DNA from: a virus
Virus record (IMG/VR): IMGVR_UViG_3300025402_000031
Coordinates: 1-36,685 of that record
Strand: one strand, 5' to 3'
DNA: 36,685 nt
The translations under genes and the position numbers were made by a program. Under the pieces are notes generated by a model. The model made no database searches and had not been told where the DNA came from. It saw only the letters and a program-made list of their open reading frames with translations. This document shows, piece by piece, positions 1 to 36,685 of this stretch (positions are counted from its first letter, which is position 1; each line of letters opens with the position of its first letter).

Positions 1-310
1 GAACAGCAAACTCAAAGCTTTTAATTATTTCTGCTTGAATTTCTGCTTCTGACAGCACAGGAGGGGGAGCAATAAGGGCTGCTTTGTACGCGGCTATAAC
101 GCCGGCGTAAGGGGTAAAATCGGTTATAGGGGTTTGCGCATATTCTTTAGTCACTGGGTCTAACGTAAGCAGGGCACCGCGATTAGTAGAATCCCACCAG
201 TGAACTTGCTCTGCCGTAACCGTTGCGGGAAATGTTGACATGTCAACATTTTGGGCAGCTACCCCGCCCATAATAACAACACCGTCTTTACGATTAATAA
301 CTATATACAT
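1..310 (-). CDS. Unrecognised protein downstream of the tail fibre, N-terminal part (runs off the left edge)
   Basis: An open frame of 103 codons starts at an ATG preceded by AAAGGAAACTAAA and runs off the window, so the C-terminus is unseen. The protein begins MYIVINRKDGVVIMGG and has a WW pair near residue 52 and a proline-rich stretch near residue 83. It lies just after the tail-collar gene, last in the visible tail cassette, where phages often carry a second fibre protein or a fibre-assembly chaperone. That role is inferred from position only; I do not recognise the family. A 22-base perfect palindrome falls inside the coding region at 230-251. Confidence 0.75.
   Translation of the reverse strand, partial: MYIVINRKDGVVIMGGVAAQNVDMSTFPATVTAEQVHWWDSTNRGALLTLDPVTKEYAQTPITDFTPYAGVIAAYKAALIAPPPVLSEAEIQAEIIKSFEFAV
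230..251. repeat. 22-base perfect palindrome inside a coding region
   Basis: The half-site aaatgttgaca is followed directly by its exact reverse complement with no spacer. It lies inside the partial gene at the left edge and encodes part of the peptide AAQNVDMSTFP. A perfect dyad of this length is rare by chance in a window this size. It could be a protein-binding or recombination site, or a codon-level coincidence. No function can be read from the sequence. Confidence 0.7.
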
Positions 311-329
311 TTTAGTTTCCTTTAAAAAA

Positions 330-1202
330 TTAGTATTTAATGATCTTGTTTACAACAGTAGTTGGTTGTACGTTGGTAATTGCGGCACCGCCGCCAGTAC
401 CTCCATCAGTTGTTCCGCTAACGTAGTGATTATGTGATGCACTCTCTGTACTTAAACTTGCGTAACTTACTAAAGTACCAGACATGGAAACGTTATTATA
501 CCCCCCGGAGAAACCAGCCGCCCCGTTACCACCTGCATAAGTCTGCGTGTTAATTGGATAGGCAAATCCGTGAGCGTGTCCGTTATCGTAGTGGCTGTGT
601 GCCTGATTTTCGTAGCCTGTTAGTACGTTAGAAAAACTATGGGAGTGCGCTGGCAAATTAGCAGTAGCGATAGTTATAGCTTCTGCACCACCAGTTGCAC
701 CTACTGTATTAGCTGGCCCTGAAATTGCAGTTCCGCCCGCCCCCATTGTTACTTTACGTTGAAGGTTAGGCACGTTGAAGGTCGTACTGCCGTCACCTTG
801 ACCCCACGGAGAAGACGCACCTCCAAGAGCAGCGTAAAGATTGGCGTAAGTACCAACACGAGCATACGCAGAGCCATCACACAAAAGAAATCCAGCAGGC
901 GCCGTAGCTCCGGCATAATCAAATATTGCTCCAGCAGGTACTGATCTGCTAACCGCAGTAGCCAACTGTGCCCAATTAGTTGGATCGTAGGTAAGGCCGG
1001 AGTTTACGATAGTTGCGGCAATTTGCAGATTTAGTCGATTGTAAATCTCTGCCATATTGCGAGAAGAGGTTGCAACCGAAACGCCGTCTGTCATTCCAGT
1101 ATGCGGGCCTGCAAATGTAGCGGGTGTACCTACACCCGGCGTAAAGAGTGCTGTTACGTTTACACCAGAAACGTAAGACGCTAGGTCTAAAGATATCGAC
1201 AT
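330..1202 (-). CDS. Tail fibre protein with phage tail-collar domain
   Basis: A 290-residue protein with a tail-collar domain (Pfam Phage Collar type) at about residues 93-165. The signature PAGAIFDYAGATAPAGFLLC is followed by DGSAY, a WGQGDGSTTFNVPNL stretch and a glycine-rich segment. The C-terminal part is histidine- and glycine-rich (AHSHSF, HSHYDNGHAHGF, SHNHY) and ends in NVQPTTVVNKIIKY, the usual closing motif of short-fibre tips, where histidines coordinate metal in trimers. The first ~90 residues would attach it to the baseplate. It is the downstream gene of the baseplate J/I-like cassette. The start has an AAAGGA site about 6 bases upstream. Likely a receptor-binding or short tail fibre; which receptor cannot be inferred. 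Confidence 0.93.
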   Translation of the reverse strand: MSISLDLASYVSGVNVTALFTPGVGTPATFAGPHTGMTDGVSVATSSRNMAEIYNRLNLQIAATIVNSGLTYDPTNWAQLATAVSRSVPAGAIFDYAGATAPAGFLLCDGSAYARVGTYANLYAALGGASSPWGQGDGSTTFNVPNLQRKVTMGAGGTAISGPANTVGATGGAEAITIATANLPAHSHSFSNVLTGYENQAHSHYDNGHAHGFAYPINTQTYAGGNGAAGFSGGYNNVSMSGTLVSYASLSTESASHNHYVSGTTDGGTGGGAAITNVQPTTVVNKIIKY

Positions 1203-1226
1203 TTTTGTCCTTTAATTAGATAAAAC

Positions 1227-2114
1227 TTAAACATACCCGGGTGGTAAAATTGATCCAAAAGTGTAGCTGTCCTGAATTGCTAAAGCCATACCAACTACGT
1301 GTGCTTTTCCATCATAATTGGATATTGTCTGAGTCGCCGGAGATTGAACCAAGTTTGCACCTACACCCACACCTGCTGAACCAACAACACTATGAACGAT
1401 AGTTCCTAGAGATTGCGTACCTGTTGCAACTAAAAAGCTAAGTTGAGAATTTATGGATTCTAGAACTAGATTGTAGTTTGCAATTTCGTTGAATAGACCA
1501 CCAATAGCGTTAATGTCAAAACCAGCAGTGTTAACGACCGTCAATCGAACGTGCGTTGTAGGATACCAAGAGCCACCGTTAAAAATAGTTGTTCCTATCG
1601 ACGGATCGCCTTCAGGTACAAAGGTTAAGTAATCCTGTGTCCACAAATTATGCAACACAAAGATATTGTTGGTACAAAAACTAAGAAAGTCTGCTAGAGA
1701 GTTTTTTCCCTTTTCGTACCAGTAACTTCCCAGAAACCTAGAGAACGCTCGATAGGAACCATCGTCAATAACGCCTGCGTTATTCAACTCTAGCCCTAAC
1801 AAGTTTACTTGGCTAATAACCGTACCGCGGTCTGTTCCTCCCCAGTCTGAAAAAGATAGCATCTGATTATTTGCAATCTTCTGCTCTGTACCTAACGAGG
1901 TGGGCCACATATTGCGGATGTTCTTTAGTGCTAACAACTTTGCCTCGACGTTTACGTCGAAAACGGTGTCAATAGCATTTGTAAAATCAACAAAATACGG
2001 ATTGATTGCTAGGTAAGGTGCTAACAGAACGCTTCTAGGCAATTTTGTAAAAGCGCGAGCATTCTTAATAGGGTCTTGCGTAGGAAGATTTGTTGTGTAG
2101 GTGAAATACGTCAT
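1227..2114 (-). CDS. Baseplate/tail protein in the position of gpI
   Basis: A 295-residue protein directly downstream of the baseplate J-like gene and upstream of the fibre, the position of tail protein I in P2-like and many other contractile tails. It has an aromatic-rich middle (SYWYEKGKNSLADFLSFC, residues ~130-147) and a glycine/valine-rich C-terminal third. No catalytic motif is visible. A role linking baseplate and fibres is inferred from gene order. I cannot confirm the gpI family by motif, so another baseplate wedge protein is equally possible. The start is an ATG with a weak AAAGAA site. Confidence 0.85.
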   Translation of the reverse strand: MTYFTYTTNLPTQDPIKNARAFTKLPRSVLLAPYLAINPYFVDFTNAIDTVFDVNVEAKLLALKNIRNMWPTSLGTEQKIANNQMLSFSDWGGTDRGTVISQVNLLGLELNNAGVIDDGSYRAFSRFLGSYWYEKGKNSLADFLSFCTNNIFVLHNLWTQDYLTFVPEGDPSIGTTIFNGGSWYPTTHVRLTVVNTAGFDINAIGGLFNEIANYNLVLESINSQLSFLVATGTQSLGTIVHSVVGSAGVGVGANLVQSPATQTISNYDGKAHVVGMALAIQDSYTFGSILPPGYV

Positions 2115-2153
2115 TTACTGATTCTTTCTATTTTAAACCCTATCTTAGTCTAA

Positions 2154-4211
2154 CTATGTCAAAGTGTTACGCACTGGTAACAGAACGCGGCTCTGGCGGT
2201 TAGCGTAACCTACGTTAACTGTCAAACTAGCAAGTTGATTATACCTAGCTAAAAAATCTGGGCTAGGAAAAGCTGCCTGACTAGCAGGGTCAGCCGGTGT
2301 GCCGGTATCAGTGTAGGTCGTTATACCCGAGGCGGCAGTTATCGTTGTAAGTTGCTGGAGGAGACCACTACGCCTTCCCCAGATAGTATAGCTAACTACG
2401 TTAGTTAACGCAGGCCATGTCAGTGTAATGGAATCTGTTAGTGCACCAGCTGGGATTGTAGGAAATACCCAACCGGAAGGTGGACCATAGTCCGTTCCAC
2501 CTAACGGCGACGCGGCGTTTACAGAGATAGCATAAGAGTAAATTGCACCTAAAGTTCCGCCTGTTAAAGTTCCGCCGGTGGTGTTAATCGTGTAGCTTAG
2601 TTGCGGTGGCGTGGGCAGCGTTACCAACATAGGAGCTGTTGGGCTGGCTACCGTAACATAGGAAATTTGACCTGGTGCTGCGTTGTGCGCGGTTGTAATC
2701 AAATCGTCTATGTAAAAAGGAGTAGACAAAATACCTGGGCGCGGTGCAAAAAGATTGGTAATACCCTTTTGAACTGCGGCTTGAACTGCGGTTAGGTCGG
2801 TAACGGAGTTAAAACAGTAGGCTGTTAGGTTTACTGTAACTGGAATTGGTATCGGTGCTTGCCACAAGAACCTAGTCGAGTACATTGACTGGGATTGCAA
2901 ATACGCCAAATAGGCGTTAATTTGTCCCGAAGTCCAGGTGCTGTTAGTCAACGCAGACACTCTAATTACGTTCATCCATCTGACGTCTAGCGTGTTAATT
3001 TCTCGCTGGCTTTGTGTTACTGAGTCAATTATCCCAGGATAGTTATTAACCATTACCTGATACTGAGGCTTAGTAACTGCTGAACCAAATGTCCCAAACG
3101 TGCCTGCTGAGAAGTTTTTGTAAGCTAACGAAGGCTTCTCGGGTGCACCGCCCGAGGGATTGGCTGTAAACGAGCCAGTCAAAGTAGGATACGCAGAACA
3201 GGTTACTGCAACACCTGCTAAGTTTAGGCCATTAACAGTCTCGCCCTGTGTCTTGGCATATGTAATGGTAACAACGTCGTTAACACCAGGAATGCTGCCG
3301 TAGCCATTAGAGCCAAACTGAATTAGAAGACGTCCATCCGGCAATGTTAAATCAGCAAACGCGGGTAGGCCTTGGTAGTTCCACAGACCCCCAAAAGCTT
3401 TGGTTATTCCAGTATTGTTGATTTTAAGAGTAACGTCTTGGTCAGACACTGTGAACTTGTCATCCGTAGAAACCCAAGCTTGCAGGTTACTACCCAGTCC
3501 GTTAATGTTAAAAGTAGATACGATACCTTCTTTTAAGAGAACAGAGGCAGGTACTGTAGCAGAGAGGATAATCTGCGTGTCGTTAAACCAGCTTTGACCG
3601 CCGCCTGAAAATTGCGTGTAAGCAGGAATGGTTATAGAGGTAGACGACGATATAGTAGCAACAGAACTTGAAGGCAATTTGCGAGCCAACCGGAGACCCT
3701 GCATATTCGCAATAGCCCGAATTGCTGAATCAGATTGGGCTGTTGTAGGAAATGCGTCCTCAGTTAGGCGAACAATACGAGAAGTCGTGTAAGTACCAAT
3801 AGCTGCAATCAACTCAATCAACGTCTGCGACGTCTGAGTTGTTAGGCCAGTGCTCCAAGTTTGACTTACAGACAAAGCATTTTGCAATTGAGTAACAAAC
3901 TGAGTTTGATCAACTGTAAGGTTAGATAAAGATATTAGGTCCAGAACTAACAGTGTAAATGCCTGAAACACTGTTTGAACTGGGCTACTACTGTCCGTTA
4001 CCTGCATGGTAAAGTTGTAGATGCCCAGTGTAGTAGGCGTACCTGTTATGCCGGACGCATCAGATAGCAACGTCAAACCGGGTGGCAACGAGCCGCTAAT
4101 CAGCGCAAAAGTGTACGGAGTAGTTCCACCAGAAATAACAAAGTTAGTGGAATAGGCAGTGTTTAGGTTACCCGCTGGTACGGTCTGCGTTACAAAAGTT
4201 GGAGTTGTCAT
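2154..4211 (-). CDS. Baseplate J/gp6-like wedge protein with N-terminal Ig-like domain
   Basis: A 685-residue protein. Residues 1-90 match the putative Ig domain (He_PIG type): ISGGTTPYTFALISGSLPPG, then GITGTPTTLGIYNFTMQVTD. Residues ~95-515 look like a baseplate J core, with MQGLRLARKLPSSS, an SITIPAYTQF segment, and a long central domain ending in RPGILSTPFYIDDL and APGQISYVTV. Residues ~535-650 hold a fibronectin-III-like domain (ITLTWPALTNVVSYTIWGRR). Baseplate J and T4 gp6 proteins form the wedge ring that drives sheath contraction. It sits between the gp25-like and gpI-position genes, as expected. The Ig-like and Fn3-like additions make it longer than simple J proteins and may decorate the baseplate surface. 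Confidence 0.9.
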   Translation of the reverse strand: MTTPTFVTQTVPAGNLNTAYSTNFVISGGTTPYTFALISGSLPPGLTLLSDASGITGTPTTLGIYNFTMQVTDSSSPVQTVFQAFTLLVLDLISLSNLTVDQTQFVTQLQNALSVSQTWSTGLTTQTSQTLIELIAAIGTYTTSRIVRLTEDAFPTTAQSDSAIRAIANMQGLRLARKLPSSSVATISSSTSITIPAYTQFSGGGQSWFNDTQIILSATVPASVLLKEGIVSTFNINGLGSNLQAWVSTDDKFTVSDQDVTLKINNTGITKAFGGLWNYQGLPAFADLTLPDGRLLIQFGSNGYGSIPGVNDVVTITYAKTQGETVNGLNLAGVAVTCSAYPTLTGSFTANPSGGAPEKPSLAYKNFSAGTFGTFGSAVTKPQYQVMVNNYPGIIDSVTQSQREINTLDVRWMNVIRVSALTNSTWTSGQINAYLAYLQSQSMYSTRFLWQAPIPIPVTVNLTAYCFNSVTDLTAVQAAVQKGITNLFAPRPGILSTPFYIDDLITTAHNAAPGQISYVTVASPTAPMLVTLPTPPQLSYTINTTGGTLTGGTLGAIYSYAISVNAASPLGGTDYGPPSGWVFPTIPAGALTDSITLTWPALTNVVSYTIWGRRSGLLQQLTTITAASGITTYTDTGTPADPASQAAFPSPDFLARYNQLASLTVNVGYANRQSRVLLPVRNTLT

Positions 4212-4219
4212 TTAAAGCC

Positions 4220-4636
4220 TTACTGGAGAGGTAAATTAAATTGAATTTGGCTAGAAGACAAACTCTGCGGCAAAGAGTAAACAATGTTTACAACGTATCC
4301 GGGCAAGTCGGCGGCGTAAATAATCTGCGTTCTATTAGTATCTAGATTTATTCTAGGCTCCCACCTTTTAATGGCGCTTACCATAAACAACTCCATCTTC
4401 ATAGCTGTCGTTGGGCCAGGCTGCTCGTGCAAAAATTGCAACCATTGCGAACCGTATTCAGGTTGAAAGGTTCTGGCTCTTTGACCAGGCATACAGTTGA
4501 ACAGGTTAAACAACGAAGCATTTGTTATTGCTTGTCCGTCTGGCAAACGGTCCGGTTTATTATTCAAACCATACTGAGTATTAACGTCTATAAATTTTGC
4601 GTTTTGTAGTGACAGCTGGTAATTGGTTAAAGCCAT
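4220..4636 (-). CDS. Baseplate wedge protein, gp25/GPW family
   Basis: A 138-residue protein with the gp25-like hallmarks: QRARTFQPEYGSQWLQFL at about residues 52-69 (the conserved R..PEYGS element) and SAIKRWEPRINLD at about 87-99. In T4, gp25 joins the wedge to the sheath and triggers contraction. I chose the ATG at 4636, preceded by AATAGGTAAAAAT. A longer frame to 4699 would overlap the PAAR gene and lacks a better site. Gene order PAAR, gp25, baseplate J is the standard contractile-injection order. Confidence 0.93.
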   Translation of the reverse strand: MALTNYQLSLQNAKFIDVNTQYGLNNKPDRLPDGQAITNASLFNLFNCMPGQRARTFQPEYGSQWLQFLHEQPGPTTAMKMELFMVSAIKRWEPRINLDTNRTQIIYAADLPGYVVNIVYSLPQSLSSSQIQFNLPLQ

Positions 4637-4649
4637 ATTTTTACCTATT

Positions 4650-4952
4650 TTAATTTGCGCTTGTATGTGATGAACTTGAACCAGCCGTGTAGCTTCCACT
4701 AGGAATTAAAATCCCAGTGTCTCCGGCACGGTGCACACCTTTACCTTCAACCATCACAGTGCTAGAGCCTGTAGTTGCTTTAGACGTGTGCCCGCAGCTG
4801 GTAACACCCACAGAACCTATAGTGCATACCGCCCTACCTTCTGCGTTCACTGTAGCAGCGCCGCTTGTAAAGGTTATAGTGCAAGCCACTGGGCTGGTAT
4901 GCGCGTTACAAACACCAGTCCCTGTATCACCTACTCTCATAATTGCTGGCAT
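4650..4952 (-). CDS. PAAR-repeat spike-tip protein
   Basis: A 100-residue protein beginning MPAIMRVGDTGTG, with repeated short beta segments, several histidines and cysteines (CNAH, CGHTS, GVHRAGD) and the PAAR-like ending GKGVHRAGDTGILIPSGSY. PAAR proteins form a metal-bound cone that sharpens the tip of the central spike (T4 gp5.4 equivalent). It follows the spike gene directly, which supports the call. The last ~12 residues are Ser/Thr-rich. The start has AAGGA about 7 bases upstream. Confidence 0.9.
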   Translation of the reverse strand: MPAIMRVGDTGTGVCNAHTSPVACTITFTSGAATVNAEGRAVCTIGSVGVTSCGHTSKATTGSSTVMVEGKGVHRAGDTGILIPSGSYTAGSSSSHTSAN

Positions 4953-4968
4953 TTTATATTCCTTAACT

Positions 4969-5544
4969 TTAATTCAAAGTTATGCTGGCGCCATGAAGGG
5001 CCAAGGTTCCGCTAGAAGTAATCGTAGTTGCACCAGTAGACGTCAGGGTTGTAGAGCCACCAACCGTAGCAGACAGGCTTCCTGGTGTATTTATAGTAAT
5101 ACTTCCTACAGGCGATATCGTAATTGTGCAGCCTGAAGCAGCAACAAACGATATATTTTTATCAGAAGTAATCTTTAACGTATTACCGTAAGGGTCCTTA
5201 AAGCCCCAAGAGGTACCGCTTGGGAAATTAGAGGCAGAACTATTTAGCTGAACGCTTTCGTACTCAGGATAATGCGGGTCATCATCTTGCAATGAAATTA
5301 AAACATCAGAGCCAATAGCAGGTGAACCGTAAATGCCCCATGTTGCGCCAATCCCAAATAAAGCGTCCTTTTTTGGTCCAATCCAAGGCACAGGGCCTAA
5401 GGTAGGGTCATAAAGATCCGGTACGTTAGCTTGAATTCTGTCAAGGCCTAGGGGGTCAACATTATTAGTTACCTTACCTAGGTATTTGCGAGTTTTTCCG
5501 TTGCCTCCAGAGAGACCAAAGGCTTCATTTAGAGCATCAAACAT
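4969..5544 (-). CDS. Central spike protein, OB-fold plus triple-stranded beta-helix (gp5/gpV-like)
   Basis: A 191-residue protein. Residues ~20-105 form an OB-fold-like domain (YLGKVTNNVDPLGLDRIQAN, PWIGPK, GSPAIGSDVLISLQ), as in gpV, VgrG and the N-terminal part of T4 gp5. Residues ~115-191 are short Thr/Ser/Gly-rich repeats (SITINTPGSLSATVGGSTTL, ATTITSSGTLALHGASITL) typical of the intertwined beta-helix needle. There is no lysozyme domain, unlike T4 gp5; cell-wall degradation is probably supplied by the SLT-M23 protein at 8038-9654. The next gene encodes the PAAR tip. A GAGG site lies about 7 bases before the ATG. Confidence 0.92.
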   Translation of the reverse strand: MFDALNEAFGLSGGNGKTRKYLGKVTNNVDPLGLDRIQANVPDLYDPTLGPVPWIGPKKDALFGIGATWGIYGSPAIGSDVLISLQDDDPHYPEYESVQLNSSASNFPSGTSWGFKDPYGNTLKITSDKNISFVAASGCTITISPVGSITINTPGSLSATVGGSTTLTSTGATTITSSGTLALHGASITLN

Positions 5545-5551
5545 TGCGACC

Positions 5552-6649
5552 TCAGCTATTTAATCCATTGCGAACTGCAATAATTTTTTCAGAATAATCT
5601 TTTCCTGCTATAAAGACAATCTTTGTAGTCACCGTGTACTCACCATCATGTTGATTATTATTTAGGTCAGAAGGTGCAGCATAGTTAAAGTTGTCTAACG
5701 GTTCCCAGTTGGTCATCGTGTTAAACAAGAATTGGCCTTCCATAGAATTTAAAAGGTTGTACCTAATATTCTGCACCCATGCTTGCTCATAGTTAGGATG
5801 CACGTTCCCGTAATCTAATGGACTGTGAGTAACAAAAGACCTAGCCAATTCCGTTCGCACGTCAAAGTTAATAGTGGGAACTTTTGAGTCTGAGGACAAG
5901 GTTAGTTGATTAACGACTGTGCTACCCGTAACCGATTGCGCATGACGTACATGCTGGTATCCACCAACCATGTTATTAGTGCCGGAATTTATCGTTGCAG
6001 TAAAGTCGCTAATGCGTTGGTATGCACCACCATTTGATGGGGGCACAAAACCTACCGTAACAGCAGGTGCAGGATTAGAGTTTATGTCCCAGTACCTCAT
6101 AGTACCATGGGAGTCTACAGCCAATACCATATGAGAGGTAGCACTTCTAAAACCGTGACGAGCAACATCCTTGGCGAATATTGCATAGGTTCTATTGTTG
6201 GGCAACCAAATCATCTGGTCTGCGGTCACTTGATTAAAAGTTGATATTCCCAATCCACACGTAGTCGCAATTGTGTTTAAGACGCTACTGCTACTACCCA
6301 GTATACCAGCGCAGGAAGTACCCATTAGGTATTGTGGGGCATCCCAATAGCAGTCTATGGAGTACGCAAACCCGTCACCCACAGGAGTGCGTAGCCAAGA
6401 GAAAACTCTAAAGTTGCGCACAATTTGGATGTTACTGGATAAAGTAACTTCTACCGTAGACCCGTCGTTTAGATTCATTGAAGGCACAAGCTTTAATAAA
6501 TCTACAAATTCAAAGTGCATAGTAGGTAACGCATCTAAAGCCGCCGCCCGGATATGAAGTGTCTTTAGAAAATTACCATTAGTTAAAACTAGCTCTTGAC
6601 CATTGATTTTTATAAGGCCATCCAGTTGGTCATTAACTTTAAAGCTCAT
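5552..6649 (-). CDS. Baseplate hub protein (gp27/gpD-like by position)
   Basis: A 365-residue protein just upstream of the spike gene, where contractile phages encode the hub that holds the spike trimer (T4 gp27, P2 gpD, Mu gp44). It begins with a beta-rich domain (residues 1-110). The middle (TYAIFAKDVARHGFRSA, ~155-172) suits the second hub domain. No catalytic motif is seen. The call rests on position, size and beta-rich character, not on a decisive motif. Its ATG overlaps the stop of the gp53-like gene by four bases (ATGA), implying coupled translation. Confidence 0.85.
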   Translation of the reverse strand: MSFKVNDQLDGLIKINGQELVLTNGNFLKTLHIRAAALDALPTMHFEFVDLLKLVPSMNLNDGSTVEVTLSSNIQIVRNFRVFSWLRTPVGDGFAYSIDCYWDAPQYLMGTSCAGILGSSSSVLNTIATTCGLGISTFNQVTADQMIWLPNNRTYAIFAKDVARHGFRSATSHMVLAVDSHGTMRYWDINSNPAPAVTVGFVPPSNGGAYQRISDFTATINSGTNNMVGGYQHVRHAQSVTGSTVVNQLTLSSDSKVPTINFDVRTELARSFVTHSPLDYGNVHPNYEQAWVQNIRYNLLNSMEGQFLFNTMTNWEPLDNFNYAAPSDLNNNQHDGEYTVTTKIVFIAGKDYSEKIIAVRNGLNS

Positions 6650-6981
6650 AAAGACACCACAGGATTTAAGACGTTACTAGAGCTAGTAAAGAACGCCTCA
6701 ACAGAGGCTAGGCTAGGCAAGTCCAATTGCGTTCCCGCAACAATGTCGCTTAGGGCGTCTTCTAAACCATTAAATGCCAGAATGACTCGCCATAGCTCTT
6801 GGTTACCGTAATAGTCGTAGGCTAAACCTGGTAGATTAGCTTCGTACTTAGAGTCCACAATTATTGTTGTCTCTTTTTTAGCAGAGTACTTAATGTTGGC
6901 ATAAGAGCTTTTAAGTATGTCTAAGTCCGTTAGATTTTTTAAAAGCGTAGTAGTAGGCGTGGCTTCAGAGTAGGTAAGCAT
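6646..6981 (-). CDS. Baseplate wedge protein, gp53/LysM-like
   Basis: A 111-residue protein with the pattern AYDYYGNQELWRVILAFN (residues ~54-71) followed by DIVAGTQLDLPS (79-90). This resembles the YG...WW.I...N.I.DP....G..L.IP signature shared by T4 gp53-like wedge proteins and LysM-type tail proteins. T4 gp53 connects baseplate wedges. It lies between a tube-associated protein and the hub gene, consistent with a baseplate role. The start is strong: TTTAGGAAACTAAAATG, the same leader seen at the left-edge gene. Confidence 0.9.
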   Translation of the reverse strand: MLTYSEATPTTTLLKNLTDLDILKSSYANIKYSAKKETTIIVDSKYEANLPGLAYDYYGNQELWRVILAFNGLEDALSDIVAGTQLDLPSLASVEAFFTSSSNVLNPVVSL

Positions 6982-6997
6982 TTTAGTTTCCTAAACA

Positions 6998-8029
6998 TCA
7001 AGGAATAAAGTTAGAAACAATACTGGCCGCTTTGTTAGCCGCATTCTGCGCAATGCTAGAAACCTGAGGTACAATGTTCAAGATACCCGAGTTGTTGAGA
7101 ACAGAAGAAGGCACGTCTAAGGCTGAAAGACCAGAACCTAAACCTGCCGAAACAGACGGTAGCGAGCTAGGCAAATTCCTAACCTTTATCAAGTTAGGAA
7201 TATCAGCAGTAGTCAAAGCAAACATAGGTGCAAAGGTTACAGAGACTGTGGCACTCTGAAAAGTACCGGTAAGTGCGTCCACTACCTGTGGTTTGTACGT
7301 GTGATTAACTTGCTTAATGATAATGTTGTCTAGTTGAAACCAGGTTCCTATGTTAATAGAAATCCTATTTTCAAGATTCTTTTCAACATCATCTTTGCTA
7401 ATTATGCCTGCAACAGAATTTACGGCTGTCTGTACTACGTTAGAGACAGATTCAATAGAGCCATTTTTTATGGCATTGGCCCCTGCTGCGCTGATTGCCT
7501 GACCGGCACCAATAATCTTTCCACCTACTGTCTGCGTTAGGTTCTTAACACCGGCGGCAGTTAACACAGGGCCAGGCGAAGTCAAGAACCCGCCCGCGCC
7601 AAGTCCTGGCATAGACATCTGCATTAGAGCCTTAATTGGATCAACAATATCGGCAACCGGATCTTTCCAGGTGTTAAATTCAAAAACAACCGTAAAGCTT
7701 AGCGAATCATTCTCACCTTGCCATACTTGCATTGTCATAACTTGCGTTACCAACCGATTACCTGTTGCGGCAAGTAGGTCACCGACTAAGCCGCTGCCAG
7801 CAATACCAGCGCCCCAAGGAGCTTTCCAGCCTACGTCCTGCGATAATTGAAACTCTTCTGGGACACTACCTAAAACAATTAGGGGTTGTTTCTTGTTATG
7901 TTGAACCAAAAGTACCTGGTAGCTGGTATTCTGCAAGGTTGGGTCGGTTTGTGCAGATCTCGGCGCACTACCTGAAAAACTACTTGGTACAGTAGGTAGA
8001 GAAGATAAACTGTCTATAAGTTGCGACAT
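6998..8029 (-). CDS. Baseplate/tail-tube-associated protein
   Basis: A 343-residue protein upstream of the gp53-like gene. The N-terminal half has NTSYQVLLVQHNKKQPLIVL, then EEFQLSQDVGWKAPWGAG and a beta strand ending in FTVVFEFNTWKDP. That arrangement resembles tube-like baseplate proteins of the T4 gp48/gp54 kind. The middle and the C-terminal ~60 residues are Ala/Ser/Gly-rich and helical, a plausible extension reaching toward the tube. The role as a baseplate-to-tube adaptor is inference. It starts at an ATG after TTAGGAAATACA. Confidence 0.85.
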   Translation of the reverse strand: MSQLIDSLSSLPTVPSSFSGSAPRSAQTDPTLQNTSYQVLLVQHNKKQPLIVLGSVPEEFQLSQDVGWKAPWGAGIAGSGLVGDLLAATGNRLVTQVMTMQVWQGENDSLSFTVVFEFNTWKDPVADIVDPIKALMQMSMPGLGAGGFLTSPGPVLTAAGVKNLTQTVGGKIIGAGQAISAAGANAIKNGSIESVSNVVQTAVNSVAGIISKDDVEKNLENRISINIGTWFQLDNIIIKQVNHTYKPQVVDALTGTFQSATVSVTFAPMFALTTADIPNLIKVRNLPSSLPSVSAGLGSGLSALDVPSSVLNNSGILNIVPQVSSIAQNAANKAASIVSNFIP

Positions 8030-8037
8030 TGTATTTC

Positions 8038-9654
8038 CTAATTTAGGATTAACGGTTGACCATTACGATTTATAACAATCGAACTGAGGTCAGGCATTGA
8101 ATATTTTAAAGGCTGACCTTTAGAAGACGGAAGGTCAGGTAAATAACTAGCAGGGTCAATTGCTACGCCACTTTTATCACGTACTTCAAAATGCAAATGA
8201 GGGCCAGTAGACTTACCTAAATTTCCCATCTCAGCAATTACCTTACCTTGAGGAACGTAGTCACCTACGTTGACAAACTGTTTGCGCGTATGACCATACC
8301 TTGTCGTAATGTTGCCGTGGTCAATGGCAACTAGCGAACCATATCCGTTAACAGGCCCTGAGGTTACGACCTTACCAGCCGCCGCAGCATAAATCGGGGA
8401 ACCTTCTGCGTTAGCAATGTCTATACCGTCATGCGGTGCAAGTTTACCTAGCAAGAACCGCTCCCCAAAAGGAGATGAGAACGTACCTCCCGCAGGCATT
8501 ATAAGACTAGGTGAAAGGTTGCCCGGCAGCGGTGTTTGCGCAGTAGCTATTTGCTCTTGTGCAGGCGGATACTGACCAAAAGGATACATAGGCCCTGTTT
8601 CTAATGCCGTAGACAAAGGTTGGTTGTTTATGGCACTAAATTGACCTTTAACTCTTCCTGCGTATTCTAAAGATTCTGTTGCCAGAGTTCTTTTGCCTTT
8701 TAGGGCTTGATTAAGCGCAGTCTTTCCAGCGTTGTACGCAACCAAAGCTTTGTCGTAATCACCTTGATAAAAGGCCACCAAATCACTTAATAAAACTGCG
8801 GCCCCCTCAGCCGCCTGTTCTGGGTTAAGAGGGTCGACAGTTAAACCTTTGTTCTTAAGTTCTTTTACGGCAACAGGCATCAACTGAAATAGCCCCTTTG
8901 CGCCAGCCTTAGATTCAGCATTGGGGTTACCATTTGACTCTTGCGCCATAACCGCAGCAAGTATACCTGGTTGCAGATTATGTGCCTTTTCTTTACTAGC
9001 GAGACCTAGTTTAGTTTCCCAATTTTTAATCCTTGCAACGTCTTTGTCCTTAAGCGTAGACTTAATTTCGCCTTGGTCAGCAACTCCCTTGGTACGAATT
9101 TCGGCAGTAACCTTGTTTACAGGATTTGCTGGCAGAGAGGCACTCTCTTCTTTATTAGTCAGGTACTTGTAGAGTTTATAGCCTGCTGTTCCTGTAGCTA
9201 ATACCGTTCCAATAGCTAACGCTGACATAGGGTTGTTAACAAGCAAACCTACTACGGCGGCTGCGGCAGAAGTGAAAAAGGTAAAGGCTGGTATGACTGC
9301 ATACTCAATTGCGTAACCTACCATCTTAATCAGACCTTTGCCAACAGAAGACACTAAACCCACTACGCCTTCTTTAAGAGCATTTCCTACGGTACTAAAC
9401 AGATCGTCTTCTTCTGTGTCTAACTTATTAGAAGATAGTTTTTTATCGTAAAGAACCTTGGTAACAACCGTGTTTAGTTTGTCCAAAGAAGTTTTAAGGA
9501 CTCTGCGCGACTTAATTGTATTGCCGTGTTCAATTGCGTCTGCTATTGAGTAGGCCATTCCGTGAAGGGCTACGTTAGATGCTTCTAATACCGCATCCCC
9601 CGCAGTAGCTGCCAGCCCTTTGCGTTTTTGGTCAACAAACGATAGGATGTTCAT
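8038..9654 (-). CDS. Tail-associated muralytic protein: SLT lytic transglycosylase plus M23 peptidase, with membrane segments
   Basis: A 538-residue protein in three parts. Residues ~100-160 contain two hydrophobic stretches (VIPAFTFFTSAAAAVVGLLV and SALAIGTVLATGTAG) able to cross a membrane. Residues ~225-325 are a soluble lytic transglycosylase domain with catalytic Glu near 239 (VMAQESNGNP), GLFQLMP and VAYNAG. Residues ~385-510 are an M23 endopeptidase with H..D (APHDGIDIA, ~H408/D412) and HLHFE (~486-490). Together they would cut glycan strands and peptide cross-links during DNA entry. It sits between the tape-measure candidate and the baseplate. I prefer the ATG at 9654 (TAAAATG after the upstream stop); a GTG at 9672 is an alternative. 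Confidence 0.95.
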   Translation of the reverse strand: MNILSFVDQKRKGLAATAGDAVLEASNVALHGMAYSIADAIEHGNTIKSRRVLKTSLDKLNTVVTKVLYDKKLSSNKLDTEEDDLFSTVGNALKEGVVGLVSSVGKGLIKMVGYAIEYAVIPAFTFFTSAAAAVVGLLVNNPMSALAIGTVLATGTAGYKLYKYLTNKEESASLPANPVNKVTAEIRTKGVADQGEIKSTLKDKDVARIKNWETKLGLASKEKAHNLQPGILAAVMAQESNGNPNAESKAGAKGLFQLMPVAVKELKNKGLTVDPLNPEQAAEGAAVLLSDLVAFYQGDYDKALVAYNAGKTALNQALKGKRTLATESLEYAGRVKGQFSAINNQPLSTALETGPMYPFGQYPPAQEQIATAQTPLPGNLSPSLIMPAGGTFSSPFGERFLLGKLAPHDGIDIANAEGSPIYAAAAGKVVTSGPVNGYGSLVAIDHGNITTRYGHTRKQFVNVGDYVPQGKVIAEMGNLGKSTGPHLHFEVRDKSGVAIDPASYLPDLPSSKGQPLKYSMPDLSSIVINRNGQPLILN

Positions 9655-9655
9655 T

Positions 9656-11554
9656 TTAGTTTGATAAGACACCAGCGTTAAGTATTATCAATTGATCAGG
9701 CGTTGCTCTATTGGGAACAAGCCGGTTGCTTGCGCCTGTACCCACAGAGCCGTTGCCTGGCCTACCCACAGAGGCGGGGCCAGGGCCTGCACTAGGCGTT
9801 TCTTTTGACTTTTCAGTCATTACCGAGCCTGTAGCATTGTATGGAGCAGGGTTAGGTGCGCTTATCGCGCCGCGTCCTGTGCTACCAGCAAATTTAGGCG
9901 AAGTCCAAGAAACTGCACCAGCAACATAGTAGGGGCTGACCTTAATAGCTCTACCTAAAGCATTAAACCTGTCTGCTGACCTAGGGTCAATACTTCCTGG
10001 AGGCGCCGTCTTTAAGAGGTCTTGTACCTGGTCGTCTAGGGTACTATTAGCCGTAAACCAATTTAGAGGATTTCCGCTGTCATACCTAGAAGTTAAGATG
10101 TCTAATTTTTCTGATTGCGGTGACCTAGAACCAAGTTTGCTCTTTGCGGGAACTGAATCGATACCCGCTGCTAAAGCTGCACTTGGATTAGCGTCTACTC
10201 GTTTCTGTATTACATCAATAGACGCATCTCTTTTATCTGCTGCAACTTTAATATCCTCGTAAGGACGTGAGAAGGAAGCCTTAGCACCACGTAAATCTGC
10301 CGTTGCAGTATCTACATTGGACTGCTCTTCTTTAGCCTTTCTTTGATCTTCAGTGTTTAGACCTAACCAGCCAGCAACAGTATCTTTAATAAAAGACCAG
10401 GACTTTTCCCACATAGTCTTCATTAAGGTACTAAACCATTTTTCCCCAAAAGTCTTGTCTAAGAAGTCGTTAAGGCCACTTAAGATAGGCCCAATTAGAG
10501 TTGGTATAAGGGCAGCTATACCGAAGAGCTCCCCAAATCCAGCATTACCTACAGCCGCAAAAGGTTTACGGATATAGTTCATTAGCATACCGGAGATGCT
10601 ACTTACCTTTTTAGTAAGCCATCTAAAAGTATCTTGACCCATATTACCAAAGAACCTTGCTACTTGTTCTGCCTTGGCAACAGCCGCAACTGCCCTAGGA
10701 GAATTCTCATAGCCTGATTTAAGAGCAGTAACTCCGCTGGTGATACCGCTAGACACTTTTGATTTGGCGTCTTTCCACCATTCATTTGCGGTGCTAGCCT
10801 TACCACCTAAAAACTTGTATGCCCTAGAGCCAAAACTTTCTTCCTTGCTTTTTCCAAATTTGTTTGATACAACAACCTTAGCTTTTTGTTTTAGCCAGTG
10901 ACTAATTGCTTCTAATCGCTTTTTGTATTCCTGTTGTTGTAGCTTTAGCTTAACGTCGAAAAGGTTAATGCCGGATTCAGCAACCTGGTAATCAGCTTGG
11001 ATGTCTCGCAGTACCTTAGGTGAAATTAGGTTAAGCAGCTCAGCCTTTTCAATTTTCTTTTCAGCAGAAAAAAGAGCGTCTCTTGCCTTGACCATTAAGG
11101 GATGTTGCGTTTGCTCTTTACCTTCTGTTTTGTTTATCAGGTCTAAAGCTTTAACATCTTTTTCGTCCGTTTTTACCTTCTTGGCATCACGCAGAGCCTT
11201 AAGCTTCTTGGCTGTCAAGAGTTTGTTTTTAACCTTTTCAATTCTAATCTTTTCAGCAGCCGCTTTTTTATCGTCCTCAATGGCTTTTTGTTGTTCTGCA
11301 ATTTCTTGCTGATGCTTTTTAAGATTAGTCTCTTCAACGGCTAGACGTTTGGCGTCTAAAACTGCCTGCTCTTTGGCAAGCTTTTCTGCTTGTTTTGAAA
11401 GCTTTAGGCCTTTTTTAGAGTTAGCAAGTGCCTTGGCACCCAAGAGTTGCCTAGAATTTTTAACAATGTCCTGAAGGTTTAATAAAGGAACACTGCTTAC
11501 ATCGTTGTAAGCCTGTCTAGCTTTTTTAGCTTGGTCTCTTGGATCGTATGCCAT
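9656..11554 (-). CDS. Coiled-coil structural protein, tape-measure candidate
   Basis: A 632-residue protein. Residues ~45-220 are a nearly unbroken Lys/Glu/Ala-rich coiled coil. A hydrophobic segment follows at ~339-363 (GFGELFGIAALIPTLIGPIL). The C-terminal third is rich in Pro, Gly and Ser. It follows the gp26-like gene and short overlapping ORF and precedes the muralytic gene, the usual position of a tape-measure protein. At 632 residues it is short for a long contractile tail, so the measuring function may be shared with the 538-residue protein downstream, or the true tape measure is elsewhere. The start ATG has no strong ribosome site, suggesting coupling to upstream translation. Confidence 0.88.
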   Translation of the reverse strand: MAYDPRDQAKKARQAYNDVSSVPLLNLQDIVKNSRQLLGAKALANSKKGLKLSKQAEKLAKEQAVLDAKRLAVEETNLKKHQQEIAEQQKAIEDDKKAAAEKIRIEKVKNKLLTAKKLKALRDAKKVKTDEKDVKALDLINKTEGKEQTQHPLMVKARDALFSAEKKIEKAELLNLISPKVLRDIQADYQVAESGINLFDVKLKLQQQEYKKRLEAISHWLKQKAKVVVSNKFGKSKEESFGSRAYKFLGGKASTANEWWKDAKSKVSSGITSGVTALKSGYENSPRAVAAVAKAEQVARFFGNMGQDTFRWLTKKVSSISGMLMNYIRKPFAAVGNAGFGELFGIAALIPTLIGPILSGLNDFLDKTFGEKWFSTLMKTMWEKSWSFIKDTVAGWLGLNTEDQRKAKEEQSNVDTATADLRGAKASFSRPYEDIKVAADKRDASIDVIQKRVDANPSAALAAGIDSVPAKSKLGSRSPQSEKLDILTSRYDSGNPLNWFTANSTLDDQVQDLLKTAPPGSIDPRSADRFNALGRAIKVSPYYVAGAVSWTSPKFAGSTGRGAISAPNPAPYNATGSVMTEKSKETPSAGPGPASVGRPGNGSVGTGASNRLVPNRATPDQLIILNAGVLSN

Positions 11555-11565
11555 TTTTATCGGGT

Positions 11566-11763
11566 TTAACCGCCTATGTAAATTTGACCTTCCTTATGTG
11601 CCTTAACTTTATCTTCCCAGATAGAGACAACTTTATTAGACATATAAAAGAAAGTTGAACTAAGCATGTTTTCGTCCCAAATATGAAATTCTTGAGCTAT
11701 TCGGGTTTGTCGGTCTACAATCTCAGCCTCAGAACTCAGGGGAAAGAAAACAGGACGTGTCAA
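11566..11763 (-). CDS. Short ORF overlapping the gp26-like gene, possible frameshift extension
   Basis: An open frame of up to 65 codons, with no ATG before codon 33. The only early start is a TTG lying 35 bases inside the upstream gene. A stop closes this frame at 11769-11767, so entry must happen within a short interval. The peptide includes VDRQTRIAQEFHIWDENMLS and YMSNKVVSIWEDKVKAHKEG, which looks like real helical protein. Between a tail-tube-like gene plus partner and the tape-measure candidate, many phages encode a tail-assembly chaperone and its frameshifted extension. Reading on from the upstream gene needs a +1 or -2 shift. Independent initiation at TTG or a rarer codon is the alternative. 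Confidence 0.65.
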   Translation of the reverse strand: MTRPVFFPLSSEAEIVDRQTRIAQEFHIWDENMLSSTFFYMSNKVVSIWEDKVKAHKEGQIYIGG

Positions 11764-12739
11764 CAGTCAGGGGAACCTGCTGTGACACGCCACACTCCTT
11801 ACATTTTGATGTTACTGTTTCTTTAATTCCATAACCGTCAATAAGAGCTGAAAACTCTTTAATTAGCGGCACATGGTCCATAGCTAGCTCGTTCTCAACA
11901 AAGAGAATCTTTTCGTTTAACGTTAAAGGCAAATCCAGGTGTGCAGCCAGTTTTGCACTAAATTGGAAATCTGCACTGTCCCAACGCTGTTCAGGGTCGT
12001 CCAAAAATTGAATCGTGTTTAACATATTCTCAGGCACTAGTCTCACCGGAGGACGATTATCAAAATACAAAGTGTACTTCTCTTCGTCTGGCTTATGGTC
12101 TAAATGAATAACCTTAATATCAGACTCTTTGTATACCAGAATGTTCTCCAAGCTCTTAGGAGACAGTGCTCCCAGTTTGACTTGGTCAATGTGCTCGTCA
12201 TGCTGGCATATCCAACGATAGCGCATTTGCGGCTTAGCAAACGAGTTCATTCGCAACCAATACAAAACAGCCGTAAAATCCGCAGTAGAGAGTTTAAAGC
12301 CAATGTCTGTATCGCCATTAGGCGTAGACAAAACGGTGCTAACTACTTCCACCAACATCTGCAAAGATGCTTCCTGCTGAGACCTTGCCAGTTTGGACAA
12401 ATGTTTGACAGTAAAAGGTTTAATGTATAAGTCTTTAAAGTCGTAATAGGCAAATTTTGAAGGTAAATCCAAAGAGATGCCGTCAACAGTTGAAACTGGC
12501 GTAGGTAGAGGAGCATTATTTGGCACCGTATTTTCTGGTGCCTCTGTTTTTGTAGCCTTAGGGGGCACAATAGACGCCGGGTCAGTTTGCACGATTGGCA
12601 AAGGACGTTGTTGCCTTTCGGGACGTACAGACTCTATTTTTGGCCTGTCACCTACAGTCTCACGCAACTTTTGATCTATTATGTCGCGCATTTCTGCAGG
12701 AAACGGTTTGGTTTCGGTTTGGTTTACTATACTGGGCAT
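11729..12739 (-). CDS. gp26-like baseplate-hub/tail-assembly protein
   Basis: A 336-residue protein. The first ~90 residues are proline-rich and probably disordered. The folded part starts with GISLDLPSKFAYYDFKDLYI and contains helical segments and a C..H..H element (RWICQHDEHI), then a second pair, CKEC (residues 313-316), close to the C-terminus (TSCFLSPEF). The layout of a LPSK..YY.F opening, helical core and late CxxC followed by an FLSP ending resembles the T4 gp26 family (PF12322) of hub-assembly proteins, which may be the myoviral counterpart of tail-assembly chaperones. Its last 35 bases overlap the next short ORF. The start ATG at 12739 lacks a clear ribosome site. Confidence 0.87.
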   Translation of the reverse strand: MPSIVNQTETKPFPAEMRDIIDQKLRETVGDRPKIESVRPERQQRPLPIVQTDPASIVPPKATKTEAPENTVPNNAPLPTPVSTVDGISLDLPSKFAYYDFKDLYIKPFTVKHLSKLARSQQEASLQMLVEVVSTVLSTPNGDTDIGFKLSTADFTAVLYWLRMNSFAKPQMRYRWICQHDEHIDQVKLGALSPKSLENILVYKESDIKVIHLDHKPDEEKYTLYFDNRPPVRLVPENMLNTIQFLDDPEQRWDSADFQFSAKLAAHLDLPLTLNEKILFVENELAMDHVPLIKEFSALIDGYGIKETVTSKCKECGVSQQVPLTVDTSCFLSPEF

Positions 12740-12753
12740 GGTAGTTGATTAGT

Positions 12754-13608
12754 TTAGAACTGGAAAGGGATCTGGTTTAACACGTTGGTTGCCGCACTCT
12801 GTATGCCTGAAGTTATTTTGCCTATAACGCCAACGTCACCTGAACTTGTTAGTGCGTTTGTTAATTCTGGTGCGTTAACTACTGTAATTTCGATATCTTC
12901 AACTTTCAAACCTACTGTTAGTGTCATGACTTCTGGGTTGTTAGAACTCAATTCACTAAAGGAAGTTTGCTGGCCTGGGGTGCAGTTTATATATTTAATG
13001 TTTATGAGATTGTTCTTCATACCGTTAGAGTACGAATAAAGAACAAAATTTATGTTCTTTTTATAATCACCTGGCCTACCCCACTTACCCTGAGAGTTAG
13101 GATTGTAGGAACTACCCTGACTAACTACCATATTACGCCAAGCTTGGTACCATTTTAAAGCCGCGTTTTTATCGTCCATAAAAAGGACTAAATTTAAATC
13201 AGGTACCGAGTAATAATTAGGAAAATAAATCTGCTTACCGTTCCTAGTTATTGGGTTCATAGTAACCTCCATTGCCGGGAGGTTAGACGTTTGAACATAA
13301 TACCAAGGTAGGTCTACTGGGTTTCCACCTGAAAAGCCAACATCACCCACTGTAGGTAAAACACACCACCAATTTATGTTCTGTACCGCGTCACCGCGGG
13401 CGTTCATACCCGCAAATGAGTCGCCTAAGCCTACACCTGGAGTAGTATTAGGGTTAAGCAGCCCATTGCCATTAAGGAGACCTTTAATGGTGCTGTTTAT
13501 GTAGGCTTTTGTCTCACCTAAAACGCTAGACTGGGCAGACCCTATGGCCTGCCCTAATGAAGTCTGTAACGCGCCGACCTTGCCGGCTATGTCAAAGAAT
13601 GAATCCAT
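12754..13608 (-). CDS. Tail-tube-fold protein (tube or tube-initiator, gp19/gp54-like)
   Basis: A 284-residue protein with a tail-tube-like middle: PWYYVQTSNLPAMEVTM (~residues 100-117), GKQIYFPNYYSVPDLNLVLF (~123-143), then MDDKNAALKWYQAWRNMV. An early strand binding neighbours, a beta hairpin and a ..V.FMDD...L..W..W helix are typical of T4 gp19-type tube subunits and related baseplate initiators. The N- and C-terminal regions are Ala/Gly-rich. It could be the tube itself or a gp54-like initiator; no sheath gene is seen beside it, which favours a baseplate role. A 91-base gap with a large stem-loop lies just upstream. Confidence 0.85.
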   Translation of the reverse strand: MDSFFDIAGKVGALQTSLGQAIGSAQSSVLGETKAYINSTIKGLLNGNGLLNPNTTPGVGLGDSFAGMNARGDAVQNINWWCVLPTVGDVGFSGGNPVDLPWYYVQTSNLPAMEVTMNPITRNGKQIYFPNYYSVPDLNLVLFMDDKNAALKWYQAWRNMVVSQGSSYNPNSQGKWGRPGDYKKNINFVLYSYSNGMKNNLINIKYINCTPGQQTSFSELSSNNPEVMTLTVGLKVEDIEITVVNAPELTNALTSSGDVGVIGKITSGIQSAATNVLNQIPFQF

Positions 13609-13627
13609 AGTGGTACCTAGAAGAGTA

Positions 13628-13683
13628 CCTGGAGATTAGAATAGCCGAGGCTTGAACCTTGAAGGGCGGCTAACCTCTCCAGG
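13628..13683 (-). promoter_or_regulatory. Long stem-loop in the leader of the tail-tube-fold gene
   Basis: The 91-base gap before the gene starting at 13608 contains nested inverted repeats: an outer perfect 8-base arm (13628-13635 with 13676-13683) and an inner perfect 6-base arm (13642-13647 with 13667-13672), with a short third pairing in the loop. On the transcribed strand no run of T follows, so it does not look like an intrinsic terminator. A processing site, a translation-control structure or an mRNA-stabilising element is possible. The function is inference. Confidence 0.4.
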
Positions 13684-13699
13684 ATAATGAAAGGAAAAT

Positions 13700-14113
13700 T
13701 CAGTACATCCAGTACAGAGCAGGATCAATAAAACCTTTACCTTTAGGATAGGCTCTGTTAAGGTAACGCTCTGTTAAATTAGGACCAACGCGTCCTTGTG
13801 GTTTTAAAAAGTAGCCTATTTTATTCTCAGTTGAAAGCGTCTGTTTCTTTTTTGAGATCATCAGGTCCCGTTTAACAAGGGTCGTGTCTTCAGGGTAAGC
13901 AGGCCATGCCTCGCCCTCTTTATAGACAACTGCTAGTTCAGGTTTACCTGTCTCCGCAAAAGGAATACCTAACTCTTGTAGCAAAGACTTTTCAAACTTG
14001 CCGCCTGTATCCAAAACAGAGAATTCGTATTCCCTAGATACAGCCAATAGGTCGCGTACAATCTGAGCAGCAATAGACGATGTAAGTTTGTCGTAGTATA
14101 TTCCTAGTATCAT
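13700..14113 (-). CDS. Unrecognised protein between portal-side genes and tail genes (possible neck protein)
   Basis: A 137-residue protein starting MILGIYYDKLTSSIAAQIVR, with an alpha/beta N-terminal half and a basic C-terminal half rich in Tyr and Lys that ends FIDPALYWMY. No motif identifies it. Its place between head-side genes (portal and Cys/His/Asp protein) and the tail-tube-like gene is where neck or head-completion proteins are found, so that role is a guess from position. The chosen ATG follows the upstream stop within TAAAATG and has AAAAGGTG upstream. An upstream TTG at 14131 is less likely. Confidence 0.85.
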   Translation of the reverse strand: MILGIYYDKLTSSIAAQIVRDLLAVSREYEFSVLDTGGKFEKSLLQELGIPFAETGKPELAVVYKEGEAWPAYPEDTTLVKRDLMISKKKQTLSTENKIGYFLKPQGRVGPNLTERYLNRAYPKGKGFIDPALYWMY

Positions 14114-14114
14114 T

Positions 14115-14999
14115 TTATACACCTTTTGCAAGGTCTTCGGCAGTCTTCAAATCAATTGTAATAACACGAGTGGGTTCATTTGGGCGAATTAGTCTAATGT
14201 GTTTACCGTTACTAGACTTGCGAACACCAAATTTTGTACCCTTGTCAATCACAATTGGATTGCCGCGAAAATTAACGACTACAGGCTTGGCAGCCTTGTA
14301 GGTAAAGAACTGATAATCTGATTCGGGCTTAATGCGCGCATTAAGAAGATAGGAATACATACTTGCCTCGCTTTTACGTTTCTTTAGTTCTATTGCTTGG
14401 TGTTGTAACCCGTTAACCTGCTCGTCAACTTGCAATTTTTGTGCTGGGTCCATTGTCTTTTTACTATCACGCAGAGTGTCCTGTCGCTCTTTGTTGGTTT
14501 CAAGTTGCCTATCTATATTTTCTTTATTGCGCTGTTTGTCTTTTTTCTCTACCTTGTCGCTAACTGCAGAGTTAATCTCGTAGCTCATGTAGTCGTCGTA
14601 AAGCTCTGACACAGGAACAACGGCTAAAAAAGTATCTGTTACGTCAGCACCAGGCACATTACGAAAGTAGCCTTTAGTACCCAGAAACTTTCCGTTCTTT
14701 TTAAATGTGTCTGCGATAACCTCATGGTCTTCGTTAGTCAAAACGGAGTGTTCTACTTGAGGCTGATCTTTAAAGCGCACACCATAAAACCAGATAAGGT
14801 CCTCTGGGTTTCCTCGTTTTTTAATTGCCAGCGCAACAGCACCATGGCAAATGTTAGGGCCAAGCGCCGGTGCAGTTTTGTCTTTAGCGTGAACTGGGTC
14901 AACTGTCTTGGCAATTCTTTGCAGGCAACCTGCCAAAGAAGTAGAAACGGCACTAGCCTTAAGTCTAGCACTAGCAGCTAGGTAAATAGGTTTAAGCAT
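14115..14999 (-). CDS. Portal-adjacent protein with Cys/His/Asp arrangement, possible papain-like fold
   Basis: A 294-residue protein. Residues ~45-100 hold GPNICHGAVALAIKKRG, then VEHSVL and EVIADTF. The order Cys51, His84, Asp97, with His opening a strand that is followed by a turn and a V.ADTF strand, resembles small papain-like or transglutaminase-like domains in phage proteins. Residues ~145-210 are a highly charged coiled coil, and the C-terminal ~60 residues are basic beta-rich sequence. It lies just after the portal gene, so it may be a capsid-carried or processing protein. The enzymatic reading is tentative, since only the residue order supports it. Confidence 0.87.
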   Translation of the reverse strand: MLKPIYLAASARLKASAVSTSLAGCLQRIAKTVDPVHAKDKTAPALGPNICHGAVALAIKKRGNPEDLIWFYGVRFKDQPQVEHSVLTNEDHEVIADTFKKNGKFLGTKGYFRNVPGADVTDTFLAVVPVSELYDDYMSYEINSAVSDKVEKKDKQRNKENIDRQLETNKERQDTLRDSKKTMDPAQKLQVDEQVNGLQHQAIELKKRKSEASMYSYLLNARIKPESDYQFFTYKAAKPVVVNFRGNPIVIDKGTKFGVRKSSNGKHIRLIRPNEPTRVITIDLKTAEDLAKGV

Positions 15000-15033
15000 T
15001 TCTTTTTATGTCCTTTTTAGTATTGCCATTAAA

Positions 15034-16797
15034 TTAAAGCGCAAGTCTGTCAATTCCAAGAGTTTTCAAGTTTAAACGACGAGCACGTTCGCGCACCTCA
15101 GGATTTTTAAACTTAGCAGCAAGTTTAGCTATCTGCCAATTTTGATCTTTTATCTTGGCATTGCTATTAAGCACATGCTCTTTTTTACCGGTTTTACCTA
15201 TGTTGTAGAATTCACCGTCAAAGGTACGGTCTAGTATAGACTTTTTCCTAAAGCCACCCGCTGCCCAAGAAGAATTAGCGGATGCCGACGTAACCTTTTC
15301 GTTATTTATATCGTCGCTATCTTCCTGCGTCTGATCGTGACCTTCATCCTCGACGTCCTGCGGAGAATTTTCGGCTACGCCTAGTTCTTTCCTCAGTTCC
15401 TTATCTTCACGGGCGTCTCTAATTAAGGTATCTTTGTCAATGCCGCCAGCCGCCAGCCACATCTTCAGAGGAATAGGCACACCTTTTTCAGAAACTTTTT
15501 CCAGCATGTCCATAAGGTTGTCTTCGGTTTTACCGGACAAGTCTTTATGCCAATGCAAAACAGGTTGCTTGAGGTTATTGTGATTTACTGTGTTGTAGAT
15601 AAAGTCTACAATTGAGTTTGTTTTAGACTTTTTAGTCTTATCTTTGTATAACTCATTTGCAATACCTAGCAGCGGGAAGAGTTTTTTGTAAAAGATAGAG
15701 TGGGTCAAATGCGAACGATAACCTTGAGTGGTTTCAAGGAAGACTGCAAACGCACTGTCAGAGGCTGCGTAGCTTGCGTCACCAGACAACAAGGCTTCCG
15801 ATATGCCTAGCGCACGTAGCTTATAAGGAGTTAGGACATCGCTCATGTCTGTCCATTTCCAGAACTCACCGCCAGGGCGCACGTCTGTAGCGGTAACTGA
15901 ATTACGAGTAGTAATCCAACCTCCTAAGGGGTCACGCTCTGCCTGTTGAAACCGCTCAGCCAAAAGTTGTAGCTCTTGTGCTGAAGGTGTCCAGATGTCG
16001 TCACCTGCCGTTAAGTGCGTCATTGCTCGTTGACGACGCTGTGCTTCAACCAGAGTGCCTCGGTACATTGTTTTTTCCAACAAGTACATAGGGAGAAGGC
16101 GGTGTAAGTAAGACTGGTACGGGCGATCAGTTAAACCTCGACGTGCCAAGAACAGAGTAGTTACTGGGTCAAGAACAAACGAGCCTTCTTTTAACAAAGA
16201 CACAAAAGAGGGAGGCATTGTCTGCAGGTATTGCCTAGCGTAGTCACTAGGGTTGTTAATAAACTGCATGGTCTCACCAGAAACTGTTACCTGAATTTTA
16301 GGGTCAATGTTGTTAAATGGTGAGGCGGTTAGATTGCACTGCAAGGCGTCGTGCGTAAGGATGTCCATAAAGTTTTTAACTTTAGGATCAACAATAAGAG
16401 AACCTGTGTAGAAACCGTCAACCATGTAAGCCATAGAAATGCGCGGTAGCATCTCCAACATATTGAGGCGGGTTAGGGCGTTATTAAAGATTTCTAAGTC
16501 TTTGTCTTCCAAGCCGCGCAGTTCCCAATCCGAAAACGGGAAGGTAGATTGAATGTCTACGCAAGAGCCACCAACGTTGTCGTGCAAGTAGATATCACGA
16601 TAAAAATACGCAAGCGCCGTCGAGTCTGGAAGATCGGGTGTTGCAGGCAACAACCCAGACATAAAGTAGTTATACTGCCCGCCAGTAAACGCGGAGGCAG
16701 AGACTCCTGAGGTGCCTATTGTGTCTGCTAACAGCGTGTTTTTCTTAGTGCGGATGCCGCTAGCAGTCACTGAAGTGACGTGATCCTTGGTAAACAT
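15034..16797 (-). CDS. Portal protein
   Basis: A 587-residue protein matching portal architecture. The N-terminal part has YFYRDIYLHDNVGGSCVDIQ (residues ~65-84) and the wing/clip region LEKTMYRGTLVEAQRRQRAM. The core has TPYKLRALGISEALLSGDAS and FAVFLETTQGYRSHLTHSIF, characteristic of portals that begin the crown helix region. An acidic stretch (residues ~475-500, DVEDEGHDQTQEDSDD) and a basic C-terminus (about residues 505-587) follow. The portal is the dodecameric ring through which the terminase packs DNA; the terminase gene lies upstream in the same transcript. Ribosome site CAGGAG about 7 bases before the ATG. No prohead protease or capsid gene follows. Confidence 0.9.
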   Translation of the reverse strand: MFTKDHVTSVTASGIRTKKNTLLADTIGTSGVSASAFTGGQYNYFMSGLLPATPDLPDSTALAYFYRDIYLHDNVGGSCVDIQSTFPFSDWELRGLEDKDLEIFNNALTRLNMLEMLPRISMAYMVDGFYTGSLIVDPKVKNFMDILTHDALQCNLTASPFNNIDPKIQVTVSGETMQFINNPSDYARQYLQTMPPSFVSLLKEGSFVLDPVTTLFLARRGLTDRPYQSYLHRLLPMYLLEKTMYRGTLVEAQRRQRAMTHLTAGDDIWTPSAQELQLLAERFQQAERDPLGGWITTRNSVTATDVRPGGEFWKWTDMSDVLTPYKLRALGISEALLSGDASYAASDSAFAVFLETTQGYRSHLTHSIFYKKLFPLLGIANELYKDKTKKSKTNSIVDFIYNTVNHNNLKQPVLHWHKDLSGKTEDNLMDMLEKVSEKGVPIPLKMWLAAGGIDKDTLIRDAREDKELRKELGVAENSPQDVEDEGHDQTQEDSDDINNEKVTSASANSSWAAGGFRKKSILDRTFDGEFYNIGKTGKKEHVLNSNAKIKDQNWQIAKLAAKFKNPEVRERARRLNLKTLGIDRLAL

Positions 16798-16997
16798 TGA
16801 GAATCTCCTGGTGGATAATGGGGCTCGACGCTATTATTAGGAGAGAGCATGTCTAGTTCTTCTTTTGCCCTAATATTACGCAACTTTGTCTTCCTGGCTT
16901 GTTTAGTCTTTTTTAGTTCAGATTCGTTTGTTTTTTCTTGTCGTGTCTGGGGCGTTTCTGAATGCTGCTCGTATTGCGAGGCTGAGCTTGACTTCAT
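16767..16997 (-). CDS. Possible small charged protein overlapping both neighbours
   Basis: A 76-codon frame starts at an ATG after AATAGGGAACTAAAAA, the kind of ribosome site used elsewhere in this phage. It lies 80 bases inside the end of the nuclease gene and runs 31 bases into the portal gene. Without it, 16798-16917 would be non-coding. The peptide is Lys/Glu/Gln-rich (SELKKTKQARKTKLRNIRAK) with no recognisable motif. The good leader argues for a real gene. The two overlaps and low complexity argue against, so confidence is limited. Confidence 0.42.
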   Translation of the reverse strand: MKSSSASQYEQHSETPQTRQEKTNESELKKTKQARKTKLRNIRAKEELDMLSPNNSVEPHYPPGDSQCLPRITSLQ

Positions 16998-17355
16998 TTT
17001 TTAGTTCCCTATTCTTTGCAGGCGTAACTTTACGAAGTTTGGTACCGTCTTCACTCATTATAAAAACACCAATACCTTCGGTTATTGTCTCCACAACCTT
17101 TAGATAAACTGGTTCCGGCATTGCATAGTAAAACTGGTTGCAATACTCTAAGTAGGAGCCCTTTTTGCGAGCGTCTGCCTTATAGTCTGAAACTGATGAT
17201 TTTACTTCCACGATAACAATGTGCCCTGTCATAGCTAGAACAAGAAGATCGGCTCGTAAACGGCCTCTGCGCAAAAGTCCTAATTCAGGAAAAATTACGC
17301 GCTTTTTCTTTTTGTAATACTGAGCTATGCGAGTTTTTATGTTATCAGCTATCAT
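16918..17355 (-). CDS. PD-(D/E)XK-type nuclease, MmcB-like
   Basis: A 145-residue protein with a nuclease core: RRGRLRADLLVLAMTGHIVI (residues ~29-48) then VEVKSSVSDYKADARK (49-64) and YLEYCNQFYYAMPEPV (68-83). Asp36, Glu50 and Lys52 form the D...ExK signature. The pattern of RAD, then ExK, then a YLEYC.QF..A.P strand matches the MmcB (DUF4144/YraN-like) DNA-repair family of bacteria. It is a small, single-domain enzyme between a lysine-rich protein and the portal. A repair or packaging-associated DNA-cutting role is possible. Start codon overlaps the upstream stop (ATGA). Confidence 0.9.
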   Translation of the reverse strand: MIADNIKTRIAQYYKKKKRVIFPELGLLRRGRLRADLLVLAMTGHIVIVEVKSSVSDYKADARKKGSYLEYCNQFYYAMPEPVYLKVVETITEGIGVFIMSEDGTKLRKVTPAKNRELKNEVKLSLAIRAAFRNAPDTTRKNKRI

Positions 17356-18089
17356 GTAGATATAAATGCGATTACCTGTGCTTTAGCCTCAGTGTAGGCC
17401 AGTTGAATTGCCGTAGCAATTCTCTCAAGGCTTTCGGCTTTTGTTTTCTTTGCTTCTCTATAATTTTCCGGTGTCATTAAGTCTTTAAGAATGTTATCCG
17501 TCTTGGCGTTTTCTTGAATAAGCAACATGCCTAAATCCAGGAACATAGGGCGGATAATCTTTTCAACTAGTGCCTCACCAAGAGCGCCTTTGTCTCGCGT
17601 AGATTGAATATCGATTAAAACTTCGCGTAGAGAAGTGATTAGCGAGTTTAATTGATAGACAGACCTTTGACCTTTAGACTCTCGAACATTGTGCTCTGCA
17701 TATGGCAAAACGTCTACCAGCGACTGTAGTAGACGTTTTTGAATTAGCGAAGTTGCAGATTCGTTCTTGTTAACCTCTAAAAGCTGCATGATTTCTTCTG
17801 AGGAATCGCCCAGAATAGAAACCATTCCCTTTGTGTTTAACTTTGATATGCGCGCCTTTTTACCCTGAGCTATCGAAGTTGCTACTTTATTTTTCAGTAC
17901 AGCAACTTCGTTTCTTCCTCTTTTAGGTTTAGGTACCTTAGGAGTTTTAACTGCTTTGGCTAATTTGGCTGTTTTGTCTGTTCCAGATACGTCTAAAGTC
18001 TTAACCTTTGGCGTTGCTCGCTTTGTTAGAGTCTGCTTAGGCTTTGGCTTTTTAGTTGGAAGTGGATTTTGTTTTTTAGTTGTGGCCAT
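17352..18089 (-). CDS. Lysine-rich protein of unknown function
   Basis: A 245-residue protein. The first ~70 residues are extremely basic and proline-rich (NPLPTKKPKPKQTLTKRATP, VKTPKVPKPKRGRNE), like a disordered nucleic-acid-binding tail. Residues ~95-240 are predicted helical (EEIMQLLEVNKNESATSLIQ, LEKAIRP-type heptads) without cysteines or catalytic motifs. It lies between a zinc-knuckle protein and the nuclease, upstream of the portal. Binding DNA or acting as an internal head protein is conceivable but unproven. The ATG at 18089 overlaps the upstream gene by 14 bases; a TTG at 18107 is less likely. Confidence 0.85.
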   Translation of the reverse strand: MATTKKQNPLPTKKPKPKQTLTKRATPKVKTLDVSGTDKTAKLAKAVKTPKVPKPKRGRNEVAVLKNKVATSIAQGKKARISKLNTKGMVSILGDSSEEIMQLLEVNKNESATSLIQKRLLQSLVDVLPYAEHNVRESKGQRSVYQLNSLITSLREVLIDIQSTRDKGALGEALVEKIIRPMFLDLGMLLIQENAKTDNILKDLMTPENYREAKKTKAESLERIATAIQLAYTEAKAQVIAFIST

Positions 18090-19050
18090 TTGGCATTGGG
18101 ATAGCAATACGATCGGTAGCGCAAGTCCACATCTTTCCCGATGCAGTGCTTGTAACTTTCATTGGTGTGCGACACTCAGGGCAAAGTCCTGCGCCTGCAA
18201 CCTCTGCGCTCATGTTAACCCGAGCAGTAACTTTATTCTCACTAGTCTTATCATCCTCATTTTCAGGAATTAGACTACTAAGGTCCGCTGTCTCAAGTTG
18301 CTGCGCAAGAATCTTTACAGCCTCCTCCAGGGTAGCATCAAAATTCATGTCAACGGCAATTACGCTTTCCGAAGATAAAACCGTTGCGTGATGAATTGCA
18401 CCTTTAACTGCTGCCTTGGTTATTGATTCAAGAGCTAAGTGTTGCACCGCATGACCCATTAGAATAGCTGCACCCTCTTCCAACAGGTGTGCCAAATGTC
18501 CACCGGTTGCGATTGCAATCGCAACCGCAGCTAAGTCAGCGGCTACTGCGGCTAAGGCATGTTTATCATGCTCATCTAAAGGTTTACGTTTAGCTAGTTT
18601 AATGCAGGCACTGCCCGCAACTTTGAATTCTTTACCTTCATGCTTAAGATGACTGACAACATTTTTGGCTTTAGTAACCAAGAATCCGCCAATCTTTTTA
18701 CGCAGCGGAGAGTTAGGTTTCATTTCAGGTGACGCGGCTGCCTTGTGCATAACCGCAACTGCTTCATGACCTGGGTGAGGCAAAACAGCGACAGGGCCAT
18801 TGCTATGCTCTTCTGTCTGAGCAGGCTTCTGCTCTTTGTTTTCTTTGTGCTCTACAGGCGTAGACTCTTTGCCTTCTTTGGCTTTTTTATGCATCTCAGC
18901 ATATTTAGAATTTGGATGTTCTTGAACGTACTCTTCTTTAGACGTATCAGACAATTCGTCCCACCAATTGGCTGTCAAGGTTGTTGTATCTTCTTTTTGG
19001 TCACCAAAAGAAACTTTAGCTTCAAGCCAGGCTGCAGGTATTTTAGACAT
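18076..19050 (-). CDS. Hydrophobic/alanine-rich protein with C-terminal Cys motif
   Basis: A 324-residue protein. Residues ~28-50 contain NWWDELSDTSKEEYVQEHPN, a W..LS...EEY...HP.S.Y motif common in phage virion-associated proteins. A charged linker follows (~55-90). Residues ~165-230 are Ala/His-rich and hydrophobic (HALAAVAADLAAVAIAIATG). The C-terminus has GLCPECRTPMKV then MWTCATDRIAIPM, a three-cysteine element seen at the end of several phage structural proteins. Function unknown; an internal head or ejection protein is possible, given terminase and portal neighbours. A perfect 24-base palindrome lies in the Ala-rich segment at 18504-18527. Site AAGGAA precedes the ATG. Confidence 0.88.
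   Translation of the reverse strand: MSKIPAAWLEAKVSFGDQKEDTTTLTANWWDELSDTSKEEYVQEHPNSKYAEMHKKAKEGKESTPVEHKENKEQKPAQTEEHSNGPVAVLPHPGHEAVAVMHKAAASPEMKPNSPLRKKIGGFLVTKAKNVVSHLKHEGKEFKVAGSACIKLAKRKPLDEHDKHALAAVAADLAAVAIAIATGGHLAHLLEEGAAILMGHAVQHLALESITKAAVKGAIHHATVLSSESVIAVDMNFDATLEEAVKILAQQLETADLSSLIPENEDDKTSENKVTARVNMSAEVAGAGLCPECRTPMKVTSTASGKMWTCATDRIAIPMPNGHN
18504..18527. repeat. 24-base perfect palindrome inside a coding region
   Basis: The half-site cggttgcgattg is followed by its exact reverse complement with no spacer. It lies in the Ala/Ile-rich segment VAIAIATG of the gene at 18076-19050. Alternating GCN and ATY codons favour such a match, so codon bias may explain part of it. The length still makes it worth noting. 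Confidence 0.65.
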
Positions 19051-19060
19051 AACAGGTTCC

Positions 19061-19672
19061 TTATTTCTGAATTTTTAAATTTTTAAGTTTAACTAAAGAC
19101 GTTGCTTCGCATTGTTTAATAACGTCCTCAATCGTAAACGACAACTCTTTGCCTAGACCAGCCTCTAAACCAAAAATGCCAATTAGTGTGGCGTCTAGTT
19201 GGTGAGGTTGAACTCTTGTAGTAGGATAAATTTCTTTAAGGTCCATATTGAACCTACGGTTAAATTTATTTTTCCAAGCAGAGGCAATGGTCAACTTCAT
19301 GGGCAATTTCGGATAACGACCTCTAATAAGACCAAGCATTGCAGAAACTTGTTCAATAAGCGGGCCACCATTACCTCGCGTTTGAAATCTTTCTGCTACA
19401 ACGCCCTTGGGGTTGCCCAAGTCTATCCAAGCTTTAATCTCTTTCATGAAAGCATCTGAGGACATCCCAAAGGATACCAAGTCATTAACTGGCCGCATTA
19501 AAACAGCATTGGCATAGACTTTAATTTTACCGTTACTGGTGCCTACAAGAGCAATACCAAAATTCCTAGAGCCAGGGTCCATGCCTAGAATTACTACCTG
19601 ATCTCTGACGACTATCTTAGTAGGAAGCTCGTAAACTTCATTGGGCTTTGGTGGTTTTTTAGTTTTGCGCAT
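19061..19672 (-). CDS. RuvC-like Holliday junction resolvase
   Basis: A 203-residue protein with RNase H-fold resolvase motifs: VVILGMDPGSRNFGIALV (Asp32), KGVVAERFQTRGNGGPL (Glu94) and RVQPHQLDATLIGIFGLE (Asp160). These fit the DDE layout of RuvC and its viral relatives, such as poxvirus A22 and phage resolvases. It would cut branched DNA left by recombination-dependent replication, so that concatemers can be packaged. It directly follows the large terminase gene. I prefer the ATG at 19672; a TTG at 19720 would overlap the terminase stop by seven bases and give 16 more residues. Confidence 0.92.
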   Translation of the reverse strand: MRKTKKPPKPNEVYELPTKIVVRDQVVILGMDPGSRNFGIALVGTSNGKIKVYANAVLMRPVNDLVSFGMSSDAFMKEIKAWIDLGNPKGVVAERFQTRGNGGPLIEQVSAMLGLIRGRYPKLPMKLTIASAWKNKFNRRFNMDLKEIYPTTRVQPHQLDATLIGIFGLEAGLGKELSFTIEDVIKQCEATSLVKLKNLKIQK

Positions 19673-19713
19673 GTAATAAAATTGAACTTTGAGTGCCCAA
19701 TTGTCATACCGAT

Positions 19714-21804
19714 CTACCAACTTCTAGGTATAAATACAGGCATAGGCATAGATGAACCTGTACCTGAGTCAGCGTCTATCCACGCGCGAGCTTCCTTAAG
19801 ACGAGCCATAACCTTCTCTTTATGAATTAGAGTTGTCAAGACTAGGGCTCTAAATATGTCGTCTGTGTAACCATCGCCCTTAGTTGGACATTTGCCCACA
19901 CCACCGTCTGTGACAGTTAGCATTTGCAAAAGCAGATGTTTAACAGGTTTGTTATTTAGCGTCTTGTAGGAAATCTGATTTGTAACAACGTCGTCGTAAT
20001 CTACTTGCGCTAAAAATGGCAGCACTATTGATTTATTCTCAAAAGCAGCTACAAGAGAATCGAAGTCCCTACGCTTAGGCGAATACTGTGCCGTCATACA
20101 CCTAGGTTTACTTTGTCGAGGTGCAAGTCCCATATCCTCCTTGGCTCTAGACAAAATGTCCAAAGACTGCCACTGGTCTGCAAACAATGCAACGCCGTTA
20201 ATCTGTTTTAGCACAGGCAAGATTATATTCAGGTAGACTAGGTTAAAATCTATTCGACGTCCGTCATGCGTCATTATCTCAATGACGGTAGTAACAACCG
20301 TCTTTTGCTTATCGAAGTCAAAGTGTGCACCAACTAAAGTAAAGGAATTGTTTGTTGAACCTGCATCAAGACAAACTATAGAAGGGTACTTAGGGCGATA
20401 GCTTTGGGTTAGTTTCCCGTATAAATAACCTGGCTGGTCGTAATGATAGGTAAGCTCGTGCGTATTTTTCTGTGTGAACAAATCCGGAGTAACTTGCGTA
20501 TGCTTCAGGAACGTATTATGAATGATTGGAGGATTAGCACCAAAGTCACGCTCTGCTTTTTCCCAGTTAGTTGCATAGGCTAGAGCAATAATGGGAGAGG
20601 TTCTTTCTAGAGAAGGGTTCACTTTCCAGGTAGGAAGGTTTACGCCTAAAATATACTTCTTTCCTTCTTCTGTTCGTGAGTCTGCCAAGCGACGCATAAC
20701 CTTGTCTCGAACAGACATTGGAGAAGACACACCCATAAAAAGTGCTGACGGACAGTTAACGCCCTGCTGTAAAAGAACAGACTGCGCGGCTTGCGCAGTA
20801 GTTAAACTGGAGACTAGAGACTTGTGGGCTTCGTCTGCGTTAGCACGTTTATCTGTGGCTTCTTCTGCTTCTGGGTCTGGAAGAGGAAACAAACCTAATT
20901 CGTCAATTAGAGCTAGAACACGAGTATCACCACGGAGTGTTTCACCTCGGGGCCCTGAGAAGTAAAATTTCAGTCCCTTGTGGAAGTATTTAAAATACTC
21001 ACTACGCTTGCGAACAAGCTCTACACCATATTTTTTCTCATAGTGTGCAAGCATTGCGTCGTACTGTTTAAACCATTCTGAATCTGAAATAACGTTCATA
21101 AAAGGCGTCCACAGAGTTGTTGCACGACTTGCGGTCAGTGCAACAAAGGTACCAGTCAACTCTGTTGAAGCCTGCATTGAATTTGTCATGTCAGCAAGCC
21201 GTGGAAACTTTAGCCACCTATGCAAAGAATAAGTAGCGTAGCCGCCAGCAGCCGAAGATGATTTACCAGAGCGCTGGCCTAGAACATTTACAAGCTCAAC
21301 ATAGTTGTTTAGACCGTGGTTTTTTATTAGCTCACCTTTGGTACGCTTGCATTTGGGACATACACCGTGTCGTAAAATCTTTAGGCCTTGCTTAATCTCT
21401 TTAGAGGGCATAGACTTGTCTACGTTTTCAATTACCCAGTCCAGATTAAGCCAGCGTTTGTCCGAGCATACAGGACATACCTCGCCAAAGAGCATTAGCC
21501 CGGTCCACATTTGAATCATCCACGGCGGCTTATTCTCGTTAATAATTAAACGTAGACTATAATCGTAATATGAGGAGGCCTGCTCAAGGTCTCTGTCGTC
21601 AATCTTCAAGTCGCGCATCAGCCCAGTATCTGGGTCGGTAGACTCAGACATGATTTTAACAATGTCAAAGTTGTCGTCGTCAATCTCCAAGGTAGGTTGG
21701 GTAGGCACAATAACAGAAGAGTCATTTGTACTAGGACCCTTCATTAAGTTGCCAAACAAAGCTTGTAGCTGTTTTAGTTCTCTATCTTGCGCCAAATTTT
21801 TCAA
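19714..21804 (-). CDS. terL: Terminase large subunit
   Basis: A 696-residue DNA-packaging motor. Walker A is GQRSGKSSS (residues ~176-184) and Walker B is RVLALIDELGLF (Asp301, Glu302). The RNase-H-like nuclease has SIVCLDAGSTNNSF (Asp480), LFADQWQSLDI (Asp543) and YTDDIFRAL (Asp648/649). Unusually, a CPVC...CPKC pair (residues 110-113 and 149-152) lies before the ATPase, a likely zinc-binding insert. The protein pumps and cuts concatemeric DNA and docks on the portal. It starts at TTG (21804), supported by GGAG seven bases upstream; the first ATG would remove 20 residues. It overlaps the preceding gene by 23 bases. Confidence 0.96.
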   Translation of the reverse strand: MKNLAQDRELKQLQALFGNLMKGPSTNDSSVIVPTQPTLEIDDDNFDIVKIMSESTDPDTGLMRDLKIDDRDLEQASSYYDYSLRLIINENKPPWMIQMWTGLMLFGEVCPVCSDKRWLNLDWVIENVDKSMPSKEIKQGLKILRHGVCPKCKRTKGELIKNHGLNNYVELVNVLGQRSGKSSSAAGGYATYSLHRWLKFPRLADMTNSMQASTELTGTFVALTASRATTLWTPFMNVISDSEWFKQYDAMLAHYEKKYGVELVRKRSEYFKYFHKGLKFYFSGPRGETLRGDTRVLALIDELGLFPLPDPEAEEATDKRANADEAHKSLVSSLTTAQAAQSVLLQQGVNCPSALFMGVSSPMSVRDKVMRRLADSRTEEGKKYILGVNLPTWKVNPSLERTSPIIALAYATNWEKAERDFGANPPIIHNTFLKHTQVTPDLFTQKNTHELTYHYDQPGYLYGKLTQSYRPKYPSIVCLDAGSTNNSFTLVGAHFDFDKQKTVVTTVIEIMTHDGRRIDFNLVYLNIILPVLKQINGVALFADQWQSLDILSRAKEDMGLAPRQSKPRCMTAQYSPKRRDFDSLVAAFENKSIVLPFLAQVDYDDVVTNQISYKTLNNKPVKHLLLQMLTVTDGGVGKCPTKGDGYTDDIFRALVLTTLIHKEKVMARLKEARAWIDADSGTGSSMPMPVFIPRSW

Positions 21805-22483
21805 TTACATTCTCCACAGTTTTTTCAATAAGCCTGCTAGAATTTTTCAAGGAGTCTTTATTAGATTCTTTAGGAAGATTCTTCAGCAAAGCAAGTATCT
21901 GTTTTAAGTCAGGGTCTTGACCTGTTGGAGTAGGAAACATATAAGACAAATGCTCTTTAGGAAGTTTGAAATACTCAACAACAAAAAGAGCTAACCGCAT
22001 TACGGCTGCTCTATTTGCCATGTTATTAAACTTGTCTAAGAGACTAGGGTCAACTTCAGTGTCTAGGAGTCGCTGCACAACCTCTTTTGCCTGTGTCACT
22101 CCGCCGTTAGTAGCAATAGTTAAAGGTGCTAACTCCGTTAGGAAAAATTCCCTAACGGTTTCAATGTTACTCTTTAACTCGGGGCTTAGTTCCGTCTTAT
22201 ACTTTTTAAGCCTAGCAGCTACGTTAGCGTCTATGTGTTCCAAGGCTTGAGGAAGCATCTTTTGTTTTTGCTCCTCAACCTCAATTTCCACAGTTGACAT
22301 AGTAAACCAAAATTTAGAAGACCTAGAACCTTTGGGCTTCTTAATCTTAGGCGGCTTAACTTTCTTAGCTAAATCCTCTTTTGAGGAATATGCCAAGTTA
22401 GTTAAAGCCGCCATAAGAGCGTCTTCTTTATCTAGTTCTACTAGAGGTAGACCTTCGGGCCTTTCAGTCGTCACCGTTGTCAT
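21782..22483 (-). CDS. Helical protein in the position of the small terminase subunit
   Basis: A 233-residue protein directly upstream of and overlapping the large terminase gene. The N-terminal third contains a basic segment (KKVKPPKIKKPKGSRSSKFW). The remainder is helical (ALEHIDANVAARLKKYKTEL, VVQRLLDTEVDPSLLDKFNN), and the C-terminus is charged. No helix-turn-helix is clear. Small terminase subunits commonly sit here, so that role is possible, but there is no motif support. The ATG at 22483 has GGGAG about eight bases upstream, which decides it over a GTG at 22492. It overlaps the recombinase stop by 20 bases. Confidence 0.87.
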   Translation of the reverse strand: MTTVTTERPEGLPLVELDKEDALMAALTNLAYSSKEDLAKKVKPPKIKKPKGSRSSKFWFTMSTVEIEVEEQKQKMLPQALEHIDANVAARLKKYKTELSPELKSNIETVREFFLTELAPLTIATNGGVTQAKEVVQRLLDTEVDPSLLDKFNNMANRAAVMRLALFVVEYFKLPKEHLSYMFPTPTGQDPDLKQILALLKNLPKESNKDSLKNSSRLIEKTVENVIEKFGAR

Positions 22484-23951
22484 CTTCGTCACTCCCGCTC
22501 TTGTCAGCAGACTTGGCAGACAGGACTTTTACATACAAATCTTCTGCAACGCCGCTCTGAACTTGCTTAAAACAAAATGCACGAAGGTCCATTGGTTTGT
22601 AACCGCAATGTGTAGAAGCCTTAACCATAATCTCTCTGTTGCCTAAAATCCACCGCTTAAGTTGCTGCCAAGACACAGGGGCTTTAGATGCGCCTAAACC
22701 AGCCAGATTAAGCTTAAAGTTTTTGCGTGTGCCGGAGAGTTGCCCTGTGTCTTTTAAAAAGCAGATAGTATCAAACACAGGGTCAAGACCACGCGCTGTA
22801 CCTGAACCGTCTTCTACCCAAATACGAATAAAGCATTCGCGTTGAGGGGTCCACAGTTTGTTCTTAATGGCCTTAACGTGAACGTACCGATAACGGTCTT
22901 TGCCGCCTTCAAATTCTGTTGAAGGTTCTGACTCATCGTAGCCAAGCTTCTTGTCTGGTTTAGGCGAAAACGGCGCAGCAGACAGAGAACGGCTAGTCTG
23001 ACGTAAACGCACATCGGAAAATTGTTGCAACGCGTTGCCGCCCTTTTCAGACTCTTTAGGCCCAAACATTGCCATAGGATTAGCTCGCAGATGGTTTAAA
23101 CCGTAAACGGTTACCATCTTTTGACCCATACGGCCCTTAACACGCTCTAGTTGTTTAGAGAAAGCAGAAGCCTTAACTGAAAGCTGATTGCTGATTTCTT
23201 CCTCGTCTTTAGCCTCAGGCTGCATGGCAGTATAAGAGTCAACAAAGATAATGCCCTGAATCTTATCGTCAGGAGCTTCAACCCAAAGGCCATTGCCGTA
23301 CTTCTTGGTCATGCGTTCGTCTAGAAACTCGCTGACTTTAGCCTTGTGCCTTTTATTCTTCTCATCGAATACTAGCCACCATTTTCCCTCAACGTATCGC
23401 TTATCCGGCAATTCGCGCAGAATCTCAGAGAGCCAATCGTAGAAACGCTCTAGGATAGTCTCAGCCCTATAACGTACACGTCCCGGAGTAACAGTCCCGT
23501 CCTTGTTGACCTTACCAAAGACTTCGTCCATAGAAAGCTTAATGCCCATGCCCTTGAGAATAGAGTGAACATAGGGCTTAGAATTCTTCGTAGAGCCTTC
23601 GAAGTCCATAAATCCGATAATGGGAATGTTGGCTTTAATAGCCGCACCCATAGCAGTTAAAGCTAGAGTAGTTTTTGCACATTGCTCGTTGCCAGCGCCA
23701 GTTAACATACAGGCGCGAATACCGCCGCCCATAACCATGTCTACTTCTAGCATACCTGTAGACATAGGTGGCGCAACGTCCAGGCCAGACGACTCAAAAC
23801 CCTGACGTTTAGCAATTACGTCTAGAGAGTCTGAATACAGAGAATAAACGTCAATCTTAGGGCGCGTGTCTTTTTCTTTTACAGCAGGCTCACGCACCTT
23901 CTTAGCACGTGGAGTTTTTTCTACCGCAACTTTAGATTTTCTTGTAACCAT
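22464..23951 (-). CDS. RecA/UvsX-like recombinase with large insertion
   Basis: A 495-residue recombinase. The P-loop is GNEQCAKTT (residues 87-95), with Ala where most RecA proteins have Gly before Lys93. FMDFEGS holds the catalytic Glu118, IIFVDSYTAM the Walker B Asp238, and L2 is recognised by SEKGGNALQQFSDVRLRQ (301-318), close to RecA's GGNAL...VRL. About 115 residues separate Glu118 from the Walker B Asp, versus ~50 in E. coli RecA, so roughly 65-70 residues are inserted. It catalyses strand exchange for replication and repair and follows the single-strand-binding gene. The ATG has TTAGGAAATTAC upstream. The C-terminus ends in an acidic tail (SGSDEDDNGDD). Confidence 0.95.
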   Translation of the reverse strand: MVTRKSKVAVEKTPRAKKVREPAVKEKDTRPKIDVYSLYSDSLDVIAKRQGFESSGLDVAPPMSTGMLEVDMVMGGGIRACMLTGAGNEQCAKTTLALTAMGAAIKANIPIIGFMDFEGSTKNSKPYVHSILKGMGIKLSMDEVFGKVNKDGTVTPGRVRYRAETILERFYDWLSEILRELPDKRYVEGKWWLVFDEKNKRHKAKVSEFLDERMTKKYGNGLWVEAPDDKIQGIIFVDSYTAMQPEAKDEEEISNQLSVKASAFSKQLERVKGRMGQKMVTVYGLNHLRANPMAMFGPKESEKGGNALQQFSDVRLRQTSRSLSAAPFSPKPDKKLGYDESEPSTEFEGGKDRYRYVHVKAIKNKLWTPQRECFIRIWVEDGSGTARGLDPVFDTICFLKDTGQLSGTRKNFKLNLAGLGASKAPVSWQQLKRWILGNREIMVKASTHCGYKPMDLRAFCFKQVQSGVAEDLYVKVLSAKSADKSGSDEDDNGDD

Positions 23952-23966
23952 GTAATTTCCTAACAA

Positions 23967-24013
23967 AGAAATAAAAATGGGGCTAGGAGAGGCGAACCCC
24001 TGCTAGCCCCATT
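23967..24013 (-). terminator. Intrinsic terminator after the single-strand-binding gene
   Basis: An 11-base perfect stem (23976-23986 with 24003-24013) encloses a 16-base loop that can form a further small hairpin. On the transcribed strand it is followed directly by T-rich sequence (TTTATTTCTTTG). It lies between the single-strand-binding gene and the recombinase, whose ribosome site starts a few bases later, so the recombinase probably depends on read-through. The inner loop resembles a tRNA T-arm. Confidence 0.75.
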
Positions 24014-24039
24014 AGCCTCACACCACCACCTAACATATT

Positions 24040-25524
24040 TTAGAAATCGTCGTCTTCGTCTTCATCATCTACTTTTTTCTTAGACTTAGAGGAAGTCTTC
24101 TTAGCAGCTGGCTTTTTGGACTTAGGAGGTTCAGCTTCTTCGTCCTCGTCTTCGTCGTCAAAATCATCCTCGTCTACTTTCTTTTTAGATTTTGTAGACT
24201 TGGCTGCAGGTTTCTTAGACTTAGAAGGCTTTACATCCTCTTCGTCTTCATCCTCGTCATCCGAATCTTCGTCTTCATCATCAGATTCGTCATCGTCTTC
24301 CTCGTCGTCAAAATCGTCTTCGTCTTCATCTACTTTTTTCTTGGAAGACTTTTTCGCAGCGGGTTTCTTAGACTTAGAAGGCTTTTCGTCCTCCTCATCT
24401 TCATCCTCATCTTCATCCTCATCTTCGTCGTCAAAATCATCTTCATCCTCGTCCTCATCTACTTTGAATTTAGATGACTTCTTAGCTGCGGGCTTCTTAG
24501 CCGATTTACCGGACTTGCTTGACTTAGAAGACTTCTCGTCCTCGTCCTCTTCGTCGTCAAAATCCTCATCAGCATCTTCTTCGTCTTCGTCTTCGTCATC
24601 CTCAACGTGCTTAGACGCCTTAGACTTAGATTTAGTCGAAGCCTTAGAGGATTTCTTAGAAGGCTTATCGTCCTCGTCTTCTTCATCTTCTTCATCTTCT
24701 TCATCCTCTTCATCGTGGCTCTTAGAAGCCTTAATGCTCTTAGGAAGTTTAATCTTATTACGTGTTGCCCAGCTTTCAAAATCACGTTTAATCTCTGAGT
24801 CCTCAACCGTAGGAGCTTCCAGCAAAGACAAATCCCAAGACAGATAGGCCAGCTCTTCTTCTGTGAGAGGAGTACGCTTATCGCCCATTTGTACTTGATA
24901 TTGCTCAGCAGGGGCTTTGTCAGGGTCAAAGTAGACGCGCAAGTCACGTCCAAATTTAACGTCGTTAACTGCGAACGCCTTAACTGCGCCTGTTTTAGGC
25001 GACTCTACTGTGTTAAGCCCCTTCAAGTCCTTGACCTTACCAATGAAAGCACGACCCAAAGAAACAACCATCTTGGGTGTCCATGAATCCGAATCTTTTT
25101 CTTTGAAACCGGTCTTGCGCTCGTCTGCCGTAGGCTTAGGGAGCCGAGCAGGTGCTTTCTTTTGCTCGGAACGAATAATAGCCTGCATAAAGTACGCAGG
25201 GCTATACTGAATATTCTGTTCTTCCTTAGTCATCTTACCATCGGCAACCAGCTTTGCCTCGTAAGCCTGCAGGTCACGCCATGGATCGTATTTTGTGCTA
25301 TCCCGCTCTTGTGAGGCTGTATCAAAAGATGGTACGCTAGTTGGGAACTTTGTCTTCTTACCACTCTTGGTAGTAACCTTAACCCAATAATTTGCCTTAA
25401 CTTGCAAGCCAGGTGTTAGACGAATTGTTACCCATTTTTTCTCTGGGAATTTGTAAATGTTTACAAGGTCCGATTCACGCGGTTGATTTTCCCGTGAATT
25501 ACTTTTTGCGTCATCTAAATCCAT
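24040..25524 (-). CDS. Single-stranded DNA-binding protein, gp32-like, with long acidic tail
   Basis: A 494-residue protein. Residues ~20-260 form the folded part: YKFPEKKWVTIRLTPGLQVK (24-43) and NDVKFGRDLRVYFDP (187-201) fit a gp32-like OB core. There is no cysteine, so T4 gp32's zinc site is absent. Residues 271-494 are a low-complexity tail of Asp/Glu runs separated by basic blocks (KSKKPAAKKSSKKK), about four times over, and the tip is DEDEDDDF, recalling the acidic tips used by single-strand-binding proteins to recruit partners. It lies just before the recombinase. Gp32 proteins coat replicating single strands. The ATG has AAGGAAATTTAAA upstream. Confidence 0.88.
   Translation of the reverse strand: MDLDDAKSNSRENQPRESDLVNIYKFPEKKWVTIRLTPGLQVKANYWVKVTTKSGKKTKFPTSVPSFDTASQERDSTKYDPWRDLQAYEAKLVADGKMTKEEQNIQYSPAYFMQAIIRSEQKKAPARLPKPTADERKTGFKEKDSDSWTPKMVVSLGRAFIGKVKDLKGLNTVESPKTGAVKAFAVNDVKFGRDLRVYFDPDKAPAEQYQVQMGDKRTPLTEEELAYLSWDLSLLEAPTVEDSEIKRDFESWATRNKIKLPKSIKASKSHDEEDEEDEEDEEDEDDKPSKKSSKASTKSKSKASKHVEDDEDEDEEDADEDFDDEEDEDEKSSKSSKSGKSAKKPAAKKSSKFKVDEDEDEDDFDDEDEDEDEDEDEEDEKPSKSKKPAAKKSSKKKVDEDEDDFDDEEDDDESDDEDEDSDDEDEDEEDVKPSKSKKPAAKSTKSKKKVDEDDFDDEDEDEEAEPPKSKKPAAKKTSSKSKKKVDDEDEDDDF
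24043..24714 (-). repeat. Low-complexity region encoding alternating acidic and lysine-rich blocks
   Basis: This DNA encodes the 224-residue tail of the single-strand-binding protein. It consists of GAT/GAC/GAA/GAG runs with repeated basic segments bearing the core KKPAAK. Near-repeats of the same short words occur throughout, so the region is likely prone to replication slippage and length variation between strains. The opposite strand shows a long open frame only because of this composition. Confidence 0.85.
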
Positions 25525-25525
25525 T

Positions 25526-26467
25526 TTAAATTTCCTTTTTACAGTGGTGGGCTAAGATACTTAACTGGTTGCTACTCAAAAATTCTGGTATGCCAAGAGA
25601 CACGCGCAAAATTCCTGATGGGTCAACTCTTTTAGCAGTGCTGGCTATGTGCTGAATATTCTCGTAAGAGGTATCAGGACCTACCGACAAATCTGTTGTT
25701 TCATGCTGTTCATCAAAAGATGATTGCTGATGTTTATCTTGGGCTTCTTTCATAGTATGCGCCTTAGCAGAGTGAAACCAAGTTTGTATAAACGTAGTAA
25801 GCACACCTTGCCTAGAGTCACACCGGTCAATGGCCTTAGATAAAAACATTAGATACGTTTGCACGATATCGTCTAGTTTAAGATACGTATGAACCTGCGT
25901 GTAAACGCCCTTCGCGTTCATTAGCGCCAGCCTAGTGTACTTTTGAACTATAAGCTTTTTGAACGAGTAAGCCTTGTTAGCCCAGAATTGAGATTCTCTA
26001 GCCGAAGCATACAAGTAGGTAGTATCAAAATTCTTTTCAGCAATAGCCAGTTTTAACATTCGGTCATTGTTGGTTATCCTAGTAGCCGGATTATGCACTT
26101 GCATATATCCATTTACAGTATGCTGAAAGATGTTAATTAGCCCAAACAGGAGGCCTCGGTTAAGTAGCATCTCTTTTTGAAAGCTTCTGCTCACCGCACC
26201 TTCGGTAGTAATAGAGTTAAAAAGCAGAGTGGGCAAATCATGTTTGTTTATTCTTGAAAACTTTATTGAAGGCTTATGTGATTGCCAAGCAATTACCTTA
26301 GCGTAGTAGTTGTTTACTAGCAGTGGTAAAGAGGTAACCATAGGGTCAATTGCGGATTCAATAAAATAATCAAGAGTTGCAAGCCATTGATAGCTTGTTA
26401 GGGAACTATCAATACCCTCTTTAATGGATTTAAGTTTAGCAAAAGATTCCGAATGCTGATAAGACAT
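25526..26467 (-). CDS. Protein with sigma-70 region-2-like segment, possible phage sigma factor
   Basis: A 313-residue protein. Residues ~175-236 read LKLDDIVQTYLMFLSKAIDR then CDSRQGVLTTFIQTWFHSAK. That resembles sigma-70 region 2 (L.DDL.QEG..GL..A...FDP..G..FSTYA..WI..A). Flanking sequence is helical; a clear region 4 is not visible, as in T4 gp55, the late sigma factor. If correct, it would redirect host RNA polymerase to phage promoters. Genes for a SWIM protein and a metalloprotease lie just upstream, and the single-strand-binding gene downstream. The identification is moderate: the fold is inferred from one motif, and the rest of the protein matches nothing I know. Confidence 0.88.
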   Translation of the reverse strand: MSYQHSESFAKLKSIKEGIDSSLTSYQWLATLDYFIESAIDPMVTSLPLLVNNYYAKVIAWQSHKPSIKFSRINKHDLPTLLFNSITTEGAVSRSFQKEMLLNRGLLFGLINIFQHTVNGYMQVHNPATRITNNDRMLKLAIAEKNFDTTYLYASARESQFWANKAYSFKKLIVQKYTRLALMNAKGVYTQVHTYLKLDDIVQTYLMFLSKAIDRCDSRQGVLTTFIQTWFHSAKAHTMKEAQDKHQQSSFDEQHETTDLSVGPDTSYENIQHIASTAKRVDPSGILRVSLGIPEFLSSNQLSILAHHCKKEI

Positions 26468-26469
26468 CT

Positions 26470-26883
26470 TTAGACATTCTCAGAATTCTTAATAAGAACA
26501 CGCAAAGCGATTAGGTGCTTGCACATTCCAGGGACGTTACCTGGGTTGGTTGTGTTAGCAGGATCACCGTTGCCGTAAACAATGTCAGCTGCTCCGTTTG
26601 CGTAGAGAGGATACTCCCATCGGAATAAAAAGTCAGGGCAGGAGCAGGATACCTTAACGTTCAGTTTCTTGTCAAGAAAGACAATAGAAGAAACGTAGCG
26701 GTTTAAATCTCGGGAGCGAACTACAGTCTTAGCAGAATTAAATTCTAATGGGGTATAGGTTTTGGCGATAGCAGTTGCCTGACCTAGCCTATTGTATCCC
26801 TTCTTGAAGGCCACGACTTTGACGAAACGCGCATTCATCTTGCGCATTTTTTCGCTGGAATTCATCAACTTAGCTAACTTCAT
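26470..26883 (-). CDS. SWIM zinc-finger protein
   Basis: A 137-residue protein with a SWIM-type finger: VKVSCSCPDFLFRWEYPLY (Cys80, Cys82) and, 39 residues later, GMCKHLIALRVLI (Cys121, His123), fitting the CxCx(n)CxH pattern. The N-terminal half is basic (MNSSEKMRKMNARFVKVVAF). SWIM domains bind zinc and act in DNA- or protein-binding in bacteria, archaea and eukaryotes; the partner here is unknown. The spacer between the two ligand pairs carries YGNGDPANTTNPGNVPG. It sits between the protease and sigma-like genes. GGAG lies upstream of the ATG. Confidence 0.9.
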   Translation of the reverse strand: MKLAKLMNSSEKMRKMNARFVKVVAFKKGYNRLGQATAIAKTYTPLEFNSAKTVVRSRDLNRYVSSIVFLDKKLNVKVSCSCPDFLFRWEYPLYANGAADIVYGNGDPANTTNPGNVPGMCKHLIALRVLIKNSENV

Positions 26884-26895
26884 TTAGTTCTCCAA

Positions 26896-27900
26896 TCAGG
26901 ATTTTTCTACCTGGGTTTTTGCGTAACTAAGAGTCTTTTCTACCAAGTCATGAACTTTACTGGGCAGTTTCTTCTTTGTCCAATAAAAGGAGAAAGACTC
27001 TGCGATTAGTTCCTTTACGTTAGTAGTTGCGTACTCACTAACAATAGGCGCTAATTCTTTTTTAGCAAGTGTGCGCAGGGGCCAGAGAGTTTTTATCTCA
27101 TCTTTGCATTGAGCCTCAAACAGCGTGTCTAATTCAAAAATGCCCACAGAGTGGTCTGCCTTTATTTGGCGAATAATCCAGTTAAAGGCGTTACGCTGTT
27201 CTTCCTCAAGCTGACCTTTAAAATCAGATGGGCGATCTTCGCCGTCAATTAGAAGGTCTAAAAGACTTTGAGATACATCTTTGCGAATTGTCTGGGGTTT
27301 AATGGAGGTATTGTAGAGTCTAATCCAAGCGGCCTGTAGTTTAGGTGCTTTTTGCAGGAAAGAGAAATCTACGTGATGCGCAAGCTCGTGAAGAATAACA
27401 TAAAGGTTATCGTTATGTTTCTCAGGAGCAATCTGCAGGCGGTGCGGATTCTTATCCGGGTGCTTAGAATGCTTATAGCGACCAGCCCACTTACCAGAAG
27501 TCTCAGGTGAGTAAATTTCCCATACGCATTCGTCGGGAAAACTAAAACCTGCTTTAGTAAATACTTTTGCTGCGTCGTCAAAAGCCGTAATTAGTTTAGC
27601 TTTAACCTCTTTAGTTGGTTTATAGAAAAAAGCAATGTCACCAAAAAAGTCATGAGGTACTTTCCCTTTAAGGCAACTGTCTACGTCGAAGCCCCATATC
27701 TTTCCCGATGGAACGTTGTCGTTTAATACTGCAACAACTTCCTTTACCGGAACTTCGTAGGAAGTCTTAAGATGAGGTATATGAGCATCTTTAGCCCCAG
27801 TCAAGTAAGCAATTCCCTTTGCTAACTCGTGAACCTTACCAAAAACAAGCTTGCTACCTTCTTTAGTCCTAACTCGGGCTACCACGTATTGATTTAGCAT
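26896..27900 (-). CDS. Zincin-type metalloprotease
   Basis: A 334-residue protein with VILHELAHHVDFS (His171, Glu172, His175), the HExxH zinc site, and a downstream VKELIAESFSFYW segment whose Glu may be the third ligand. The N-terminal ~60 residues form a separate domain (YVVARVRTKEGSKLVFGKVH). It has no signal peptide or membrane segment, so it probably acts inside the host cell. Substrate unknown. It begins just after a strong terminator and heads the group protease, SWIM protein, sigma-like protein. The ATG has no good ribosome site. Confidence 0.9.
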   Translation of the reverse strand: MLNQYVVARVRTKEGSKLVFGKVHELAKGIAYLTGAKDAHIPHLKTSYEVPVKEVVAVLNDNVPSGKIWGFDVDSCLKGKVPHDFFGDIAFFYKPTKEVKAKLITAFDDAAKVFTKAGFSFPDECVWEIYSPETSGKWAGRYKHSKHPDKNPHRLQIAPEKHNDNLYVILHELAHHVDFSFLQKAPKLQAAWIRLYNTSIKPQTIRKDVSQSLLDLLIDGEDRPSDFKGQLEEEQRNAFNWIIRQIKADHSVGIFELDTLFEAQCKDEIKTLWPLRTLAKKELAPIVSEYATTNVKELIAESFSFYWTKKKLPSKVHDLVEKTLSYAKTQVEKS

Positions 27901-27918
27901 TTGATTTTTTCTATAAAC

Positions 27919-27953
27919 AAAAAAGCCCCCTTGGATACTGTATCCAAGGGGGC
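27919..27953 (-). terminator. Strong intrinsic terminator
   Basis: A perfect 13-base stem (27925-27937 with 27941-27953), loop ctg, with a GC-rich base, is followed on the transcribed strand by six T and then GTTT. It starts 16 bases after the stop codon of the gene ending at 27969. It should end the upstream transcript, leaving the protease group to start from read-through or an unseen promoter in the short remaining gap. Confidence 0.88.
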
Positions 27954-27968
27954 GTTTGAAGACTTTAA

Positions 27969-28916
27969 TTAGGCAATAACATTTAGATTAGCAGGAGAGC
28001 TAATTTGTTCAATTACCGTCAAAGCAGGTTCAGGGTTTGTTTCCTTTACCTCGACGTCTTCAACTGAATCTTCTTTTTCGGGCAAGTTGTTTTCGTAGTT
28101 GACGGCACGGAAGTGACCGGCAGACGTAACGTAAAGAACTGCGAAAGCAGGTTGTCCAAGATTCAGTTCCAGGAAAGCGCCAGCAAAGCCGTCAATTTCT
28201 ACAGCAGTGGAAATTTCGTATCCGTTGTTAACGATAAACGACGTAATCGAATCTTCACGGCTAATGTCAAAAGCATTAGCAACTTCGGTAAGGGAGAGCT
28301 GATCACTCAAAACAAAGCGCAGTGTGTGCAGTGTGTCGCCAGTGTGGAACGGTGATTCTGTGTAAGCAACAAATGCTTCCTCAAGTTCAGGCTTCATAAT
28401 GTTGTCGCCTGCGATTTCCAATTCCGGAGATTGCAGAGAGTCTTCAAAAGAGCCTTGTTCATCAAAAGAACCGTCGCTTTCACGCGCCTGAGCCTCAATC
28501 AAATCCGCCACCTGTAGCGGCTTTTTAGCAGTAATAGCTTCTTCTGTCTTAAGCAAGTCGTTAAGGCTAGAGGAAATCGTTACGCTATCGAAATCAATTT
28601 TCTCTTCACCGTTTTCATCTTCTGGTTCTTGGTCAAGAATAGAAGGATTAAGAATAGCGGCTACCAAAGTCTCCAGTTGGTCGTCAGACCCAACAAAAGA
28701 ACGGTTAGCAAGGAACGTTTCAATGTCTTGTGTTAGAATTTTTTGTTTTTCCGTAACAAAGACAACCTGTTGCGGAAACTGCTCCAAAACCTCAGCCGAC
28801 AAACCTGCGTTAGAAACGGCAATAACGCGGGATTGGGTAGTCCCCTTTTTTGTTTGTCGCGCCCAAACTGAGCCGGGTATAAGAGCAGAAAGTACGTTTA
28901 CATTAGATGGCGCCAT
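27969..28916 (-). CDS. Unrecognised acidic protein
   Basis: A 315-residue acidic protein. Residues ~1-95 form a compact N-terminal part (LIPGSVWARQTKKGTTQSRV), the middle (~96-190) is Glu/Asp-rich and probably disordered, and ~200-275 form a second folded part (LSLTEVANAFDISREDSITS). The C-terminus is Glu/Pro-rich. No catalytic or zinc motif seen. It is the last gene before the strong terminator, and the gap upstream is about 50 bases with an AAAGGA ribosome site. Function cannot be inferred. Confidence 0.9.
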   Translation of the reverse strand: MAPSNVNVLSALIPGSVWARQTKKGTTQSRVIAVSNAGLSAEVLEQFPQQVVFVTEKQKILTQDIETFLANRSFVGSDDQLETLVAAILNPSILDQEPEDENGEEKIDFDSVTISSSLNDLLKTEEAITAKKPLQVADLIEAQARESDGSFDEQGSFEDSLQSPELEIAGDNIMKPELEEAFVAYTESPFHTGDTLHTLRFVLSDQLSLTEVANAFDISREDSITSFIVNNGYEISTAVEIDGFAGAFLELNLGQPAFAVLYVTSAGHFRAVNYENNLPEKEDSVEDVEVKETNPEPALTVIEQISSPANLNVIA

Positions 28917-28967
28917 GAAAAAAATCCTTTAAAGGTGTGGGTGTGTTGCTGCAAAACCAATTCGTAT

Positions 28968-29258
28968 TTACAGTTTTTTAACTTCAGCCTGTTCTGCTAA
29001 CAACGCATCCAACAACCACAAAGGGCTTAAAGCTGGTTTAGTAAATTTGGAATCCACAAACTCTTTAATCCTAGAAGCAGAAAAGGTTACACCCAACAAA
29101 AATGCAGTAAAGCTTTTTTGATCGTCCTTGTAGAAGAATTTTTCATCTAACGGTGCACCTTTGATAAAAAGCAAAGGTGGTGTAGCCAAATTAGCATACA
29201 GCTCTGCAAGACGCTCGCCGTCTTCAGGTGTAATGGCAAATTTGATTTTTGAATTCAT
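28968..29258 (-). CDS. Unrecognised small protein
   Basis: A 96-residue protein beginning MNSKIKFAITPEDGERLAEL, mixed helix and strand, without cysteines or catalytic motifs. The C-terminal half is helical (SPLWLLDALLAEQAEVKK). The ribosome site GAGGAAATAAAAAC precedes the ATG. It lies between two structured gaps: a stem-loop upstream at 29285-29312 and a 51-base gap downstream. No function can be offered. Confidence 0.85.
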   Translation of the reverse strand: MNSKIKFAITPEDGERLAELYANLATPPLLFIKGAPLDEKFFYKDDQKSFTAFLLGVTFSASRIKEFVDSKFTKPALSPLWLLDALLAEQAEVKKL

Positions 29259-29284
29259 GTTTTTATTTCCTCGTTTAAAGAATA

Positions 29285-29312
29285 GGTGCTTGACTAAAAG
29301 TAGCCAAGCACC
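29285..29312 (-). terminator. Stem-loop between genes, weak terminator or processing site
   Basis: A perfect 8-base stem (29285-29292 with 29305-29312) with an additional 3-base inner pairing lies in the 73-base gap after the gene ending at 29332. On the transcribed strand it is followed by TATTCTTTAAACG, a poor T run. It may be a weak terminator, an RNase processing site or an mRNA-stabilising hairpin. Confidence 0.45.
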
Positions 29313-29331
29313 GCTTAAATTGTTTTGCTAC

Positions 29332-29943
29332 CTAGGCGTTTACTGGTCGCGTTTCAATTGTAAGCTTACCAGAATTCGGTGAAAGCTCCTGAACCAAAGG
29401 TACTAAGCACCAAGCCTGAAAGGCTTCCAAGTCTGTTTTTGCAAAAAATTTAAGGCATATCTCTGATTTACTCTCAGTGATTTCTTGAGTAAACGTGTAC
29501 TCATACAGTTTGGTACCTGACGCCGTCATGTTTTTGCTTAACTTCTTTGCGCTTCCTGTCTGCAAAGCTTCTAGCTCGTCGAGACGTTCGTAAAGCCATG
29601 CCATGCCGTCAACAAGACTTCCAGTAGTGCCTACTTCTTTGCCTGCACGAGCTCTTTTATTTTGAAAATCTTCCATCTCGGAACAGGCGTGGTTATAGGC
29701 GTCTGCGCCTTGCGCAACGTAGGTTGCGTCGCAAAGCTTTTCGAGCTCTAAGTTTTTAGCCTCAAGCTGGCCAATCTTAATCTTGTTCTTATTTAGCTTT
29801 ACATCTAGGGATTTTATCCCTGCGCGGTAAGCAATATGCGCTAGAGTAAATGCCGCAGGGCCGTTGTAAGGCACTTCCTGTACACCCAGTTTTTTGTTAA
29901 GCTTGGTAACCAGCTTACTGTAGATTTTGTCAAAGTTTTTCAT
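29332..29943 (-). CDS. Unrecognised charged protein
   Basis: A 203-residue protein. The N-terminal half is basic and helical (DKIYSKLVTKLNKKLG), followed by a coiled-coil-like segment (KNKIKIGQLEAKNLELEKLC, ~residues 49-68). The C-terminal part has beta character (YTFTQEITESKSEICLKFFA). No known motif. The ATG at 29943 directly follows the upstream stop in TAAAATG; an ATG at 29952 overlapping that stop is the alternative. Function unknown. Confidence 0.85.
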   Translation of the reverse strand: MKNFDKIYSKLVTKLNKKLGVQEVPYNGPAAFTLAHIAYRAGIKSLDVKLNKNKIKIGQLEAKNLELEKLCDATYVAQGADAYNHACSEMEDFQNKRARAGKEVGTTGSLVDGMAWLYERLDELEALQTGSAKKLSKNMTASGTKLYEYTFTQEITESKSEICLKFFAKTDLEAFQAWCLVPLVQELSPNSGKLTIETRPVNA

Positions 29944-29944
29944 T

Positions 29945-30520
29945 TTAGACATTGATGGTTAGGCCCTGACTACGCAGACTAGAGGTTAGATTTTGCAGTC
30001 CTCGATTGGCGGACTCAGCTACACCTTGCACGTTTGTTATTGCAGCTCCAATGCTGCCCATGTCTTTTGCAAAATGCGCAATCACCGCAGCCTGTACCAT
30101 TGCGGGGAAGTTTTCCACAATTGTAGCTTTTACGTCTTCATAGAGTTTATTTAGCTGCTCGTCCTCGGTAACCAACTTAACTACCAATTCTTTGTAATGC
30201 AAAATGGCAGTGGTAACAATTTCTTTTACCATCTTCTCAGAAGAGCTTTCGTACTTGCTCATCATTTCACGAAACTCGTAGGATGCACGAGCTTTAGCGT
30301 CTGTGTCCAATTTATCGTAATTGCGGTTACTGTGACTAGCAATAATACGTTCAACGCATTTTTTAGCGTACATCTCGCGCTCAAAGCTAGTAGGAGTTTG
30401 CAACACCTCAAGCATACACTGCGAGGCTAAACTCTTTTTGTCTTCGTAAGACAGCGTCTTAAACACGTCTTCAATAGTTGCACCAAAATTTGCTTGGTCA
30501 ATGTTAAGTTTAATTTCCAT
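29945..30520 (-). CDS. Unrecognised helical protein
   Basis: A 191-residue protein. The N-terminal ~70 residues are Lys/Asp-mixed helices, and the middle (VTEDEQLNKLYEDVKATIVE) and C-terminal parts are also helical. No cysteine motif or catalytic residues are recognised. The ATG at 30520 has GGAG seven bases upstream, which decides it over a TTG inside that site. It is coupled to the next gene through TAAAATG. Function unknown. Confidence 0.87.
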   Translation of the reverse strand: MEIKLNIDQANFGATIEDVFKTLSYEDKKSLASQCMLEVLQTPTSFEREMYAKKCVERIIASHSNRNYDKLDTDAKARASYEFREMMSKYESSSEKMVKEIVTTAILHYKELVVKLVTEDEQLNKLYEDVKATIVENFPAMVQAAVIAHFAKDMGSIGAAITNVQGVAESANRGLQNLTSSLRSQGLTINV

Positions 30521-30535
30521 AAGAATCTCCAAAAG

Positions 30536-30970
30536 TTAAATACGAGTCATTCTAATCAAAACAAGATGCGTCAATTTTGCCGCCTCGGTATAGGCGTTAG
30601 TCATGAATTCTCTCTCAGTTAAAGAGTAAACTGTACTTTCTAAAAAGAATTTTTCTAAATCCTCTATGGCAACCACAGGACCATTAGGTGCTATGAAGGC
30701 GTGTCCGGGTTGCCATGATACTAAAGCCTGCGCTGTTTTTTCGTTAGGTACTGTTTTGCTAGAAACTCTTTTTGCCAACGGCAATTCGGTATTTCCTCCC
30801 TCTACAGGTTTAACCAACATTAAAACTTTCTTCTTAACAGGGCCGCCCATTAAACGCTTGCTCTTGTTTGTCCAACATTTGGCGCATACCCATCGAGTAG
30901 AGTTTAGACTAACTCCGCCCTCAGGCACACGATTTTCTTGGCAAGAGCTACAAAATAAAAGTTTATTCAT
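30536..30970 (-). CDS. Zinc-ribbon protein
   Basis: A 144-residue protein with an N-terminal ribbon: FCSSCQENRVP (Cys7, Cys10) and RWVCAKCWTN (about Cys29, Cys32), fitting CxxC...CxxC. A basic linker follows. The C-terminal part has LEKFFLESTVYSLTEREF then AAKLTHLVL, which resembles a segment of the next gene's product. Such small zinc proteins are common early phage genes that bind nucleic acid or host proteins; the actual partner is unknown. No strong ribosome site is seen before the ATG. Confidence 0.85.
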   Translation of the reverse strand: MNKLLFCSSCQENRVPEGGVSLNSTRWVCAKCWTNKSKRLMGGPVKKKVLMLVKPVEGGNTELPLAKRVSSKTVPNEKTAQALVSWQPGHAFIAPNGPVVAIEDLEKFFLESTVYSLTEREFMTNAYTEAAKLTHLVLIRMTRI

Positions 30971-30984
30971 CGTATCAATCTAAT

Positions 30985-31428
30985 TCAGTCAAAGCTTGCG
31001 TTTAGTATCTTGTTTGCGTTTTCGACTTCAACAATCAGAGACTGTTCCATTATTTGATCGTTAAAATCAATTATTTGGTTAATCACTGAGAGTTCGTTCT
31101 CGGTATAACTAAACACGTCTGTCTCTAAAAACCTCTTACCAGCATCTGCATGCGCTATTTGGGCCTCCTCAATTATTTCCTGATGCTGCTCCGTAAAATA
31201 AAGACCTAGCATTATTTCTATGAAGCCTATAAGAGCACAAATATGATCCCAGTCGCTACGTGTGGCTTTACCCCTAGCAAAGGCGTAAACTGCGCTATGG
31301 TTTATTATTGCTATTCGGATTTTTGCGGCCTTACTAATTTGAGACAAACCACCCAAGAGACCTGCCAAAGGATTTGGGCAGACGTATCTAGGGCGGTAGC
31401 TCTTTTTAGGCTTTTTATTTGCAGACAT
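30985..31428 (-). CDS. Small phage protein of the YRPR-type family
   Basis: A 147-residue protein. The N-terminus KPKKSYRPRYVCPNPLAGL resembles a family of unknown function in phages of proteobacteria, which starts with a Lys/Arg-rich YRPR element before a helical part with AFARGKATRSDWDHI. I recall that family from memory rather than by search. The C-terminal half (KRFLETDVFSYTENELSVIN) is shared in part with the zinc-ribbon protein downstream. Function unknown. Confidence 0.83.
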   Translation of the reverse strand: MSANKKPKKSYRPRYVCPNPLAGLLGGLSQISKAAKIRIAIINHSAVYAFARGKATRSDWDHICALIGFIEIMLGLYFTEQHQEIIEEAQIAHADAGKRFLETDVFSYTENELSVINQIIDFNDQIMEQSLIVEVENANKILNASFD

Positions 31429-31431
31429 TGT

Positions 31432-31863
31432 CTAGCTAATCAGTACTCGCTGTACCTGTTTCCAGGCAAATGGAAATGTCCAGGGACTATCTGGAAACTG
31501 ATTTACCTTTTCTACGTCCGCAAGGGAGGTTACCCAAGCCTGCTCAAGTATGGACTTGTTAGAGCTTCCGCCGTTAGTTGCGTACTGCGTCCAACGAAAA
31601 GCCATAGTTCGATAAATGCAGCTCTCATAAATTGTTGTCTGCGTCTTTTCTGCTGCCCCACTTACCGGGGATAGCTCTCTAGAAAAGCGCATGTTAAACG
31701 GAACTTTAAAATCCTTGTTTGAGTCATAAAGTTTTTTTGCAACCTCTATGCACAAATTTCGGTTAGGCGTTGGCAGGCCATCTACGTATGGGCGTATACC
31801 GGAGCTAGCCGCAGACATAAGAAGTTGAATTGCTTGTTCGAGTACAGGGTCAGGAGTATCCAT
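31432..31863 (-). CDS. Unrecognised protein
   Basis: A 143-residue protein with mixed helix and aromatic segments (RTMAFRWTQYATNGGSS, PWTFPFAWKQVQRVLIS). It contains two cysteines (about residues 43 and 87) without a clear metal-site pattern. It starts at an ATG with a poor ribosome site after a 38-base AT-rich gap. No function can be assigned. It is one of a run of small unknown genes with similar spacing. Confidence 0.8.
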   Translation of the reverse strand: MDTPDPVLEQAIQLLMSAASSGIRPYVDGLPTPNRNLCIEVAKKLYDSNKDFKVPFNMRFSRELSPVSGAAEKTQTTIYESCIYRTMAFRWTQYATNGGSSNKSILEQAWVTSLADVEKVNQFPDSPWTFPFAWKQVQRVLIS

Positions 31864-31901
31864 AAATTTGCAAATTAAAAATTAGAAGATTAAAGATGTA
31901 T

Positions 31902-32135
31902 TTAAGCAGGCTTACGATAAGATTGTTTGTCGCCCCGCAAACCAACGCGATAGTGACTGTTGCCCATAGCAAGGGGCTTGTTTGGAACTTGCTCGACGGT
32001 AAGAATTAAACCGTAGTATTCCATTTGTTTTAAAAGAGAACGAATTTGCTCTTCAAGAGAACAAATTGTCAGTTCAGTACAGCCAAGCTCAGGAGGTATA
32101 TCGAACTCAATTTTCTCAGCGTTAGGGTCTAACAT
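31902..32135 (-). CDS. Unrecognised small protein
   Basis: A 77-residue protein beginning MLDPNAEKIEFDIPPELGCT, with a helix (SLEEQIRSLLKQMEYYG) and a beta-like end ending in SYRKPA. No motif recognised. Its ATG directly follows the upstream exonuclease stop (TAAATG), with GGGG upstream, so translation is probably coupled. Function unknown. Confidence 0.82.
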   Translation of the reverse strand: MLDPNAEKIEFDIPPELGCTELTICSLEEQIRSLLKQMEYYGLILTVEQVPNKPLAMGNSHYRVGLRGDKQSYRKPA

Positions 32136-32804
32136 TTAAATCCCCAATCCTAAAATGTGAAGGTTCCAAAGGCAATCGCCTAAGGCTGTGTGAATTACGT
32201 TGGGCAATTTTTCCAATTTTGAAAAATCTGCCATGCCTTTACCTAAGGAGTTTTGGTAAACTTTACGTACCGTTGCAATGTCGAATTCCTCGTTGTACTT
32301 CCAAGGATTATTTAATCCTACAGTCTTGAATAGATTGCGCGTAATTATCAAGTCGAATTGTGGGTGATTGGCGTAGATCTCTTTTACGGAAAATTGTTCT
32401 AATGCTGCCTTCAGTTTGCTATGCAGTTCTTTAACAGAGATAGAAACTTTTTGTCTTTCGGTGTAGGTTTCTATAAAGTTTGCATCTAATTTTTTATGAA
32501 AATCAACAGTTTCTTTGTCTAGAGATAAACCCAATACACACTGCTCACCTATGTGAGGAAACCATTGGTAGGTTTGAAAGATTAAGGGCAGTGCATAATC
32601 TTCCTGCTTATCTTGAATTAAGCTCTCAAGTTTAGTAACTCCAAACGACTGCCAGTTTGGGTGGTCTGGTCTTGTGACTGGAACTACGTTAGTAATTATA
32701 AGACCAAATTCGTAAACAACGGCATTTGTTTCTAGAGAAAATGTCTCTAGGTCAATTACCGCTACATTATGCAGCAGGCGTTTAAATGGTAGAGTATCAA
32801 TCAT
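32136..32804 (-). CDS. DEDDh 3'-5' exonuclease, DexA-like
   Basis: A 222-residue protein with the four exonuclease motifs: VAVIDLETFS (Asp18, Glu20), IYANHPQFDLII (Asp151) and VIHTALGDCLWNLHIL (His205, Asp210), the DEDDh layout. This matches T4 DexA-like and RNase-T-like enzymes that remove single-stranded DNA or RNA ends. DexA is dispensable in T4 and may degrade host DNA or trim ends; the substrate here is not determined. The ribosome site AGGAAATCAA precedes the ATG. It lies between a WYL_2-like gene and a small unknown gene. Confidence 0.93.
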   Translation of the reverse strand: MIDTLPFKRLLHNVAVIDLETFSLETNAVVYEFGLIITNVVPVTRPDHPNWQSFGVTKLESLIQDKQEDYALPLIFQTYQWFPHIGEQCVLGLSLDKETVDFHKKLDANFIETYTERQKVSISVKELHSKLKAALEQFSVKEIYANHPQFDLIITRNLFKTVGLNNPWKYNEEFDIATVRKVYQNSLGKGMADFSKLEKLPNVIHTALGDCLWNLHILGLGI

Positions 32805-32885
32805 TTGATTTCCTAACGAAAAAGTAAAAATGAAATAAGCGGCGACAAAAAGATTAACAAGAACAAGACAAAGAAAAGCAGAAAG

Positions 32886-33182
32886 CTAGGTATATGAAAG
32901 TGTCTTAACTGTCTCAAGTTTAAAGCTCCTAAAACCTTCAGCCTCAATATCCCAAACTGCAAAATGCTCTTTATCTTTTTCACGAGAAGCGTCTTCTTTT
33001 TTCGGTTGAGGTGGGGGCATAAATGTTGGATGCTGCGAGCACCACATTACACGCATTGTACCGTCAAGCTTTAGAAAACGAACTCGACAAAGTTCTTGCT
33101 TTAAAGCCTGCCTAACTGCCTTACGTGCAGCCTTGGGATTTTCCAAAAACATGTCTTTTACGTTTAGTTTAACTTTTTTCAT
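32886..33182 (-). CDS. WYL_2-like SH3/Sm-barrel protein
   Basis: A 98-residue protein. The end reads CRVRFLKLDGTMRVMWCSQH, then a disordered PPPQPKKEDASREKD stretch, then AVWDIEAEGFRSFKLETVKT. This fits the WYL_2 (Sm-like SH3 barrel, DUF2693) pattern, V.F.K.DG..R.M.C ending V.D...GG.R.F..D.I. Such domains in T4-like and other phages probably bind nucleic acids. The ATG at 33182 follows the upstream stop (TGATATG), and I prefer it to a start at 33230 that would overlap the HAD gene. Role unknown. Confidence 0.87.
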   Translation of the reverse strand: MKKVKLNVKDMFLENPKAARKAVRQALKQELCRVRFLKLDGTMRVMWCSQHPTFMPPPQPKKEDASREKDKEHFAVWDIEAEGFRSFKLETVKTLSYT

Positions 33183-33183
33183 A

Positions 33184-33738
33184 TCAAAGAAAGATAGCGT
33201 GGTTAACAACTGGGTGATTTTCATCAGCAAGCATATCGCCTGCCTTGTAAAAGGCGTCTAAAGTAAAGCCGTCACCAGGTGAAACGTGAACTAGAAACTC
33301 TGTGTCAAGTTTCCGGTCGTCAATGACCACGTATTTCTCAACATTATGTTTAGCCACAAATGTGAGAATCTCTTCTTCGCGTGTATTGTTGTTGCCAGTT
33401 ATAAACGGAGAGAGCAGGTTGAAGGCGATAGAACCTTCGCCATTTTCTTCTTTTGCCCACAGAGGAGCAGCCAGCAAAAGCCCCTCACGCAGATATGGGT
33501 CTCGGCGCAAAGTTGAAATCACAACAATTAGGCAATTGTAATCTTTAGCCAGCTGATAAACAAGAGCCATAGCTGAAAAGTCTATAAAAATTTCCCAACC
33601 TGGAACCCGAGCACCGCGGTAATGAAAAGCGGGAGTGTGTGCGTACAAAATAGAGCGGTGAGTAACTACAACACCCTCAATGTCCAAGAAGATTGCCCTT
33701 GGGATTGAGACTGGTGTAGGTGTAGAGGCTGATGACAT
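33184..33738 (-). CDS. HAD-fold protein with DxE motif I
   Basis: A 184-residue protein with HAD-fold motifs: motif I AIFLDIEGVVVT (Asp19, Glu21 where Asp is usual), motif II CLIVVISTLRRD (Ser75), and motif IV KYVVIDDRKLD (Asp140, Asp141). HAD-like proteins of the Swiss Army Knife RNA-repair type share the VIDDR element. Asp-to-Glu at the general acid position could alter or lower phosphatase activity. The rest is alpha/beta. The ribosome site AGGATTCTAA precedes the ATG. Substrate unknown; RNA-end or nucleotide phosphate removal is possible. Confidence 0.9.
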   Translation of the reverse strand: MSSASTPTPVSIPRAIFLDIEGVVVTHRSILYAHTPAFHYRGARVPGWEIFIDFSAMALVYQLAKDYNCLIVVISTLRRDPYLREGLLLAAPLWAKEENGEGSIAFNLLSPFITGNNNTREEEILTFVAKHNVEKYVVIDDRKLDTEFLVHVSPGDGFTLDAFYKAGDMLADENHPVVNHAIFL

Positions 33739-33800
33739 TTAGAATCCTAAAATAAGAGAGGGGAGAAAGGAAAGGAAAAGCTAAAACTGACTACTTGTGT

Positions 33801-34796
33801 TTACAGCTCTTCCTCGCTGTGCGTACTATATTGTTTTGCCAGGCAACGACTGATACGAGAATGCCCAACCTCAATAAGCATTCGGTATTCAATATGAGTC
33901 TGAGTATCATGACATTTTTCCGAAACTTCGAGAAATTCGTCTACTGTACCCACAAAACAACCACGAGTTACTCTGAGTGTTCCGTCTTTGGTATTGTACA
34001 TCGTCAAGGTACCATTCTCAGAACCGACATTTTGCGCGTAGAACACCATTCCGTCCTCTGAAACAAGCGCATCATGCAGGAGTTTGCAGCCGCCTGATAA
34101 TTCCGCGTTTGAAACAACTGCATCTTTTCCCACAAATGCCTCGCCCCTAATACGTGAGCACCCAAATACACGCGCATTAAGAATGCGAGCACTATCCGAA
34201 ATATTTGCCCTTCCGTAGATTTGGGAATTCCCGTCTATTGTTGCATTGCCCATAATAAAAACATCGTCGTAAATTACAGAACTGCCATAAACTTTTGCAT
34301 AACCACAAACAAGGGCGTCGCCATAAACTTTTGCCGACTGACAAATTTGCGCGTCGCCATAAACTTTTGCATTACCGTAGACTTTACACTTGTCAGTAAC
34401 AGTTGCTCCGCCGGAAATTTTAGCGCATCCATAAATGAAACACTTACCTTCAGCAAGGGCTCTATCAAAGACGTGAGCATTGCCGTAAATGTGAGCCGCT
34501 CCGGAAATGACTGCTTTTTCATTTACGTAGGCTGCCCCATAAACCCGAGCCTGCTCTTTAATCTGCGCCTCGTCCGAAACTCTGGCATTATGAAATACCA
34601 GAGCTTCTGCGTGAACCCAGCAGGTGCTCTGTTGTGAGAGGTTATTCTCAGTCTCGATATAACCACCTAGTGTGCCTTTGCGCAGCAGCTGATCATTTTC
34701 TAGGGAAATATCTTTTAGAAGCCTAATCCGTTTCAAGACACGGTTGGAGTAAAGACGAATGTCACCTTCAACAAATTCATATTTCTTAGTAGCCAT
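33801..34796 (-). CDS. Hexapeptide-repeat beta-helix protein
   Basis: A 331-residue protein whose middle (~residues 65-250) is built of left-handed beta-helix hexapeptide repeats such as ARVYGAAYVNEKAVISG, NAKVYGDA, SAKVYGDA and YAKVYGSS. The N-terminus has KKYEFVEGDIRLY and GTLGGYIETENNLSQ. The C-terminal part (RVTRGCFVGTVDEFLEV, then IEYRMLIEV) resembles a tail domain seen on related YdcK-like phage proteins. The fold is shared by acyl- or nucleotidyl-transferases, but no substrate-binding residues can be named. It may bind or shape a ligand rather than catalyse. The ATG at 34796 has AGGATTTAAA upstream. A DNA repeat lies at 34285-34370. Confidence 0.9.
   Translation of the reverse strand: MATKKYEFVEGDIRLYSNRVLKRIRLLKDISLENDQLLRKGTLGGYIETENNLSQQSTCWVHAEALVFHNARVSDEAQIKEQARVYGAAYVNEKAVISGAAHIYGNAHVFDRALAEGKCFIYGCAKISGGATVTDKCKVYGNAKVYGDAQICQSAKVYGDALVCGYAKVYGSSVIYDDVFIMGNATIDGNSQIYGRANISDSARILNARVFGCSRIRGEAFVGKDAVVSNAELSGGCKLLHDALVSEDGMVFYAQNVGSENGTLTMYNTKDGTLRVTRGCFVGTVDEFLEVSEKCHDTQTHIEYRMLIEVGHSRISRCLAKQYSTHSEEEL
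34285..34370 (-). repeat. Direct repeats of 14-20 bases at 36-base spacing
   Basis: The word ccataaacttttgc occurs at 34285-34298, 34321-34334 and 34357-34370, exactly 36 bases apart. The last two copies are identical over 20 bases (34315-34334 and 34351-34370). They encode successive AKVYG units twelve residues apart. Near-identity at the DNA level suggests recent local duplication within the beta-helix gene. Confidence 0.85.
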
Positions 34797-34809
34797 TTTA
34801 AATCCTAAA

Positions 34810-35037
34810 TTAAAAGTTGCGCACAAAAAAGAAGGGAAGCTCTTCGGTTGGAGAAAACATGCCTTTCAAAATGAAGATGTACTCTGCATCCATCTTTTTA
34901 ACCATAGACCACTCTCCCGTGTCTTTGGTAGTTACGTAGAACGGTTGTTTGCTTACAATAATAGTAATGTTGTTATCTTCACTAACAACGATTCTAAAAT
35001 CGTTTATTTTTCCGATCTGCTCTAAATTTTTTAACAC
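34810..35037 (-). CDS. Unrecognised small protein, GTG start
   Basis: A 75-residue protein with mostly beta-type segments (INDFRIVVSEDNNITIIV, ELPFFFVRNF). The start is GTG at 35037, with GGAG about six bases upstream, directly after the stop of the gene upstream. No cysteine or catalytic motif recognised. It ends 13 bases before the hexapeptide-repeat gene starts. Function unknown. Confidence 0.83.
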   Translation of the reverse strand: MLKNLEQIGKINDFRIVVSEDNNITIIVSKQPFYVTTKDTGEWSMVKKMDAEYIFILKGMFSPTEELPFFFVRNF

Positions 35038-36006
35038 TTAAATCTCCAAGGAACGGACAACAAAATTTGCTACCAACCGATGACGTGCCAAGAGGCCTTT
35101 TAAAACGCCTTCAGTGTGCTCCAACTCTAGCAAGTACTCTGTCAAGGACTGTAAAAGAGTTGCGCGTAATTCTCGAACTTGGTCAGAAGACAAGTTTTTG
35201 TCTCTGGGCAAACTTGAAAGCTTTTTTATGTAGTCGCCTACCACTTCTCGGCGTGCCTCGTTAACGGCAGGCACATCTTTAATTAAGAACGCCTCTTCCT
35301 GCTTATACAGGTTAAAAACGTCTCGGGCTTCTTGGGCTAGAGAAGAGGTAGGCTCTGAATCAACGTAGAAGAAAGTATGCAAGCTAGGGCCGTCACCGTA
35401 TTTAGCAATAAGTTCATTAGACACGTATGCATCATCAGACAGATACCAGTCGTAGATTGTGCGGTTGTGAACCGTTGTACGCAAAAACTTTACATTATAG
35501 GGAAGTATAATCTCAGACGACCAGTAGGGTTTTATTGCACCTATTTCTACATTTGTGTTTTCACCTTCGTCTGAAACCGATTTGGTAGGTTTATTAGACT
35601 TGTCAGACTTGTCAGTCTCATCAGAATCTACCGATTTGTCTGGATTCAGATTCTTACCTACGTAAATACCACCAACTTCCCATATAGCATATTTGGCTTT
35701 TGCTGCTGTAGCGTTGTCATCGGTAGAGTGCATAATGTCCTCTAAACAATCCAGCAGGATATGCTGGCGTTTACGCCAGCCCTTAACCTCGTCACTTTCT
35801 ACGTATTCTTTTATGAAAAGCTCACGCAAGCCTTCCTTAAGAGCGATCTTAGAACTCAAAAGCGACTCCAAAGTGTCGGAGGCTGCTTCTTTATAAGCTA
35901 AAGTAGCCACTGCTGTTGCCAAGTTTATGCCGTTGCCTTTAAAGTCCCTAAGAGCAACGTGTATCCAATTGTTGATTTTTTCAGAAAGTTCAACCGCATT
36001 TTTCAT
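35038..36006 (-). CDS. Unrecognised protein with acidic linker
   Basis: A 322-residue protein. Residues ~1-120 are helical, followed by a Lys/Asp/Ser-rich linker at ~124-150 (KSVDSDETDKSDKSNKPTKS). The second half has a compact alpha/beta region (NRTIYDWYLSDDAYVSNELI) and a helical C-terminus (LLQSLTEYLLELEHTEGVLK). No known motif. The ribosome site AAAGGCTAAAA precedes the ATG. Function cannot be inferred; two domains joined by a flexible linker are the most that can be said. Confidence 0.87.
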   Translation of the reverse strand: MKNAVELSEKINNWIHVALRDFKGNGINLATAVATLAYKEAASDTLESLLSSKIALKEGLRELFIKEYVESDEVKGWRKRQHILLDCLEDIMHSTDDNATAAKAKYAIWEVGGIYVGKNLNPDKSVDSDETDKSDKSNKPTKSVSDEGENTNVEIGAIKPYWSSEIILPYNVKFLRTTVHNRTIYDWYLSDDAYVSNELIAKYGDGPSLHTFFYVDSEPTSSLAQEARDVFNLYKQEEAFLIKDVPAVNEARREVVGDYIKKLSSLPRDKNLSSDQVRELRATLLQSLTEYLLELEHTEGVLKGLLARHRLVANFVVRSLEI

Positions 36007-36069
36007 TTTTAGCCTTTCGATAGTTAATCAAGGATAGGTGGGTTTTTAAGCCACCTGTAAAATTTTAAG

Positions 36070-36327
36070 TTAACCTACAACTGGGAGTTTTTGTTCCTCC
36101 ATCCGCAAGTCCACACTTGCCATGAAAGCGTCGGTTTCCTCTTTTGTGGGGAAACGCAGTCCGGTATTGGGGTCAAGCAACCCGTAAAGGTCTGGGTCTG
36201 CGGTAAATTTTCTGTCCAACACAGACATGAACTTTGCAAACTCTACTATGGTGATTAGTCCATTGAGAAATTGCTCCATGCAGTCTGTAGCTTCTTTGTT
36301 TACAGCGTCAAGTTGATCTTGTGTCAT
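36070..36327 (-). CDS. Unrecognised small acidic protein
   Basis: An 85-residue acidic helical protein starting MTQDQLDAVNKEATDCMEQF, with DPNTGLRFPTKEETDAFMAS in its second half. No recognised motif. The ATG at 36327 has GGAG about seven bases upstream, which decides it over a TTG in that site. Its start overlaps the stop of the 56-residue gene upstream by one base (TGATG). A short stem-loop (36036-36041 with 36051-36056) lies downstream without a T run. Confidence 0.83.
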   Translation of the reverse strand: MTQDQLDAVNKEATDCMEQFLNGLITIVEFAKFMSVLDRKFTADPDLYGLLDPNTGLRFPTKEETDAFMASVDLRMEEQKLPVVG

Positions 36328-36497
36328 CAAGTACTCCAAGGTTTAGTGGTAGACCAAATAAAAGATTCAAACAGGTAATGGTGTGCAATATGCACATCGA
36401 AATCACTTACAACCGCCTTGCTAAACCTCTTTTCGGCAAGTTTTAGATACAAAGCGGCACAGGATTCGCACCAAGCTTTACTTCCTACTACAACCAT
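36327..36497 (-). CDS. Very small protein with CxxC motif
   Basis: A 56-codon gene: ATG at 36497 preceded by TTTAGGAATTAAG, stop TGA at 36327-36329. It begins MVVVGSKAWCESCAALYLKL and contains HIAHHYLF later. WCESC resembles a thioredoxin-type WCxxC site or half of a zinc site, but the protein is too short for a full thioredoxin. It fills the gap between the two flanking genes with coupled start and stop, which supports it being real. Confidence 0.75.
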   Translation of the reverse strand: MVVVGSKAWCESCAALYLKLAEKRFSKAVVSDFDVHIAHHYLFESFIWSTTKPWST

Positions 36498-36498
36498 C

Positions 36499-36663
36499 TT
36501 AATTCCTAAATAATGAACGTAGGTAAATTTTAGGCTGCCAAGAAATGCTAACGTAGGTAGCGCAATCGTTGCCTACGCGAGCCGACTCAATGTGAACGCC
36601 GGTAAAGGCAGGAAATAACATAAAGAAACGGTATTTGAGGGTGCCTGTTTTTGCAATAAGCAT
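36499..36663 (-). CDS. Unrecognised small protein
   Basis: A 54-residue protein starting MLIAKTGTLKYRFFMLFPAF, with a hydrophobic N-terminal segment and a short beta-like middle. The ATG at 36663 follows GGAG (TTGGAGCATAAAATG) and the probable stop of an upstream gene running off the window. The 22 bases beyond it could be the end of that gene (…ASIGA stop), too short to list. Function unknown. Confidence 0.75.
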   Translation of the reverse strand: MLIAKTGTLKYRFFMLFPAFTGVHIESARVGNDCATYVSISWQPKIYLRSLFRN

Positions 36664-36685
36664 TTTATGCTCCAATGCTTGCAAC

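Follow-up and report, generated by a model that had tools for sequence, protein, structure and literature searches.

Introduction

Phages SPP1 and PSA carry +1 frameshifts at CCC-U sites; a paper on PSA is among the references of PMC9024508. The tail-gene frameshift behind the lambda G/GT chaperone is conserved (Xu, Hendrix and Duda 2004, reviewed in PMC5009743), and the recoding review describes tail-gene frameshifting as conserved among long-tailed phages 'except T4'. A review of the T4 tail describes gp26 and gp51 as chaperones of hub assembly and gives the function of gp51 as unknown (PMC3004832). In phage P1, knock-out of pmgB abolished tails, PmgB was not found in virions, and a role as tape-measure chaperone was suggested from gene position; rescue by cloned pmgB was weak (4.7-fold), as was the rescue of two other genes (PMC9024508).

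Here we analyze a metagenomic virus record, IMG/VR record IMGVR_UViG_3300025402_000031, over positions 1-36,685, and refer to this whole 36,685-nucleotide stretch as the window. A preliminary description made from the letters alone had proposed a programmed +1 or -2 frameshift ahead of a tape-measure candidate, and our comparison of relatives supports that interpretation as a +1 rather than a -2 event.

Results

The gp26-like gene of the window sits between a tube-like gene of PHROG 45 and a coiled-coil tape-measure candidate, the slot expected of a chaperone of the lambda G/GT kind, and a second open frame overlaps its 3' end. The features of the locus are as follows.

12754..13608, minus strand: tail-tube or tube-initiator-like gene, upstream (PHROG 45 tail tube, E=5e-12)
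11729..12739, minus strand: gp26-like gene in the 0 frame, 336-residue short form ending ...VDTSCFLSPEF and stop (Pfam and PHROG)
11746..11749, minus strand: putative slip site TTT-C, with the 0-frame codon TTT at 11749-11747 and then C (comparison of 43 loci)
11729..11731, minus strand: 0-frame stop TGA, five sense codons past the slip codon (sequence)
11566..11745, minus strand: putative +1-frame extension of 59 residues (FPLSSEAEIVDRQTRIAQEFHIWDENMLSSTFFYMSNKVVSIWEDKVKAHKEGQIYIGG) plus stop (+1 conservation in 43 loci, AlphaFold)
9656..11554, minus strand: coiled-coil tape-measure candidate (position, sequence)

The 336-residue protein matches PF12322 T4_baseplate (E=1.2e-9, 38.6 bits, curated cut-off 24.5) and PHROG 150 baseplate hub (E=2e-10), and its gene ends GTT GAC ACG TCC TGT TTT CTT TCC CCT GAG TTC TGA. 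The +1 (equivalently -2) frame is open on the minus strand from 11766 to 11566, has no ATG near the overlap, and has its sole TTG there at 11763. The dual-frame overlap is therefore real and was correctly described beforehand in its coordinates, its lack of an early ATG and its length of 35 bases, which is counted from the TTG and becomes 38 when counted from the upstream stop. Its assignment to the tail-assembly-chaperone slot also holds, with a tube-type gene upstream and the tape-measure candidate downstream. This candidate begins 12 nt past the stop of the +1 extension; Pfam and PHROG searches with it gave no match, and the same place in NCTB, phiXF1, immuto and LIS04 is taken by annotated tape-measure genes.

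Three neighboring minus-strand genes were also noted. SLT transglycosylase and M23 peptidase domains occur together in the product of 8038-9672, a gene with a GTG start that overlaps the tape-measure candidate; the protein is possibly part of a split tape measure. Downstream of the candidate lies a PmgG-like (PHROG 1114) gene at 6998-8029, so the module resembles those of some relatives that likewise have a PmgG-like gene there. Near the portal gene, positions 14115-14999 encode a protein with a KTSC/metallopeptidase N-terminal fusion domain (PF20294).

Relatives were collected by tblastn (jumbo phages and other myophages) and by scans of viral contigs, and the 43 distinct loci counted below are those left once loci more than 90% alike were removed; scans using PhiXhv-16 and Rhizobium proteins gave no additional relatives. 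Four loci were excluded from the counts, three because the contig ends (L072, L075, L083) and one, L090, because its family gene is broken at 3543, well ahead of the usual junction, with the remainder in the -1 frame, which is probably an assembly error. The dual-frame architecture with a slip site near the 3' end is conserved in all 43 loci: a 0-frame Phe codon TTT is followed by C or T (as called, C in 31 and T in 12), the stop comes 1-10 sense codons further on, and the +1 extension runs for 48-94 residues. In the homologous overlaps, whose comparison the preliminary description had advised, TTT stands at the junction in 43/43 loci, compared with 49% TTT among the other Phe codons of the same genes. 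Because the search took the last TTT-Y as the slip codon, this count is not blind, but the listed codons show the slip codon to be the Phe of a conserved F/FF motif. At the LIS04 site, TTT TTT AGT, it is ambiguous which TTT slips.

After a +1 shift, the Phe tRNA could re-pair fully in the P site (UUU to UUC or UUU) in 43/43 loci as called, which favors the UUU-to-UUC slip of a Phe tRNA that had been suggested for the window. Mu-like -2 slippage, offered as the other direction, would lead into the same downstream frame, and the TTTT run of the window permits partial re-pairing; full re-pairing after -2 is available in only 23/43 loci, with the window not among them, and we consider this route very improbable. 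Slippage by RNA polymerase on the T run could draw on the six or seven consecutive Ts of some relatives, but in many loci, including the window, the C is preceded by no more than TTT or TTTT, a run too short for polymerase slippage, and the codon phase is fixed, leaving this possibility scarcely credible. The CCCCT in the overlap, also proposed as a slip element, does not generalize, as a CCC codon directly follows the slip codon in 6/43 loci only.

CCC-U as the general slip site of the family was ruled out by its absence from most loci. In phiXF1, QdP_Psa3 and the Rhizobium phages, where the gene terminates in TTT CCC TAA, slippage at CCC-U would give the same protein.

The -1 heptanucleotide slippage of lambda, itself not universal among chaperones of this kind, does not apply to the window and fits only two single-gene loci, L027 (TCT TTT TTC CTC TAA, ~3934-3945) and L094 (TTT TTT TTC CCA, ~3694-3711). 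In both, the extension follows U UUU UUC in the -1 frame, in keeping with the classical heptamer, which would yield the same kind of protein. A single-base assembly error is not excluded for either contig, so the slip direction may have switched at these loci or the contigs may carry an assembly indel. No Shine-Dalgarno-like stimulator was found upstream of the slip site, and no consistent RNA structure was found downstream of it (mean z -0.65; window -0.48), so slip efficiency remains unexplained; for RNA structure upstream of the slip the mean z is -1.6.

In shuffles, 66 such codons stay open in ~0.7% of cases from base composition alone, and the case for the reality of the +1 frame rests mainly on conservation rather than on open length. 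Homologues of the extension occur in the same +1 frame at 42 other distinct loci. Across 13 independent pairs of extensions, differences at codon positions 1, 2 and 3 of the +1 frame number 215, 126 and 428, and this third-position-biased divergence shows, as far as sequence comparison can, that the frame is coding and that the putative extension is under purifying selection. When extensions of the window clade were compared with those of a second, T4-like clade, the profiles matched from end to end (86% probability, E 5e-6). In a single contig from a metagenomic virus record, one could suspect a frame-disrupting error or a fusion gene in decay. However, the same +1 offset is present in the complete genomes of the cultured phages BcepSauron, Motura, phiXF1, QdP_Psa3, SP-15, LIS04 and immuto, and selection acts on the extension; at the level of the family such a reading is already refuted, and we assign it a negligible chance.

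Running a family HMM over the six-frame ORFs of all loci revealed how relatives without a shifted extension are organized. Loci with the shifted extension have exactly one family gene each, whereas every intact locus without it has two adjacent family genes, one short and one long (PaBG, NCTB, Lu11, HRDY3, Y3, L042-44, L049-52, L059, L062-67 and L071). L072 has one family gene, but its contig ends there. The short paralogue ends at the motif, 1-3 residues past the profile, and the long one continues for 55-79 residues. Y3 is the exception, since both genes of this divergent pair are only partly covered by the profile, though alignment gives the same short/long difference. In the short paralogues the Phe that corresponds to the slip codon is TTC in 14/16 cases, although the background is 92 TTT to 77 TTC; because the 43 loci share ancestry, neither the TTT nor the TTC figures are independent trials.

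A second HMM, built solely from the +1-encoded extensions (E-values scaled to 1000 sequences), matched the in-frame tails of the long paralogues of L050 (2.9e-17), L059 (5.7e-17), L051 (3e-14), Lu11 (1.6e-9), HRDY3 (1.6e-8), NCTB (1.4e-5), PaBG (2.7e-5) and Y3 (7e-5), while it found no match to short paralogues or to T4 gp26. Frameshifting and duplication are thereby shown computationally to be exchangeable routes to predicted short and long forms, a supply of the same two forms by two-gene relatives that had not been seen from the window alone.

Alternatively, the small frame could be an independent gene whose translation begins at TTG 11763 or is coupled to the upstream stop. The TTG is in frame, some relatives have internal ATGs (with a fair Shine-Dalgarno or ribosome-binding site in BcepSauron (L003), L034 and L045, where the ATG could additionally start a separate small protein), and annotators of BcepSauron, Motura and PhiXhv-16 called separate small ORFs. 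Against independent initiation, start positions in the extension frame are not conserved, the TTG included, and Shine-Dalgarno sequences are mostly weak; ATG is absent from -15 to +20 codons in 8/43 loci, among them the window; and the +1 frame is conserved ahead of the internal ATGs (FFPL motif), with TTT fixed at the junction. The same module is moreover fused in frame in the long paralogues. Relatives with a gap between the two frames had been named as grounds for rejecting a frameshift, and BcepSauron and PhiXhv-16 are annotated in that way, yet their +1 frame is open across the overlap. We therefore regard a separate gene as improbable and +1 slippage as the preferred reading. The small 'hypothetical proteins' annotated in BcepSauron (L003 5001-5153), Motura (L004 4971-5165) and PhiXhv-16 (L005 4827-4979) probably represent the frameshift extension, which has no annotation in phiXF1 and QdP_Psa3 (L008 4640-4788, L011 3667-3818).

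The fused product was modeled with AlphaFold from window residues 84-331 plus the extension; the modeled sequence shifts one codon earlier (TGTT=C), which leaves its letters unchanged. The model has a mean pLDDT of 90.7 and a pTM of 0.85, and the extension is predicted to be a two-helix C-terminal module of the long form, with helices at model positions 254-268 and 277-299 and block means of ~85-96. A Foldseek search of BFVD, whose entries are themselves predicted models, returned baseplate hub and hub-assembly proteins at E-values from 6e-23 to below 1e-3, including those of SP-15, T4-like hub proteins and the PaBG long form. Among solved structures, none in the PDB matched at E<=0.001 (best VIA Z 2.4).

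T4 gp26 and gp51 both belong to PF12322, but the profile leaves only 2 C-terminal residues of gp26 uncovered and as many as 48 of gp51. When six gp51 proteins were combined into a profile, it aligned with that of the fused/long relatives (93% probability, E 3e-7) and remained colinear through tail and extension; with short forms alone the probability was 39%. The extension-only HMM did not find T4 gp51, which was matched only by whole-length profile comparison. From family membership, profile comparison and the reviewed facts, we infer that gp26 and gp51 are probably duplicated equivalents of the two forms, a short/long pair.

In P1 (L019), pmgB lies at 5374-4493 on the minus strand, and further pmgB relatives are L104, L105, L111 and L167-L190. 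The pmgB family has TTT CGG near the 0-frame end in 16/16 distinct lineages, followed by a conserved, unannotated +1 extension of ~55 residues; the D6 relative has TTT CTC in place of TTT CGG. A Foldseek search with the PmgB model gave matches in the gp26-like family, the best being the SP-15 hub subunit (E 4e-9), with Gp26 of Aeromonas phage 25 also found. Beyond about residue 270, a little after the slip, model confidence drops to 35-59 in the 0-frame tail. Sequence profile comparison of PmgB with the family was not significant (30-35% probability); the relation rests on the fold search. P1 pmgB apparently uses the same frameshift, which is a prediction of the present analysis.

Discussion

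Taking together the slip site, the conservation of coding in +1, the long-paralogue tails and the gp51 and P1 evidence, we propose that one gene encodes a short and a long chaperone by +1 slippage. Most ribosomes would finish in the 0 frame and produce the short gp26-like form, while some would slip +1 on UUU-C as the P-site Phe tRNA re-pairs with UUC, and would append the 59-residue two-helix module to give a long gp51-like form. By analogy with lambda G/GT, and in the absence of binding data, the common part may bind the tape-measure protein or the hub, and the added module may recruit a tube or hub partner at a fixed ratio.

The slip site, the conserved putative +1 coding, the identity of the module with long-paralogue tails and the exchange of frameshift for duplication are computationally shown. 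That ribosomes make the +1 fusion at the window site is very likely, but this judgment comes from comparison only, no protein product having been seen. That the two forms act as a tail or hub assembly chaperone pair like lambda G/GT is likely from position, family and analogy. The broadest proposal is that gp26 and gp51 are short and long tail chaperones, that +1 slippage at UUU-C in much of the superfamily, the -1 heptamer in a few members and duplication in T4 and others are interchangeable means to this pair, that T4 is no exception to the rule that tail chaperones come in pairs, and that P1 frameshifts; we favor it as a whole, with reserve. We have neither mass-spectrometry nor reporter data on any family member. 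We found no paper describing this frameshift, but most subscription journals were not covered and a prior description is not excluded.

These results correct the annotation of many phages, in which the extension has been left out or taken for a separate gene. The family further offers repeated swaps of recoding for duplication and a natural series of +1 sites without obvious stimulator, with phage P1 as a laboratory target.

Compared with lambda G/GT, the window shares the slot between tail tube and tape measure, as well as short and C-terminally extended products of one gene in an expected set ratio. It differs in that lambda uses a -1 heptamer and the window, as proposed, +1 slippage at UUU-C/U (with two -1 exceptions in the family), and in that its gene belongs to T4_baseplate (gp26/gp51); among solved tail-chaperone structures we found no match. 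SPP1 and PSA share the +1 direction and the use of structural genes, but the family-wide site here is UUU-C/U and most members lack CCC. With the Mu -2 frameshift, the shared feature is gene position in the chaperone slot, whereas the register change here fits +1 by re-pairing. P1 PmgB shares the fold family, the slot ahead of the tape measure gene sit, and TTT CGG with a +1 extension, but has a longer 0-frame tail past the slip and only a weak sequence relation. T4 gp26 and gp51 share PF12322, and the alignment of gp51 with the long form takes in the tail, but T4 has two genes and no frameshift where the window has one gene. If one chaperone exists in T4 as gp26 (short) and gp51 (long), and other phages obtain the two forms through +1 slippage, this pairing would explain why T4 has been labeled an exception to tail-gene frameshifting, and it provides an account of that exception that can be tested.
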